Below are positions 1 to 61,837 of a stretch of 61,837 nt of DNA, piece by piece (within the stretch, counting starts at the first letter, position 1; each line of letters starts with the position of its first letter). The DNA is from Alphaproteobacteria bacterium. Lineage in GTDB: Bacteria; Pseudomonadota; Alphaproteobacteria; Acetobacterales; Acetobacteraceae. A program made the position numbers and the translations under genes. The notes beneath the pieces are model-generated. The model did not search any database and was not told the DNA's origin. It saw only the letters and a list, made by a program, of their open reading frames with translations. The stretch covers positions 1-61,837 of the forward strand of contig VGDL01000015.1 in NCBI GenBank assembly GCA_016869735.1, read 5' to 3'.

Positions 1-171
1 CTTCGCAGAGAGGTGCTCAACGCTGAATGGTTTGGCACCACCCGCCAGGCCCAGGCCATCATCAATCAATGGCTCAACCAATATAACCATATCCGGCCAC
101 ACCACGCCCTCGGCATGCGGCCGCCGGCACCCGAAACATACTTAGTAAACCCACAAATCACTGGTACATAA
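1..171 (+). CDS. IS3-family transposase (orfB) C-terminal fragment
   Basis: The last 56 codons of an IS3-family DDE transposase. The reading frame is open from base 1 and stops at TAA 169-171. The protein shows INQWLNQYNHIRPHHALG followed by RPPAPETY, the end of the integrase core around the catalytic glutamate region and the usual IS3 tail. The protein would catalyse cut-and-circularise transposition. It is partial only because the window starts inside it; nothing indicates that the gene itself is broken. Its codon use is less GC-rich than that of the chromosomal genes beside it, as expected of a mobile element. Confidence 0.85.
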   Translation, partial: LRREVLNAEWFGTTRQAQAIINQWLNQYNHIRPHHALGMRPPAPETYLVNPQITGT

Positions 172-173
172 AA

Positions 174-186
174 AGGGGGCTGGACA
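174..186 (+). repeat. IS3-type terminal inverted repeat (right end)
   Basis: AGGGGGCTGGACA, three bases after the transposase stop codon. Its reverse complement TGTCCAGCCCCCT matches the left-end sequence at 61663 (TGTCTCAGCCCCCT) with one extra base. IS3-family ends normally run TG...CA, which fits. It marks the boundary between element and chromosome. Confidence 0.7.
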
Positions 187-1923
187 ATTGGGCATGGCTT
201 CTTCGGCCACGCTGCCGGCATCCAGAAAGGCAGCGATGCCCCAACTGCGCGTCAGCCTTTGGCGCCATTCAACACTGGCTTCCGCAAGGCTGGCGCCCCC
301 CAGGGGCCGATTGGCCGCATCGCGCGGCCCGATTGATTGATAGGTATAGCCGCGCACGGAACCGCCGCCGCCCGCATAAAAGCGCTTATCCAGCGTGATT
401 TCATCCCGCGCCGCCCCCGGTGCGGTGCCAAGCGCGGCGCGCAGCGCCAGCACGCTGTCGCCATTGCCGATCACGTCAAAATAACTTGTGCCAATGGCCA
501 GGATGCGCGTGAAGCTATTGGCATCCAAAGCCGAGAAATAGGGGGTGGCGCTGATGCTGAAGCGCTGGCCGCGGCGCGGATCAAGCGGATCGGTTGTATT
601 GTCATAGCGAAATCCGCCCATCACGCCGAAAAGCCTGAAGGCTTCCATGTCGCCATCGCGCCCGGTGCGCCCTTCTTCATAATTCGGCCCGCCGGAGATC
701 GCCATGGTATCCGAAAACCGATGTTCCAGCGTGAAGGATGCCAAGGCAGCGTCCCGGTCATAGGCGCGCAGCCTTTCGCGCACGGCGCCAATTTGCGAGG
801 TGCTTTGCAGATCGCGCCCCAGAAATTCCGGCGTGCGCAGCGTGGCAAAAGCGCGGTAGGTCGCGTCTTCGATCCCGGCTTAGCCGATGCGCGCAACCTC
901 TTCTTCCAGCCGGAGCCTTTCGGCGCCGCCAAAAATATTGCGGTCTTCCCAATAGCCGCTGGCGGTCAGGCCGTAATTGGTTTCATATCCAAAACGTCCA
1001 CCCACCGCATGGCGTGGGCGTTCCTGCACAAGGAAATTCACGGGCAGCCGCTCGGCTTGATCCAAGCTGGCCCCTTCCTGCGCGCGCACAAAGCTGAAGA
1101 CGCCAAGCCCCATCATGGCGCGCCGCGCGCGTTCCAGGCGTTCGGGCGCATAGGGCTGGCCTTCAAGCCGCCGCGCGGCCAGCCGTTCCAGCAGCGCAGT
1201 GTTGGTGCGTGTGCTGCCGGCGACACTTGGCCGCGCGAAATCCGCTAAGGGCCCTGGCGCGATTCGCCAGGTGATATCGAGGGTCTTGGTGTCGTGATCC
1301 ACCATTGCCTCACGCGCGACGACACTCGCCAAGGGATGACCGGCGCGGCGGAGTTCGCGGAGCAGCGCTTCCTCGGCGGCCAGGATATCGGCTGGGCGCG
1401 CTGGGTCCCCTTCGGCAAGGCGCAGCCCGGCTGCGGCCTGTTCCAGCAGCACATCTTCCGAAGCGGGTTCCGCGCGCATCAGGATTTGGCCAATACGGTA
1501 GCGCGGACCGGGGGTGAGGATCAGCGCAACGGGCAGGGGGCGTTCCCGATCGGCGGCTTCCGGGATGGTTTCCGGCAGCGTGACATCCTGCCCGGCGATT
1601 TCGATCCGCGCCGCCCCACCCCAATACCCCTCAGACCGGAGCGCTTCCGCAAGGCGCGGCAGATCGGCCCGGGCCCGCGCCAAAAGCCCCCAGCCATCGG
1701 TTGGCGCTGTCTCGGCCAGCCTTATCAATTGCGAAACGGCTTCCAGGGCAGAAACCAGCGCAGCGTCGTCCTTTGGGGTTATTTCCACCCGATAGGCTAT
1801 GCTGGGCGGTTCTTGCGCCGAAACCATATTGGCCAGGATCAGGCAGGTGCATAAAACGAGCCAAGGCAACCACCTATGGTTGGTGGTGGCCCGGGCGGGG
1901 GAAGGGTAGAAAGCAGGTGTCAT
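187..1923 (-). pseudogene. tamA: tamA-like outer membrane assembly protein, disrupted
   Basis: Omp85-superfamily protein of the TamA/BamA type (autotransporter or outer-membrane assembly). The frame opens at 1923 with a signal peptide (hydrophobic LPWLVLCTCLILA, cleavage near VSA-QE) and POTRA-like repeats, then enters the beta-barrel. An in-frame TAA at 882-880 breaks it: residues read EEEVARIG-stop-AGIEDATYRAF, and the frame stays open across the stop to 187, with barrel motifs such as GGGGSVRGYTY. A single GAA to TAA change would explain the stop. The IS3 right end at 186 then removes the barrel C-terminus, including the terminal beta signal, so there are two independent lesions. The start codon overlaps that of the divergent amidohydrolase. 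The tamB gene that often follows tamA would lie beyond the IS. Confidence 0.85.
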
Positions 1924-3076
1924 GACAGATGAATTTTACGCTACCCTAACTTCCTGGCGGCGGCACCTGCACGCCCATCCCGGCCTGACCCTGGAAGAAG
2001 GCCCAACCGCGGCCTTCGTCGTGCAAAAGCTGCGCGAAATGGGCGTGACCGAGATTGCGGAAAATATCGGCGGCCATGGCGTGGTGGCAACCATCCGCCG
2101 CGGTGGGGGCAATCGCTCGGTCGGGCTGCGCGGCGATATGGATGCGCTGCCCATCCAGGAACAGGCGGATGATCTGCCTTGGAAATCCTCCGTGCCGGGC
2201 GTCATGCATGCCTGCGGGCATGACGGGCATACGGTGGCATTGCTTGGCACCGCGCGGATGCTGCTGGAAGACAAAAGCTGGACCGGAGCGGTGCATCTGG
2301 TGTTTCAGCCGGCGGAAGAAGGCGGTGGCGGCGCGCGGGCGATGATTGCCGATGGATTATTCACGCGCTTCCCGATGGACCGGATTTTTGGCTGGCATAA
2401 TTGGCCGGGCCTGGCCGCCGGCACCATTGCCATTCATGACCGCGCGGTGATGGCGGCCGGCGCACGCATTGAATTGATTTTCGATGGCCATGCCGGCCAT
2501 GCCGCGCTGCCGCATCTGACGCGCGACCCGTTGCTCGCGGCGGGCCATGCGATTGTGGCGGCGCAATCCGTCATTGCCCGCAATGTGGACCCGCTGATGG
2601 GCGGCGTGGTCAGCCTTACCGTGATTGAAGGGGGCGAAGCGCAGAACCAGGTGCCGCACCGGGTCACCATCAAGGGCACGATCCGCTGGCTTTATGAAGA
2701 AGCCGGCGATGCCATCAAGGAAGGCTTGCAACGCATCACGGATGGCGTTGCGGCTACCTGCGGCGTGAAGGGCACGCTGATTATCAGCCCTGGCCTGGGT
2801 GTCACGGCGAATTCCCCGGCGGAACGCGATTTGGCGGCCGCGGCTGCCGCAAGCGTCACCGCAACCCGCCGCGATATGCGCCCGGCCATGACGGGCGAGG
2901 ATTTCGCTTGGTTCCTGAAGGAAGTGCCGGGCGCCTTTGTTTGGATCGGCAATGGCCCGGCTGAGGAAGGCCGCGATCTGCACAATGCGCGCTATGATTT
3001 CAATGATGCGATTTTGCCGGTGGCGTCGCGGTATCTGAAGGAAGTGGCAAAACGCGCGCTGTCCAGTGATCCATGA
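1922..3076 (+). CDS. M20 family metallo-amidohydrolase (hippurate hydrolase-like)
   Basis: A 384-residue M20D-type zinc or manganese amidohydrolase, the family of hippurate hydrolase and IAA-amino-acid hydrolase, which cleaves N-acyl amino acids. Visible motifs are HAHPGLTLEE near the N-terminus, LRGDMDALPI, the metal-ligand block HACGHDGHT around residues 96-104, QPAEEGGGGA with the catalytic Glu pair, a lid-domain stretch HAGHAALPH, and TGEDFAWF near the end. The length is typical. ATG 1922 is preceded by a GCAGGTG ribosome site. It is divergent from the tamA pseudogene with overlapping start codons, and convergent with the cupin gene across a strong hairpin at its stop codon. The exact substrate cannot be read from sequence. 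Confidence 0.9.
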   Translation: MTDEFYATLTSWRRHLHAHPGLTLEEGPTAAFVVQKLREMGVTEIAENIGGHGVVATIRRGGGNRSVGLRGDMDALPIQEQADDLPWKSSVPGVMHACGHDGHTVALLGTARMLLEDKSWTGAVHLVFQPAEEGGGGARAMIADGLFTRFPMDRIFGWHNWPGLAAGTIAIHDRAVMAAGARIELIFDGHAGHAALPHLTRDPLLAAGHAIVAAQSVIARNVDPLMGGVVSLTVIEGGEAQNQVPHRVTIKGTIRWLYEEAGDAIKEGLQRITDGVAATCGVKGTLIISPGLGVTANSPAERDLAAAAAASVTATRRDMRPAMTGEDFAWFLKEVPGAFVWIGNGPAEEGRDLHNARYDFNDAILPVASRYLKEVAKRALSSDP

Positions 3077-3090
3077 AAATGGATCACTGG
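3063..3090. terminator. Perfect 12-bp hairpin between convergent genes
   Basis: CCAGTGATCCAT (3063-3074), loop GAAA, then ATGGATCACTGG (3079-3090). The 12-bp stem is perfect, carries a stable GNRA tetraloop and overlaps the amidohydrolase stop codon (3074-3076). It lies between convergent genes, so it probably ends transcription or protects both mRNAs. There is no long T-run, so this is a hairpin-based inference. Confidence 0.6.
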
Positions 3091-3114
3091 CCAAGCCTTA
3101 TTTGAGCGGCTGCT

Positions 3115-3516
3115 TCACCGCGCAAAGCCCGGCTGCTTTTCCACAAAGCGATTGGGCTTCAGGAAGATTGAGAGAAACAGCGCGCCTTTCGGGGCGCGTG
3201 CCACATGCGTATTCCCCGCCGGACGCCAGACGAATTCACCCGGTCCGCAACGCCCTTCATCATCTTCCAGATAGCCTTCCATGACATAGGTTTGTTCAAT
3301 ATCCGTATGTTCATGCAGCGGCACTTCTGCGCCGGGCGCCATGCGGAACAGGATGGTGGACATGCCACGCGCCTCATCCCGACATAGCAACTTCATTTCA
3401 ATCCCGGGAAACTCTGTTGCCTGCCAGGTCATTTGATCCGGCTTCAGATATTGTGAGGCGAGCTTCGGATCACCCAATTGGGCCTGGATGCGATGCTTTG
3501 TGGCTTCATCAATCAT
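3115..3516 (-). CDS. Cupin domain protein
   Basis: A 133-residue single-domain cupin of the ChrR-like or dioxygenase-like type. The metal-binding first motif is PLHEHTDIEQTYVMEGYLED (about residues 61-80), and the second appears as GEFVWRPAGNTHVARAP. The fold binds Fe, Mn or Zn and serves either as a small dioxygenase or as a sensor; which applies is not visible. ATG 3516 is chosen over the longer upstream frame because AGGGAG lies eight bases before it. It lies 22 bases downstream of the esterase gene on the same strand, which suggests co-transcription. Confidence 0.8.
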   Translation of the reverse strand: MIDEATKHRIQAQLGDPKLASQYLKPDQMTWQATEFPGIEMKLLCRDEARGMSTILFRMAPGAEVPLHEHTDIEQTYVMEGYLEDDEGRCGPGEFVWRPAGNTHVARAPKGALFLSIFLKPNRFVEKQPGFAR

Positions 3517-3538
3517 GGTGTCTCTCCCTATTTTTATG

Positions 3539-4489
3539 TCAGGCAAAACGCGCCTTGAGCCATTCGCCGCCCTGCCGCGCTGCGCGATCCGCTGCCGCGA
3601 CATGGCCAAGAGCGCGGAGAAAGCCATGGATGGTGCCGGGGAAGGTTTCTTCCGTCACAGCCACGCCAGCGGCGCGCAGCTTATTGGCGAAAAGTCTGTT
3701 CTCATCGGCAAGCACGTCAAGCTCCGCGATATGCACCAAAACGGGCGGCAGGCCACGCAAATCAGCGCGCATCGGGGATGCGAAGGGGCTCACGCGATCG
3801 GCTTCCTTGGGCGCATAGCAGCGCCAATAGAAATCCATCTTCTCCCGCGTCAGGAAATGCCCGGTCGCGAAGGTGTTGTAACTTGGTGTTGCCATGGCGC
3901 TATCCATGACACCGTAATTGATCAGCAGGCCGCGCAGTTTCAGCGCAGGATCAGTTTCCCGCAACAATAGCGCCGTGCCGGCGGTAAGGTTGCCGCCTGC
4001 CGAATCACCGCCCAGTACAATCCGACTGGTATCCAAACCCCATTCCGCGCCGCGCTGGGCAACCCAGCGCGTGACGGCGGCACATTCTTCGAGCGCCTGC
4101 GGGAAAACCGCCTCAGGGCTCAGCGCGTAATCCACGCCAATCACGGCGCAGCCCGACACCGCCGCATATTCGCGCATCAGCCGGTCATGTGTATCCACAC
4201 TGCCCCAAACCCAGCCGCCACCATGCAGATAGACCAAAACGGGATGCCCGCTGCCCGCTGTTGGCCGATGGAAGCGGCAGAGAATCCGCCGCCCGCGCAA
4301 GGCCAACCAGCGATCCTCACTTTCCGCCATCACCGCGCCACCCTTGGCGAGTGGCAGGCTGAGGCCATCATTCAATTCCCGCGAATTATCCAGCGGCAAT
4401 TCCAACTTCACCGGGGGCTGCGCCGCGGCGCGCGCCTCCATCATTTCGGTGAAGCGCAGCATTTCTTTGTCCCAATTCTCGCGGGCCAT
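3539..4489 (-). CDS. Alpha/beta hydrolase, HSL-family esterase
   Basis: A 316-residue esterase/lipase of the hormone-sensitive-lipase class. The oxyanion motif HGGGW lies in VLVYLHGGGWVWGS, the nucleophile serine is in GGDSAGGN, the acid is in HIAELDVLADENR, and the catalytic histidine is in PGTIHGFLRAL, so the triad is complete. It hydrolyses short acyl esters, probably in the cytoplasm, since no signal peptide is seen. ATG 4489 is supported by AAGGAAA six bases upstream; the frame extends further upstream without a better ribosome site. The downstream cupin gene is probably in the same transcript. Substrate unknown. Confidence 0.88.
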   Translation of the reverse strand: MARENWDKEMLRFTEMMEARAAAQPPVKLELPLDNSRELNDGLSLPLAKGGAVMAESEDRWLALRGRRILCRFHRPTAGSGHPVLVYLHGGGWVWGSVDTHDRLMREYAAVSGCAVIGVDYALSPEAVFPQALEECAAVTRWVAQRGAEWGLDTSRIVLGGDSAGGNLTAGTALLLRETDPALKLRGLLINYGVMDSAMATPSYNTFATGHFLTREKMDFYWRCYAPKEADRVSPFASPMRADLRGLPPVLVHIAELDVLADENRLFANKLRAAGVAVTEETFPGTIHGFLRALGHVAAADRAARQGGEWLKARFA

Positions 4490-4570
4490 GGCGTTTCCTT
4501 TCCCAGTACCGGGCAACACTCCGGTCTGACGCATTATGGAGACGCTTGACGTGGTCTCGGCAAGCCCTTG

Positions 4571-5449
4571 TTACGGGGGATGTGCCTCGGCGATCAGAAT
4601 CCGTAGCCTTTGTGCCGCGGCCATGCCCTTGCGCGCCTGGCGCCAGCAGGCTTCCGCGACACATTGATGCACGGCCAGCGCATCATCGGCTGAGGTGATG
4701 CTGACAATCCCCTGCGCCCAGCCGGGATGCGAATCCGCCGGGAAGGGATTGGCCACCACGAAGCCGCGTTCCCGGTTGCGCAAAATAATGGCCTGATTGA
4801 TGGGCTCCGGTTCCGGCAAAAGCCCGATCTGCACGCCAAGCGGCGCCTGTTCCATTTGATTGGCGAGGTTTTCTGCCTCGGTCACCGCTGCGGCGCGGGC
4901 ATCGGCGCGGCTCCGTTCGGAAAGTGGCAGGCCGGCGCAAATGCCATCCGCCAAAAGCCTGCGAATGGCGGCTTCGGACAGCATGGCGATGATGCTGGGC
5001 CGGCGCTGTTCCAGGATCAGGCGGCGCTGGGCCAGCAGGGTCAGGCATTGATCAACCGCGCCGCGCGCCGCGGCCCGGTCCTGCGCCATATTGGCCGCTT
5101 CCACCCAAAGGCTGCGCAATATCTGCGGGAAGCCTTCACTGGTCAGCGCGAAGCTGAAGGCACCGCCAAGCTGCAATTGGCTATCGGCTTCTTCTTCAAT
5201 ATGGCGCAGCCGTTCAAGGAAGGATGCGATGCGGGAGAAGTAATCAACCCCAATACCGAGCAGCGCGAAAGGCGAGACTTGCAACATCTCCGCCAGCCTT
5301 CGCACCGTATCCAGCTTGATGACCTCGCCCTTTTCATAGCGATAGAGCGCGGCGCGGGAGATACCCAGGCGGGCGGCGATCTCATAAGCCTTCAGCCCGG
5401 ATTCCAGGCGGTAGGTGCGAAGCTGCTGGCCAATTTCGTCGAACCGCAT
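4571..5449 (-). CDS. XRE-family transcriptional regulator with unassigned C-terminal domain
   Basis: A 292-residue protein. Residues about 1-65 form a classic XRE helix-turn-helix (IGQQLRTYRLESGLKAYEIA, then GISRAALYRYEKGEVIKLDT). The remaining ~225 residues are mostly helical with no domain I recognise; a sensor or oligomerisation role is likely by analogy with other long XRE regulators. ATG 5449 is used because the helix-turn-helix begins right after it; an in-frame start about 31 codons upstream would add a basic, unconserved-looking leader. It lies 81 bases upstream of the esterase gene on the same strand, so it may control the esterase-cupin pair. Confidence 0.8.
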   Translation of the reverse strand: MRFDEIGQQLRTYRLESGLKAYEIAARLGISRAALYRYEKGEVIKLDTVRRLAEMLQVSPFALLGIGVDYFSRIASFLERLRHIEEEADSQLQLGGAFSFALTSEGFPQILRSLWVEAANMAQDRAAARGAVDQCLTLLAQRRLILEQRRPSIIAMLSEAAIRRLLADGICAGLPLSERSRADARAAAVTEAENLANQMEQAPLGVQIGLLPEPEPINQAIILRNRERGFVVANPFPADSHPGWAQGIVSITSADDALAVHQCVAEACWRQARKGMAAAQRLRILIAEAHPP

Positions 5450-5574
5450 TGGGGTGGCGCCTTTGCTGTAACCCTGGCGGCGCGGGCGCCGCCATGGCAG
5501 GATCAGTAAAGCGCGAAAAGTCCAAAAATCAAATGACCGCAAGCTTTTTTGGTGGCATCACTCAAAATTGAGAA

Positions 5575-5597
5575 GGCTCCCCAGAATCAGGGAAGCC
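5575..5597 (-). terminator. Terminator hairpin after the hyi-glxR pair
   Basis: Read on the minus strand, GGCTTCCC, loop TGATTCT, GGGGAGCC (8-bp stem with one G-T pair), followed by TTCTCAATTTTGAG. It lies 24 bases past the end of the tartronate semialdehyde reductase gene. It is a plausible factor-independent terminator with a weak T-tail. Confidence 0.45.
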
Positions 5598-5620
5598 CGC
5601 CCCCAAGCCAAAAACCTGCC

Positions 5621-6505
5621 TCAGGCGTCCGGCGCCACGGGATGCGCGGCGAGCGTCTCAAGCGCCTTGACCAGGCCGGAATGGTCCAAGTCTGCCCCGC
5701 CAGCCGCTGCGACGGCGGCGAAAAGCTGCTGGGTGGACGCCGTATTGGGGAGTGCAACGCCCAATTCGCGGCCCGCTTGCAGGGCCAGGTTCAAATCCTT
5801 CTGGTGCAGGCGGATGCGGAAACCGGGCGCAAAGGTCCGCTTGATCATGCGTTCCCCATGCAGTTCCAGAATGCGCGAGGTGGCGAGCCCGCCGGTGATC
5901 GCTTGCCGCACCTTGGCCGGATCAGCCCCCGCCTTGGAGGCGAAGGTCAGCGCTTCCGCCACTGCTTCAATGGTCAGCGCCACAATGATCTGATTGGCGA
6001 CCTTGCAGGTCTGCCCTGCGCCAACGCCGCCGACCAAGGTGATATTCTTGCCCATAGCTTCAAACAGCGGCTTGGCGCGCCCAAAAGCGGCATCTGAGCC
6101 ACCGACCATGATCGTCAGGCTGGCCTGCTTGGCGCCGACTTCCCCGCCCGAGACCGGGGCATCGAGGTAATCGCCACCCTTGGCCGCGATCTTGGCCGCG
6201 AATTCCTTGGTGGCGGTCGGGCTGATGGAGGACATATCAATCACCAGCGTGCCGGGCTTGAGGCCCTCAGCCACGCCGCCCGCACCGAACAGCACGGCTT
6301 CCACGTCGGGGGTATCCGGCACCATCAGGATCACGGCTTCCGCCCCGGCGGTGGCGGTTTTGGCATCAGGCGCCACGGCAAAGGCCGCACGGTCCTCGGC
6401 GGTCAGGCTTTTGCGCTCCACCACCGTGATGGCGTGGCCGGCGTTCTTCAGGTGGCCGGCCATGGGGCGGCCCATGATGCCAAGGCCGATAAAGGCGATT
6501 TTCAT
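5621..6505 (-). CDS. glxR: 2-hydroxy-3-oxopropionate (tartronate semialdehyde) reductase
   Basis: A 294-residue beta-hydroxyacid dehydrogenase that reduces tartronate semialdehyde to D-glycerate in glyoxylate use. The NAD(P) site GLGIMGRPMAGHL is at residues 7-19, the substrate loop is DAPVSGGEVGAKQASLT near 115, and the catalytic lysine is in GAGQTCKVANQ near 171. The length matches GarR/GlxR. It follows the hydroxypyruvate isomerase gene by six bases, the classical pairing that supports this name over other family members. The glyoxylate carboligase that usually completes the route is not in the window. Confidence 0.9.
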   Translation of the reverse strand: MKIAFIGLGIMGRPMAGHLKNAGHAITVVERKSLTAEDRAAFAVAPDAKTATAGAEAVILMVPDTPDVEAVLFGAGGVAEGLKPGTLVIDMSSISPTATKEFAAKIAAKGGDYLDAPVSGGEVGAKQASLTIMVGGSDAAFGRAKPLFEAMGKNITLVGGVGAGQTCKVANQIIVALTIEAVAEALTFASKAGADPAKVRQAITGGLATSRILELHGERMIKRTFAPGFRIRLHQKDLNLALQAGRELGVALPNTASTQQLFAAVAAAGGADLDHSGLVKALETLAAHPVAPDA

Positions 6506-6511
6506 TGTGTT

Positions 6512-7291
6512 TCAGTCCTTATAGGGGGCGAACCAGGAAAGCCCGGCCAGGGTTTCCCCTGCGGGGCGGTATTCGCAGCCGATCCAGCCGCGAAAACCAA
6601 GCGCGTCAATGGTCTTGAAGACGAAGGGCCAGTTCACTTCCCCGGTGCCGGGTTCATTGCGGCCTGGGGTATCGGCCACCTGCATATGGGCAATCAGCGG
6701 CAGGTGCTTTTCAACCCGCTTCACCACATCGCCTTCCGTGATCTGGCAATGGTAAAGGTCGAATTGCAGGCCGAGCTTTTCGGGGCCGATGGCGGCAATG
6801 ATGGCCGCCGCCTGATCCGTGGTGTTCAGGAAAAAGCCAGGGATATCCCGTTGATTGATGGGTTCGATAATGGGCTTCACGCCCACCTTGGCGCATTCTT
6901 CCGCCGCATAGGCAAGGTTCGCGCCGTAGACGGCGGTGAGTGTGTCATGCGCGACCCCCTCGGGCTTGAGGCCGGCCATGATGTGCAGCCGCGGGCAGGA
7001 GAGGGCGGCGGCGTATTCCAGCGCTAGCTTGATGCTGTCCCGAAACGCGGCCTGCTTGCCTGGGATGGCGGCCATGCCGCGTTCGCCCTTGCCGAAATCC
7101 CCCGCCGGCGCATTGAACAGCACCTGCTGCAAGCCGTTATCCTTGAGCCGCGCGGCTATCTCGGCTGCCTTATGTTCATAGGGGAATAGGAACTCCACCC
7201 CCTTGAAGCCGGCCTTTGCAGCAAGGGCGAAGCGGTCCAGGAAGGGAACTTCATTGAACATCATGGATAGGTTAGCGGCGAAGCGCGGCAT
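6512..7291 (-). CDS. hyi: Hydroxypyruvate isomerase
   Basis: A 259-residue TIM-barrel protein of the xylose-isomerase-like fold, which interconverts hydroxypyruvate and tartronate semialdehyde. The N-terminus MPRFAANLSMMFNEVPFLDR is characteristic of Hyi. Metal and acid residues are in IIEPINQRDIPGF, QFDLYHCQITEGD, HMQVADTPGRNEPGTGEVNW and IGCEYRP. It is the first gene of a two-gene operon with glxR and is divergent from the first ABC importer across a 141-base intergenic region. Gene order and spacing are typical of glyoxylate or glycolate catabolism loci. Confidence 0.9.
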   Translation of the reverse strand: MPRFAANLSMMFNEVPFLDRFALAAKAGFKGVEFLFPYEHKAAEIAARLKDNGLQQVLFNAPAGDFGKGERGMAAIPGKQAAFRDSIKLALEYAAALSCPRLHIMAGLKPEGVAHDTLTAVYGANLAYAAEECAKVGVKPIIEPINQRDIPGFFLNTTDQAAAIIAAIGPEKLGLQFDLYHCQITEGDVVKRVEKHLPLIAHMQVADTPGRNEPGTGEVNWPFVFKTIDALGFRGWIGCEYRPAGETLAGLSWFAPYKD

Positions 7292-7387
7292 GGGCTGGGT
7301 TCTCTTGAACGGACGCGTCGGAAACTAAAGCAGTTTCGCGCCTGGGGAAATCTCCCCCATAAAACCCCTTCCCGGCCGGGGGCGGCG

Positions 7388-7406
7388 CCCCTATAGGCCA
7401 TAGGGG
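7388..7406. promoter_or_regulatory. Inverted repeat upstream of the ABC importer operon
   Basis: CCCCTATAGGCCATAGGGG is a perfect 7-bp inverted repeat with a 5-base centre. It ends about 13 bases before the AAAGGAG ribosome site of the binding-protein gene. It could be a repressor operator or a small leader hairpin in the mRNA. The shared hyi/importer intergenic region makes a regulatory role plausible, but this rests only on symmetry and position. Confidence 0.35.
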
Positions 7407-7432
7407 TTCTTAACCAAAAAAAGGAGAATGGG

Positions 7433-9022
7433 ATGCGAAAGCTGTTATGGGCGACCGCGCTGGCCTGCGGCCTTGCGTTGGGTGGGGCGGGGGCGGATGC
7501 GCGCACAGTGCGCTGGGCCGCTTCGGGTGATCCCAATACGCTTGACCCGCATAGCCAGAATGTTGGTACGGTTTCGATGGTGCTGCAACAAATCTACGAC
7601 ACGCTGATCAGCCGCACCCAGGAATTGGGCCTGGCCCCCGGCCTGGCCACGCGCTGGGAACAGCAGGAACCCAATCGCTGGCGCTTCTGGCTGCGCGATG
7701 GCGTGAAATTCCATGAAGGTGAAGCCTTCACGGCCGATGATGTTGTGTTCAGCGTGACCCGCGCGCTCGCGCCCACATCCAATTACGGGATTTATGTGGA
7801 TACGGTGGAACGCGCGGTGCAGGTTGAACCGCTGGTGGTGGATGTCGTCACCAAGCGTCCGGACCCGATCCTGCCCAATAAGATCGCTTCCGTCTTCATG
7901 ATGTCGCGGTCTTGGTCCGAAAAGAACAATGCAGCGCGGCCACAAAACACCCGCCAGCGCGAAGAAATGCATACGGTCCGCAATACCAATGGCACCGGCG
8001 CCTTCCGCCTGACGGCGCGTGAATCAGATGTGCGCACGGTAATGACCCGCAACACCGATTGGTGGGGCTGGAAGGAAGAAGCCAGTCGGGACGCGAATGT
8101 CACGGAAATCATCTTCCGCCCGATTGCATCCGATGCAACGCGTATCGCCGCGCTGCTCTCAGGTGAGGTGGATTTCGTGCTCGATCCGCCGCTGCAGGAT
8201 TTAAACCGGCTGCGCCAGGCGCAAAACATCCGCGTGCTGGAAGGCCCGGAAGTGCGCACCATATTCCTGGCGATGGACGTGTTCCGGGATGAATTGCTTT
8301 ATTCGGACGTGAAGGGGCGCAACCCCATGAAGGATTTGCGCGTGCGCCAAGCCCTTTATCACGCGATTGACATACAGGCGATCAACCGTACCACCATGCG
8401 CGGCCAATCCGTGGTGACGGGCACCTTCTTCCCGCCCCAGGTGAATGGTTATGTGAAGGAAGAGGATGTGCGCCTGGCTTATGACCCGGCCCGCGCGCGG
8501 GCGCTTCTGACAGAAGCCGGCTACCCGAATGGCTTTGAAATCACGCTGGATTGCCCGAATAATCGCTACATCAATGATGAGCAGATTTGCCAGGCGATTG
8601 TCGCGATGTGGGCACGGATTGGTGTGCGGGCAAAGTTGAATGCCATGCCCTTGGCGCCCTTCTTCGCCAAGATCCAGAAAGAGGATACGTCCATCTATCT
8701 GCTGGGCTGGGGCGTGCCGACGCTGGATGCGCTGTACTCCTTCCAGTCGCTGGTCGCGACCCGCAATGGCGAACAGGGCGATGGCATCTGGAATTACGGG
8801 CGCTATTCCAACCCGCGCATGGATGCGCTGATTGAGCGGATGAAGACCCAATCTGGGGAGCCGCGCAATGAGGCGATCCGGGAGGCGCTGCGCATCTACC
8901 GTGAAGATGTGCCGCATATTCCGCTGCACCATCAGATGATCCCCTGGGCCATGCGGTCCAACCTGACCATTCCGCATATGGCCAATAACCAGCCTTATTT
9001 TCGTTGGGCGCGGATGAACTGA
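7433..9022 (+). CDS. ABC transporter substrate-binding protein, family 5 (peptide type)
   Basis: A 529-residue periplasmic solute-binding protein of the DppA/OppA family. It has a Sec signal peptide at residues 1-24 (RKLLWATALACGLALGG, cleavage near ADA-RT). The mature part shows DPNTLDPHSQN, LAPGLATRWE, RDGVKFHEGEAFTADDVVFS and VRQALYHAID, the standard family blocks. ATG 7433 follows an AAAGGAG site with good spacing. It is the first gene of an operon with two permeases and two ATPases. Family 5 proteins bind di- or oligopeptides, nickel, opines or other small organics; the ligand here cannot be deduced. Confidence 0.9.
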   Translation: MRKLLWATALACGLALGGAGADARTVRWAASGDPNTLDPHSQNVGTVSMVLQQIYDTLISRTQELGLAPGLATRWEQQEPNRWRFWLRDGVKFHEGEAFTADDVVFSVTRALAPTSNYGIYVDTVERAVQVEPLVVDVVTKRPDPILPNKIASVFMMSRSWSEKNNAARPQNTRQREEMHTVRNTNGTGAFRLTARESDVRTVMTRNTDWWGWKEEASRDANVTEIIFRPIASDATRIAALLSGEVDFVLDPPLQDLNRLRQAQNIRVLEGPEVRTIFLAMDVFRDELLYSDVKGRNPMKDLRVRQALYHAIDIQAINRTTMRGQSVVTGTFFPPQVNGYVKEEDVRLAYDPARARALLTEAGYPNGFEITLDCPNNRYINDEQICQAIVAMWARIGVRAKLNAMPLAPFFAKIQKEDTSIYLLGWGVPTLDALYSFQSLVATRNGEQGDGIWNYGRYSNPRMDALIERMKTQSGEPRNEAIREALRIYREDVPHIPLHHQMIPWAMRSNLTIPHMANNQPYFRWARMN

Positions 9023-9073
9023 TCCCCTGGCGCGGCGGGCCTGCCGCCCGCCGCGCCGTTTCGGAGTTTTCCC

Positions 9074-10057
9074 TTGTTCGCTTTCATTCTCTCGCGGGTT
9101 CTGCAATCCCTGCCGGTGCTATTCACCGTTGCGCTGATTTCCTTTGCCATGTTTGCCTATGTGGGCGATCCGGTGGCAATTATGCTTGGGCAGGATTTCA
9201 CTGAGGCGCAGCGTCAGGCGCTGGTGAAGGATTTGGGGCTGGATCAGCCCTTCTGGGTGCAATTTGCAACCTTCCTGGGCAATGCGGTGCAGGGCGAATT
9301 TGGGCTTTCCTATCGCCTGTCGCGGCCCGTGGCGGATTTGATTGCCGAACGCGCGCCGGCAACGCTCGAACTGGCGTTGACTGCCGCGACCCTTGCGTTG
9401 CTGATTGGCGTGCCGATGGGGGTTTATACTGGCCTTTATCGCAATTCCTGGCTGTCGCGGTTTTTCCTGACCTTCAGCCTGGTAGGGGTTTCTCTGCCAA
9501 CTTTTTTGATCGGGATTTTGCTGATTCTGGTGTTTGCGGTCTGGCTTGGCGTGCTGCCTTCCTTCGGGCGCGGCGATACCGTGAAGATCGGCTGGTGGTC
9601 CACGGGGTTTCTGACCTGGACAGGCATTAAGGCGCTGATCCTGCCTTCCATCACGCTCGGGCTTTTCCAGCTCACGCTCATTATGCGGCTGGTGCGGGCT
9701 GAGATGCTGGAAGTGCTGCGCGTCGATTACATCAAATTCGCCCGCGCGCGCGGCCTGCCGAACCGCGCCGTGCATTTCGGCCATGCGCTGAAAAATACGC
9801 TGGTGCCGGTGATCACCATTGTCGGGCTGCAATTGGGCGCCATCATCGCCTTCGCCATCGTGACCGAGACCGTCTTTCAATGGCCTGGCATGGGCTTGCT
9901 ATTCATTCAATCCGTCAATCAGGCGGATATTCCGGTGATGGCGGCCTATCTGCTGCTGATTTCGGCGCTTTTCGTCACGATCAATCTGATTGTTGACCTG
10001 CTCTATTACGCGGTGGACCCCAGGCTCCGCATTGGCCGTGGGCAGGGGGCGCATTGA
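9074..10057 (+). CDS. ABC transporter permease, DppB type
   Basis: A 327-residue inner-membrane permease with six predicted hydrophobic segments. The N-terminal SRVLQSLPVLFTVALISF, the EAA-type loop DYIKFARARGLPN and the end FQWPGMGLLFIQSVNQADIP are typical of the DppB/OppB family. TTG 9074 is the likely start: it begins the conserved first helix and has GGAG nine bases upstream, whereas no ATG lies near. It is the second gene of the operon, 51 bases after the binding protein. It pairs with the next permease to form the channel. Confidence 0.9.
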   Translation: MFAFILSRVLQSLPVLFTVALISFAMFAYVGDPVAIMLGQDFTEAQRQALVKDLGLDQPFWVQFATFLGNAVQGEFGLSYRLSRPVADLIAERAPATLELALTAATLALLIGVPMGVYTGLYRNSWLSRFFLTFSLVGVSLPTFLIGILLILVFAVWLGVLPSFGRGDTVKIGWWSTGFLTWTGIKALILPSITLGLFQLTLIMRLVRAEMLEVLRVDYIKFARARGLPNRAVHFGHALKNTLVPVITIVGLQLGAIIAFAIVTETVFQWPGMGLLFIQSVNQADIPVMAAYLLLISALFVTINLIVDLLYYAVDPRLRIGRGQGAH

Positions 10058-10059
10058 TC

Positions 10060-10974
10060 ATGGCTGCAACGCTACGCCGGTTTTTCGACAGTGATCTATG
10101 GTGGTCCTTCACCCGGTCGCCCGTCACCATGCTTTCCGCCGTGGTGGCGCTAATCTGCATTCTGGGGGCGCTTTTCGCGCCCTGGCTTGCGCCGCATAAC
10201 CCGTTTGATCTGGCGTCGCTCAATCTGCTTGATGCCTTCAAGCCGCCTTCCTGGACCGAAGAAGGGGAGGCGCAATATCTGCTCGGCACCGATGATCAGG
10301 GGCGCGATGTGCTTTCCGCCATCATGTATGGCGCGCGGGTTTCATTGCTGGTTGGGCTATCGGCAACAATTTTCGCAACTACGCTTGGTGTTACGCTTGG
10401 GCTGCTGGCCGGGTATCTTGGCGGGAAGCTCGATGCGTTGCTGATGCGCATTTGTGATGTGCAATTGACCTTCCCGTCCATCCTGGTCGCGCTGCTGATT
10501 GATGGCGTGGTGCGTGCTGCCCTACCGCGCGAGGTGCATGACCAGATCGCGCTGTTTGTGGTGATTTTCGCGATTGGCATCAGCGAATGGCCGAAATTTG
10601 CCCGCACCGTGCGTGGCTCGACCATGGTGGAACGGAACAAGGAATATGTGCAGGCAGCGCGCGTGATTGGCGTATCCCCACCGCGCATCATGCTTTCCCA
10701 TGTACTGCCTAATGTGATGGGGCCGGTCCTGGTGATCGCAACACTCAATCTGGGGCTGGCCATATTGTCGGAAGCTACACTTTCCTTCCTCGGCGTTGGG
10801 GTGCCGGCTACGCAACCATCTCTTGGTACGCTGATCCGTATTGGCAATGACTTCCTGTTCAGCGGCGAATGGTGGATCACCATTTTCCCCGGCATCACGC
10901 TGATTGCCATGGTGCTTTCCGTCAATCTTCTGGGCGATTGGCTGCGCGACGCCCTCAATCCGAAGCTCCGCTAA
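10060..10974 (+). CDS. ABC transporter permease, DppC type
   Basis: A 304-residue inner-membrane permease with the DppC-type N-terminal extension (SPVTMLSAVVALICILGALF), the HPLGTDDQGRD-like stretch YLLGTDDQGRDVLS, and the EAA loop EYVQAARVIGVSPPRIMLSH. ATG 10060 is two bases after the previous stop and follows a GGCAGGGGG ribosome site. Its own stop TAA overlaps the next gene's ATG by one base (TAATG), so translation is coupled. It partners the DppB-type permease. Confidence 0.9.
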   Translation: MAATLRRFFDSDLWWSFTRSPVTMLSAVVALICILGALFAPWLAPHNPFDLASLNLLDAFKPPSWTEEGEAQYLLGTDDQGRDVLSAIMYGARVSLLVGLSATIFATTLGVTLGLLAGYLGGKLDALLMRICDVQLTFPSILVALLIDGVVRAALPREVHDQIALFVVIFAIGISEWPKFARTVRGSTMVERNKEYVQAARVIGVSPPRIMLSHVLPNVMGPVLVIATLNLGLAILSEATLSFLGVGVPATQPSLGTLIRIGNDFLFSGEWWITIFPGITLIAMVLSVNLLGDWLRDALNPKLR

Positions 10975-11966
10975 TGTCTGGCCAGAACCCCTTGCTTGAA
11001 GTGCGCCATCTGCGCGTGGAATTCCCAACGCGGCGCGGGACGCTAGTGGCACTTGATGACGTGTCCTTCACCATTGCCGCTGGCGAAGTGCTGGGCGTTG
11101 TTGGCGAATCAGGCGCCGGCAAATCCATGACGGGTGCGGCGATTATCGGGCTTTTGGAACCACCGGGGCGAATCGCTGGCGGCGAAATCCGGCTCGATGG
11201 GAAGCGCATTGATAATCTGCGCTATGAGGATATGCGCCGCATCCGTGGCAAGGATATCGGCGCGATCTTCCAGGACCCGCTCACCACCCTCAATCCGCTC
11301 TACACCGTGGGCCGGCAATTGGCCGAGACAATGACAACCCATTTGCCGATCACGCCCGCTGAGGCGCGCAAGCGGGCCATTGGCTGGCTTGACCTGGTGG
11401 GTATTCCGGCGGCCGCGCAGCGGATTGATTCCTACCCGCATGAATTCTCGGGCGGTATGCGTCAGCGCGTGGTGATTGCGCTGGCATTATGTGCCGAACC
11501 GCGCCTGATTGTGGCGGATGAACCGACGACCGCGCTGGATGTTTCCATCCAGGCGCAGATTATCGCGCTACTAAAGTCGCTCGCGCGCGAAAAGGGCACG
11601 GCGATGATGCTGGTGACGCACGATATGGGCGTCATTGCTGAAACCGCCGATCGCGTGGCCGTGATGTATGCCGGGCGCATCGCCGAAATCGGGCCGGTGC
11701 GCAATGTCGTGAAGCAGGCAAGCCACCCCTATACGGTGGGGCTCATGGGTTCCATCCCGCCATTGGATCGGCGTGTGGAACGGCTCGCGCAGATTGATGG
11801 CGCCATGCCGCGCCTTTCCGCCATCCCCAAGGGCTGCGCCTATAACCCGCGCTGCCCCAAGTCCTTCGCGCGCTGTGCCCAAGACAGGCCGGATTTGCTG
11901 CCAGCGGGTCCGACCCAGGCCGCCTGCTGGCTTTACGCGGACGGGGAGGGCGCAAAGAATGTCTGA
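10974..11966 (+). CDS. ABC transporter ATP-binding protein, DppD type
   Basis: A 330-residue ATPase subunit. Walker A is GESGAGKS, the Q-loop lies in IFQDPLTTLNPLYTVGRQ, the signature is [12 protein letters not shown], and Walker B is [12 protein letters not shown] with the switch histidine in VTHDMGV. The oligopeptide-type C-terminal extension carries the cysteine cluster GCAYNPRCPKSFARC, which in this family can bind an iron-sulfur cluster. The start at 10974 overlaps the permease stop. It overlaps the next ATPase by eight bases. DppD and DppF act as the two motor halves. Confidence 0.92.
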   Translation: MSGQNPLLEVRHLRVEFPTRRGTLVALDDVSFTIAAGEVLGVVGESGAGKSMTGAAIIGLLEPPGRIAGGEIRLDGKRIDNLRYEDMRRIRGKDIGAIFQDPLTTLNPLYTVGRQLAETMTTHLPITPAEARKRAIGWLDLVGIPAAAQRIDSYPHEFSGGMRQRVVIALALCAEPRLIVADEPTTALDVSIQAQIIALLKSLAREKGTAMMLVTHDMGVIAETADRVAVMYAGRIAEIGPVRNVVKQASHPYTVGLMGSIPPLDRRVERLAQIDGAMPRLSAIPKGCAYNPRCPKSFARCAQDRPDLLPAGPTQAACWLYADGEGAKNV

Positions 11967-12948
11967 TACCCCCATGCTGGAACTGTGCGATGCGGCGCGG
12001 TATTTCGATGTCTCCCGCCCTGCCTTGCAGCGGCTGATTGCCGGCGAGGGCAAGCGCATCCTGCGCGCTGTTGATGGCGTGAACCTGTCTGTGCCGAAGG
12101 GCACCACCCTGTCATTGGTGGGGGAATCAGGCTGTGGCAAATCCACGGTCGCACGGCTTGCGGTTGGGCTTTATCGACCAAGCGCGGGGCAGGTGGTGTT
12201 TGATGGCCGGGATTTGGCCGAAGCCCGCGCTGCATCCGATCAGCGGCGGCGGATGCAGATGATTTTCCAGGACCCCTATGCCTCGCTCAATCCGCGTTGG
12301 CGGGTGCGCGACATTGTGGCCGAGCCTATGCGCGCCTTTGGCCTGCTGCCCAACCGCGCGGCTGAGGAAGCGCGGGTTGCGGAATTGCTGACGCAGGTGG
12401 GGCTATCGCCGTTGGATGGCCACAAATTCCCGCATGAATTCTCGGGCGGGCAGCGCCAGCGTATTTCGATTGCACGTGCCTTGTCGTCCAATCCGGAATT
12501 TCTGGTGTGCGATGAACCGACATCCGCGCTGGATGTTTCGGTGCAGGCGCAAATCCTGAATCTGATGAAGGAATTGCAGTCCCGCATGGGGCTGACCTAT
12601 TTGTTCATCAGCCATAACTTGGCCGTGGTGCGGCAGGTGAGTGACCGGATCGGCGTCATGTATCTGGGCCGCATCGCCGAATTGGCCCCGGCGGAAAGCC
12701 TGTTTCGTCGTCCGCGCCACCCCTATACCCGCGCGCTGATGGAAGCGATTCCGGATCTTGATATGACCGGGCGCGTGCGCATTCCGGTGGGTGGTGAGGT
12801 GCCGAGCCCGATTACGCCACCAACCGGCTGTGCTTTCCATCCGCGCTGCTCGCTGGCAGGGCCGCGCTGTAAGGCCGAACGCCCAGAATTGAAGCCTGCA
12901 GGTGATGCGATGGTGGCTTGCCATGCGGTGGAAGAAGGCCGGGATTAG
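11959..12948 (+). CDS. ABC transporter ATP-binding protein, DppF type
   Basis: A 329-residue ATPase, the second motor subunit of this importer. Walker A is GESGCGKST, the Q-loop lies in IFQDPYASLNPRWRVRD, the signature is [18 protein letters not shown], Walker B is FLVCDEPTSALDVS, and the switch region is ISHNLAVV. The tail has the family cysteine motif GCAFHPRCSLAGPRC. ATG 11959 lies within the end of the upstream gene, the usual arrangement. It is the last gene of the operon; I see no clear terminator in the 94 bases that follow. Confidence 0.92.
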   Translation: MSDTPMLELCDAARYFDVSRPALQRLIAGEGKRILRAVDGVNLSVPKGTTLSLVGESGCGKSTVARLAVGLYRPSAGQVVFDGRDLAEARAASDQRRRMQMIFQDPYASLNPRWRVRDIVAEPMRAFGLLPNRAAEEARVAELLTQVGLSPLDGHKFPHEFSGGQRQRISIARALSSNPEFLVCDEPTSALDVSVQAQILNLMKELQSRMGLTYLFISHNLAVVRQVSDRIGVMYLGRIAELAPAESLFRRPRHPYTRALMEAIPDLDMTGRVRIPVGGEVPSPITPPTGCAFHPRCSLAGPRCKAERPELKPAGDAMVACHAVEEGRD

Positions 12949-13042
12949 CGCCCGCGCCGCATGCTCGCTTCGGTTGGTCCACCATCGGCCCCGCCATAAC
13001 TAAAGCTTGACCTTGGCCCCGCGCAGCGGAAGAGATGTGAAC

Positions 13043-13903
13043 ATGGGTTTTCGTCGTCTTTTGCCGATTCTGAGCATCCTTCTGCTGGGGGCACCGGCCT
13101 TTGGACAATCAAGCCTTGGCGGGGCGCAGAATGTGCCGCCGGCACGCCAGGCAGCACCCGCGCCGCCTCAGCGGCCTGAAGCGCGCCCGCCGGTGGTGAA
13201 CCCGCCGGCAAGGCCGCAAGCGACGCAACGCAACACCCAAGGTCAGCAGCAGCAGCGTCCTGCCGGGCAACCGCAGCAGCGCCAGGCAGGCCAGCAACAA
13301 CGCCCCGCCGGACAACCGCAGGCCAGTCAGGGCAATCGCGCTGCCGCCGGTGCCGCCGCAGGTGTCGTTGCCGGCGCCGCTGCCGGCGCTGCTGCCACCG
13401 CTGACGCTGCCAAGCCGCCCGAGCCCACGCCCGCGCCTCCGCCAGCCGAACGCGCCCCCAACACTGGTTCGGTCACTGGCCTGCCGCTGCCGCGCTTTGC
13501 CGCGCTCCGTTCCGATGAGGTGAATATGCGGAGCGGCCCAGGCACGCGCTTTCCGATTGAATGGACTTATCAGCGCCGCGAATTGCCGGTAGAAATTGTG
13601 CGCGAATTCGAATTATGGCGCCGCATCCGCGACCCGGAAGGCACTGAAGGCTGGGTGCATCAATCAACCCTGATGGGCCGGCGTTCCTTTGTGGTGCGAG
13701 GCGCCCCTGGGTCTGAGGTCATGCTCCGCCGCCGGGCAGAGGATCAGGCCCAGCCCATCGCACGGCTTCGCCCCGGCGTGGTCGGAAGGCTTCGCGCCTG
13801 TGAGACCAATAACCCCTGGTGTGAGGCGCAGATCGGTGAGTTTCGGGGCCATATCAAGCGCGCCGATATCTGGGGCGTGGGGCCAACCGAGGAAGTGAAA
13901 TAA
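13043..13903 (+). CDS. Secreted SH3-domain protein with Pro/Gln-rich linker
   Basis: A 286-residue exported protein. The signal peptide is at residues 1-22 (RRLLPILSILLLGAPAFG). Residues about 30-130 are low-complexity Pro/Gln/Ala, with the unit RPAGQPQ repeated, and then an alanine-rich stretch (GAAAGVVAGAAAGAAA). The C-terminal ~135 residues hold a bacterial SH3 fold of the SH3b/DUF1058 type: LRSDEVNMRSGPGTRFPIEW and a second half with LWRRIRDPEGTEGWVHQS. Such domains are thought to bind cell-wall peptides. ATG 13043 starts the signal peptide; an earlier in-frame start would bury it. It lies 42 bases upstream of the nitrile hydratase-like cluster; a link is not evident. Confidence 0.8.
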   Translation: MGFRRLLPILSILLLGAPAFGQSSLGGAQNVPPARQAAPAPPQRPEARPPVVNPPARPQATQRNTQGQQQQRPAGQPQQRQAGQQQRPAGQPQASQGNRAAAGAAAGVVAGAAAGAAATADAAKPPEPTPAPPPAERAPNTGSVTGLPLPRFAALRSDEVNMRSGPGTRFPIEWTYQRRELPVEIVREFELWRRIRDPEGTEGWVHQSTLMGRRSFVVRGAPGSEVMLRRRAEDQAQPIARLRPGVVGRLRACETNNPWCEAQIGEFRGHIKRADIWGVGPTEEVK

Positions 13904-13945
13904 CGCCCCTTTCGCGCCTGGGCTTTTCCAGATTAAGCTTTCGCC

Positions 13946-14239
13946 ATGACCGAGGAATCACCCAACCGCGCGCTGCACGATATTGGCGGAATCGCGCGCT
14001 TCCGCTGCACGCCCGTTGAGCATGATGAGGCGCCGCCCGATGCCTTCGGCAAGAAGGTGGATGCCATTCGGCAAATCCTGGCGCAGAAGAAGATGATGAC
14101 GGTGGATGAACTCCGCCGCGGCATCGAAAGCATCCCTGAGGATGAGTATTTCGCGCTTGGCTATTACGAACGTTGGCTGCATTCGATTGCGGCGCTGATG
14201 GTCGAAAAAGGCGTGATCAGGCAGGAGGATTTGGCATGA
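13946..14239 (+). CDS. Nitrile hydratase/thiocyanate hydrolase beta chain, N-terminal half as a separate subunit
   Basis: 97 residues matching the N-terminal domain of the nitrile hydratase beta subunit: the start LHDIGGIARF resembles the family's HDLGG motif, and MTVDELRRGIESIPEDEYFA with YYERWLHSIAALMVEKGVI matches the helical domain that caps the active site of the alpha chain. The protein ends where the C-terminal barrel domain would begin; that domain is a separate gene overlapping by four bases (ATGA). Such a split occurs in thiocyanate hydrolase (ScnB plus ScnA) and in three-subunit nitrile hydratases such as toyocamycin NHase. It is shorter than ScnB, so the three-subunit NHase comparison is closer in size. 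Confidence 0.85.
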   Translation: MTEESPNRALHDIGGIARFRCTPVEHDEAPPDAFGKKVDAIRQILAQKKMMTVDELRRGIESIPEDEYFALGYYERWLHSIAALMVEKGVIRQEDLA

Positions 14240-14529
14240 GCACTGATCCTCGGTTTGCGCCTGGTGCGCGGGTGCGCGTGAAGGATGATTGGCCCGAAAC
14301 CCGTGGCCCCTGCCATATCCGTACGCCGCATTATGTGCGTGGGCGCACGGGCCAGGTGGTGCGCCCGCTGGGTGCTTTCCCGAACCCGGAAGATTTGGCC
14401 TTCGCCCGCCCAGCGCCGCGCCGGCAGCTTTACCATGTGCTGTTCGAACAGCCGCCCATTTGGGACGAAGGCAAGGCGGGCGATACGGTGATGGTGGAAA
14501 TCTTCGAACATTGGCTGGAGGAAGCCTGA
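14236..14529 (+). CDS. Nitrile hydratase/thiocyanate hydrolase beta chain, C-terminal half as a separate subunit
   Basis: 97 residues equivalent to the SH3-like barrel C-terminal domain of the nitrile hydratase beta subunit. The motifs are FAPGARVRVKDDWPETRGPC, HIRTPHYVRGRTGQVV and the end YHVLFEQPPIWDEGK. This domain packs against the alpha chain and helps shape the substrate channel. ATG 14236 overlaps the upstream stop, so translation is coupled and equimolar production is likely. The alpha-type gene begins two bases after its stop. The order N-half, C-half, alpha is that of scnB-scnA-scnC. Confidence 0.85.
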   Translation: MSTDPRFAPGARVRVKDDWPETRGPCHIRTPHYVRGRTGQVVRPLGAFPNPEDLAFARPAPRRQLYHVLFEQPPIWDEGKAGDTVMVEIFEHWLEEA

Positions 14530-14530
14530 C

Positions 14531-15112
14531 ATGGCCGCCCCCCCTTCTGGCGCGAGCCTCGCGCTGCTCGAAAAACTGGTTGCCGCCCTTTCCACGAAGG
14601 GGCTGGTAACGGAAGCCGAAATCACCGAACGTCAGGCGATCACGGATCGCGCGAGCCCTGAGATCGGTGCGCGCATGGTGGCGCGTGCTTGGACCGATCC
14701 CGAATATTACGCGCTGCTGATGCGTGATGGTAAGGCGGCCGCTGAGGCGATGGGCGCATCCATGGCTGGCGCGCCGGAGCTTGGCGTTTTGGAAAACACG
14801 CCAAAGCAGCATCATCTGGTGGTTTGCACGCTATGTTCCTGCTACCCCCGCGCGCTGCTGGGCTATCCGCCGGGCTGGTACAAATCCTTCGCTTATCGGT
14901 CACGCGCCGTGCGTGAACCGCGCGCCGTGCTGGCCGAATGGGGCACGCCAATGGCCGATGATGTGGAAATCCGCGTGGTGGATAGCACCGCGGATTATCG
15001 CTGGATGGTGCTGCCGATGCGGCCCGCCGGGACCGAGGGGTGGAGTGCTGAGAAGCTTGCTTCCATCATTACGCGGGATGCGCTGGTTGGGGTGGCGGTG
15101 CCGCGGGTGTGA
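14531..15112 (+). CDS. Nitrile hydratase alpha / thiocyanate hydrolase gamma subunit
   Basis: 193-residue metal-binding catalytic subunit. The claw motif CTLCSCYP (about residues 98-105) supplies the three cysteines that bind non-corrin cobalt or iron; a Thr after the first Cys is usual for the cobalt type. Other family blocks are PPGWYKSFAYRSRAVREPR, IRVVDSTADYRWMVLP and RPAGTEGWSAEKLASIITRD. The residue after CYP is Arg, where most nitrile hydratases have Trp; from memory, an Arg at this site is one of two that set thiocyanate selectivity in thiocyanate hydrolase. No activator or metallochaperone gene is adjacent. Substrate (nitrile, thiocyanate or other) is undetermined. Confidence 0.88.
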   Translation: MAAPPSGASLALLEKLVAALSTKGLVTEAEITERQAITDRASPEIGARMVARAWTDPEYYALLMRDGKAAAEAMGASMAGAPELGVLENTPKQHHLVVCTLCSCYPRALLGYPPGWYKSFAYRSRAVREPRAVLAEWGTPMADDVEIRVVDSTADYRWMVLPMRPAGTEGWSAEKLASIITRDALVGVAVPRV

Positions 15113-15201
15113 GCGGGGCGCCGATTTAAGCATCAATCAAACCATCATCATCCCGCCTCAGGCCAAAGGTATATGCGCGAAGGCCAAGAAGGCTTCTTGC
15201 A

Positions 15202-16110
15202 TCATGTGCTGCTCAACAGGGACAAAGCCTCCCGATAGACATCGCGCCGTTTGCGTCCGGTGGCTTTTGCCACCGCTTCCGCAGCATCCTTGACTGAAAG
15301 GCCGCTTTCCAAGGCGGCGCGAAGCTGCGTTGTAACCTCCGCATCGCTGACCACGGCCTCGGTTGCGGGGCCGACCACGATGCAAATCTCGCCGCGCGCT
15401 TCGGCGTTGGCGTAATGCGCGGCCAAATCGCCAAGGCTGCCGCGCCGCACTTCCTCAAACCGTTTGGTCATTTCGCGCGCCACGGCAGCGGGGCGCTCCT
15501 GCCCGAAGGCGCCGGCCATATCAGCCAGGCTTTCAGCCAGCCGATGCGGCGCTTCATAAAATATCAGGCTGGCAGCCAAGCCGGCCTGTTCCAAGGCCTT
15601 CAACTGGCCAAGCGCTGCCTGGCGCGCGGCGGTGCGCGGCGGCAGGAAGCCTTGAAACAGGAAAGGCTCTGGCGGCAGGCCAGATAGCACCAACGCCATG
15701 ACCGCTGCATTGGGGCCTGGAATGGCCGAGATCGGCAGCCCCGCAGCAATCGCGGCGCGCGCCAGCCGAAAGCCAGGGTCGCTCACCAGGGGCGTACCGG
15801 CATCCGATACCAGCGCCAATTTTTGCCCCTGACCCAGCATTTGCAGTATGCGGGGAAGCTCTGACGCCTCATTATGGTCATGCAGGGGAATAAGGCGCGT
15901 TGCCACACTAAGACGGGCGAGCATTGCGCCGGTTGTTCTGCTATCTTCACAAAGCACCGCATCGGCGGCCTGCAGGGCAGCCAGGGCGCGGGGCGAAAGA
16001 TCACCCATATTGCCTATGGGGGTCGCAACCAATGTCAGGCCGGACCCGATGGCGGGCTTGGCCGAAGGATGGATCGACTGTGCCTCGTTTTCTGAATCGG
16101 CTGTCGTCAC
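15202..16110 (-). CDS. rsmI: 16S rRNA (cytidine1402-2'-O)-methyltransferase
   Basis: 302-residue SAM-dependent tetrapyrrole-methylase-fold enzyme that 2'-O-methylates C1402 in the ribosomal decoding centre. The signature blocks are LVATPIGNMGDLSPRAL, VLCEDSRTTGAML, LVSDAGTPLVSDPG, ISAIPGPNAAVMALVLSGLP, and the C-terminal helical domain with VKDAAEAVAKATGRKRRDVY. GTG 16110 gives a slightly long N-terminus and overlaps the divergent lipoprotein gene by 31 bases; a later start is possible, since conservation begins near GLTLVATPIG. rsmI divergent from an lppC-type gene is a common proteobacterial arrangement. Confidence 0.92.
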   Translation of the reverse strand: MTTADSENEAQSIHPSAKPAIGSGLTLVATPIGNMGDLSPRALAALQAADAVLCEDSRTTGAMLARLSVATRLIPLHDHNEASELPRILQMLGQGQKLALVSDAGTPLVSDPGFRLARAAIAAGLPISAIPGPNAAVMALVLSGLPPEPFLFQGFLPPRTAARQAALGQLKALEQAGLAASLIFYEAPHRLAESLADMAGAFGQERPAAVAREMTKRFEEVRRGSLGDLAAHYANAEARGEICIVVGPATEAVVSDAEVTTQLRAALESGLSVKDAAEAVAKATGRKRRDVYREALSLLSST

Positions 16111-17231
16111 GCCTGATCGCCCTTGTCCCGCTTGGGTTGCTTGTCGCGCTTGCGGCCTGTGCTCCGCAAGCCCCCATCATGGTGGGGGCCGCGCCAAGCG
16201 CCGCGCCACCGGATGTGCCGCGCACCAGGGTTGCGCTGTTGCTGCCGCTTTCGGGGCAACAGGCGGCGCTTGGTCAGGCGCTGCAACAGGCGGCAGAATT
16301 GGCTCTGTTTGAAAAGAATGACCGCCGCGTGGAATTCATCCCACTCGATACAGGTGGCAATGCCATGGGGGCGGGGGATGCGGCGCGGCGCGCGGTCAGC
16401 CTTGGCGCCGTTAGCTTGGTTGGGCCTTTGACGGGCGGGGAAACCGCGGGCGCGGCGCCGGTTGCCCAGGCCGCGCGCCTGCCAGTACTTGCCTTCACCA
16501 ATGATGCTTCTCAGGCGCGGCAAGGCGTGTGGACGCTTGGCATTACGCCAGAACAGCAGATGCGCCGCGTGATCGGATTGGCCATGTCCAGCGGGGCGCG
16601 GCAATTCGGCATGGTGGCGCCGGATGATGCTTTTGGCCGCGCCTTGGCGCAGGCGATGCGACAAGTGGCGGCGGATTTTAACCTGCCGAGCCCAGCGATT
16701 GCGCTGTTCAACGATAGGGCTAGCGCTGCCGGGCCTGTCACCGAGATGTCGCGGCGGGCAACTAGCGCGATTGATGCGGTCGTGATTGGCGCCACCGGCT
16801 TCCGTGCGCGGGAATTGGCAGCGGCGGTCAGGGCCGGGGCGCAGGAAAATCCGCGTCCCTTGCTGCTTGGCCATGCGCTGTGGATTGCCGATGCTGGGCT
16901 TGCCAATGAACCCGCCTTGCATGGCGCGCTTTTCCCTGCCCCGGATGAACGGGCGCGGAGCGCGTTTGATGGGCGCTTTCAGCAGGCTTTTGGCCAGCGC
17001 GCGCCGCGCATCGCGGGGGTTGCGCATGATGCCGCAGTGTTGGCGGCTGGCCTTGCCGTTGCGCCGGCTGGCACTACGCCGGATGCGATGCCGCGCTTCG
17101 ATGGTGTGGATGGCCCCGTGCAATTGCGCGCAAATGGGGCGGTGGAGCGCAGCCTGGGGCTGTTTCGGGTGGCGCCAAACGGCGATGCCGTTTTGGTGGA
17201 ACCGCCCATGCCGCTTGGTGTTGGCTTCTAG
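16080..17231 (+). CDS. LppC/LpoA-family lipoprotein, penicillin-binding protein activator
   Basis: 383-residue lipoprotein with a periplasmic-binding-protein fold. The signal peptide has the lipobox LAAC (LGLLVALAACAPQ), so it is lipidated and probably outer-membrane anchored. The body shows RVALLLPLSGQQAALGQAL, LVGPLTGGETAGAAPVAQA, and late blocks such as FPAPDERARSAFDGRFQQAF. In enterobacteria LpoA stimulates PBP1A; in alphaproteobacteria the role is inferred from family only. GTG 16080 is chosen as the nearest start to the signal peptide, lying inside the 5' end of divergent rsmI. It is followed closely by the sensor kinase gene. Confidence 0.85.
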   Translation: MPRFLNRLSSRLIALVPLGLLVALAACAPQAPIMVGAAPSAAPPDVPRTRVALLLPLSGQQAALGQALQQAAELALFEKNDRRVEFIPLDTGGNAMGAGDAARRAVSLGAVSLVGPLTGGETAGAAPVAQAARLPVLAFTNDASQARQGVWTLGITPEQQMRRVIGLAMSSGARQFGMVAPDDAFGRALAQAMRQVAADFNLPSPAIALFNDRASAAGPVTEMSRRATSAIDAVVIGATGFRARELAAAVRAGAQENPRPLLLGHALWIADAGLANEPALHGALFPAPDERARSAFDGRFQQAFGQRAPRIAGVAHDAAVLAAGLAVAPAGTTPDAMPRFDGVDGPVQLRANGAVERSLGLFRVAPNGDAVLVEPPMPLGVGF

Positions 17232-17258
17232 CACCATGTGGCAACCCCGGCTTTTGCC

Positions 17259-18626
17259 ATGAAGCCCTTGCTGCGTTTGGCCCTTGCGATTGGCGCCGTG
17301 CCGCTGCTGGTGCTGTGTCTTTTGATGCTGACGCGGGAATTACGGCTGGCGCCTGGCCTGGCGGCGCTTGCTGGCGTGATGCTTTCAAGCCTTGCTCTCG
17401 CCTGGGGCTGGCGCGCGCGGGTTGCGCTTCTGGCCGCGACACTTGGCGATGCTTTGGCGCAAGTCAGGGCTGTGCCTGCCCGGGCTGAGGCCCCTGCGCT
17501 GCCTTCGACTGATGATCTGGCCGATGGCATTCGCCGCCTTGCGCGCGGGCTTGCGGAACAGGGCGCGCTTCTGGAAAGGCTGCGGCGTGCCGATGCAGCC
17601 ATTCTGGAAAACCTGCCCGAACCCGTGCTGCTGCTTTCCGGCGAACGCGCCGTGCTGCGCGCCAACCCTGCGGCGCGGGGCATGCTTGGGCCGGAAGCAG
17701 CAGGGCAGGGGCCGGATACCGCGGCGCTGCTCCGCCACCCCGTGCTGGCCGCCGCCATGGATGATGCGCTGGCCGAAGGCCATTCCGTCACGGCTGAGTT
17801 GCATTTGCCCGTGCCCGTGCCGCGGGAGGTTTCCGCCCGTGTCGTGCCGCTTGATCCGCCGCTTGTTGATGGCGGGCGGCTTTTGATTCTGCTGATTGAT
17901 CGCAGCCGGGAAGCGGCGATTGAAAGAACTCGCGCCGATTTCGTTGCCAATGCCAGCCATGAATTGCGCACCCCATTGGCCAGCCTGCTTGGCTTCATTG
18001 AAACGCTACGCGGCCCTGCCGCCGATGATCCCGCCGCGCAACAGCGCTTCCTGGGCATCATGGCTGAGCAGGGGGAGCGTATGCGCCGGCTGATTGATGA
18101 TTTGCTGAACCTGTCGCGCATTGAAATGGAAGAACACCAGCCCCCGAATGGCGAAGCACCACTCGCGATGATGACGCGTGCCGAGGTGGAGGCCCTGGCG
18201 CCGCTCATTGAGCGGCGGGACATCAGGGTGCAGTTGGACCTTGAGGAAGGCTTGGTGGCAGAGCCCGCCAATGCGGATCAAGTGGCGCAGGTGATCCGCA
18301 ATATTTTGGAAAATGCCATCAATCACGGGCGTGATGGCGGCTTGATCACGGTTACGCTGAAGCCTGCGGTTGCAGCGGATGGAACCGCGCGGCCCGGCGC
18401 CTTGCTCAGCATCGCCGATGATGGCCCTGGCATCGCCAAGCACCATCTGCCGCGCCTGACCGAAAGGTTTTATCGTGTGGACGCGGCACGGTCGCGCCAT
18501 AAGGGGGGCACCGGCTTAGGTCTTGCGATCACGCGCCACATCACCATGCGCCATCGTGGAAGGCTTGCTATTGAAAGCACTGAAGGGGTTGGCACCAGGG
18601 TGAATGTCTGGCTGCCGACAGGGTAG
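17259..18626 (+). CDS. phoR: PhoR-like sensor histidine kinase
   Basis: About 455 residues. Two N-terminal hydrophobic segments (LALAIGAVPLLVLCLLML and LAALAGVMLSSLALAWGW) with almost no periplasmic loop fit PhoR, followed by a PAS-like region (ILENLPEPVLLLSGERAVLR). The H-box FVANASHELRTPLASLLGF is near residue 240, the N-box is RNILENAINHGRDGG, and the ATP lid is DDGPGIAKHHLPRLTERFYR with GTGLGLAI. All kinase motifs are intact. A GTG seven codons upstream is an alternative start. In most relatives phoR is followed by pst-phoU-phoB; here a TctC gene follows after 98 bases, so the partner regulator is elsewhere or lost. Confidence 0.8.
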   Translation: MKPLLRLALAIGAVPLLVLCLLMLTRELRLAPGLAALAGVMLSSLALAWGWRARVALLAATLGDALAQVRAVPARAEAPALPSTDDLADGIRRLARGLAEQGALLERLRRADAAILENLPEPVLLLSGERAVLRANPAARGMLGPEAAGQGPDTAALLRHPVLAAAMDDALAEGHSVTAELHLPVPVPREVSARVVPLDPPLVDGGRLLILLIDRSREAAIERTRADFVANASHELRTPLASLLGFIETLRGPAADDPAAQQRFLGIMAEQGERMRRLIDDLLNLSRIEMEEHQPPNGEAPLAMMTRAEVEALAPLIERRDIRVQLDLEEGLVAEPANADQVAQVIRNILENAINHGRDGGLITVTLKPAVAADGTARPGALLSIADDGPGIAKHHLPRLTERFYRVDAARSRHKGGTGLGLAITRHITMRHRGRLAIESTEGVGTRVNVWLPTG

Positions 18627-18724
18627 CGTTGAGTTGCGCTCTCGGTCATGATCGGCCAGTTGGCCCGGGCAGATCAGGCTTTGCCGCCAGATCGCCCAGA
18701 TGGAAGGAATAGGGGAGAAACTTC

Positions 18725-19681
18725 ATGAAAATCCAACGTCGCAGTGTTTTGGCTTCAGCCGGCGCCTTACTGGCTGCGCCCGCCTTGGCGCAGTCGCGCT
18801 GGCCGGATCGGCCTATTGAAATCATTGTGGGCTTCACCGCCGGCGGCGCGACCGATCTTGATGCGCGGGGCTATGCGGCTGCGCTCGAAAAGCGCATCGG
18901 TGGGTCGGTTGTGGTGGTCAATCGCCCCGGCGCGGGGGGCGAAGTGGCCTTGGCTGCCGTGGCGCGTTCGCGCCCTGATGGGCATACCATCGGCACCACC
19001 AATATGCCGGGTTTGCTCACCATTCCGATTGAGCGCTCCGCGCAATTCAAGCTGGATGATTTTGTTGGCATCGGCAATCTGGTGACCGACCCTTCCGCCA
19101 TTACGGTGCATGAAGACAGCCCTTACCGGACACTCGCGGACCTATTGGCGGCGGCGCGGGCGCGGCCTGAGACGATCACCTATGCTTCCCCCGGCGTGGG
19201 CACGGATGATCATTTGCAATTGGTGTTGTTGCAGGCGGCGACCGGCACGCGCTTTGTGCATGTGGTCTATCAGGGTGATCCGCAGCTTCGCACCGCCGTG
19301 CTTGGCAAGCAGGTGGACAGCATGGGGCTGAACCTTGGTCCCGTCACGGCGAATACGGAAAAGCTGCGCGTTTTGTCGCAAGGTGGCGCCACACGCAGCC
19401 GCTTCCGCCAGGATGTGCCAACGCTGATGGAATTGGGCTTTCCGGTGCAGATGGCATCCGAACGCGGCTTGGTCATGCCGGCCGGCACGCCGCCTGCGAT
19501 TGTCCAGCGCCTGCGCGAAGCCACCGCCGATATCGCGCGCGATCCGGAATTCGTGAAAATCCTGGAAGGGCGCTTTACCGAACCGGCCTATGAAGCGGGT
19601 GATGCCTGGTTTGAACGGTTACGCCGGCAGGAAGCGGAATATCGCAAGCTGTGGCAGGTTACGCCCTGGTCGCAAAGATAG
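18725..19681 (+). CDS. TctC/Bug family tripartite transporter binding protein
   Basis: 318-residue periplasmic binding protein of the Bug family, which binds tricarboxylates or other organic acids. A twin-arginine-like signal (QRRSVLASAGALLAAPALA) is at residues 4-22. The mature part shows WPDRPIEIIVGFTAGGATD, where the GGATD-type loop binds a carboxylate, then NRPGAGGEVALAAVARSRPD. It lacks adjacent TctA/TctB membrane genes and so is an orphan binding protein, as is common in Acetobacteraceae and Burkholderiales. ATG 18725 follows AGGGGAGA. The next feature downstream is a damaged polysaccharide locus. Confidence 0.88.
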   Translation: MKIQRRSVLASAGALLAAPALAQSRWPDRPIEIIVGFTAGGATDLDARGYAAALEKRIGGSVVVVNRPGAGGEVALAAVARSRPDGHTIGTTNMPGLLTIPIERSAQFKLDDFVGIGNLVTDPSAITVHEDSPYRTLADLLAAARARPETITYASPGVGTDDHLQLVLLQAATGTRFVHVVYQGDPQLRTAVLGKQVDSMGLNLGPVTANTEKLRVLSQGGATRSRFRQDVPTLMELGFPVQMASERGLVMPAGTPPAIVQRLREATADIARDPEFVKILEGRFTEPAYEAGDAWFERLRRQEAEYRKLWQVTPWSQR

Positions 19682-19710
19682 GCGGCGGCGTATCGGCAGG
19701 TGGGGGGAGG

Positions 19711-20261
19711 TTGAGTAGGCCCGAAAGCCGCCAAGAAGCGCGCCCAGGGTCACCCCGCGTTCTTTTTGCGATCAGCGGCATGGGCTTTGGCCATGTGCAA
19801 CGCTCCCTGCCACTGATCCGACGTTTGCTTTTGGATGGGGCAAGGCTTAGCCTTGTCAGTGATGGCGATGCTCTTGTTGCGCTGCGCCGGGAGCTTGCCG
19901 GGCATGAGGCCGTTGAATTCATAGCCTTCCCTGATTACCCGCCCCTGCAGCGTGGCGCGGGTATTGCGCATTACTGGTATTTCCTGACGGATTTGCTGCG
20001 GCTCGCGCGCCGGTTGCGGCAGGAAAAATCATTCACGGATCGGCTGGTTGCCGAAATCAGGCCGCATATCATTATTGCGGACGGGCGCTTTGGATTTCAT
20101 GCGCCGTCTGTGCCTTCCTTCCTGATCTGTCATCAGATCAGGCTAATCCTGCCGCCCCTGTTACGGCCGTTTCAACTGATTGCCGATACGATACAGCTTA
20201 ATCTTCTGCGGCGGTTTGACAGGGTCTTGGTGCCGGATTTCGCCCCGGCCGATATGCTGGC
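19711..20261 (+). pseudogene. Glycosyltransferase, 5' half only (fused by deletion)
   Basis: The N-terminal half of a GT-B fold glycosyltransferase like those in Pfam Glyco_trans_1_3. It starts VLFAISGMGFGHVQRSLPLI with the GxGxGHxxR glycine loop, and continues to RFDRVLVPDFAPADMLAL, about 180 residues. A whole protein would be about 350 residues and carry a nucleotide-sugar-binding second domain. Around 20258-20262 the frame instead runs into sequence that, in another frame, is an SLBB polysaccharide-export protein. The start is uncertain: TTG 19711 is in frame just after GGGGGGAGG, and the frame is open from 19651. Probably inactive. Confidence 0.75.
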
Positions 20262-21395
20262 GTTGCTTCGGACAGTATTCTGGATTTCCTGCTGCGTGCA
20301 GGTGGCGTTGATTCAGCGCGGGGATCCTTCCGCGATGTCATCGTCCAACGCGGAGGTTCCACCGTAACCAGCCTTGATCTTTATCGCTTCCTGATTGATG
20401 GCAATATTCCGCAAATTCGCCTGCAGGAAGGCGATACGATCGTTGTTGGGCGGCAGCGCCCGCTGATCGGTGCCTATGGCGCGGTGCGTAACAATTACCT
20501 GTTTGAAAGCGCGCAGCGCGGCCCAATGCGCGGCCAGGATTTGATCAATTACGCCCGGTTGCTGCCAGCGGCGACCAATGCCGTGATCCGCGGCGTGCGC
20601 AATGCGCAACCCTTTTCTCGCTATGTCACCATTGCCGAACTTGCGCGTCAGACCTTGCAGGACCAGGACACGGTGACCTTTGTGGCGAATGTCGCGCTGC
20701 GGACGGTGCGTGTCACCATCGAAGGCAGCCGGCTATATCCTTCTGTCCTTGTGGCTGATCGGGATTTTTCGCTCTGTCAGATCTTGGATCACGTCGCAGT
20801 GGACCCGATGCTGGCCAATACCGCCGCCGTATTCCTGTTGCGCCCGCGCCTTGCCATGCAGCAAAAGCGAGCCATTGATGATTCGCTTGATCGGTTGGAA
20901 AGGCAGCTATTCCTCTCCCCTGCCATGACGCCAGGCGTGGCGCAGGCCCGCTCGGCAGAAGCCAATCTTGTCCTTTCCTATCTCAGTCGCGCGCGCCGTA
21001 GCCTGCCCGAAGGCCGCCTGGTTGTGGTGAATGAGGACGGCACCTGCGCGCCAGTGCGCCTTGAAGATGGCGATGTTATCGTCATCCCGGAAAGATCGCA
21101 GACGGTCATGGTCCAGGGGGAGGTGCGTATGCCGCGCGCTGTGCTGTGGCGGGAAGGCATGACGATTGACCAATACCTTGATCAGGCCGGTGGGCTGACT
21201 GCACGCGGGGGGCGTTCTACGCTCATGCTCCGCCGCCCAAGTGGTCAGGTTATTCTTGAACCGCGCCAATCGCCGGCTGCGGGTGATGAACTGATCGCGC
21301 TGCCCTATCTTGATCCGAAGTACTTCATCATGGGCCAGGAATTCATCACCGCCCTGTTCCAAGTGGCGCTTGCGGCGCGGGTGTTCAAAGACTGA
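20262..21395 (+). pseudogene. Polysaccharide export protein (SLBB/Wza type), 5'-truncated
   Basis: The C-terminal ~377 codons of a polysaccharide biosynthesis/export outer-membrane protein. From 20262 the frame reads ASDSILDFLLRAGG, DVIVQRGGSTVTSLDLYRFL and LQEGDTIVVGRQRP, an SLBB domain. A second half follows with PEGRLVVVNEDGTCAPVRLE, GDVIVIPERSQTVMVQGEV and YLDQAGGLTARGG, another SLBB unit. The N-terminal poly_export domain, signal peptide and start are missing because a glycosyltransferase 5' half takes their place. Later in-frame ATGs (for example 20484) would give a fragment without a signal peptide. The stop at 21393-21395 is intact. Confidence 0.75.
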
Positions 21396-21410
21396 CTCCG
21401 CGTAGGGCTC

Positions 21411-22022
21411 ATGACTTTAGCGCTTTGGGGTATTGATCCCCGGGGCGTGACGGGTTCCTCTGCGGTTATGGATGATTCTCCCGCCCCCGTGCCGACGCGT
21501 ACTGATATGTTCCTCACCTACGGCAAGATCGGCCTGATCGGCTTTGGCGGTATCAATGCCTGGGCGCGGCGCGTGCTGGTGGAAGAAAAGCGCTGGCTGA
21601 CAGAACAGGAATATGCCGAGACGCTTGGTTTGGGTCAGGTGCTGCCGGGGCCCAATGCGCTCAATGCCGCGATTATGGTGGGGGACCGGTTTCATGGCGC
21701 GATTGGTGCCTTGCTCGCTTCCTGTTCCATGTTTGGCGGGCCGCTGATTATCCTGATGGGACTTGCGGTGCTTTATGATTCCTATGGCGAGGTCCCGCTG
21801 GTGAAGGCAGTGCTGGCGGGCGTTGCAGCGGCGGCGGCGGGGATGGTGCTCGGCACCGCGGTCAAGATGGCGCAGAAGCTGAAGCCGACACTGGCGCTTT
21901 TGGGGGTTGGGCTTTGCGCATTGGCGGCGGCGGGTTTCTTCCGCGTGCCCTTGCCCATGGTGGTGCTGGGGCTGGCACCCTTTGGCATTCTGGCATCCTG
22001 GCATGGGGCGCGCGGCAAATGA
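21411..22022 (+). CDS. Chromate transporter, first half-size subunit
   Basis: 203-residue membrane protein of the CHR family. The signature region GLIGFGGINAWARRVLVEEK, then WLTEQEYAETLGLGQVLPGP, matches the family's GGP-type first motif and the QxLPGP motif. Several hydrophobic helices follow. Half-size CHR proteins work as pairs of two adjacent genes; its partner overlaps its stop codon by four bases. Chromate or possibly another oxyanion is exported across the inner membrane. ATG 21411 has only a weak AGGG upstream; ATG 21468 is an alternative that removes a non-conserved leader. Confidence 0.82.
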   Translation: MTLALWGIDPRGVTGSSAVMDDSPAPVPTRTDMFLTYGKIGLIGFGGINAWARRVLVEEKRWLTEQEYAETLGLGQVLPGPNALNAAIMVGDRFHGAIGALLASCSMFGGPLIILMGLAVLYDSYGEVPLVKAVLAGVAAAAAGMVLGTAVKMAQKLKPTLALLGVGLCALAAAGFFRVPLPMVVLGLAPFGILASWHGARGK

Positions 22023-22542
22023 CCGCCACGATCTTCTGGCAATTATTGCTGGGCTTCGGCGCCATTTCCCTGGTTTCGGTCGGCGGCGGCATTGCGGTGC
22101 TGCCGGAGATGCACCGTCTGGTTGTCGATGTGCATGGCTGGATGAGTGATGCGGATTTCGCGCGGCGCTTCGCGCTGGCCCAGGCGGCACCCGGCCCGAA
22201 TATCCTGGTGGTTGGGCTGTTTGGCTGGCATGTCGGCGGCATTTTGGGGATGCTGACCGCAACCGCGGCCATGACTGTGCCAACCAGCCTGATGGCATTT
22301 GGCTTTTCGCGCTTGCGGGCAAGGCTTTTGGGAAGGCCTTGGCTGCGTATTATCGAACGCGGGCTGGTGCCGATTGCCGTCGGGCTGATTGCGGCTTCGG
22401 GCTTGCTGCTGGCGCAGGGTTCAGCCGAAAGCTGGCTGACCGTTGCGCTTACCATCTGTTCCGCCTTTTTCGTCTGGCGCACGGATTACAGCCCGCTTTG
22501 GGTATTGGGCGCTGGCGCCATTCTTGGGGCCTTGGCGCTGTG

Positions 22543-22543
<1 letters not shown>
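22019..22543 (+). CDS. Chromate transporter, second half-size subunit
   Basis: 174-residue membrane protein, the second CHR half. GFGAISLVSVGGGIAVLPEM, then WMSDADFARRFALAQAAPGP, repeats the first subunit's motif pattern, followed by hydrophobic helices. ATG 22019 overlaps the upstream TGA (ATGA), so the two halves are translationally coupled. Its own stop overlaps the start of the F420-hydrogenase-like gene by one base. The pair should form an antiparallel dimer equivalent to full-length ChrA. Substrate assignment comes from family only. Confidence 0.82.
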
Positions 22544-26041
<3,498 letters not shown>

Positions 26042-26051
26042 GATGAAAGCC

Positions 26052-27116
26052 TTACCGGCGGTGTGGCGGGCTGCGCCGCGCTGCTTCACGATCCGCACGC
26101 ATCATTCTGAGCAACATGCCTTCCCTAAGGCCGCGATCCGCCACGCGCAGGCTTCTGGTTGGCCAGATACGCCGGATGGCAGCGTAAATCGCGCAGCCGG
26201 GCAGCACGTAATCCACCCGTTCTGGCCCCACGCAAGGATGCGCGGCCAATTCCGCGCGCCCCATGGCAAAAAGATCGCCAAGCGCGGCATCGGCGGCTTC
26301 GCAATCAAGCGTTGAGCCATCCACCAGCGGGCGACGATAACGCGGCAGCGCCATGACCACGCCGGCCAAGGTGGTAACGGTGCCGGAAGTGCCCATCAGC
26401 TTGACCCCCCCGGCGTGGATTTCCTGGCCGATGCAATGGAGCCGGTCAAAGGCTTCCAGCCGCGCCGCCACTTCATCCACCACGGCAAAGAAACCTTCCT
26501 GGGTGAAGCAGGCCGCACCGCAGCGTTCGGCCAGTGTCACGACGCCCACGGGCAAGGAGATATAGCCGATCAGCTCCGGCACATCGCCAGGGCGGGCGGC
26601 GGCGCGGATCCAGGCGATTTCCGTGCTGCCGCCGCCAATATCAAACAAAAGCGCGCGCCGATCGCCGGGTTCCAGCAGCGCAGCGCAGGATTCCATGGCG
26701 AGTTCGGCTTCTTCCCGCCCCGTGATGATGCGAAGCCTGATGCCGGTTTCGGCTTCCACCCGCGCAAGGAAGCCTGCGCCATTGCTGGCCTGGCGGCAGG
26801 CTTCCGTCGCCACAGCCTCAAAACCGCGCAAGGAACGACGTGAGAGTTTGTCGGCGCAGGCGCTGAGCGCGACCAGGGCACGGTCCATGGAAGCGGGGGA
26901 AAGCTGGCCGCTGCTGCCCAAACCTTCGCCAAGCCGCACCACGCGGCTGAAGGAATCCACCACGCGAAAGCCAGTCTGGCAGGGGGCGGCGATCAGCAGG
27001 CGGCAATTATTGGTGCCAAGGTCAAGCGCCGCATAGGTCGCGCCCGAACCGTCTGCCCGCGTAAAAGGCTGGCCGGCTTCGGCGTAACGGGCAAGATGCG
27101 GGGCGGCTTCGGTCAT
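26052..27116 (-). CDS. ppx: Ppx/GppA family exopolyphosphatase
   Basis: 354-residue member of the ASKHA phosphatase family that removes terminal phosphate from polyphosphate or pppGpp. The ATPase-fold motifs are AALDLGTNNCRLLIA, the catalytic glutamate region EAVATEACRQASNGAGF, ITGREEAELAMES, and the glycine-rich phosphate loop LLFDIGGGSTEIAW. It is shorter than E. coli Ppx, lacking the C-terminal HD-like domains, as is usual for the short alphaproteobacterial type. Whether polyphosphate or pppGpp is the main substrate is not visible. It is co-directional with rlmE. Confidence 0.9.
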   Translation of the reverse strand: MTEAAPHLARYAEAGQPFTRADGSGATYAALDLGTNNCRLLIAAPCQTGFRVVDSFSRVVRLGEGLGSSGQLSPASMDRALVALSACADKLSRRSLRGFEAVATEACRQASNGAGFLARVEAETGIRLRIITGREEAELAMESCAALLEPGDRRALLFDIGGGSTEIAWIRAAARPGDVPELIGYISLPVGVVTLAERCGAACFTQEGFFAVVDEVAARLEAFDRLHCIGQEIHAGGVKLMGTSGTVTTLAGVVMALPRYRRPLVDGSTLDCEAADAALGDLFAMGRAELAAHPCVGPERVDYVLPGCAIYAAIRRIWPTRSLRVADRGLREGMLLRMMRADREAARRSPPHRR

Positions 27117-27240
27117 TTTCCCTATCGTGCCGCCCTATTGGGGCGGACCATCCATGATCGGAATATCTGGCCCCAAGGGCAAGCGATTTTGAGGGGGCGA
27201 GTTGAAGCGCAGCAAGGCCGGTGCTATGAAGCGCGGCTCT

Positions 27241-27314
27241 TGGGGGATAGTTTAGCGGTAGAACTCCCGGCTCTGACCCGGGCAGCCTTGGTTCGAATCC
27301 AGGTCCCCCAGCCA
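27241..27314 (+). tRNA. tRNA-Gln (CTG)
   Basis: A full cloverleaf can be drawn: acceptor TGGGGGA pairs with TCCCCCA, the anticodon stem CCCGG/CCGGG holds loop CTCTGAC with anticodon CTG, and the T-arm CTTGG-TTCGAAT-CCAGG is followed by discriminator G and an encoded CCA. It reads CAG codons. It lies alone between divergent ppx and the CBS-domain gene. Confidence 0.93.
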
Positions 27315-27433
27315 ATTCCAGCCAGCTGTGCGTCTGGCTTCCCCCCCCTCCGCCGCCGATCCGCGTTTCTTGATGTGCCGCAAGAACGGGCGCCGGCCTT
27401 GCGCTTAGATACGCAGCCAAGGAGGACCCACCC

Positions 27434-28126
27434 ATGCGCGCCCGTGACCTGATGACCACCAGCCTTGTCACCATCCCGCCCGAAGCCCCTTTGGAGGCTG
27501 TCGCCCGTATCCTGTCGGATCGCGGTATCTCGGGCGCCCCGGTGGTGGATGGCGCCGGCAATTTCCTGGGCATGGTGACCGAGGGCGATCTGATCCGCCG
27601 ATCGGCCGCGAAGGAAGATGCGCCGAAATCCTGGGTGCTGGGTCTTTTTGCCTCAGCCGCCGATCAGGCAGCGCGTTTTGCCCGCACCCATGGCCACCGC
27701 GTCCGCGATGTGATGACAACCGATATTGCCTCGGTCACCGAAGACACCTCAATTGAGCATGTCGCGCATATCATTGAGGAGAAGAAGATCCGCCGTGTGC
27801 CTGTGCTGCGGGATGGCAAGCTTGTGGGCGTTGTTTCGCGTTCGGACCTGATCCGGGCGCTGCTGGCCGCACCGGGCAGCCTGGTCGCAGATGCGCCAGA
27901 TGAACGCATCCGCCGCGATCTGGCGATTGCCATGCGCAATGAACCTTGGGTGGATACCTACTTCATCTTCCCGGACGTGAAGAATGGTCAGGTTACTTTC
28001 CATGGCTTCTGCCGGTCTGAGACGGTGAAGCAGGGCCTCCGTGTGCTGGCCGAAGGCGTGCCGGGGGTGAAGGGGGTCGCTTTCGAAACCCAGGAACCAC
28101 CGGCCTATGTGATGGGGGTCAGCTGA
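27434..28126 (+). CDS. CBS-domain pair protein with C-terminal BON-like domain
   Basis: 230-residue soluble protein. Residues 1-60 are the first CBS unit (MRARDLMTTSLVTIPPEAPL, then GISGAPVVDGAGNFLGMVTE). Residues ~90-145 are the second (VRDVMTTDIASVTEDTSIEH, then KKIRRVPVLRDGKLVGVVSR). Residues ~155-225 look like a BON fold (DERIRRDLAIAM through VTFHGFCRSETVKQGL). CBS pairs bind adenosyl nucleotides; the partner is unknown. ATG 27434 follows AAGGAGG. Its stop codon lies within an 18-bp perfect palindrome that separates it from the convergent patatin gene. Confidence 0.85.
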   Translation: MRARDLMTTSLVTIPPEAPLEAVARILSDRGISGAPVVDGAGNFLGMVTEGDLIRRSAAKEDAPKSWVLGLFASAADQAARFARTHGHRVRDVMTTDIASVTEDTSIEHVAHIIEEKKIRRVPVLRDGKLVGVVSRSDLIRALLAAPGSLVADAPDERIRRDLAIAMRNEPWVDTYFIFPDVKNGQVTFHGFCRSETVKQGLRVLAEGVPGVKGVAFETQEPPAYVMGVS

Positions 28127-28131
28127 CCCCC
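28114..28131. terminator. 18-bp perfect palindrome at a convergent gene end
   Basis: GGGGGTCAGCTGACCCCC spans the CBS gene stop codon (TGA 28124-28126) and ends eight bases before the convergent patatin gene's stop. As RNA it folds to a 7-bp GC-rich stem with loop AGCT on either strand. It is probably a bidirectional terminator or mRNA-end stabiliser. There is no T-tract. Confidence 0.5.
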
Positions 28132-28138
28132 TCGGCCT

Positions 28139-29353
28139 TCAATAAGGGATATCCTTCAGCCAGGGATATCCGACGCGTGCCTGGGCGAAGGCGTGATCAT
28201 AAAGCCTCCGCATAAAGGCCTGCTCAAAAGGTTCCTTGGGTTCATCCGTGAAATCGGGGCCAATGGCAGCCAGGTTGAAATCCACCCGGTCTTCCCGTGC
28301 TGTTGTTAAAATGCGCGCCACATCATTATAGCCGCTTGAAGCAATCATGCTTGCGATGGCGCGCTGCGCGATGACGAAGGTCTGGCGGTCTGTTTTTGCT
28401 GGATTGGGCGTGATCCGCCCATTGCGAATAACAAAGGCACGGGCGGGCTGAACACGATCCCCATGACGGATATTGGCGCGTCTCTGCTGCGTAACGCTGC
28501 GGGGATAAAGAAACACCTGCGTGAAGGCGCCGCCATCCACATGCATCTCCTGATAGGGCCTCCCGTCCAAGGTCACATCAATCATGACCGGGGGGAAGGC
28601 ACCAGGAACAGCGGAGGAAGCCAGCAGGATGCGCTGCACCAGATCAAGCGCGTGCGGATGCCCACTGGCCGCGATGGCGCCAATATTCCAGGCCACCGGC
28701 AATTGCGCATCAATATCCGATGTTCCGATCAGCAATAGGCGGCCGCGATTATAGGCTTCCCCGATTTCGGCGAGCATCGCTTCGTTCAAATGCTTCGAAA
28801 TGGTGCGAAACAAGGGCGCGCTATCGGCCAGCGCATCTTCAAAAAGCACGGCATTCAGAAGATTGCGCGTCTCCAGCACATCCTTTGGGGTGATGTCGGT
28901 ATAGACACTTTTCAGCGCCGCATCGTAACGCGGCCCAAGGAAGGCGAAGGGCGCGGTCAGGGCGCCGGTGGAAACGCCGGTGACCAGGCTGAAAATCGGT
29001 CGGTTGCCAGCCTCGGTCCAGCCATTCAGCAGGCCGGCGCCAAAGGCGCCATTCTCCCCGCCACCTGAGATTGCCAGCAGTTCAATGGTGCGTTCGCGCC
29101 CAGGTGGGGGCACGCCATGACGGCGCCGCGCTTTTTCCTCGGCGGCCACCACCTCAGCCCGGAAGGCCTCGCCATCCCAGGGGAAGAAAAAGCGTTCATT
29201 GGGCAGGCCAAGCACGCGCGCATCCCGCGTCCGCGCAAAGGGCACGTTGGGGCCGCGGGGTGGGGTGGCGCAGGCGGCCAGCCCAAGCCCAGCGATGCCG
29301 AACAAGGCGGCGCGGCGGCTAAATTTCAGCCCGACTTCAAGCTTCTGGCCCAT
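28139..29353 (-). CDS. Patatin-like phospholipase, lipoprotein
   Basis: 404-residue lipid acyl hydrolase. A twin-arginine-like, lipid-modified signal is visible: SRRAALFGIAGLGLAACATP with lipobox LAAC. The patatin domain has the glycine loop AISGGGENGAFGAGLLNGW, nucleophile elbow GVSTG (GxSxG), and the catalytic dyad aspartate in HVDGGAF (DGG). It therefore acts outside the cytoplasmic membrane as a serine lipase without a classical triad. Length fits. It is convergent with the CBS gene; the 269-base upstream region before divergent ffh carries both promoters but no recognisable box. Confidence 0.88.
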   Translation of the reverse strand: MGQKLEVGLKFSRRAALFGIAGLGLAACATPPRGPNVPFARTRDARVLGLPNERFFFPWDGEAFRAEVVAAEEKARRRHGVPPPGRERTIELLAISGGGENGAFGAGLLNGWTEAGNRPIFSLVTGVSTGALTAPFAFLGPRYDAALKSVYTDITPKDVLETRNLLNAVLFEDALADSAPLFRTISKHLNEAMLAEIGEAYNRGRLLLIGTSDIDAQLPVAWNIGAIAASGHPHALDLVQRILLASSAVPGAFPPVMIDVTLDGRPYQEMHVDGGAFTQVFLYPRSVTQQRRANIRHGDRVQPARAFVIRNGRITPNPAKTDRQTFVIAQRAIASMIASSGYNDVARILTTAREDRVDFNLAAIGPDFTDEPKEPFEQAFMRRLYDHAFAQARVGYPWLKDIPY

Positions 29354-29622
29354 GGCAACCCTTGACTGTTGGTCTTATTTAATGAGCTGCGGTGGTAACA
29401 AAAGCCCCCCCCGGCGTCGAGGTGCTTCGTCGCCAAAGCCGCTTTTCCCCTTTTCGCTTGACCCTCAGACGCTTGGCGGATAAATCCTAACTGTCTTTGG
29501 TTCGTCCTGAACCTTGGTCCGCCCGCCTTATGCGGGTTGGCTCCGTCGCTCCGCGAAGGCTCGCGCAGCGGCGCGCTTTGCTTTGGGGCGATCGCAACGC
29601 GAAAGGATTATTGGGCTGCCCC

Positions 29623-30993
29623 ATGTTTGAGGCTCTGTCCAGCAAGCTCAACGGTGTTTTTGATCGGCTGCGCCGCCGTGGCGCGCTGAGCGAAGCCGAT
29701 GTGACCGAAGCGCTGCGCGAAGTGCGCGTGGCGTTGCTGGAAGCCGATGTGGCGCTGCCCGTGGTGCGCGACTTGGTCGCGCGCGTGAAGGAACGCGCCG
29801 TGGGGCAGGAGGTGATTCGCTCCGTCTCCCCCGCGCAGCAGGTTATCAAAATCGTCAATGACGCGCTGGTGGAAGCGCTTGGCGGCACCGAAGGGGCGCG
29901 CGGCATTGATTTGAATGCGCCCGCGCCTGTCGCCATTTTGATGGTGGGTTTGCAAGGGTCGGGCAAGACCACGACTTCGGGCAAGATCGCGCTCAGGCTC
30001 AAGGGGCGCGAAAAGAAGAAGGTGTTGCTGGCGTCCTTGGACGTGCATCGCCCGGCGGCGCAGCTGCAATTGCAGCAATTGGCGGAACGCGCGGAAGTGA
30101 CCAGCCTGCCGATTATCGCCGGGCAGCGCCCGCTTGAAATCGCGGCACGCGCCATGGATTTGGCGCGGCGGGAACTTTATGATGTTGTCGTGCTGGACAC
30201 TGCCGGGCGCCTTGCGATTGATGAAGCGCTGATGGCCGAAGTGGCCGAGGTGAAGGCAGCCACCAAGCCGCATGAAACCCTGCTGGTTGTGGATGCCATG
30301 ACCGGGCAGGATGCGGTGAATACCGCCAAGGCCTTCCAGGAGAAAGTTGGCGTCACCGGCATTGTCATGACCCGCGTGGATGGCGATGCGCGCGGTGGTG
30401 CCGCACTTTCCATGCGCGCCGTGACCGGTGCGCCGATCAAGCTGTTGGGTGCCGGCGAGAAGCTGGATGCGCTGGAAGATTTCCACCCGGATCGCATTGC
30501 GGGCCGTATTCTTGGCATGGGCGATATCGTTTCGTTGGTTGAGAAAGCCGCCGAGACGATTGACCAGGCGGAGGCTGAAAAGCTCGCCGCGCGCATGCAA
30601 AAGGGCCAGTTCACGCTGGATGATTATGCGGCGCAGCTGAAGCAAATCGGCAAGATGGGCAGCCTGCAAGGCATTCTTGGCATGTTGCCCGGTGTGCAGA
30701 AGGTGAAGGCGCAGTTGGAAGGCGCCAATCTGGATACCGCAATTTTGAAGCGTCAGGCCGCGATCATTTCCAGCATGACGCCCAAGGAACGCCGCACGCC
30801 AGATCTGCTGAAGGCATCGCGCAAGCGGCGCATTGCGGCTGGTTCCGGCACCACGGTGCAGGATGTGAATCGCTTGTTGAAGCAATTCGACGATATGTCC
30901 GGCATGATGAAGCGGATGAACAAGATCGGCCAGAAGGGGCTGATGCGTGGCGGGCTTGCCGCGCTGCTCCCCCAAGGCCGGAGGCCGTTTTGA
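29623..30993 (+). CDS. ffh: Signal recognition particle protein Ffh
   Basis: 456-residue SRP54-type GTPase that binds signal sequences and 4.5S RNA for co-translational membrane targeting. The N domain is at 1-85. The GTPase motifs are MVGLQGSGKTTTSGKIA, ASLDVHRPAAQLQLQQL, VVLDTAGRLAIDEALM and MTRVDGDARGGAAL. The methionine-rich M domain runs from ~residue 325 to the end (LGMLPGVQKVKAQL, DMSGMMKRMNKIGQKGLM). ATG 29623 begins the conserved MFEALSSKLNGVFDRLR. First gene of the conserved ffh-rpsP-rimM-trmD-rplS block. Confidence 0.97.
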   Translation: MFEALSSKLNGVFDRLRRRGALSEADVTEALREVRVALLEADVALPVVRDLVARVKERAVGQEVIRSVSPAQQVIKIVNDALVEALGGTEGARGIDLNAPAPVAILMVGLQGSGKTTTSGKIALRLKGREKKKVLLASLDVHRPAAQLQLQQLAERAEVTSLPIIAGQRPLEIAARAMDLARRELYDVVVLDTAGRLAIDEALMAEVAEVKAATKPHETLLVVDAMTGQDAVNTAKAFQEKVGVTGIVMTRVDGDARGGAALSMRAVTGAPIKLLGAGEKLDALEDFHPDRIAGRILGMGDIVSLVEKAAETIDQAEAEKLAARMQKGQFTLDDYAAQLKQIGKMGSLQGILGMLPGVQKVKAQLEGANLDTAILKRQAAIISSMTPKERRTPDLLKASRKRRIAAGSGTTVQDVNRLLKQFDDMSGMMKRMNKIGQKGLMRGGLAALLPQGRRPF

Positions 30994-31047
30994 TGATGGC
31001 CCTCTCCAAACCCCTCGTTTCAAGTCACTAAAGAAAGGAATACCTGT

Positions 31048-31380
31048 ATGGCTCTCAAGATTCGCCTGGCTCGCGCCGGTGCCAAGAAGCGCCCCTATTA
31101 TCACATCGTGGTGGCCGATAGCCGCAGCCCGCGCGATGGCCGCTTCATTGAAAAGGTGGGTTCCTATAACCCGATGCTGCCTTCTGACCATGCGGAGCGT
31201 ATTCGCCTGCAGGAAGACCGCCTGAAGCATTGGCTCGGCAATGGTGCGGTCGCCACCGAACGCGTGGCGCGCTTTCTGGGTCGCGCTGGCCTGATCGCCA
31301 TGCCGGCGATCCCGGCGCAAACCAAGCAGGCCGCGCCGAAGAAGAAGGCGCAGGAACGCGCCGTCGCGGCAGCCGTCTGA
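31048..31380 (+). CDS. rpsP: 30S ribosomal protein S16
   Basis: 110-residue ribosomal protein needed for small-subunit assembly. [20 protein letters not shown], then [20 protein letters not shown], is the universal S16 start, followed by [20 protein letters not shown]. The lysine/alanine-rich tail ([13 protein letters not shown]) is typical of alphaproteobacteria. ATG 31048 follows AAAGAAAGGAAT. It sits 54 bases after ffh and 30 before rimM, part of one operon. Confidence 0.98.
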
Positions 31381-31410
31381 AGCTGGCCTTAGCGGCAGGC
31401 ATCACGGCAG

Positions 31411-31929
31411 ATGGGCGGCAAGCGCATTATGGTGGGGGAGTTCGGCAGGCCGCATGGCGTGCGCGGGCTTTTGCGCCTGCGTGCCTTTACCGCCGATCCG
31501 GCCGCCATCACCGCCTATGGCCCGCTTTCTGATGAGGCCGGCACACGGCAGTTCCGTCTGACGGTCAAGGGGCCTGATCTGGTCGCTGTTGAAGGTGTCG
31601 CTGATCGTGATGCCGCGCAGCGCCTGACCGGCACCCGGCTTTTCGTCGCGCGGGAGGCTCTGCCCCCTACCGAGGAAGATGAATTCTACCTGGCTGATCT
31701 GATTGGCCTTCAGGTGGTGACGGAAGCCGGTGAAGCCTTTGGCAGCATCCGCGCGGTGGAAGACCATGGCGGCGGGGCTTTTCTGGTGATTGAAGGGCCG
31801 CATGAAATGCTGCTGCCCTTCACGCGCCAGGTGGTGCCGGTAGTGGATATCGCTTCCGGCCGCCTTGTGGTGGTGCCGCCGGCCGAAGTGCTGGTGCCGC
31901 CACCGGAAGGCGAGGAGGCCGCGGCATGA
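31411..31929 (+). CDS. rimM: 16S rRNA processing protein RimM
   Basis: 172-residue assembly factor for the 30S head that binds S19. The N-terminal domain has the diagnostic [19 protein letters not shown]. The PRC-barrel C-terminal domain shows [20 protein letters not shown] and [23 protein letters not shown] 31411 is favoured because the family usually has a KRI-VG stretch before FG-PHG; ATG 31429 is possible. It overlaps trmD by four bases. Confidence 0.95.
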
Positions 31930-32666
31930 GCTGGCGCGCCGATATCCTGACGCTGTTCCCAGAAATGTTTCCGGGGCCGCTTGGGCTTTCCCTCGCGGGG
32001 CGTGGCTTGCGCGAAGGGCTTTGGTCGCTGATGGCGCATGATATTCGCGACCATGCCAAGGACCGCCATCGTAGCGTGGATGACACGCCCTTTGGAGGCG
32101 GCGCCGGCATGGTGCTTCGCCCGGATGTGGTGGATGCGGCCATTGGCGCGGCCTTGGCCGAAACGCCTGCCCGGCCGGTGATCTACCTGACGCCGCGCGG
32201 GCGGTTGTTGGATCAGGCGCTGGTCCGCGACTTGGCGGCGGGGCAGGGGGCGGTGCTGCTCTGCGGGCGTTATGAAGGTGTGGATCAGCGCGTGATTGAA
32301 GCGCGCGGCATGCTGGAAATCTCGATCGGCGATTATGTGCTGAGCGGGGGGGAATTGGCCGCGCTCACGCTGCTTGATGCCTGTGTACGCTTGCTACCTG
32401 GGGTCATGGGGGCGGTGGAAAGCGCTGCCGAGGAAAGCCATGGCGCCGAGGGGCTTTTGGAATATCCGCATTTCACGCGCCCTGCCGAATGGGCCGGGCG
32501 CGCCGTGCCGGAAGTGCTGCTTTCGGGCCATCATGCCGCCATTGCGGCCTGGCGCCGGGCCGAAAGCGAGAACATCACCAAGGAACGCCGCCCCGATCTA
32601 TGGGCGCGGCATGAAACAGCGCGCGGAGGCGCGGGGGCCATTGCCGGCCATCCCGCCGCCGCCTAA
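31926..32666 (+). CDS. trmD: tRNA (guanine37-N1)-methyltransferase
   Basis: 246-residue trefoil-knot methyltransferase that makes m1G37 in tRNAs and prevents +1 frameshifting. Motifs are [56 protein letters not shown] and the knot [20 protein letters not shown]. The C-terminal DNA/RNA-binding helices include [17 protein letters not shown]. The start overlaps the rimM stop and the stop is 24 bases from rplS, the invariant gene order. Confidence 0.97.
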
Positions 32667-32690
32667 AGAAACCGAAGAAAGGGTACCAAC

Positions 32691-33086
32691 ATGAATATCT
32701 TGCAGCAATTCGAAGCTGATCAGCAGGCGAAGCTCGCCGCAGCCCGCGCCACGCCGGATTTCGGCCCTGGCGATACGGTGCGCGTCATGGTGAAGGTGGT
32801 GGAAGGCGAACGCATCCGCACCCAGGCTTATGAAGGCGTCGTGATCGCGCGTTCCAACAAGGGCGTGCAGAGCAATTTCACCGTCCGCAAGCTTTCCTAT
32901 GGTGAAGGCGTGGAGCGCGTGTTTCCGCTCTATAGCCCCAATGTCGCGGAAATTCAGGTGGTGCGCCGTGGGCGCGTGCGTCGTGCGAAGCTTTATTACC
33001 TGCGCGGCCGCACCGGCAAATCCGCACGTATCGCGGAAAAGCTGGGCATGAAGGCTGATGGCGCTGCCAAGGCTGCCGAAGCCTGA
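32691..33086 (+). CDS. rplS: 50S ribosomal protein L19
   Basis: 131-residue protein at the subunit interface. Family motifs [60 protein letters not shown] and [20 protein letters not shown] are all intact. It has a short alanine-rich tail. ATG 32691 follows AGAAAGGGTA. A strong terminator hairpin follows, ending the ffh-rplS operon. Confidence 0.98.
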
Positions 33087-33094
33087 CTTAAACG

Positions 33095-33121
33095 CGCCGC
33101 GCTGAAAGGCGCGGCGTTTTT
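33095..33121 (+). terminator. Intrinsic terminator after rplS
   Basis: CGCCGCGC, loop TGAAAG, GCGCGGCG, then TTTTT: a perfect 8-bp GC stem with a T-run, the textbook form. It lies eight bases after the rplS stop and separates the translation-machinery operon from leuC. Confidence 0.9.
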
Positions 33122-33145
33122 GTATGTTGTAAGGGGGAAGATGAA

Positions 33146-34576
33146 ATGTCAGCCGAGAGGCCGCGCACGCTGTTCGACAAGATTTGGGACGCGCATGTTG
33201 TTGAAACCCTGCCGGATGGCACGGCGCTGCTCTATATCGATCTCCATCTGACCCATGAAGTGACCACGCCGCAGGCTTTTGATGGCCTGCGCGCCGCGGG
33301 GCGCAAGGTGCGCCGCCCGGATGCGACGCTTGCCGTGGTGGACCATAATATCGCGACTGATGACAGCCGCCGCACCGGCATTGTGGACCCCGAAAGCCGC
33401 TTGCAGGTTGAAACGCTGGAAAAGAACGTTGTTGAATTCGGCGTGCCTTACATCCCGCTGCTGGATGACCGCCAGGGCATTGTGCATGTGATCGGGCCTG
33501 AGCTTGGCCGTTCGCTGCCGGGCATGACGATTGTGTGTGGCGATAGCCATACCTCGACCCATGGGGCCATGGGTGCGCTGGCGTTTGGCATTGGCACTTC
33601 GGAAGTGGAGCATGTGCTGGCGACGCAGACGCTGCTGCAAAAGCCCGCCAAGAACATGCGCGTCTCCGTGGATGGCAATCTGGCCTTTGGTTGTTCCGGC
33701 AAGGATATTGTGCTCGCGATCATCGGCAAGATCGGCACGGCGGGCGGCACGGGCCATGTGATTGAATATGCCGGGGATGCGATCCGCGCTCTGGACATGG
33801 CAGGCCGCATGACGGTCTGCAACATGACCATCGAAGGCGGTGCCCGCGCTGGCATGGTCGCACCTGACCAAACGACCTTTGATTACATCGCCAAAACGCC
33901 CAATGGCCCGAAAGGTGAAGCCTTCAAGCGCGCGCTGGAATGGTGGAAGACGCTGCCTTCCGATGCAGGCGCGCATTTCGACAAGGAATTGCGCCTAGCT
34001 GCGCATGAGATTGCGCCGCAAGTGACCTGGGGCACGAATCCGGAAGCGGTGCTGCCGATCACGGGCATTGTGCCGAACCCGAGTGATGAGGCGGATGAGG
34101 CCAAGCGCGCGCAATTGCAGCGCATGGTCGACTATATGGGCCTGACGCCCGGACAGCGCCTGACTGATTTGAAAGTGGATGTTGTTTTCGTTGGGTCCTG
34201 CACCAATAGCCGGATTGAGGATATCCGCGCTGCCGCCGCCATCGCCAAGGGGCGCCGCGTGGCGGATCATGTCCGCGCGCTGGTGGTGCCGGGTTCGGGG
34301 CTGGTGAAAAAGCAGGCGGAAGCGGAAGGGCTTGATCGGATCCTGCGCGAAGCGGGTTTTGAATGGCGCGAAGCGGGCTGTTCCATGTGCCTTGGCATGA
34401 ACCCCGATAAGCTCACGCCCGGTCAGCGCAGCGCCAGCACCTCCAACCGCAATTTCGAAGGCCGCCAGGGCCCCGGCGGGCGGACCCATTTGTTGAGCCC
34501 CGCCATGGCCGCTGCAGCGGCGCTGGCCGGCCATTTGGCCGATGTGCGTGACTATCAGCCGAAGGGATCGCTGTAA
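33146..34576 (+). CDS. leuC: 3-isopropylmalate dehydratase large subunit
   Basis: 476-residue aconitase-family subunit that, with LeuD, isomerises 2- to 3-isopropylmalate in leucine synthesis. The [4Fe-4S] ligands are in [16 protein letters not shown] and [20 protein letters not shown]. Other blocks are [32 protein letters not shown] and [16 protein letters not shown]. Starts at ATG 33146 after GGGGAAGATG. One base separates its stop from leuD's start. leuA is not in the window. Confidence 0.97.
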
Positions 34577-34577
34577 T

Positions 34578-35189
34578 ATGCAAGCCTTCACCAAGCTTAC
34601 CGGTATCGCAGCACCCTTGCCCAAGGCGAATGTGGATACCGACCAGATCATTCCGGCGCGGTTCTTGAAATCCATCAGCCGCTTGGGATTCGGGAAGAAT
34701 CTTTTCGCCAACTTCCGCTTTAAGGAAGATGGTTCGGAAAACCCGGATTTTGTGCTTAACCAGGAACCCTACCGCAAGGCGGAATTCCTGATTGCGTTTG
34801 AGAATTTCGGCTGCGGGTCTTCGCGTGAGCACGCGCCTTGGGCCTTGCTTGATTTCGGCATTCGCTGCGTGATTGCGCCTGATTTCGCCGATATCTTCCA
34901 CAATAACTGCTTCAAGAATGGCGTATTGCCGGTGCGTCTGCCGCGCGAGATTTGCGAAAAGCTGATGGAAGACGCCAAGATGGGCGGCAATGCGCGCATC
35001 AGCGTTGATTTGGAACGCCAGGTGGTGGTGCGCCCGAATGGGGAAGAAATTCCCTTCCAGATTGATCCGCTCCGCCGGCATCTGATGCTGAATGGCTTGG
35101 ATGATATCGGCCAGACCATGCAGCACGCCCCGGCGATTGATGGGTTTGAAGCCCGCCAGCGCGCCGCACAGCCCTGGCTTTATGCTTGA
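34578..35189 (+). CDS. leuD: 3-isopropylmalate dehydratase small subunit
   Basis: 203-residue swivel-domain subunit of isopropylmalate isomerase. [20 protein letters not shown], then [13 protein letters not shown], begins the protein, and [20 protein letters not shown] is the conserved substrate loop. ATG 34578 is two bases after the leuC stop; the longer open frame overlaps leuC and is not used. Length is normal. Works as a heterodimer with LeuC. Confidence 0.97.
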
Positions 35190-35234
35190 ATGATACCTGC
35201 CCTGGCGCGTGACCAGGGCCATGAGGAAAACGCC

Positions 35235-36347
35235 ATGTCATCGAACAAGAAGCTTCTCATCCTGCCCGGCGACGGGATCGGCCCTGAAGTGATGCGCGAA
35301 GTGCGCCGCGTGGTGGATTGGATGGATCGCCGCCGCCATGTGTCCTTCAATATCGAAGAAGGTCTGGTGGGGGGCGCGGCTTTGGATGCGGAAGGCACAC
35401 CCTGTTCGGATGAAACAGTGGAACGCGCAAAGGCTGCGGATGCGGTGCTGTTCGGTTCCGTCGGTGGCCCGAAATGGGATTCCATGCCCTTCGACAAGCG
35501 CCCGGAACTGGGCGTGCTACGGTTGCGTAAGGATCTTGGGCTTTTCGCCAATCTTCGCCCTGCCGTGGTGCTTGACCCGCTGGTGGAAGCTTCCAGCCTG
35601 AAGCCTGATCTGGTGCGCGGGCTTGATGTGATGATCGTGCGCGAATCGACTGGTGGCATTTATTTCGGCGAACCACGCGGGATCCATACGGATGCCAATG
35701 GCAAGCGCACCGGCATTGACACCGAAGTCTACACCGAAGACGAAATCGCCCGCGTGGCCCGCATTGCCTTTGATCTGGCGCGCAAGCGCTGCAACAAGGT
35801 GACCAGTGTTGAGAAAGCGAATGTGATGCAATCCGGCCGCCTATGGCGCGCCGTAGTGGGTGAAATCGGCAAGGCCGAATTCCCCGATGTCGAGCTTGAG
35901 CATATGTATGCCGATAACTGCGCCATGCAGCTTTGCTCTCGCCCCAAGCAGTTTGATGTGATCCTGGGGTCCAACCTGTTCGGCGATGTGCTGTCTGATC
36001 TGGCTGCCGCGCTCACTGGCTCGCTCGGCATGCTGCCATCGGCGACATTGGGCGCATTGGATGCCTCTGGCAGGCGCCACGCGCTGTATGAACCCGTGCA
36101 TGGCTCAGCGCCCGATATCGCCGGCAAGGGCATTGCCAATCCTTGTGCGCAGATTCTTTCCTTTGCCATGCTGCTTCGCTGGTCTTTCGGCATGGAGGAA
36201 GATGCGCGACTTCTGGAGGCTGCGGTGGAAAAGGTGCTGGGCGGAGGGCTGCGCACTGCTGACATCATGCAGGCCGGCATGGCGCGGGTTGGCACAAGCG
36301 TGATGGGTGAAGCCGTGGTGCGCGAATTGGACAAGCTCGCTGCATGA
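35235..36347 (+). CDS. leuB: 3-isopropylmalate dehydrogenase
   Basis: 370-residue NAD-dependent decarboxylating dehydrogenase, third step of the leucine branch. Motifs are [20 protein letters not shown], the substrate-binding [35 protein letters not shown] and the NAD site [18 protein letters not shown] 35235 follows GAGGAAAAC. Forty-five bases separate it from leuD. tRNA-Arg follows 65 bases later. Confidence 0.97.
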
Positions 36348-36412
36348 CAATTTGATGGTGTTTGCGGGGTTGCGCCTGACGCGTTGCTCCGCTATCCGTC
36401 TTGCCATCAAGG

Positions 36413-36489
36413 GCGCCCGTAGCTCAGCTGGATAGAGCACCAGACTACGAATCTGGGGGTCAGAGGTTCGAATCCTTTCGGGCGCGCCA
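36413..36489 (+). tRNA. tRNA-Arg (ACG)
   Basis: Cloverleaf: acceptor GCGCCCG/CGGGCGC, anticodon stem CCAGA/TCTGG with loop CTACGAA (anticodon ACG, inosine-modified in vivo), T-arm with TTCGAAT, discriminator G and encoded CCA. It reads CGU, CGC and CGA. It lies between leuB and the second ABC importer. Confidence 0.95.
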
Positions 36490-36551
36490 TTTTCCGAATT
36501 TTTTTAATGAGTTACGGCTTTTGCGCGGCGCCATTGCCGCGCTACCCACAC

Positions 36552-37522
36552 CTATTCTCGGTAATGGCATGCAACCGAATGCCCGGGCCGCACTGCGCGC
36601 AAGGCCGGCACTTCATTCCGGCAGCGCGACCCGTCAGCGATGGGACAGCGCGTGTGGAAATGGCAGCCCGATGGCGGGTTCAGCGGGCTTGGCACATCGC
36701 CTTGCAGCCTGATCCTGTCACGCTTCACGGTCGGGTCCGGGATCGGCACGGCTGACAAAAGTGCCTCGGTATAAGGGTGCAGCGGTGTGGTGTAGAGCTC
36801 CCGCGCCGAGGCAATCTCCACAATCCGCCCAAGATACATCACCGCAACACGATCGGAGATATGTTCCACTACCGAAAGATCATGCGCGATGAACAGGAAG
36901 GTAAGCCCGAATTTTTCCTGCAAATCCTCAAGCAGGTTCACCACCTGCGCCTGGATCGAGACATCAAGCGCCGAGACAGGTTCATCGCAAATGATCAGCT
37001 TCGGTGACACTGCCAAGGCACGCGCAATGCCGATGCGCTGCCTTTGCCCGCCAGAGAATTCATGCGGAAAGCGGCGCATGTGATCCGCATTGAGCCCAAC
37101 CGTCTCGAGCAATTCGACCACGCGGTCTTCGCGCTCACGCGGCGTCTTGGCAAGCTTATGGATGATCAGCGCCTCACCAATAATGGCAGCGACCGTCATG
37201 CGTGGATTGAGGGAGGCGAAGGGGTCCTGGAAAATGATCTGCATATCGCGCCGGAGTGCGACCATCTGCTGATGATCAAGCGCGGTCACGTCGCGGCCTT
37301 CGAACCAGACCTTGCCGGCGGTGGGTTCAATCAGCCGCAGGATCAGCCGGCCTGTGGTGGATTTGCCGCAGCCTGATTCGCCCACCAGGCCAAGCGTCTC
37401 ACCCTTGTTGATGTCGAAGGAAACGCTGGAGACTGCGTGAACCTGGTTCACGGTGCGCTGCAGAATGCCGCCCTTTACCGGAAAGCGCTTCACCAGATCC
37501 TGCACGCTGAGCAGTGGTTCCG

Positions 37523-37526
<4 letters not shown>
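36552..37526 (-). CDS. ABC transporter ATP-binding protein, DppF type (second importer)
   Basis: 324-residue ATPase. Walker [14 protein letters not shown]-loop [15 protein letters not shown], signature [20 protein letters not shown], Walker [15 protein letters not shown] and switch [13 protein letters not shown] are intact. The oligopeptide-type C-terminal domain ends [16 protein letters not shown]. It is the last gene of a minus-strand operon (binding protein, DppB, DppC, DppD, DppF) and overlaps the DppD-type gene by four bases. The importer is a separate paralogue of the one at 7433-12948. Confidence 0.92.
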
Positions 37527-38506
<980 letters not shown>

Positions 38507-38512
38507 CGCGGT

Positions 38513-39439
38513 TCAGACCACGCGCCGTGGATCAAGCGCATCCCTGAGGCCATCGCCCACGAAATTGATCGTGAGCACGGTCAGGAAAATCGCGAGACCC
38601 GGAAACAAAGCCCAATGCGGTGCGAAATCGAGATGATCCCGCGCATCGAACAAAAGCCTGCCCCAGGTTGGGATATCGGGCGGGAAGCCAAGCCCGAGGA
38701 AAGACAGCGTGCTTTCCGCAATGATGGCGGCTGCGACATCAATCGTCGCCGCGACAATCACGGGGCCGAGCGAATTCGGCAGGATGTGGCGCAGCGCGAG
38801 CCGAAAGCGGGACGCACCAAGCGCGCGCGCGGCTTCGACGAATTCCTTCTCCCGCAATGAGAAAAACTGCGCGCGCACCAGGCGCGCCACCTGCATCCAA
38901 TTGAACAGGCCGATGATGATGACAATCAGAATGAAAACCCCAAGCTCCGGCCCCACAATCGCCTTCAACGTGTCGCGAAACAGGAAGATGATCAGCAGCA
39001 GCAGCGGCAATTGCGGCAGGGACAGGAACAGATCCGTAAGCCACATCAGCGCCGCATCAGTCTTGCCACCGGCAAGCCCTGCAATGGCACCAATCAGAAT
39101 ACCGACACTCACGGCCACCAACATCGCGGTGAAGCCGACCGCGAGTGAAATCCGCCCGCCATAGAGCATGCGCGCCAGCAGATCCTGCCCAAGATCATCC
39201 GTGCCCAAGGGATGCGCCAGGGAAGGACCTTGCAGGATCACAGAAAAATCAATGTCATTGATCGGCACGCGCCAGACCAAGGGGCCAAACAGCACCGCCA
39301 GAATAAGGAAACCCAGCAGAACAGCGCTGATGACGGCAAGCTTGTGCTTGCGAAAGCGCCGCCAGGCCTCAGACCATGGGCTGGTCAGGGGCCGAGGGCT
39401 GGCGCTAGCGGTAGCTGATGCGGGGGTCGAGCCAGCCAT
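38513..39439 (-). CDS. ABC transporter permease, DppC type (second importer)
   Basis: 308-residue inner-membrane permease. The Ala/Ser/Pro-rich N-terminus precedes a first helix (KLAVISAVLLGFLILAVLFG), then HPLGTDDLGQDLLARMLYGG and the EAA loop EFVEAARALGASRFRLALRH. ATG 39439 is used rather than the longer frame because it falls just inside the 3' end of the DppB gene (35-base overlap). Six helices are expected. Confidence 0.9.
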   Translation of the reverse strand: MAGSTPASATASASPRPLTSPWSEAWRRFRKHKLAVISAVLLGFLILAVLFGPLVWRVPINDIDFSVILQGPSLAHPLGTDDLGQDLLARMLYGGRISLAVGFTAMLVAVSVGILIGAIAGLAGGKTDAALMWLTDLFLSLPQLPLLLLIIFLFRDTLKAIVGPELGVFILIVIIIGLFNWMQVARLVRAQFFSLREKEFVEAARALGASRFRLALRHILPNSLGPVIVAATIDVAAAIIAESTLSFLGLGFPPDIPTWGRLLFDARDHLDFAPHWALFPGLAIFLTVLTINFVGDGLRDALDPRRVV

Positions 39440-40364
39440 AAAGAATATCCGCCAATAGATTGAAGAAGATAACCAGACACGCAAACACAAAGGTCACCGC
39501 CATGATCACCGGCGTGTCATTGGCCAGGATCGCGCTGATCAAAAGACTGCCAATGCCAGGCACGCGGAAGATTTGCTCGGTCACAATCGCGCCGCCGAAA
39601 ACCGCGGGCATTTGCAGCGCAACCAGCGTGACAACCGGGATCATGGCATTGCGCACCACATGGCGCATGGTGATCTTGCCTTCCGGCAGACCCTTGGAAC
39701 GCGCCGTGGTCACGTGATCCAGCCGGATTACATCCAGCACGGCAGAGCGCACAAAGCGCGTCCAGGCCGCGCCCTGAAACAGACCAAGCACCATGATCGG
39801 CATGATGGATTGGCGAAATTGTTCCCACCACCAGCGCCAACCCGTTGCCTCGATATTCGTGCGATACACAAAGGGCAGCCAATCGAGATAGATGGAAAAC
39901 AGCAGGATCAGCAGCAGCCCAGTGAAGAAGGTAGGCAGCGAAAAGCCGATAAAGGCGAGCGTATTCGCGATCTGATCAAAGATGGAATAGGGCCGTGTTG
40001 CCGCATAAACCCCAACGGGTAGCGCAATCGCCAGCGCCACCAGCTGCGACAGGCCAATGACGTAAAGCGTGGTTGGGATGCGCTGGACAATAAGCTGATC
40101 AACCGGGATGCGACTGACAAAGGAATAGCCCCAATCGCCGCGCAGCATGGAAGTGAGCCATGCGATGTAGCGCACATGCACCGGATCATCGAGGCCGAGG
40201 CTCTGGCGCAGCGCTGCGCGCACATCGGGCGGTACGGCGGGATTGGTCGCCAGCTCCTCAAACGGATCACCGGGTGCGAGCGCAAGCACGGTGAACAGCA
40301 CAATGCTGATCCCGAAAATACTCGGGATCGCAATGAGCAGGCGGCGAATCAGATATTGGGTCAT
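39405..40364 (-). CDS. ABC transporter permease, DppB type (second importer)
   Basis: 319-residue inner-membrane permease. It begins MTQYLIRRLLIAIPSIFGIS. Later come the DP-rich first periplasmic part APGDPFEELATNPAVPPDV, LGLDDPVHVRYIAWLTSMLR, the EAA-like loop TTARSKGLPEGKITMRHVV and EQIFRVPGIGSLLISAI. It follows the binding-protein gene by 45 bases and overlaps the DppC-type gene, so translation is coupled. Confidence 0.9.
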   Translation of the reverse strand: MTQYLIRRLLIAIPSIFGISIVLFTVLALAPGDPFEELATNPAVPPDVRAALRQSLGLDDPVHVRYIAWLTSMLRGDWGYSFVSRIPVDQLIVQRIPTTLYVIGLSQLVALAIALPVGVYAATRPYSIFDQIANTLAFIGFSLPTFFTGLLLILLFSIYLDWLPFVYRTNIEATGWRWWWEQFRQSIMPIMVLGLFQGAAWTRFVRSAVLDVIRLDHVTTARSKGLPEGKITMRHVVRNAMIPVVTLVALQMPAVFGGAIVTEQIFRVPGIGSLLISAILANDTPVIMAVTFVFACLVIFFNLLADILYGWLDPRISYR

Positions 40365-40409
40365 GGGGCGGTCATGCTGGATTGCCGACCGCCCGAAGTA
40401 TTGGCCCCA

Positions 40410-42212
40410 TCAGGTCTGGCGCCACCAATCCTGGATCATCCACATGGTTTGGTCCCAACCAGACAGCACATGCCGGAGATTATTGACCGAACCGGAAACG
40501 GCTGGGCGCATCACCAGCGGGATCACATGGTTCGATCCCACAATCAGGTCATTCATGCGAATGAAAAGCGCGGCACGCTTGACGGGGTCAAGCTCGCCTT
40601 CCGCGGCACGGAAGGCAGCGTCATATTCGTCATTCTTCCAGCGCAGGATGTTGCGCCCCTGCCAGGAATTGGAACGCTGCGCCATTTCCCAGGAAACATA
40701 CTGGTTCATGAAGCGCTGCGGGTCCGCCTGCGGCATGGTTGTCGTGTACATCTGCATATCGGCCCAGAATTTCATGTAGGTATCCGGGTTGGCGACGTCA
40801 GATGAGAAAAACACTGAAGCAACAACGGATTTCAGTTCAAGATCAATGCCCGCGCGCTGGGCGGCCTGCTTGTAGATGGCCTGGGTGCGTTGCCGCGGCG
40901 AATTGACCGAGGTTTGATAGACAAAGCGCAGCCGAACGCCGTCCTTGGCGCGAATGCCATCCGAACCGCGCACCCAGCCCGCCTGATCCAGGATTTGATT
41001 GGCACGTTCAACGCTGAATTCCATGCGCATATTGGGCGAACGGAAACGCGGCGGGTTGTTCAGGAAATTGGGCGTGGCGGGACCACCACGGCCATAGATA
41101 TGCTGCGTCAGCGCCTGGCGATCAATCAGCAGCGCCATGGCCTGCCGCACGGCAGGATCCTGGAAGGCCGGATGGCGTGAATTGGGATGGGCGCGTTCTC
41201 CTTCAACCTCGCGGTTCGGATCGGCGGCATTAAGCTGCACGAATTCGATATTCCCGCCGTCAATCACATTCACGCGCCCGCGCCCGGCAGCTTCCAGGCG
41301 TTGCAGGATGGCGTCTTCCACTTGCAAATTCCAGGCATAGTCGAAATCGGCGGTTTGCAGTACGGCGCGCGCCGCCGATGCCGCATCGCCGCCGCCCTTG
41401 ATTTCCATGGAATCAAAGAAGGGACGATTATTCATGTGGTAATTGGGATTAAGCTCGGCGCGCAGAAGATCGCCCGGCGCGAAGCTTTGCAGCCGATAAG
41501 CGCTCGTGCCCACAGGGCGGATGTTGGTGGGGGCATCGCGTGAATTGGCGCCGGCGAAATCGCGGAACAAATGCCGCGGGATGATCATCCCGATCGAGCC
41601 CACGAAAGCATCCGCCCAGAAGGGCGTCGGCGCCTGGAACTCAACCCGCACGGTGAAATCATCCACCTTGACGACATTGACATCGCGATAGGAACCAGAA
41701 GTGACGGTGGCCACCTGCGGGCTGCGCGCATATTCCCAATTGAACACTACGTCATCGGCCGAGAAATCCTGGCCATCATGCCATTTAACGCCGCGCTTCA
41801 GCTTCCAGGTGACGGAACGGCCATCCTGCGCCAGGCCGCCATTTTCGATCGAGGGAATTTCGGCGGCCAGGATCGGCTGCAAGGTGCCATCCGCTGACCA
41901 GCCGGCGAGCGGTTCATAAAAGACGCGGCTGGCATCCTGATTGGTGGTGCCGGCGGCGAAATGTGGGTTGAGCAGCGTGGAGGCTTGCCAATAAAGGATC
42001 TTCAAATGCCCACCGCCGCCGCGGCGCGTGCCGCCATAGGCCGGGACGCTTGCCGCCGTGGATTGTGCATTGGCGGCCCCGGTCATCGCCAGAAGCTGCG
42101 TCGCCATGGGCGCGGTGAAACCCACTGCCGCCATGCGCCGGACAAAGGCACGGCGTGACATTGACCCATTCTTGACGCGACCAATAAGGCCGCGGAGATC
42201 GTCTTCCTGCAT
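40410..42212 (-). CDS. ABC transporter substrate-binding protein, family 5, Tat-exported
   Basis: 600-residue periplasmic binding protein, first gene of the second importer operon. The N-terminus is long: about 18 residues precede a twin-arginine motif MSRRAFVRRMAAVG, with cleavage near GAANAQ, so export is probably by Tat in folded form. The mature part has LLNPHFAAGTTNQDASRVFY, KRGVKWHDGQDFSADDVVFN, and VRQAMALLIDRQALTQHIYG, the family 5 blocks. ATG 42212 is backed by a GGGAGG site; the open frame further upstream is not credible. It is larger than the other binding protein here (529 residues). Ligand unknown. Confidence 0.9.
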   Translation of the reverse strand: MQEDDLRGLIGRVKNGSMSRRAFVRRMAAVGFTAPMATQLLAMTGAANAQSTAASVPAYGGTRRGGGGHLKILYWQASTLLNPHFAAGTTNQDASRVFYEPLAGWSADGTLQPILAAEIPSIENGGLAQDGRSVTWKLKRGVKWHDGQDFSADDVVFNWEYARSPQVATVTSGSYRDVNVVKVDDFTVRVEFQAPTPFWADAFVGSIGMIIPRHLFRDFAGANSRDAPTNIRPVGTSAYRLQSFAPGDLLRAELNPNYHMNNRPFFDSMEIKGGGDAASAARAVLQTADFDYAWNLQVEDAILQRLEAAGRGRVNVIDGGNIEFVQLNAADPNREVEGERAHPNSRHPAFQDPAVRQAMALLIDRQALTQHIYGRGGPATPNFLNNPPRFRSPNMRMEFSVERANQILDQAGWVRGSDGIRAKDGVRLRFVYQTSVNSPRQRTQAIYKQAAQRAGIDLELKSVVASVFFSSDVANPDTYMKFWADMQMYTTTMPQADPQRFMNQYVSWEMAQRSNSWQGRNILRWKNDEYDAAFRAAEGELDPVKRAALFIRMNDLIVGSNHVIPLVMRPAVSGSVNNLRHVLSGWDQTMWMIQDWWRQT

Positions 42213-42657
42213 GATGATGCCTCCCGAGCGAGTTGCCAGTTGAGATTCTAAGGTTGGCCTGTGACATCGGATTTTTAAGCCTGCCCCATATTTTTCTAAG
42301 GTAGTGATTGCCGGCTGGCTCTGTAAAGGTAGTTCGCAGCCTGCTGCCTTCGCATCATCAAGGGCCTCGGGTGCTCGACTATTGTGCAATTGGCCTTGGC
42401 GCTGCGGTGCCGCCTATGCGTGAGGGGAGAAAATAGGCTCCTCGCGCAATGATTGTATCTGGCGTTGGTTTTCGACATCTAGCGCGTCACAGCCAGCGTG
42501 TACCACACCAGAAAGCGAAATAGGATCTGGTATTTCCCTTGAGCGGGCGAGGATTTTTCTGCAAATCCCAAGGCTCAATCGTTAATTTCACGCCTATGGC
42601 TCAAATTATAGGAAGAACCCCTTGGACTTGTGCAAAACTCAATGGTGAACAGGGGAC
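42213..42657. other. Intergenic region between the second importer and an XRE gene
   Basis: About 445 bases between divergent genes. No convincing coding frame is present; the short open frames lack ribosome sites. It must hold promoters for the minus-strand importer and the plus-strand XRE gene, but I could not assign -35/-10 boxes with confidence. It is clearly more AT-rich towards 42480-42650 than the flanking genes, as expected of a regulatory region. No inverted repeat longer than a few bases stood out. Confidence 0.5.
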
Positions 42658-43155
42658 ATGGCTTTGCGAATACCCGACTCGGAAGTACCGGAATGGTCGC
42701 GCCGCTTGCGCATGGCGCGGCGGGCCAAGGGGCTGTCACAAGTGGCGCTGGGGCATCTGATCGGTGCCTCGCAGGCAACCGTTGCCGATTGGGAAACCGG
42801 AAAAACAAGACCGCGACATGAGACATTGAAGCGCTTGCTGCTGGCGCTTGATCTCTCCTTGCTTGAACTCATGCCGGATATGCCGCGCAGCGCCTCGGAA
42901 AATATCGCCCAGGCGCCGCTTTCAGCCAGCGAAATTGCTGAACAATTTGGCGCGCTGCTTGAAATTGTCTCCCGCGAATTGGACGGCATTGGCCATTCCT
43001 CCAGCCTTGCCAGCAAGGGGCGCTTCGCCTTCCAGATCTGGCGGAGCGCCGGCGGGACCATGACCGAGGCCGCCGACCCGGAAGCAGCGCGTGAGCAATT
43101 GGCCGCCATTCGTGCCTTGCTGGCCGATATGCGCAAAATTGCCCCGGAAAGTTGA
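42658..43155 (+). CDS. XRE-family helix-turn-helix protein
   Basis: 165-residue DNA-binding protein. Residues ~12-68 form the helix-turn-helix: RRLRMARRAKGLSQVALGHL, then GASQATVADWETGKTRPRHE, then LKRLLLALDL. The ~95-residue C-terminal part is helical (ASEIAEQFGALLEIVSREL) with no recognised domain. ATG 42658 follows CAGGGGAC. It is divergent from the second ABC importer, so a role in controlling that operon is reasonable but unproven. Confidence 0.8.
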   Translation: MALRIPDSEVPEWSRRLRMARRAKGLSQVALGHLIGASQATVADWETGKTRPRHETLKRLLLALDLSLLELMPDMPRSASENIAQAPLSASEIAEQFGALLEIVSRELDGIGHSSSLASKGRFAFQIWRSAGGTMTEAADPEAAREQLAAIRALLADMRKIAPES

Positions 43156-43171
43156 AGCGCGAAAACAGGCC

Positions 43172-43201
43172 TTGACTTTATATCGGAAAAACCGGTATTC
43201 A
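43172..43201 (+). promoter_or_regulatory. Candidate sigma-70-type promoter before a small membrane-protein gene
   Basis: TTGACT at 43172-43177 and TATTCA at 43196-43201 with an 18-base spacer. The pair sits 19 bases before the ATG of the 76-residue protein, in a locally AT-rich stretch. The -35 matches the consensus in five of six positions and the -10 is weaker. Position and spacing are supportive; no experimental basis. Confidence 0.4.
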
Positions 43202-43220
43202 GCCTATCGGAGGTTGGGTC

Positions 43221-43451
43221 ATGTCTCTCACGCTCAATTCAGCAAGGCAGCTTCTATCTGCTGGCGTCCTGCCTGGGCCGACCAAGCGCCTGTCGGCAGG
43301 GCCGCATCAGGCGGGGCTTTCCATTTCGCCCGAAGGCAAGACGCGACGCGCTGACCGAAGCGCCCTGCTAGCCTTGGTGGCTTTGGGCATGGGCTTTCTG
43401 TTCGCCACCACGCTTTTTGCTGCCGCGCTGATTTCCCTCGCTCTTTCCTGA
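43221..43451 (+). CDS. Small single-pass membrane protein, hypothetical
   Basis: 76 residues. The first ~45 are polar and basic (KRLSAGPHQAGLSISPEGKT, then RRADRS), and residues ~48-75 form one hydrophobic helix (ALLALVALGMGFLFATTLFA). I do not recognise the family. Evidence that it is real: a strong CGGAGG site before ATG 43221, a candidate promoter just upstream, and no overlap with other genes. The positive residues before the helix suggest an N-in orientation. It lies between the XRE gene and the oxaloacetate decarboxylase operon; no functional link is evident. Confidence 0.6.
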   Translation: MSLTLNSARQLLSAGVLPGPTKRLSAGPHQAGLSISPEGKTRRADRSALLALVALGMGFLFATTLFAAALISLALS

Positions 43452-43522
43452 GCCGGCGGCTTGCCCAGCCCCTGGCGCGGTTGCACACTCCCCGTCATTT
43501 AGGGGAAGGGAACGCCGCCATC

Positions 43523-44386
43523 ATGAATACCTCCGCGCGCCGTGCGCGGTTTCGCGCCATTCTGGCCGGCGGTGCCTGCCTGCATCCGGCTTCCGTGCAT
43601 GACCCGATTGCGGCGCGAATCGCAACCGATCTTGGCTTTGAAACCGCGATGTTTGCGGGGTCCATCGCGTCCATCGCTGTCCTTGGGGCACCTGACCTTA
43701 TTCTGGTGACGCTCTCGGAATTCGCCGAACAAGCGCGGCGCATCTGCCGCGCCGGGGCGCCGCCGCTGATGGTGGATGCGGATCATGGCTATGGCAATGC
43801 GCTGAACGTCATGCGCACCGTGCAGGAATTGGAAACCGCCGGTGTTGCGGCGCTGACCATTGAAGACACGGACCTTCCCCGCGCCCATGGTGCGGGCGAG
43901 CCCGGCCTGCTCAGCCTGGATGCCGGGCTTGGGAAGATCCATGCGGCGCTGGCGGCGCGTGAAGACCCCGGCCTTGTGATTGTGGCGCGCACCAGCGCGG
44001 TCAATCTGGTCAGTCTGGAGGAAGCCGTGGCGCGCACCCGCGCCTATGCCAAGACCGGCGCCGATGCCCTGTTCTATACCGGTGTGAGCGATTGGGCGCA
44101 GCTTGCCGCGCTGCACGCCGCTGCCAATGGCGTGCCCCTGATGCTGGGCGGCACGCCGCCGGCACTCGCCGATAAGGTAAAGCTTGCGGCGCATGGCGTG
44201 CGCATCGCCCTTCAGGGCCATGCGCCGAGCTTCGCTGCCATGGCGGCAGTGCATGCGACGCTCAAGGCCTTGCGCGATGGCACGCCGCCCGGAAAACTGC
44301 CCGGGCTTGCCGATGCGGCGCTGATGAAGGCCGCCATGCGTGAGGATGATTATGCGCGCTGGACGCGCGAATTTTTGGCTGGTTGA
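43523..44386 (+). CDS. Isocitrate lyase/PEP mutase superfamily, oxaloacetate decarboxylase type
   Basis: 287-residue TIM-barrel enzyme. The metal-binding motif DADHGYGNALNVMRTVQELE (near residue 87), then VAALTIEDTDLPRAHGAG and IVARTSAVNL, matches the oxaloacetate decarboxylase branch typified by Pseudomonas PA4872, which has the same length. That enzyme converts oxaloacetate to pyruvate with Mg. It lacks the cysteine of true isocitrate lyases. ATG 43523 is chosen, with AGGGGAAGGG upstream. It is followed at 20 bases by an FMN hydroxyacid dehydrogenase and then an MFS carrier, a likely operon. Confidence 0.82.
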   Translation: MNTSARRARFRAILAGGACLHPASVHDPIAARIATDLGFETAMFAGSIASIAVLGAPDLILVTLSEFAEQARRICRAGAPPLMVDADHGYGNALNVMRTVQELETAGVAALTIEDTDLPRAHGAGEPGLLSLDAGLGKIHAALAAREDPGLVIVARTSAVNLVSLEEAVARTRAYAKTGADALFYTGVSDWAQLAALHAAANGVPLMLGGTPPALADKVKLAAHGVRIALQGHAPSFAAMAAVHATLKALRDGTPPGKLPGLADAALMKAAMREDDYARWTREFLAG

Positions 44387-44405
44387 TAAGTAGGGAAGAC
44401 ATCAA

Positions 44406-45500
44406 ATGCTAAGTGAAACTGAAGGCAAATTCCTGACGATGCACGAATTCGCCAAGGCGGCGAAAAACCGGCTCGATGCCAATATCTGGGATTACCTGAC
44501 CGGGGCGACAGAAACCGAAACCACCATGCGCCGCAATCGCCTGGCGCTGGATACGCTCGCATTCCGCCCGCGCGTGCTGCGGGATGTCTCGGAAATAGAC
44601 ACAACGGCCGAGATGTTCGGCAAGAAGCTTCGCCTGCCCGTGGCCCTTGCGCCGGTGGGTGGCCTGGAAAGCTTCGGCGCCAATGGTGCGGCGACGGCGG
44701 GGCAGGGGGCTTCGGCCTTTGGCGTGCCGCTGATTGTCTCTTCCGTGACCAAGCCAGGGCTTGAGGAAACGGCGGCCAATACGCCTGGCCCCAAGATCTT
44801 TCAGCTTTATGTGCGCGGCGATGACAGCTTTATTGATGATTACGCGGATCGTTCGGTTGCGGCCGGCTATGATGCCTTCTGCTTCACCGTGGATACCGCG
44901 GTCTATAGCCGACGTGAACGCGACATTGCCCGCCGCTTTGCAAAACCCTGGCGCGCGCGGGTGCAGGGCATTGAATTTCAGGCCGCCCTTTCCTGGAAGC
45001 AGATTGATCGCTTCAAGGCCAAATACAAAATGCCCGTGATCCTGAAAGGCATCGCGACTGCCGAGGACGCCGCGCTTGCCTGCGACCACGGCGTTGATGT
45101 TGTTTATGTCTCGAACCATGGTGGCCGGCAATTGGATCATGGCCGGGGGGCCATGGATGTGCTGCCGGAAGTCGTGCAGGCCGTTGGTGGGCGCGCGAAG
45201 GTTTGGATTGATGGCGGGTTTTCGCGCGGCACTGATGTGGTGAAGGCGCTGTGCCTGGGCGCTGATCTGGTCGGGCTTGGGCGGCTTTACTGCTATGCGC
45301 TGGCAGCTGATGGCGCGGCTGGCGTGCAGCGCATGCTCGAAATCTTGGAGACCGAGATCTACACCACCATGGGCTTGCTCGGCGCCACCAAATTCAGCGA
45401 CCTCAACCCAAGCTTCATCCATTCCGGCGCCTTGGCCACCAATGCGCCGTATGTCTTCAGTGCCTTCCCGCTGCTGCATTTGGGTGATTCAGGCTATTGA
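44406..45500 (+). CDS. FMN-dependent alpha-hydroxy-acid dehydrogenase
   Basis: 364-residue TIM-barrel flavoenzyme of the glycolate oxidase/L-lactate dehydrogenase family, oxidising an L-2-hydroxy acid to the 2-oxo acid. Family active-site residues can be placed: Tyr in IWDYLTGATETE, Tyr in FQLYVRGDD, Asp in FTVDTAVYSRRERD, Lys in PVILKGIATAED, and the His and Arg pair in SNHGGRQLDHGRGAMDVLPE. All are intact. The substrate (lactate, glycolate, mandelate or other) is not resolved. It is in an operon with the oxaloacetate decarboxylase-like gene and an MFS transporter. Confidence 0.88.
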   Translation: MLSETEGKFLTMHEFAKAAKNRLDANIWDYLTGATETETTMRRNRLALDTLAFRPRVLRDVSEIDTTAEMFGKKLRLPVALAPVGGLESFGANGAATAGQGASAFGVPLIVSSVTKPGLEETAANTPGPKIFQLYVRGDDSFIDDYADRSVAAGYDAFCFTVDTAVYSRRERDIARRFAKPWRARVQGIEFQAALSWKQIDRFKAKYKMPVILKGIATAEDAALACDHGVDVVYVSNHGGRQLDHGRGAMDVLPEVVQAVGGRAKVWIDGGFSRGTDVVKALCLGADLVGLGRLYCYALAADGAAGVQRMLEILETEIYTTMGLLGATKFSDLNPSFIHSGALATNAPYVFSAFPLLHLGDSGY

Positions 45501-45523
45501 GACCATAAGGGCAGCGCGGCGTC

Positions 45524-46723
45524 ATGGCTGATCCCGCGCCGCTCAGGGTTCTGCTTTCCGACCGCGCCTTTTTGAAACTTTGGGGCGCGGGCGGGCTGAC
45601 CAATTCCATGCGGTGGGTGGAAATGCTGGTCAGCGGGCTTTACGCCTATGAACTGACGCGCTCTGCCTTCGCGGTTTCGCTCGTGCTGATGGCGCGTGCT
45701 TTGCCGATGCTGCTGATGGGTGCGCTTTCAGGCGCGGTGGCGGAAAGCCTCAATCGCAAATATCTGCTCATGGCCGGTCAGGCTTTGACCGCTTTTGGCG
45801 CCATTGCCATCGCCACGCTTTCGGCCTTGGGTTGGCTCTCGCTCTGGCATCTTTGGGTCAATGGGCTGATCGGCGGCTTGGTTTGGACCAATGAACTCGC
45901 CACGCGCCGGCGCATGGTGGCCGAAACCGCGGGGCCCGAGCGCATTGTCCCCGCCGTTGCTTTTGACACGACCACCGGCAGCACAACCCGCATGATTGGC
46001 CCGATGCTGGGGGGCCTGTTCTACGAGACCATTGGTGTCACCGCGGCCTATGTCATTGCCTCTGCGCTTTACCTGATTGCCTTGGGCCTGGTCTCGACCG
46101 TGGAATATTCCCAACCGCGCCGCGCCTTTGTGCCGCGCCGCCTTTTCGCTGAGGTGGCCGAGGCGTTGCGGATGGCGCTTGCCCATCCCGCACTCCGCGC
46201 TGTTTTGGGCGTGACGCTGGTGATGAATATTTTCGGCTTTTCCTACAACTCCATCCTGCCGGCCTTTGGCGACCGTGCCTTTGGCGCGAGCGCGATTGAA
46301 ATCGGCTTTCTGGCTGCGGCCGAACCCTTGGGCGCGCTGATCTCTGGCCTCGCGCTCGCGCTGCGTCGAGGGCCGCAGGCGGGGCGTCGGCTTTTCCTGC
46401 TGGGGTCAACGGCCTTTCTTGCGGTGCTGACACTGGCCGCCTTGGCGCCCTCACTCTGGCTTGCGGCGTTGTTCTTGATGCTGGGCGGTTTTGGCACAGC
46501 GGCCTTTGCCAGCCTCCAAACCGGCATTGTGATGATGGAGGCCCCGGTGGAGGCGCGATCACGCATCCTTGGCCTGACCACTACCTGCATCGGCACCGGC
46601 CCGCTTGGTGTGCTGGTGTTGGGGGCGCTGGCAGATGGTATCGGGCCGCCCTTTGCGATTGCCGGCTTTGCGCTGCTTGGATTGTTTTTCCTCGCCTTGG
46701 TCGCTTTCGCCACGCGCCGTTAG
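45524..46723 (+). CDS. MFS transporter
   Basis: 399-residue major-facilitator protein with about 12 hydrophobic helices. The N-terminal half shows FLKLWGAGGLTNSMRWVEML and a family-type loop after helix 2, MGALSGAVAESLNRKYLLMA, with the helix-2/3 basic motif. The central stretch DTTTGSTTRMIGPMLGGLFY and the C-terminal ATRR end are typical of the enterobactin-exporter-like MFS_3 group. Direction and substrate are unknown. It is 23 bases after the hydroxyacid dehydrogenase gene, so it may move the related acid. Confidence 0.85.
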   Translation: MADPAPLRVLLSDRAFLKLWGAGGLTNSMRWVEMLVSGLYAYELTRSAFAVSLVLMARALPMLLMGALSGAVAESLNRKYLLMAGQALTAFGAIAIATLSALGWLSLWHLWVNGLIGGLVWTNELATRRRMVAETAGPERIVPAVAFDTTTGSTTRMIGPMLGGLFYETIGVTAAYVIASALYLIALGLVSTVEYSQPRRAFVPRRLFAEVAEALRMALAHPALRAVLGVTLVMNIFGFSYNSILPAFGDRAFGASAIEIGFLAAAEPLGALISGLALALRRGPQAGRRLFLLGSTAFLAVLTLAALAPSLWLAALFLMLGGFGTAAFASLQTGIVMMEAPVEARSRILGLTTTCIGTGPLGVLVLGALADGIGPPFAIAGFALLGLFFLALVAFATRR

Positions 46724-46819
46724 GCCCGCTGCCGCATTCCTGCCTTGTGACGCGCCGATAAGCCTCTTGCGGGGTTCCGCCGCAAGGCCGATGCTTTGCG
46801 TAAGGCTCACGTTTGACTG

Positions 46820-47746
46820 ATGGGATTCGCGATGCAGGTCTACCTGCCCATCGCTGAGATGAGTGTGGATGCCCTGCTGCTGCTTGGCATTGGCTTTGGC
46901 GTGGGCTGGCTTTCGGGATTATTCGGTGTGGGTGGCGGGTTTTTGCTGACGCCGCTTTTGATGCTGATTGGCATTCCATCCGCCGTCGCGGTGGCGTCCG
47001 CCGCCAATCAGACCTTGGGCGCTTCGATTTCCGGCCTGATTGCGCAATGGCGACGCGGCAATGTGGATTGGCGTATGGGCCTCACGCTTTTCGCGGGTGG
47101 GCTTTTGGGCTCTGCGCTTGGGGTGCAGATCTTCGCGTTGCTGAAACGCTGGGGCCAGGTGGATGTCGCGGTCTCGCTGTTTTACGTGGTGATCCTTGGC
47201 ATTGTCGGCGCGCTGATGGTGCGGGAAAGCGTCACGGCCTTGCTCCGGCGGCGGCGCGGTGCGGCGCCGCGGCGCAAGCTCCATGAGCATACCTGGCTGC
47301 ATGGGCTGCCCTACAAGATGAGGTTTCGCGATTCCAGACTTTATATTTCAGTCATTCCGCCGCTGGCGATTGGCTTTGGCATTGGGTTGCTGTCGGCCAT
47401 CATGGGGGTGGGCGGCGGCTTCATGCTGGTGCCGGCCATGATCTATATCCTTGGTATGCCTACCGCGATTGTGATTGGCACATCGCTGTTTCAGGTGGTT
47501 TTTGTCTCGGCCAATGTCACCTTGTTGCAAGCCTGGCAGGTGGGCAGCGTGGATATTGTGCTGACGCTGCTGCTGCTGGCCGGCGGCGTGGCGGGGGCGC
47601 AATTCGGCGCCGCCATGGGCACCAAGCTGCGTGGAGAGGAAACCCGCGCCCTGCTTGGTTTGCTTGTGCTTTCGGTCGCCTTTGGCCTCGCTTGGAATCT
47701 GGTGCAAACGCCAAGCCGCGCCTTCACGCTTGGCCCCCTGTCATGA
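46820..47746 (+). CDS. TSUP (TauE/SafE) family membrane exporter
   Basis: 308-residue membrane protein with two homologous halves: GWLSGLFGVGGGFLLTPLLM in the first and IGLLSAIMGVGGGFMLVPAM in the second, the duplicated TSUP signature. Members move sulfite, sulfoacetate or other sulfur-containing acids. ATG 46820 or 46832 may be used; neither has a strong ribosome site. Its stop overlaps the TIGR02186-type gene (ATGA), and a universal stress protein follows, a triad seen in many alphaproteobacteria. The sulfate-activation genes lie just downstream, which supports a sulfur role. Confidence 0.88.
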   Translation: MGFAMQVYLPIAEMSVDALLLLGIGFGVGWLSGLFGVGGGFLLTPLLMLIGIPSAVAVASAANQTLGASISGLIAQWRRGNVDWRMGLTLFAGGLLGSALGVQIFALLKRWGQVDVAVSLFYVVILGIVGALMVRESVTALLRRRRGAAPRRKLHEHTWLHGLPYKMRFRDSRLYISVIPPLAIGFGIGLLSAIMGVGGGFMLVPAMIYILGMPTAIVIGTSLFQVVFVSANVTLLQAWQVGSVDIVLTLLLLAGGVAGAQFGAAMGTKLRGEETRALLGLLVLSVAFGLAWNLVQTPSRAFTLGPLS

Positions 47747-48489
47747 AGGCGCTGGCCTGCGCGCTAATGCTGATTGGCTTGTTGATGGCGCCTGCCGCCG
47801 TTGTCGCCGCACCCATCACGGCCGAGCTTTCCACGGACCGCGTTGAGATCAGCACCGGCTTTACTGGCGCATCAGTGCTGGTGTTTGGTGCGACGCAAAA
47901 TCCGCTGAGTGGAGAGTCTGCCGAGGATTTGATCATCGTTGCAACCGGCCCAACCCAGGGCGTGGTGGTGCGCCGCAAGATCAATGTGCTTGGCATCTGG
48001 CTGAATGGCCCTTCCACGCGCTTTCCAGAAGTGCCGGGGTTTTATGCATTGGCCGCCACGCGCCGGGTTTGGGAAATCCTGCCCGAAGAGGAACGGCGGC
48101 AATACCGCCTGGGCTTTGACAATTTGCGCCTGCGGAGTGAGGACAATCGAAACCCTAGCTTTCGCGCTGCATTGCTGGAGTTGAAACAGAATGATGGCCG
48201 TTGGCAGGAATATGCAGCGCCGGTTTCCCGTGCGGGGGAGCGGCTTTTCAGCGCGCGTATCGCCTTTCCTGCGACCGTGCAGACTGGCGATTACCAGATT
48301 GAGGTGCTGTTGGCGCGCGAAAACCGAGTGATTGCGCGGCAGGAATTGTCGTTGCGTGTCGAACGCGTGGGCACGGCGGCGGATATCGCCTCCCTCGCGC
48401 GCGGTCAGCCGCTGCTTTATGGCCTGCTATGTATTGTTCTGGCTGCGCTGGCCGGCTGGCTCGGCAGTGTGCTGTTCAGGAGAAATTGA
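47743..48489 (+). CDS. TIGR02186-type periplasmic protein with C-terminal membrane anchor
   Basis: 248 residues. The signal peptide is LACALMLIGLLMAPAAVVAA, then the mature part PITAELSTDRVEISTGFTGA, a beta-rich domain with VLGIWLNGPSTRFPEVPGFY, and a final hydrophobic helix GLLCIVLAALAGWLGSVLF, ending RRN. So the bulk is periplasmic and tethered. From memory this matches the TIGR02186 family of unknown function found next to TSUP exporters. Overlaps at both ends (four bases with TSUP, one with the stress-protein gene) indicate tight coupling. It may be an accessory subunit of the exporter. Confidence 0.78.
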   Translation: MKALACALMLIGLLMAPAAVVAAPITAELSTDRVEISTGFTGASVLVFGATQNPLSGESAEDLIIVATGPTQGVVVRRKINVLGIWLNGPSTRFPEVPGFYALAATRRVWEILPEEERRQYRLGFDNLRLRSEDNRNPSFRAALLELKQNDGRWQEYAAPVSRAGERLFSARIAFPATVQTGDYQIEVLLARENRVIARQELSLRVERVGTAADIASLARGQPLLYGLLCIVLAALAGWLGSVLFRRN

Positions 48490-48995
48490 TGCCCGGAACC
48501 GAAGAAGCCGCCACCGCCGCAACCAAGGCAAAGCGCGATCGCGTTTTCCTGGTGGTGGTGGATGATAGCGTCGAACAGGCGGTGGCGCTGCGCTATGCCT
48601 GCCTGCGTGCGCGCAAGGGGGGCGGGCGTGTGGCGCTGCTGCGTGTGCTGGAACCGGTCGAGCTTGTGGAATGGGCCGGGGTTGGCGTGATGATGCAGGA
48701 AGAACGCCGGGCGGATGCGGAGCGGCTTCTTGCTGGCCTGGCCGCGCAAGTGAGCGACCTGACCGGCGGCATGCCCATCCTGATCATCCGTGAAGGGGAA
48801 GCGCGTGAGGAATTGCTGGGCTTGATTGATGAAGACCCACGCATTTCCATCCTGGTGCTGGCAATGGCAACCGGCAGCGGCGGGCCTGGACCGCTGATTT
48901 CGGCGCTGACAGGCCGCCATGCCTCACGCCTCAAAATCCCGATGGCGCTGGTGCCAGGGGGAATGACGGAACAGGAATTGGACCGGGTGACTTAG
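48489..48995 (+). CDS. Universal stress protein family
   Basis: 168-residue UspA-fold protein. After a charged leader it shows RVFLVVVDDSVEQAVALRYA, GGGRVALLRVLEPVE, and a nucleotide loop in ATGSGGPGPLISALTGRHAS, which fits the G-2x-G-9x-G ATP-binding pattern. The end PMALVPGGMT is typical. The start ATG 48489 overlaps the previous stop by one base. It belongs to the TSUP/TIGR02186/Usp triad and may sense nucleotide to regulate the exporter, which is inference. Confidence 0.8.
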   Translation: MPGTEEAATAATKAKRDRVFLVVVDDSVEQAVALRYACLRARKGGGRVALLRVLEPVELVEWAGVGVMMQEERRADAERLLAGLAAQVSDLTGGMPILIIREGEAREELLGLIDEDPRISILVLAMATGSGGPGPLISALTGRHASRLKIPMALVPGGMTEQELDRVT

Positions 48996-49434
48996 CGACT
49001 GGCAGGGCAATCTACTGGAACGGATCAAGATCATCCGTGCCTTGCCCTCAATTCCTGACCTGCCTGGGCGTGGCCGCTTAGCGCGGCCTTCAGCTGTCTT
49101 GTTCCAATAATTCATCCATTAATGACATCTAAGGCATGCCAGCCCGGACAAAAACAGGGTCTTGTCTGGTTTGTAGCTGCCCATTCTTGAGGGTGCCTGC
49201 TTGATGTTGCGATATAGAAATTGTAAATAAGATAAAGTGTGCAGTTCCAGGTTTAAGCAATAAACCTTTCGCCAAAACTGTCAGTCTAAATGCCGTCTTT
49301 CAGTGGCGGCCGCGCTGGCTGTGGCATGGCAGGTGGCTTGGTGGTCAGGGCTTGTTGCGCCCGTCATTCGGCGGGGGCTCCCGGTGATCTTCTGCCGGGA
49401 ATGGGATGATCCGGAAGTAGGAAAGGGTGCCACT
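48996..49434. other. Intergenic region upstream of cysD with two hairpins
   Basis: About 440 bases without a convincing gene. Two inverted repeats are visible. CCGGACAA (49144-49151) pairs with TTGTCTGG (49162-49169), an 8-bp stem with one G-T pair and possibly the terminator of the stress-protein operon. AGGTTTA, AGCAA, TAAACCT (49249-49267) is a perfect 7-bp stem in an AT-rich segment (49195-49270) that looks like the cysD promoter region. An open frame continues from 49303 into cysD but its first 44 codons do not resemble CysD. The symmetrical AGGTTTA element could be an operator for a sulfur regulator. Confidence 0.5.
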
Positions 49435-50334
49435 TTGCTGACGTTGCGTATGCGCCAATTGGAAGCTGAAGCAATCGGGATCCTTCTTGAAAGGGCGGCA
49501 AACTTCCGTAACCCGGTTCTGCTCTATTCCATCGGCAAGGACAGTTCTGTCGTTTTGCATATTGCCATGAAGGCCTTCGCTCCCGGGAAATTGCCCTTCC
49601 CCTGCCTGCATATTGCCACCGGCTGGGATTTCCGCGCCATGCTCGAATTCCGTGACCGTCGCGCGGCGGAACTCGGGCTCAATCTCATTGTGCACAGCAA
49701 TCCCGAAGGCCTGGCGCGTGGGATTAACCCGATTGATCATGGCAGCCAGGTGCATATGAACGTCATGGGCACCGAGGCTTTGAAGCAGGCGCTCGACAAG
49801 CACGGCTTTGATGCGGCGATCGGCGGCGCCCGCCGCGATGAGGAAAAGGCCCGCGCCAAGGAACGCATCTTCAGCCACCGCACTGCTGGCCACATTTGGG
49901 AACCGCGCAATCAGCGACCCGAACTCTGGGGGCTGTTCAACACACGGATCAACCAGGGGGAGGGGATGCGCGTCTTCCCGCTGTCAAACTGGACCGAGTT
50001 CGACGTGTGGGACTACATCGCCGCCGAGAATATCCCGATCGTCCCGCTTTATTACGCGGCGCGGAGGCCGATCATCCGGCGTGAAGGGATGCTGATCATG
50101 CGCGATGATGACCGCATGCCGCTCGCCGCCGGGGAGAGCGTTGAGGAATTGTGGGTACGTTTCCGAACCATGGGGGATTGGCCGCTGACGGCCGCGCATG
50201 AGAGCCGCGCGGAGACTATCGAACAGGTGATAAGCGAATTGCGCGAAAGCCGCGTGAGCGAGCGTGCCGGGCGCCTGATCGACAAGGACCAGGAAGCTTC
50301 GATGGAACGCAAGAAGCGTGAGGGTTATTTCTGA
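49435..50334 (+). CDS. cysD: Sulfate adenylyltransferase subunit 2
   Basis: 299-residue PAPS-reductase-fold subunit that, with the GTPase CysN, makes adenylyl sulfate from ATP and sulfate. Motifs are [20 protein letters not shown] (PP-loop), [55 protein letters not shown] and the end [13 protein letters not shown] 49435 is proposed as start because it begins [13 protein letters not shown], aligning with the family N-terminus, and has AGGAAAGG upstream; ATG 49450 is an alternative. The gene itself looks intact although its partner cysN carries a stop. The stop overlaps cysNC by one base. Confidence 0.9.
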
Positions 50335-52196
50335 TGACGACAGCCATCGAAGTTGCCCCCTCGCTACTGCGATTTCTGACATGCGGTTCGGTGGATGACG
50401 GAAAATCTACGCTGATCGGGCGCCTGCTTTATGACAGCCGCCTGATTATGGATGACACACTGGCAACGATCGCGAAGGATAGCCGCAAGCACGGCACGGT
50501 GGGTGAGGATATTGACCTTGCATTGCTGGTTGATGGGCTTGAAGCTGAACGCCAGCAAGGCATTACCATTGACGTATCCTACCGGTTTTTTGGCACCCCT
50601 AAGCGTAGCTTCATTGTCGCGGATACGCCTGGCCATGAGCAATACACACGCAATATGGCGACCGGTGCTTCAAATTCCGACCTTGCCATCATCCTGGCTG
50701 ATGCGCGCAAGGGCGTACTGACGCAGACCAAGCGCCATACCTATATCTGCTCATTGCTTGGCATCCACCATGTCGTGCTGGCGGTGAACAAGATTGATTT
50801 GGTCAATTTCGACCAAGCTACCTTTGACCGCATCGTTGGCGATTGGGCGCGTTTTGCCTCGGGCCTTGGTTTTACTTCATTGGTGCCTATTCCTGTGTCG
50901 GCGCGGTTTGGCGACAATATGACGCAACGCAGTGGCAATACCCCCTGGTACCGCGGCACGACGCTGATGGATCATCTTGAAAATGTCGACGTGGACCAGG
51001 ACGCGGCGAGCAAACCTTTTCGCTTTCCCGTGCAAAGGGTGAACCGCCCAAACCTCGACTTCCGTGGCTTTTCCGGCACCGTGGCTTCAGGGAAGATTGC
51101 GGTTGGCGATGGTGTAGTGGTGGCGGCTTCCGGCCAGCAAAGCCGTGTTGCGCGCATTCTTGGCCTGGATGGCGACAAGGCCACCACCGTTGCAGGGGAT
51201 GCGATCACGATCTGCCTGGCTGATGAGGTTGACGTTGCGCGTGGTGATTTGCTTGCGCCACTTGCCGATCGGCCCGATGTGACCGACCAATTCGCCGCAC
51301 ATCTGCTTTGGATGGATGAAGAGGGCCTGCTGCCCGGCCGGCAATATATGATGCGGATCGGCAATATTTAGACTGCGGCTTCCGTTACTTCCATCAAGCA
51401 CCGCGTTGATATCAACACGCTGGAACAGGCGCCGGCAAAGAAGCTCGATATGAACGAGATCGCCTTCTGCAACCTCTCGCTCGCAACGCGTGTCGCGCTT
51501 GATCCCTATGTTGAAAACCGCGCAACCGGGGCGTTCATTCTGGTTGACCGCTTCACCAATCGCACTGCGGGCGCGGGCATGGTGGCCTTCCCGTTGCGGC
51601 GCGCTACCAACATCCATGCCGAGCAGTTCCTTGTTGACAAGCATGCGCGCGCGGCACTCGATCATCAGAAGCCTTTGGTACTGTGGTTTACTGGCCTGTC
51701 TGGATCGGGCAAATCCACCATCGCCAAGCTGGTCGAACAGGCTTTGCATGCCGAAGGACGACACACCTATGCGCTGGATGGCGACAATCTCCGCCACGGG
51801 CTGAACCGTGATCTTGGCTTTACGGATCAGGATCGCGTTGAGAATATCCGCCGCGTGGGTGAGGTTGCGAAGCTTTTCGTGGATGCGGGCCTGATCGTGC
51901 TGTGCAGCTTCATATCGCCCTTCCGTGCTGAGCGCCGGATGGTGCGTGAGCTTTTTGATCAGGGTGAATTCATTGAGGTTTTCGTGGATACCCCGATCGA
52001 GGAGTGTGTGCGCCGAGACCCCAAGGGCCTTTACGCCAAGGCAATGAGCGGTGCGATCCAAAACTTCACAGGTGTCTCAAGCCCTTATGAATCGCCGGAA
52101 AATCCCGAACTGCGCATCAATACCGTGAGCGGTTCGCCTGAACAGACGGCTGAGATTGTGCTGAGCCACCTTCGGAGCCTTATTCGCGCCCGCTGA
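50334..52196 (+). pseudogene. cysNC: cysNC: sulfate adenylyltransferase large subunit fused to APS kinase, interrupted by TAG
   Basis: One frame of 621 codons encodes a CysN GTPase joined to CysC. The GTPase motifs are GSVDDGKSTLIGRLLYDSRL, VADTPGHEQYTRNMATGA and AVNKIDLV. The C-terminal kinase shows [20 protein letters not shown] and [18 protein letters not shown]. An in-frame TAG at 51369-51371 interrupts CysN domain III: residues read [21 protein letters not shown], where relatives usually have a lysine, so AAG to TAG is the simplest change. The frame resumes without shift to TGA 52194-52196. A truncated CysN (345 residues) and possibly a separately started kinase (for example ATG 51450) could still be made. 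TAG is a normal stop elsewhere in this window, so general recoding is unlikely. Confidence 0.85.
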
Positions 52197-52237
52197 GCGA
52201 AGCTGGGCTTGCGGCCCCCGAAGGTTAGTCGCGCCAA

Positions 52238-53131
52238 TCAGGGCGCCGGTATTTCCGCTGCCAGCACCTGCCCCGATTGGCTTTCCGTGATCAGCAGCGT
52301 CACGCCATCGGGCGCGAAGCAGCAATTGGTCGGCATGCGCCCGAATGGCCGGCAATCCAGTGCGAATAGCGGCACACCATGCGCATCCACACCCCAGACC
52401 ATGCCATGGCCAGGATTGGCGATGAAAAGCCGGTCATGCACATCAACTGCCATGCCATCGGGACCGGATGTGCCGGCCGGCGTTCGGAAGAACAGATTGG
52501 CCTTGCCCACAATAGCGTCCGCGCGAAGGGCGAAGCGCCAGACCTCACAGGAACGGGTCATGGCCACATAGCAATGTGTGCCGGCCTTGTTCAGCGCAAT
52601 GCCATTCGGGCTTGGGCCGTTCGAGATCAGCCGATCAAGTCGCCCATCGGCGCCAAGCCGATAAACCCGCCCGCGCGGGTCCTGCAGCCCGGTCTGGCCT
52701 TGGTCGGTGAAGAAAATGGCGCCTTGCGGGCCAAGGATCACATCATTCAGGCCGAGAAACCCCTCACTGCCCACGGTTTCCAGCAAGGGCGCGATGGAAC
52801 CGCGCGCGGGATCGAGCGTCAGCAAGCCATGGCGATAATCCGCGATTAGCAGCGCATCATCGGCGCCGAGGGCCAGGCCATTCGGCCAGCCCTCATATTC
52901 CGCCAGCACGTCCCAGCCATCGCCAGGGCCGACCAGCAGGATGCGACCATTGGGGATATCGGTGACCAGGAAGCGCCCCGCGCGATCAAAGCAGGGGCCC
53001 TCCAGGAAACTGTCAATCGGCGCGCCGGCGCGATTGGCATCAGCCCAGGATGATCGGCGGAGATTCCGCAAGCGATCCGGCAGGCGGGCGAAGGGGCGGA
53101 GCGGGAGCTCCTTTGGGGCAGGGAACCACAT
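52238..53131 (-). CDS. SMP-30/gluconolactonase-family protein
   Basis: 297-residue six-bladed beta-propeller. The metal-binding residues can be placed: Glu in SFLEGPCFDRAGRFLVTDIP, Asn in EGFLGLNDVILG, Asn in ISNGPSPNGIALNKAG, and Asp in GTSGPDGMAVDVHDRLF. Members open sugar-acid lactones with Ca or Zn. No signal peptide, so cytoplasmic. Starts MWFPAPKELPLRP at ATG 53131. It is convergent with cysNC and 32 bases downstream of the HdeD-like gene. The exact lactone is unknown; no sugar dehydrogenase is adjacent. Confidence 0.85.
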   Translation of the reverse strand: MWFPAPKELPLRPFARLPDRLRNLRRSSWADANRAGAPIDSFLEGPCFDRAGRFLVTDIPNGRILLVGPGDGWDVLAEYEGWPNGLALGADDALLIADYRHGLLTLDPARGSIAPLLETVGSEGFLGLNDVILGPQGAIFFTDQGQTGLQDPRGRVYRLGADGRLDRLISNGPSPNGIALNKAGTHCYVAMTRSCEVWRFALRADAIVGKANLFFRTPAGTSGPDGMAVDVHDRLFIANPGHGMVWGVDAHGVPLFALDCRPFGRMPTNCCFAPDGVTLLITESQSGQVLAAEIPAP

Positions 53132-53163
53132 GGGTTGAGCCTAATGGTTTCACCCACCCCAGA

Positions 53164-53790
53164 TCAAATCCGCGTCTGCCCCTGATCCTGATGCGGATTC
53201 TGGTGGATATGCTTAAGCCGCCAGCCGAGGCCGATCATGATCACGCCCATGATGGCAGCCTCCAGCGCCACCATCCAGATCACCGCAAGCAAGCCCGGCC
53301 CCGGGCGCAGCAGCATCCAGGCGCCGATCAGGATATTCACCGCGCCCAGCAAGCCCAGCAGCACTGACGAAAGCCGAAAGGCCAGCATCAAACGCGCCCC
53401 GCCCGACAGCAGGAACCAGGCGGCTGTGACAACCAGCAGGCCAATGGCCGAAACCCCCGGCGCGAAAAGGATCACCGCCGCGGCAGCGAGGGAGATAATG
53501 CCGTCAATCCAAAGCCAGGTTCGGCTACGCTCACCGCTTGGGTGGCCACCCTGTGCGGCCTGGTAGATTGAGCCAATGCCATCAAACACCATCCAGGCGC
53601 CAAGAAAGCCCAGGATGAAGGCGAGCCCGAGGCCGGGGAAAAGGAACACCAAAATCCCGAAAATAATCGCGGCGATGCCGCGGAGCATAAAGACCCACCA
53701 ACTGCCTGCCGCCTGACGCACAAGCTGGGCGCCAAGCCGACCTGATAGGAGCATGGATTCGGGCCCTGGTGGCTTTGCCTGTCCGGACAT
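53164..53790 (-). CDS. HdeD-like (DUF308) membrane protein
   Basis: 208-residue membrane protein with about six hydrophobic helices: WWVFMLRGIAAIIFGILVFL, GLAFILGFLGAWMVFDGIGS, then WLWIDGIISLAAAAVILFAP, SAIGLLVVTAAWFLLSGGAR and two more. DUF308 repeats are visible as two similar three-helix units. In E. coli HdeD is linked to acid stress; outside enterobacteria the role is unknown. ATG 53790 is used; a GTG directly before it gives one more codon. It faces the molybdo-hydroxylase gene across a 165-base divergent region. Confidence 0.8.
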   Translation of the reverse strand: MSGQAKPPGPESMLLSGRLGAQLVRQAAGSWWVFMLRGIAAIIFGILVFLFPGLGLAFILGFLGAWMVFDGIGSIYQAAQGGHPSGERSRTWLWIDGIISLAAAAVILFAPGVSAIGLLVVTAAWFLLSGGARLMLAFRLSSVLLGLLGAVNILIGAWMLLRPGPGLLAVIWMVALEAAIMGVIMIGLGWRLKHIHQNPHQDQGQTRI

Positions 53791-53809
53791 CACGCTTAAT
53801 CCCTTATTT

Positions 53810-53819
53810 GTTAGCTAAC
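53810..53819. promoter_or_regulatory. Palindrome GTTAGCTAAC in a divergent promoter region
   Basis: A perfect 10-bp palindrome, flanked by TT and CAA, 20 bases upstream of the HdeD-like start and ~136 bases upstream of the molybdo-hydroxylase start. Its size and AT-rich context would suit a dimeric regulator site. No second copy was noticed nearby. This rests on symmetry only. Confidence 0.3.
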
Positions 53820-53955
53820 CAAACTGACAAGATCGGACCCATGGTGCAATCGGTGGCCCGATGACAATTCGCGGCGAAGGCGGACTTGCCCTCTTTCCAT
53901 CCCGCCCCAACCTGTTGAATGATACGCAGGAACGCAGAACAGGGAGTAGCCCGCT

Positions 53956-56289
53956 ATGGCAAAATTCGGCCTCAGCCAATCAATTCGTCGTGTGGAAGAC
54001 CCAAGGCTGTTGAAAGGCGATGGGCAGTATACCGCCGATATCAGCCTGCCCGGCGAAGCCCATGGCGTGGTGCTGCGCAGCCCCCATGCCCATGCGGCGA
54101 TTAAGAGCATTTCTACCGCCGCCGCTAAGGCGATGCCGGGCGTGCTTGGGGTTTATACCTCAGCCGATCTGGCCGCCGAGGGGCTTGGCCCGCTGCCTTG
54201 CCTGATCCCGCTCAAGAATATTGATGGTTCGGCCATTTCCTCCACGCCGCGCCCGACCCTGGCGGAAGGCGTGGTGCGCCATGTGGGCGATCCGGTGGCC
54301 TTTGTGGTCGCCGAAACCGCCAAGGCGGCGCGCGATGCGGCGGAAGCGATTGAGGTGGATTATGAAATCCTGCCCTCGGCCACCGATCTTGCGACCGCGA
54401 CCAAGCCTGGTCAGCCGCAGGTTTGGCCGAGTGCGCCCAACAATACCTGCTTCGATTGGCATGTCGGCGACAAGGACAAGACCGATGCGCTTTTCGCCAA
54501 GGCCGCGCATGTCACCCGCCTGACGGTGGTGAATAACCGCGTGGTGGTGGCCAGCATGGAAGCCCGTGCGGCGGTGGCGGATTATGATGCCGGCAGCAAC
54601 AAATGGACACTGCACACCAATACCCAGGGGTCTTGGCTTGTGCGCAAGCTTCTGGCCGGCAGCGTCTTCAACCTGCCGGAAGATCACTTCCGCGTCGTCA
54701 CCCCCGATGTCGGCGGCGGCTTTGGCATGAAGCTGTTTCTGTATGCCGAACATGTGCTGACCTGCTTCGCCGCGCGCAAGCTGAAGCGCCCGGTGAAATG
54801 GACATCCGAGCGTACGGAAGCCTTCCAGTCAGATACGCATGGGCGCGATAACATCACCGCCGGTGAATTGGCTTTGGACAAGGATGGCAAGTTCCTCGCG
54901 CTGCGCACAAAGAATTGGGCGAATATGGGCGCCTATCTGAACACTTTCGCGCCCTTCATCCCAACCGGTGCCGGCACCAAGGTGCTGGCGAGTGTTTATG
55001 ATTTCGGTGCCATCTACGCCAATGTTGTGGGCGTGATGACCAATACCGTGCCGGTGGATGCCTATCGCGGTGCTGGCCGGCCTGAGAGCAATTATCTGGT
55101 CGAGCGCCTGATCGATACGGCGGCGCAGGAAATTGGCATGGATCGTGTTGCGATCAGGAAGCGCAACATGGTGCCGTCTTCCGCCATGCCTTACGTCTCG
55201 GCCATGGGGCAGCGCTATGATTCCGGTGAATTCGCCAAGCTCATGGATACCGCGCTTGAACGGCTGAATTGGTCCGGCTTCGCGGCGCGGCGTGCTGACG
55301 CCCAGCGGCGTGGCAAAAGGCGTGGCATTGGCTTTGCCTATTACCTGGAAGCGACGGGCGGTGATGCCACGGAAAACGCTGCTGTGCGCTTTGCCGATGA
55401 TGGATATGTTGATGTCTATGTCGGCACGCAAAGCACGGGGCAGGGGCATGAAACCGCCTATGCCATGTTGACGAGCCACGAACTCGGCATTCCGATTGAA
55501 AAAATCCGTGTGCGCCAGGGCGATTCCGAAAGCCTGCCTTCGGGCGGTGGAACGGGTGGTGCGCGCAGCCTTTATTCCGAAGGCCAGGCCATTCTGGTAA
55601 CAGCGGCTTCGGTGGTGGAAAAAGGCAAGAAGGCAGCGTCTGAGCATTTGGAAGCCGCCGTCGCGGATATTGAATTCACCACGGCCAATGGCCGCTTCGG
55701 TGTGGTTGGCACCGATAAGGGCATTGGCATTCTGGAATTGGCGGCAGCGCAGAAGGCGCGCGCTGCCAAGGGCCAGGAGGTGACGCTGCTGGATGCGCTG
55801 GAAGTGGCGCAGATCAAATCCCACACCTTCCCCAATGGCTGCCACGCTGCGGAGGTGGAGGTGGACCCCGATACGGGCATCATCAAGGTCGCTAATTATG
55901 TGGTGATTGATGATGTGGGCCATGCGCTGAACCCGCTGGTTGTGCGCGGCCAGGTGCATGGAGGCGTGGCGCAGGGCATTGGCCAGGCCATGCTGGAACG
56001 CACGGCCTTTGATGCGGAAAGCGGCCAGCTTCTGTCAGCGTCCTTCATGGATTACGCGCTGCCGCGTGCCGATGACCTGCCGAATATTGATGTGGATTTC
56101 ATCGAAGTCCCGTGTGAGACCAATCCGCTTGGCGTGAAGGGCGCGGGGGAGGCTGGCGCGGTCGGCAGCCCGCCGGCGCTGATCAATGCCGTGGTGGATG
56201 CGCTTGCCGGGGATGGCGTGAAGCATATTGATATGCCGGCCACGCCTGAGAGCGTGTGGAAGGCCTTGGCGACTTCCAAGGCAGCGTAA
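53956..56289 (+). CDS. Xanthine dehydrogenase/CO dehydrogenase-like molybdopterin-binding large subunit (form II)
   Basis: 777-residue molybdenum hydroxylase large subunit. The N-terminal domain begins SIRRVEDPRLLKGDGQYTAD. Cofactor-binding blocks are TPDVGGGFGMKLFLYAEHVL, GTQSTGQGHETAYAML, SLPSGGGTGGARSLYSEGQA, and the C-terminal GVKGAGEAGAVGSPPAL with the catalytic glutamate. The loop reads AYRGAGRPE, the form II signature, not the AYxCSFR of true aerobic CO dehydrogenase, so CO oxidation is unlikely and another heterocycle or aldehyde is the probable substrate. The usual FAD and [2Fe-2S] subunit genes are not beside it. moaB follows in convergent orientation. Confidence 0.9.
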   Translation: MAKFGLSQSIRRVEDPRLLKGDGQYTADISLPGEAHGVVLRSPHAHAAIKSISTAAAKAMPGVLGVYTSADLAAEGLGPLPCLIPLKNIDGSAISSTPRPTLAEGVVRHVGDPVAFVVAETAKAARDAAEAIEVDYEILPSATDLATATKPGQPQVWPSAPNNTCFDWHVGDKDKTDALFAKAAHVTRLTVVNNRVVVASMEARAAVADYDAGSNKWTLHTNTQGSWLVRKLLAGSVFNLPEDHFRVVTPDVGGGFGMKLFLYAEHVLTCFAARKLKRPVKWTSERTEAFQSDTHGRDNITAGELALDKDGKFLALRTKNWANMGAYLNTFAPFIPTGAGTKVLASVYDFGAIYANVVGVMTNTVPVDAYRGAGRPESNYLVERLIDTAAQEIGMDRVAIRKRNMVPSSAMPYVSAMGQRYDSGEFAKLMDTALERLNWSGFAARRADAQRRGKRRGIGFAYYLEATGGDATENAAVRFADDGYVDVYVGTQSTGQGHETAYAMLTSHELGIPIEKIRVRQGDSESLPSGGGTGGARSLYSEGQAILVTAASVVEKGKKAASEHLEAAVADIEFTTANGRFGVVGTDKGIGILELAAAQKARAAKGQEVTLLDALEVAQIKSHTFPNGCHAAEVEVDPDTGIIKVANYVVIDDVGHALNPLVVRGQVHGGVAQGIGQAMLERTAFDAESGQLLSASFMDYALPRADDLPNIDVDFIEVPCETNPLGVKGAGEAGAVGSPPALINAVVDALAGDGVKHIDMPATPESVWKALATSKAA

Positions 56290-56297
56290 GGCATAAC

Positions 56298-56320
56298 GCG
56301 CGAGGGGTTATCCCTCGCGC
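56298..56320. terminator. Strong hairpin between convergent molybdo-hydroxylase and moaB genes
   Basis: GCGCGAGGG, loop GTTAT, CCCTCGCGC: a perfect 9-bp stem nine bases after the large-subunit stop and seven bases before the moaB stop. It is probably a bidirectional terminator; only a weak T-rich tail (CGTTGGTT) follows on the plus strand. Confidence 0.65.
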
Positions 56321-56326
56321 CGTTGG

Positions 56327-56866
56327 TTAGGCCGGCTTCAGATGTTCCAATAGGCGCGGCATCAGCTCCACCAGATTGCAGGGGCGGTGCCGCGAATCCA
56401 ATTGAAAGCGCAGAATCTCATCCCAGCCATCCTTGCAGGCGCCGGTTGAACCAGGCAGCGCGAAAAGATAGGTGCCGCCGGCAACGCCGCCCATGGCGCG
56501 GGATTGGATGGTTGACGTGCCGATCTTCTGAAAGCTGATCCAGCGGAATAATTCGCCGAAGCCTTCAATTTCCTTTTCCAAGACGCGCTTGAAGGCTTCC
56601 GGCGTCACATCCCGCCCGGTGATGCCGGTACCGCCGGTGGTAATCACGCAATCAACGGCAGGGTCGGCAATCCAGCGCCGCAGCACGGCTTCAATCGCGT
56701 CCGGATCATCCTTCACAATCTCCCGCGCCACGCAATGATGCCGCGCGGCTTCGATCCTGTCTTGGAGCGTCTGGCCGGAACGGTCGCTCGCCATATCGCG
56801 CGTGTCGCTCACGGTCAGGACCGCGATGTTTACGGGCAGGAATTTCAGGCTTTCATCAATCGGCAT
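56327..56866 (-). CDS. moaB: Molybdenum cofactor biosynthesis protein B
   Basis: 179-residue MoaB/MogA-type protein that adenylylates molybdopterin before metal insertion. Motifs are VNIAVLTVSDTRDMASDRSG, VDCVITTGGTGITGRDVTPE, RWISFQKIGTSTIQSRAMGG and FALPGSTGACKDGWDEIL. ATG 56866 begins MPIDESLKFLPVN as in homologues; the longer open frame runs into the divergent carboxyltransferase gene and is not used. Its place next to a molybdenum enzyme gene fits its role. Confidence 0.93.
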   Translation of the reverse strand: MPIDESLKFLPVNIAVLTVSDTRDMASDRSGQTLQDRIEAARHHCVAREIVKDDPDAIEAVLRRWIADPAVDCVITTGGTGITGRDVTPEAFKRVLEKEIEGFGELFRWISFQKIGTSTIQSRAMGGVAGGTYLFALPGSTGACKDGWDEILRFQLDSRHRPCNLVELMPRLLEHLKPA

Positions 56867-56992
56867 GGCGGCGTCTCTGTGCGGCTGGGCCTTTCTATCA
56901 TGGGGGTTCCGGAGGCTTGCGACAACGCCCGCTTGCAGGGTGCGGTAAGTCGCGTGACACTTGCCGGCAGAAAGATACCAGGGAAACGCCAC

Positions 56993-58549
56993 ATGACTTG
57001 GCAACCGGAAATCGATGAGCTGAAGCGCCGCCAAGCCATGGCCGAGGCCATGGGCGGGCCAGATAAGGTGAAGCGCCAGCATGATGGCGGGCGGCTGACG
57101 GTGCGCGCACGCGTGTTGAAGCTGGTGGATAAGGACAGCTTCCATGAAGTCGGCGCCATTGCCGGGCGCGGCGAGTACGACGCAAAGGGCGATCTGGTCA
57201 CCCTGACCCCTTCCAACTGCGTCATGGGCCGGGCCGAGATTGAAGGCCGCCCTGTGGTGGTGGTGGGCGATGATTTCACCGTGCGTGGCGGCAGCGCTGA
57301 TGCGACCATTCGCGAAAAACCCATCATGGCGGAACGCATGGCCGCTGAATTGCGCCTGCCGATCATTCGCATGATTGAAGGCTCCGGCGGCGGTGGTTCG
57401 GTCAAAACCATTGAAACCACGGGGCGCGCCAATCTGCCGGGCGGCGTTGGCGGCACGCAGCTTTATCATCTGACAACGCAAAATCTTGGCCTGGTGCCGG
57501 TGGTGACCCTCGGCCTTGGATCGGTCGCCGGGCTTGGTGCGGCGCGGCTCGCGGCAGCGCATTATTCGGTGATGACGAAATCATCCGCCATGTTCGTGGC
57601 CGGCCCGCCGGTGGTCGCGCGCTTGGGCGAAAGCCTGGAAAAGCGCGACCTGGGTGGATGGGAGATTCAATGCAAGGCCGGCGCGGTGGATGACGCGGTG
57701 GAGACAGAAGAAGAAGCCTTCGCCGCCGCGCGGCGCTTCCTGTCCTACCTGCCGCAATCGGTGTTTGAGGTATCGCCCCGCTTGCGCTCGCGCGATAATC
57801 CGGGGCGGCGCGACGCCAAGCTGATCAGCGCCATCCCGCGCGATCCGCGACAAGCCTATAAGATGCGCCCGATTGTCGAAACACTCTTCGACAAGGGCAG
57901 TTTTTTCGAAATGGGCCGCTGGTTTGGCCGCCCGATCATCACGGGCCTCGCGCGGCTGGATGGCTTGCCGGTCGCGGTGATGGCATCCGATCCGGTATTC
58001 TCGGGCGGATCCTGGACTGCCGATGCCTGCGCCAAGATCATTCGCTTTGTGGATATGGCGGAAACCTTCCATTTGCCGGTGGTGTATCTGATGGATTGTC
58101 CCGGCTTCGCCGTTGGGTTGGATGCCGAGAAAACCGCGACTATCCGCTGGGGGGTACGCGCCATGGCGGCGGTCAATCAATGCCGCGCGCCCTGGTGCAC
58201 CGTTATTCTGCGCAATGCCTTTGGTGTCGCCGGTGTCGTGCATCAACCAGCAGGGCGCTATTCCATCCGTTATGCTTGGCCATCCGGGCGCTGGGGATCG
58301 CTGCCTTTGGAAGGCGGGATCGAGGCTGCCTATGCCGCTGAGGTGAATGCCGCGACAGATCGTGAAGCGAAAATCGCTGAAATAGACGAGCGTTTGCAGA
58401 AGCTCCGTTCCCCCTTCCGAACCGCCGAGGCCTTTTGGGTCGAGGAAATCATTGACCCGCGCGAAACCCGCCCGCTGCTCTGTGATTTCGCGCGGCTGGC
58501 GGAACCCTTGCGCGGTACGGGCCTCGCCGCACTCACCATGCGGCCCTGA
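56993..58549 (+). CDS. Acyl-CoA carboxylase carboxyltransferase (beta) subunit
   Basis: 518-residue crotonase-fold carboxyltransferase. Blocks include RQHDGGRLTVRARVLKLVDK, VVVVGDDFTVRGGSADATIR, IRMIEGSGGGGSVKTIE, MTKSSAMFVAGPPVVARLGE, VMASDPVFSGGSWTADACAK and VVYLMDCPGFAVGLDAEKTA, which match biotin-dependent acyl-CoA carboxylases in the propionyl- and methylcrotonyl-CoA group. ATG 56993 follows AGGGAAACG; the longer open frame overlaps moaB. No biotin carboxylase gene adjoins it, so the partner must be encoded elsewhere and the acyl substrate is unsettled. It abuts the convergent DUF2189 gene with no gap. Confidence 0.85.
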   Translation: MTWQPEIDELKRRQAMAEAMGGPDKVKRQHDGGRLTVRARVLKLVDKDSFHEVGAIAGRGEYDAKGDLVTLTPSNCVMGRAEIEGRPVVVVGDDFTVRGGSADATIREKPIMAERMAAELRLPIIRMIEGSGGGGSVKTIETTGRANLPGGVGGTQLYHLTTQNLGLVPVVTLGLGSVAGLGAARLAAAHYSVMTKSSAMFVAGPPVVARLGESLEKRDLGGWEIQCKAGAVDDAVETEEEAFAAARRFLSYLPQSVFEVSPRLRSRDNPGRRDAKLISAIPRDPRQAYKMRPIVETLFDKGSFFEMGRWFGRPIITGLARLDGLPVAVMASDPVFSGGSWTADACAKIIRFVDMAETFHLPVVYLMDCPGFAVGLDAEKTATIRWGVRAMAAVNQCRAPWCTVILRNAFGVAGVVHQPAGRYSIRYAWPSGRWGSLPLEGGIEAAYAAEVNAATDREAKIAEIDERLQKLRSPFRTAEAFWVEEIIDPRETRPLLCDFARLAEPLRGTGLAALTMRP

Positions 58550-59329
58550 TCAGGCTTCGACGACGAGGTCCTTATAGGCATGCCAGGTGGCGTGCCCGAT
58601 CAGCGGCACCACGAGCGCGAGGCCGAGGAAGAAGGGCACCATCGCAAAGGCGGTAAACACTACAATCAGGCCCGCCCAGAAGATCATTGCGCCTGGATTG
58701 GTCACGACCGCGCGTATGGAAAGCACAATCGTTTCCATGGTGGAGACATCACGATCCACCAGCATGGGAATGGAAATCGCTGAAATCGCGAAAGCCACCG
58801 CCGCCAGGATGGCGCCTGCGCCAGTGCCAACAATCAGGAAGGGCAGCAGCATGTCGGACCGCAACATGGCCAAAGGCAAATCTTCCAGGCTTGGCGTGAA
58901 ATTGATGCCAAACATCAGCATGAAAATGAGTGCCGCAACGCGCACCCAGAACAAATGCAGAATCACCAGCACAGCGCCCAAGAAAGCAAGTTGCTGGCCA
59001 TTGCGCGTGAAGCCGGCAAGGCAGGCGCTGAATGTGACGGCTTTGCCCTCAGCACGGAGCCGACTTGCCTCATAAAGCCCGGTCGCGAGCAAGGGGGCGA
59101 TCATGAAAAACCCAGCCGATGCTGGCAGAATCACCCAGGCCGAGCGCACGCCAAGCAGGATCATCATCAGTAACCAACCCGCAGCGGCCAAGGCGGCGCC
59201 GTAAAAAAATCCAATGCGGGGATTGGTCATCAAATCGCGCCAGCCGGCATTCAGCCATACCCAGGGGCGGTCGGGCGTGACCTTCCGAATAGTCAGTCGC
59301 CGCGGCGCACTTGCTGCATCGCTTGGCAT
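58550..59329 (-). CDS. DUF2189 multi-pass membrane protein
   Basis: 259-residue protein with about six hydrophobic helices, for example GFFYGAALAAAGWLLMMILL, WVILPASAGFFMIAPLLATG, GAVLVILHLFWVRVAALIFM, and FLIVGTGAGAILAAVAFAIS. The N-terminal stretch RKVTPDRPWVWLNAGWRDLM and the loop GLYEASRLRAEGKAVTF fit DUF2189 (COG5473), a family with no known function that is often encoded near respiratory genes in alphaproteobacteria. It is divergent from the truncated ccoN gene across 172 bases, which fits that pattern. Function not assigned. Confidence 0.75.
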   Translation of the reverse strand: MPSDAASAPRRLTIRKVTPDRPWVWLNAGWRDLMTNPRIGFFYGAALAAAGWLLMMILLGVRSAWVILPASAGFFMIAPLLATGLYEASRLRAEGKAVTFSACLAGFTRNGQQLAFLGAVLVILHLFWVRVAALIFMLMFGINFTPSLEDLPLAMLRSDMLLPFLIVGTGAGAILAAVAFAISAISIPMLVDRDVSTMETIVLSIRAVVTNPGAMIFWAGLIVVFTAFAMVPFFLGLALVVPLIGHATWHAYKDLVVEA

Positions 59330-59501
59330 GATAAGCTTCCTCCGCTTGCCTATGGGCGCATGGCCCAGGCGATTGGACCTGTAATTTAGCGGAGCGATTC
59401 ATGGCGAAATTGATCCTGATCAAGGACGCGCCATGCGGCTGGTTCTTTTCTGCCCCCTGACGCGGCCCGTTTCGAGTCCTGCGTCTTGAGGGAGACTAGA
59501 C

Positions 59502-60149
59502 ATGGCAGCCATTGCCGCCTCGGCGCGAAGCGTGCCCGGTGATCAGCCCATCTTGGTGGAAGGCCCAATCCGCGCCTTTGCCATCGCCACCGCCTTCTGG
59601 GGCGTTGTGGGGTTTCTGGTGGGCGTTGTCATCGCGCTGCAACTTGCTTTTCCATTGCTCAATCTTGATCTGGAATGGACCAGCTTCGGGCGAATCCGCC
59701 CGGTGCATACCAGCGCGGTGATATTCGCCTTTGGCGGCAATGCGCTGTTCTGCACCAGCCTGTTCATCGTGCAGCGCACCTGCCGTGCACGATTGTTTGG
59801 CGGCGACGATATGGGGTGGTTCCTGTTCTGGGGCTATCAATTCGTCATTGTCATGGCGGCACTTGGCTATGTGCTGGGCATCACCCAGGGCAAAGAATAT
59901 GCCGAACCGGAATGGTATGTGGATTTGTGGCTGACGGTGGTTTGGGTTTTCTACCTGATCGCCTTTGGTGGTACCATCATACGCCGCGAAGAACCGCATA
60001 TCTATGTGGCGAATTGGTTCTTCCTGGCTTTCATCATCACCGCCGCCGCAGCGCAGGATATCGGCATGAGCATTTTTGGCTTTGGACTGATCGGCTTGGG
60101 ATTGCTTTGCATCTTCCACACCATCAAATCGTATTTCGACGAGGCTTGA
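59502..60149 (+). pseudogene. ccoN: ccoN (cbb3 oxidase subunit I), 5' part joined to foreign tail
   Basis: The first ~180 codons are clearly cbb3-type cytochrome oxidase subunit [21 protein letters not shown] carries the first haem-ligand histidine, followed by [40 protein letters not shown] and [18 protein letters not shown]. Normal CcoN continues ~290 more residues with the copper and haem b3 histidines. Here it switches near 60042-60055 to [20 protein letters not shown] and ends [12 protein letters not shown], a short hydrophobic tail I do not recognise. The ccoO, ccoQ and ccoP genes are absent; convergent thiE follows 84 bases later. It looks like a deletion fusion and cannot be a working oxidase. 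Confidence 0.78.
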
Positions 60150-60233
60150 AGAAGCCCGAGCGATTGTGCGGCACTTTTTCTGCCGGCTTTGAATGCCGTT
60201 GCCTTGGCCATCAGCCCGTAAACTGATCAGGCA

Positions 60234-60872
60234 TCAATGGTTGAGAGCGGCGCGGATGGCATCATTCATCGCGCAAACACCCTCCGCTGGGCCGTCTGGG
60301 TGGTTCCACACTGCGCCGATCACCGCCAAGAAATCCGCACCTGCCTGCACAAGCGGGGCGCAATTTTCTGCAGTGATTCCGCCAATCGCAACGGAGGGAA
60401 CTTCAAACATTTCATCCCACCAAGCGAGAATGTCTGGCCCCGCACGATGCACGGTCTCTTTGGTTTCGGTTGGGTAGAAGGCGCCAAACGCCACATAATC
60501 CGCGCCAAGATCGCCAGCTTCCATCGCAAGGTGGCGTGAAGCATGGCAAGTGATGCCGAGAATGCGCCCAGCGAGTAGCCGACGCGCCTCGGCATGATTG
60601 CCGTCTCCCTGGCCGAGATGGGCGCCATCGCAGCCAAGCTTGACCGCGAGCGCGGCATTGTCATTCAACAGAAACGCAACATCCCGCGCAGCGGCGATGG
60701 GCATCAGGGCTTCCGTGGCGCGCGCAATGTCATCATCGTTTGCGTCCTTGAGGCGCAATTGCAAACAAGCGACATCCCCGGCATCGAGCGCCGCCGCGAG
60801 GGAATCGCGAAAGACCAATGGGTCAAACCGCTGAGGGGTGATGAGATAGAGCCGACAGGGCTTTTCCGACAT
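60234..60872 (-). CDS. thiE: Thiamine phosphate synthase
   Basis: 212-residue TIM-barrel enzyme joining HMP-pyrophosphate and thiazole phosphate. Motifs are [40 protein letters not shown] with [39 protein letters not shown] and [20 protein letters not shown]. The usual family QLR, ND and HLGQ-D residues are present. ATG 60872 starts [13 protein letters not shown]; the longer frame is not used. No THI-box riboswitch is seen upstream and no other thi gene is adjacent. Confidence 0.9.
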
Positions 60873-61007
60873 GATGAGGGGCCAGGGTGTGAGGTGAGGC
60901 GCCACAAAAGCCGTAAGAAGATTTTCTGGCAAGGTTCGGGCGATAATTGGCCAAGGGGGGCTAGGCGCGGGACGCAACTAGGGCTAATGAACGCGCCTTC
61001 CGGCCTT

Positions 61008-61083
61008 GTCCCGTTCGTCTAGAGGCCTAGGACACCAGCCTTTCACGTTGGCAGCACGGGTTCGAATCCCGTACGGGACGCCA
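61008..61083 (+). tRNA. tRNA-Glu (TTC)
   Basis: Cloverleaf: acceptor GTCCCGT/ACGGGAC, anticodon stem CCAGC/GTTGG with loop CTTTCAC (anticodon TTC), T-arm ACGGG-TTCGAAT-CCCGT, discriminator G and encoded CCA. It reads GAA and GAG. The stretch on its 3' side is gene-poor and ends in an IS, a typical integration hot spot. Confidence 0.95.
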
Positions 61084-61424
61084 CCTCCCTTTCCCCAAAC
61101 ATGCTCTCAGCCCTGGACGGGCTTGGAAATTCCCGAGCATTTGCGGGCTTTTCGCCAGAAACCTCGATGGTGCGGGGGTGGAATGGTCGGGCTTTTTCTC
61201 TCCGAATCGGGGGATTCTCTCCAAAGCTTGAGGGTAGGCTGATTTTTCCAACAAGGTTTAATGCGTTGATCTGAAATGGTTTATTCGTGCTGCGGTGCAG
61301 CATGGGTTCGTGAAATGGATACCTGGGGGAGTGGAACTAGGGGCGGAAACTTGAGGCAGCACCAATGAACGGAAATTGAGGATGGCAGCGTAGGTTAGCC
61401 GGTTTTCCGCTTAGTTTTCCCACA
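61084..61424. other. Gene-poor stretch downstream of tRNA-Glu
   Basis: About 340 bases with no coding frame that carries a ribosome site or a recognisable protein. Composition is lower in GC than the genes upstream. No integrase fragment or repeat of the tRNA 3' end was noticed. It may be decayed material between the tRNA and the IS element. Confidence 0.5.
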
Positions 61425-61661
61425 TCACTCTTTTAATTCGTCTCTTTTGGCGAGCATCTTGATGATGCAAGCGTCTGCCGCGTCCGAAAAGTTAGAGGTT
61501 GGTGACGCCAAGGGCCTGACTTCCAAAAGCCGTGGAGGGCTTCCGACCCATGGATCTCCTTCCATGATTGCCAGCCAGCCGCTCAAATTCTTTGCTAACA
61601 AGGCTCGCTCGGCGATTGTGATCTCATCCTCGCTGGGGTCGCTGTGTCGTCCAAGGGTCAC
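61425..61661 (-). CDS. Hypothetical protein, possibly 5'-truncated by the IS
   Basis: A 78-codon open frame ending at 61425, containing NLSGWLAIMEGDPWVGSPPR and ACIIKMLAKRDELKE. I do not recognise it. Its only start candidate (GTG 61661) lies one base from the left terminus of the IS3-type element at 61663, with no room for a ribosome site, so if the gene is real its true 5' end was cut off by the insertion. The acidic, helical look of the C-terminus is compatible with a real small soluble protein. A chance frame is equally possible. Confidence 0.35.
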   Translation of the reverse strand: MTLGRHSDPSEDEITIAERALLAKNLSGWLAIMEGDPWVGSPPRLLEVRPLASPTSNFSDAADACIIKMLAKRDELKE

Positions 61662-61662
61662 G

Positions 61663-61837
61663 TGTCTCAGCCCCCTAAAGTTGAGCCACTATTGTTGTGT
61701 CATAGGGGAGGGTTTTGGATGGCTTGGAAGCGCTATTCGGATGAGGATTGTCTGAAGATTTTACGTCAGGTTGAGCTTGATTTGGCTGGCGGTGCGGATG
61801 TGGCGAAGGCTTGCCGGACGGCTGGGATCAGTGACGC
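61663..61837 (+). mobile_element. IS3-family insertion sequence, left end only
   Basis: The left terminus TGTCTCAGCCCCCT at 61663 matches the reverse complement of the element end at 174-186. It is followed by a 42-base leader and an orfA-type gene starting at 61719. The window ends inside the element. Orientation is the same as for the copy at 1-186, so the 61.5-kb interior is bounded by two direct copies. Confidence 0.8.
61719..61837 (+). CDS. IS3-family transposase orfA, N-terminal fragment
   Basis: The first 39 codons of the DNA-binding transposase subunit: MAWKRYSDEDCLKILRQVEL, then a helix-turn-helix with GGADVAKACRTAGISDA, the usual IS3 orfA pattern. GGGGAGGG lies nine bases before ATG 61719. 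In IS3 elements orfA is joined to orfB by programmed -1 frameshifting. It is partial because the window ends. Confidence 0.85.
   Translation, partial: MAWKRYSDEDCLKILRQVELDLAGGADVAKACRTAGISD

Follow-up and report, generated by a model that had tools for sequence, protein, structure and literature searches.

A conserved three-gene locus predicted to encode a compact three-subunit enzyme of the nitrile hydratase family

Which enzyme is encoded when the beta chain of a nitrile hydratase (NHase) is carried by two very small genes? The question is raised by three adjacent genes of an Acetobacteraceae bacterium (assembly GCA_016869735.1), analysed here within the window, the whole 61,837-nucleotide stretch of contig VGDL01000015.1. 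A sequence-only reading had taken their products of 97, 97 and 193 residues as the N-terminal half of NHase beta (beta-N), its C-terminal half (beta-C) and a CTLCSC metal subunit (alpha). Profile searches bore this out, with all three Pfam domains over cut-off. The features of this trio and of the gene preceding it are:

13007..13903, plus strand: gene for an SH3_4-domain protein with a Q/P/A-rich N-terminal part (PF06347, 4.3e-25)
13946..14239, plus strand: beta-N subunit gene (NHase beta N-terminal half), 97 aa (PF21006 NHase_beta_N, 1.3e-16, over cut-off)
14111..14116, plus strand: beta-N L56, at the place of R90 in thiocyanate hydrolase (SCNase) beta, and R57, a conserved arginine (SCNase R91, P. 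putida R52), from alignments
14126..14128, plus strand: beta-N E61 (P. putida E56, SCNase N95), from alignments
14223..14228, plus strand: AGGAGG, Shine-Dalgarno-like, 7 bases 5' of the beta-C ATG, from the sequence
14236..14529, plus strand: beta-C subunit gene (NHase beta C-terminal half, SH3-like), 97 aa (PF02211 NHase_beta_C, 5.1e-18, over cut-off)
14314..14322, plus strand: beta-C H27 to R29, R29 being the conserved second arginine (H and R in 109/109 trio rows and 29/29 other three-gene rows)
14517..14522, plus strand: GGAGGA, Shine-Dalgarno-like, 8 bases 5' of the alpha ATG, from the sequence
14531..15112, plus strand: alpha (metal) subunit gene, 193 aa (PF02979 NHase_alpha, 7.2e-74, over cut-off)
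14825..14842, plus strand: CTLCSC metal motif, alpha residues 99-104, from the sequence (invariant in 46 aligned trio alphas)
14849..14851, plus strand: alpha R107, at the place of SCNase gamma R136 and of P. thermophila NHase alpha W116 (alignments; PDB mutants 3vyg, 3vyh)

The genes had been described as tightly overlapping, which is true of the beta-N/beta-C junction, where an ATGA is shared between different frames, and not of the beta-C/alpha junction, where one base separates the two. Computed masses of the chains are 20.83, 11.09 and 11.17 kDa, and the cysteines of CTLCSC are the only three in alpha. No sigma-70-type promoters or terminators above chance were found at the locus.

Different frames joined by a four-base overlap are also what a frameshifted, ordinary two-subunit NHase would present, so we examined how far the split extends. 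Among the 35 genomes of the window's genus, an NHase alpha was present in all and a beta-C match in 34; the exception (G018) has a trio-like alpha match that is cut short at its start. The trio locus was inspected in 21 of these genomes, the window's own included, and the beta halves lay in separate frames in every one. Scanning GTDB genome contigs with ten trio alphas gave 336 relatives, and in the best 80 of these, beta-N was found in 77, beta-C in 78 and alpha in 80, with the parts present always in separate frames; the three incomplete loci are on contigs that start inside the trio. These relatives come from Roseomonas, Neoroseomonas, Plastoroseomonas, Falsiroseomonas, Siccirubricoccus, Belnapia, Caldovatus, Rubritepida, Roseococcus and others. 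In the window, beta-C is provided with an ATG and a ribosome-binding sequence of its own, and there is no counterpart to the linker of about 38 residues that joins the two halves in P. putida beta (beta-N match ending at 90, beta-C match beginning at 129). Against four relatives (L104, L110, L111 and L120), dN/dS was 0.011-0.043 for beta-N, 0.060-0.082 for beta-C and 0.075-0.133 for alpha; the trio is thus under purifying selection. An artefact would need one error repeated across all these genomes, from many assemblies, in a locus whose alpha falls outside the two-subunit NHases (see below). We therefore rejected it, its probability being practically negligible, and regard the beta chain as truly encoded by two genes.

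To place the trio within the family, we scored alpha against the NCBI equivalog models. It narrowly failed the cut-off for NHase alpha (TIGR01323, 239.8 bits against 249.85) and failed that for SCNase gamma (TIGR03887, 194.9 bits against 291.45). A locus from another genome of the same bacterial family (L078, genome G252) passed the latter at 375.8 bits. At class level, a match to the SCNase model occurred in 103 of 289 genomes and the cut-off was passed in none. In two maximum-likelihood trees of alpha (72 and 57 rows), the two-subunit rows and the PDB NHases fell together on one side of a branch with 100/99 support, with the trio not among them, and the trio alphas formed a clade of their own (100/100), as expected from the proposal that they are a distinct subgroup. 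In the second tree, a plasmid locus of Agrobacterium rubi joined the trio clade on a long branch, its position being unsure. SCNase (2dd4) paired with L078. The SCNase row had different neighbours in the two trees, and bootstrap support in the first of them had yet to stabilize. Approximately unbiased (AU) tests rejected neither the grouping of the trio with two-subunit NHases (P = 0.456) nor that with SCNase and L078 (P = 0.385). The trio alphas are thus a fully supported clade outside the two-subunit NHases, with both deep orders compatible with the data. An AlphaFold2 model of alpha, made with an alignment, had a pLDDT of 82.8, falling to 55-58 at residues of about 101-120, and matched NHase alpha and SCNase gamma chains; Fe-type NHases were among the best PDB matches. 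Membership of the NHase/SCNase family, part of the original reading, was upheld by the CXLCSC motif, the two conserved beta arginines and the NHase alpha fold, all of which were found.

We then compared the pocket residues that differ between NHase and SCNase. SCNase gamma reads CTLCSCYPR, with R136 where the window has R107, and PDB entries include mutants at this place (3vyg, SCNase R136W; 3vyh, NHase W116R). Among 177 classified loci, picked by search rank as the best trio relatives, the best SCNase-model matches and the best NHase-alpha matches, arginine or lysine occupied this place in all 134 with the order beta-N, beta-C, alpha (128 R, 6 K; the trio part is redundant, its 111 rows holding 80 distinct alphas). 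Arginine was also found in the single locus with the order beta-C, alpha, beta-N and in 19 of 19 beta-N/alpha fusions, whereas 17 of 17 alpha-first loci had tryptophan; six loci with an undetected subunit (4 R, 2 W) were left out of this tally. On the beta side, SCNase R90, R91 and N95 correspond to F51, R52 and E56 of P. putida NHase and to L56, R57 and E61 of the window. The L56 place held L in 98, M in 9 and Q in 1 of 108 trio rows, while the R57 and E61 places held R and E in all 108. In 28 other three-gene rows, the combination of SCNase R90 and N95 occurred only in L078; lysine stood at the R90 place in L080 and in two of four named plasmid loci (described below). No trio row examined (108-111 rows, redundant) departed from the metal motif, from either beta arginine, from E61 or from H27. 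The trio pocket is thus mixed, SCNase-like on its alpha side and NHase-like on its beta side.

These residues bear directly on whether the trio is a thiocyanate hydrolase, turning thiocyanate into carbonyl sulfide and ammonia. The gene order had been put forward as that of thiocyanate hydrolase, and it is indeed shared with the SCNase-like L078; other three-gene loci have it too. R107 likewise matches SCNase gamma R136, yet since arginine or lysine is present in all 134 loci of this order, the residue does not single out SCNase. L078, from the same bacterial family, has both SCNase beta residues as well as both SCNase pocket arginines and passes the TIGR03887 cut-off, whereas the window has L56 and E61 at the two beta places and its alpha fails that cut-off. 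With one of the two pocket arginines missing and the cut-off failed, an identity as thiocyanate hydrolase is not supported, and we consider this activity quite improbable. ScnABC of Thiobacillus thioparus (PDB 2dd4) further differs in having larger chains, of 157, 126 and 243 residues.

The three-gene split is not rare in the NHase family. All three parts were found in 19 of 20 class-level loci taken as best SCNase-model matches, and three-gene loci are carried on plasmids of A. rubi, Rhizobium sp. WYJ-E13, Streptomyces sp. NBC_01176 and Planktothrix agardhii, where they are annotated as nitrile hydratase alpha with small genes for an 'SH3-like domain-containing protein' or 'nitrile hydratase'. 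Like the window, these four have separate beta-N, beta-C and alpha genes, and all four read CTLCSCYPR; unlike the window, their alpha N-termini bear His (read by eye). Nickel/cobalt transport or Cbt genes lie near two of the four, an aquaporin gene near two and an amidase gene near one, while none of these is immediately beside the window trio. The amidase gene is that of A. rubi, whose three-gene locus lies directly behind it, a neighbour that fits an amide product.

Among characterized enzymes, the closest in build is the toyocamycin NHase ToyJKL of Streptomyces rimosus, an (alpha beta gamma)2 heterohexamer with chains of 21.2, 10 and 11.4 kDa in the excerpt of PMC8574189. The likeness is one of published masses, which are nearly equal to the window's, and no toyocamycin context is known for the window trio. 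These proteins had been taken to be near the minimal size, but such smallness has a precedent in the toyocamycin chains of that excerpt; what the trio lacks is a His-rich alpha tail. Two-subunit Co- and Fe-type NHases (3qxe, 1ire, 1ahj) have the metal motif, conserved arginines, E61, H27 and fold in common with the window, but have an intact beta with its linker, W in place of R107 and a TIGR03889 activator, and the trio lies outside their clade.

Taken together, the trio is a conserved three-subunit member of the NHase family, and in build most likely a toyocamycin-type nitrile hydratase; we favour, with modest confidence, a heterotrimeric metalloenzyme predicted to use Co(III) and to hydrate a nitrile. 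Three NHase domains over cut-off, retained catalytic residues and the modelled alpha fold point to this reading, as do the L/M and E of NHase type in beta-N, purifying selection and genus-wide conservation of alpha and beta-C. The masses given for toyocamycin NHase in the PMC8574189 excerpt and the amidase neighbour in A. rubi are consistent with it. The assembly would probably be (alpha, beta-N, beta-C)2, as in toyocamycin NHase. Alpha would hold one metal, Co(III) as predicted from CTLCSC, through C99, C102 and C104, of which two may be oxidized, to a sulfinate and a sulfenate. Beta-N R57 and beta-C R29 would hold the oxidized-cysteine oxygens, and water would be added across the carbon-nitrogen triple bond to yield an amide. 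Alpha R107 beside the NHase-like beta-N L56 and E61 suggests a small polar or negatively charged nitrile as the likely substrate. Several observations run against nitrile hydration: the TIGR01323 cut-off was narrowly failed, no amidase gene adjoins the window trio, R107 is the residue of SCNase and the A. rubi placement is unsure. Metal loading, too, seems to lack an explanation, with neither a TIGR03889 activator in the genome nor a His-rich tail.

The missing tail and activator would also suit an enzyme of other chemistry, or one with a dedicated endogenous substrate other than a free nitrile pool, such as cyanide, cyanamide, cyano-amino acids or a cyano-nucleobase, or even a non-catalytic metal role. 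The trio is conserved in the genus and no nitrile genes are linked to it, a pattern more in line with a housekeeping function than with opportunistic use of nitriles, and the AU tests do not settle the deep place of the clade. The catalytic residues and fold are nevertheless those of NHase, and no positive evidence favours any particular other substrate, so we hold such a role to be unlikely, if worth bearing in mind.

The NHase reading leaves the question of how the metal is loaded. The NHase activator model TIGR03889 was matched in 7 of 7 two-subunit control genomes and in 0 of 11 trio-bearing genomes of the genus, the window's own included. It was also unmatched in the one genome with an SCNase-like locus, so the model may be blind to activators of the SCNase type (P15K). 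Judged by proteins of the TIGR03889 type, the trio thus seems to be without the usual NHase activator. By a crude rule, of at least 5 His per 25 residues beside a domain, a His-rich stretch accompanied 26 of the 29 alphas from other three-gene loci and 13 of the 19 from alpha-first loci (leaving 3 and 6, respectively, without one), compared with 0 of 110 trio loci. The A. rubi alpha, in the trio clade, does have such a stretch when read by eye, and the missing tail therefore belongs to the Roseomonas-type loci. Cobalt is a tentative assignment, made from the threonine of CTLCSC (the motif is CSLCSC in the Fe-type 1ahj and CTLCSC in Co types), as Fe-type NHases also rank with the best PDB matches.

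Excerpts of PMC3511329 describe NHase activators as small proteins weakly similar to NHase beta, and the window beta-N itself matched TIGR03889 weakly (E = 0.0053, 16.7 of 46 bits). The window's genome also holds a second NHase, a 337-residue protein on contig C16 (30480-31490, minus strand; 5478-6491, minus strand, in locus L006), which consists of beta-N, a His/Asp-rich tract and alpha, with no beta-C; the only beta-C match in this genome is that of the trio. Such fusions were found in 19 of 35 genus genomes, and 8 of 200 family genomes, among them the window's own, encode one in full. The NHase fusions with a His-rich linker reported in the excerpts of PMC2603476 and PMC3323583 are eukaryotic, and the Monosiga fusion has complete subunits. 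In one genome (G079), the fusion is the only alpha, and around the single beta-C (L203, 1504-1800) the trio has decayed, beta-N giving no match and alpha being reduced to a 19-bit scrap. This beta-C frame is open, with a dN/dS of 0.16-0.17 against two relatives, compared with 0.06 between those relatives. The genome is thus one suggestive case, short of a demonstration, for the fusion using the beta-C of a trio; the higher dN/dS indicates that constraint may already be relaxed, which counts against such sharing. One could imagine that the beta split is itself a maturation device, in which free beta-N would act as a self-subunit-swapping, metal-loading chaperone as well as a structural subunit, with the fusion, in genomes that have one, borrowing the trio's beta-C. 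A beta-N with both roles would make a separate activator unnecessary, but we regard this scheme as doubtful.

Gene neighbourhoods could be expected to carry clues to the substrate. Neither an amidase nor an activator gene lies beside the window trio, and the only conserved neighbour is the SH3_4 gene, directly upstream of beta-N in 59 of the 77 relatives with a beta-N (best 80 of 336); the association observed is one of position. Next to the trio, rsmI, LppC and sensor-kinase genes are seen in close relatives only. Beyond the SH3 gene, an amidohydrolase-like gene is likewise confined to close relatives, and an ABC transporter gene takes that place in the window; no full set of the window's peptide-type ABC transporter genes lay beside the trio in the best 80 of 336 relatives. 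With none but the SH3_4 gene conserved beyond close relatives, neighbours were set aside as a guide to the substrate. In many relatives, the contig starts some 0.5 kb 5' of beta-N, in or near the SH3_4 gene. An rRNA operon was rejected as the cause, as no rRNA was found in the seven loci searched; the Q/P/A-rich repeat of this gene probably breaks assemblies there.

What is new here is the combination of a mixed pocket, no recognized activator and no His tail, whereas the three-subunit kind and its small size were already known. Our search of the open-licence PMC literature returned no paper on nitrile hydratase in Roseomonas and, by title or abstract start among the matches listed, none on this group, which is weak evidence of novelty. 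Three-gene members of the family look common, yet annotation disperses them under 'SH3-like domain-containing protein' and nitrile hydratase alpha. The trio offers a compact, conserved lineage for testing which residues part nitrile hydration from thiocyanate hydrolysis, and could be used to test whether a free beta-N domain can replace an activator. A small enzyme that matures with no accessory gene, if that is what the trio encodes, may be of interest for biocatalysis.

Some observations concern other loci of the survey. An aquaporin gene lies directly 3' of the three-gene NHase in L209 (4991-5878, Streptomyces) and L211 (4874-5638, Rhizobium), and nickel/cobalt transporter or Cbt genes come next. 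In L080 and L211 the genes run beta-C, alpha, beta-N (the order of Rhizobium sp. WYJ-E13), and lysine takes the position of SCNase beta R90. Lastly, L055, L057, L060, L061, L063 and L068 are alpha-first NHases reading CTLCSCYPW, with beta-N and beta-C in different frames; in these, the beta split may have arisen a second time, or there may be frameshifts.
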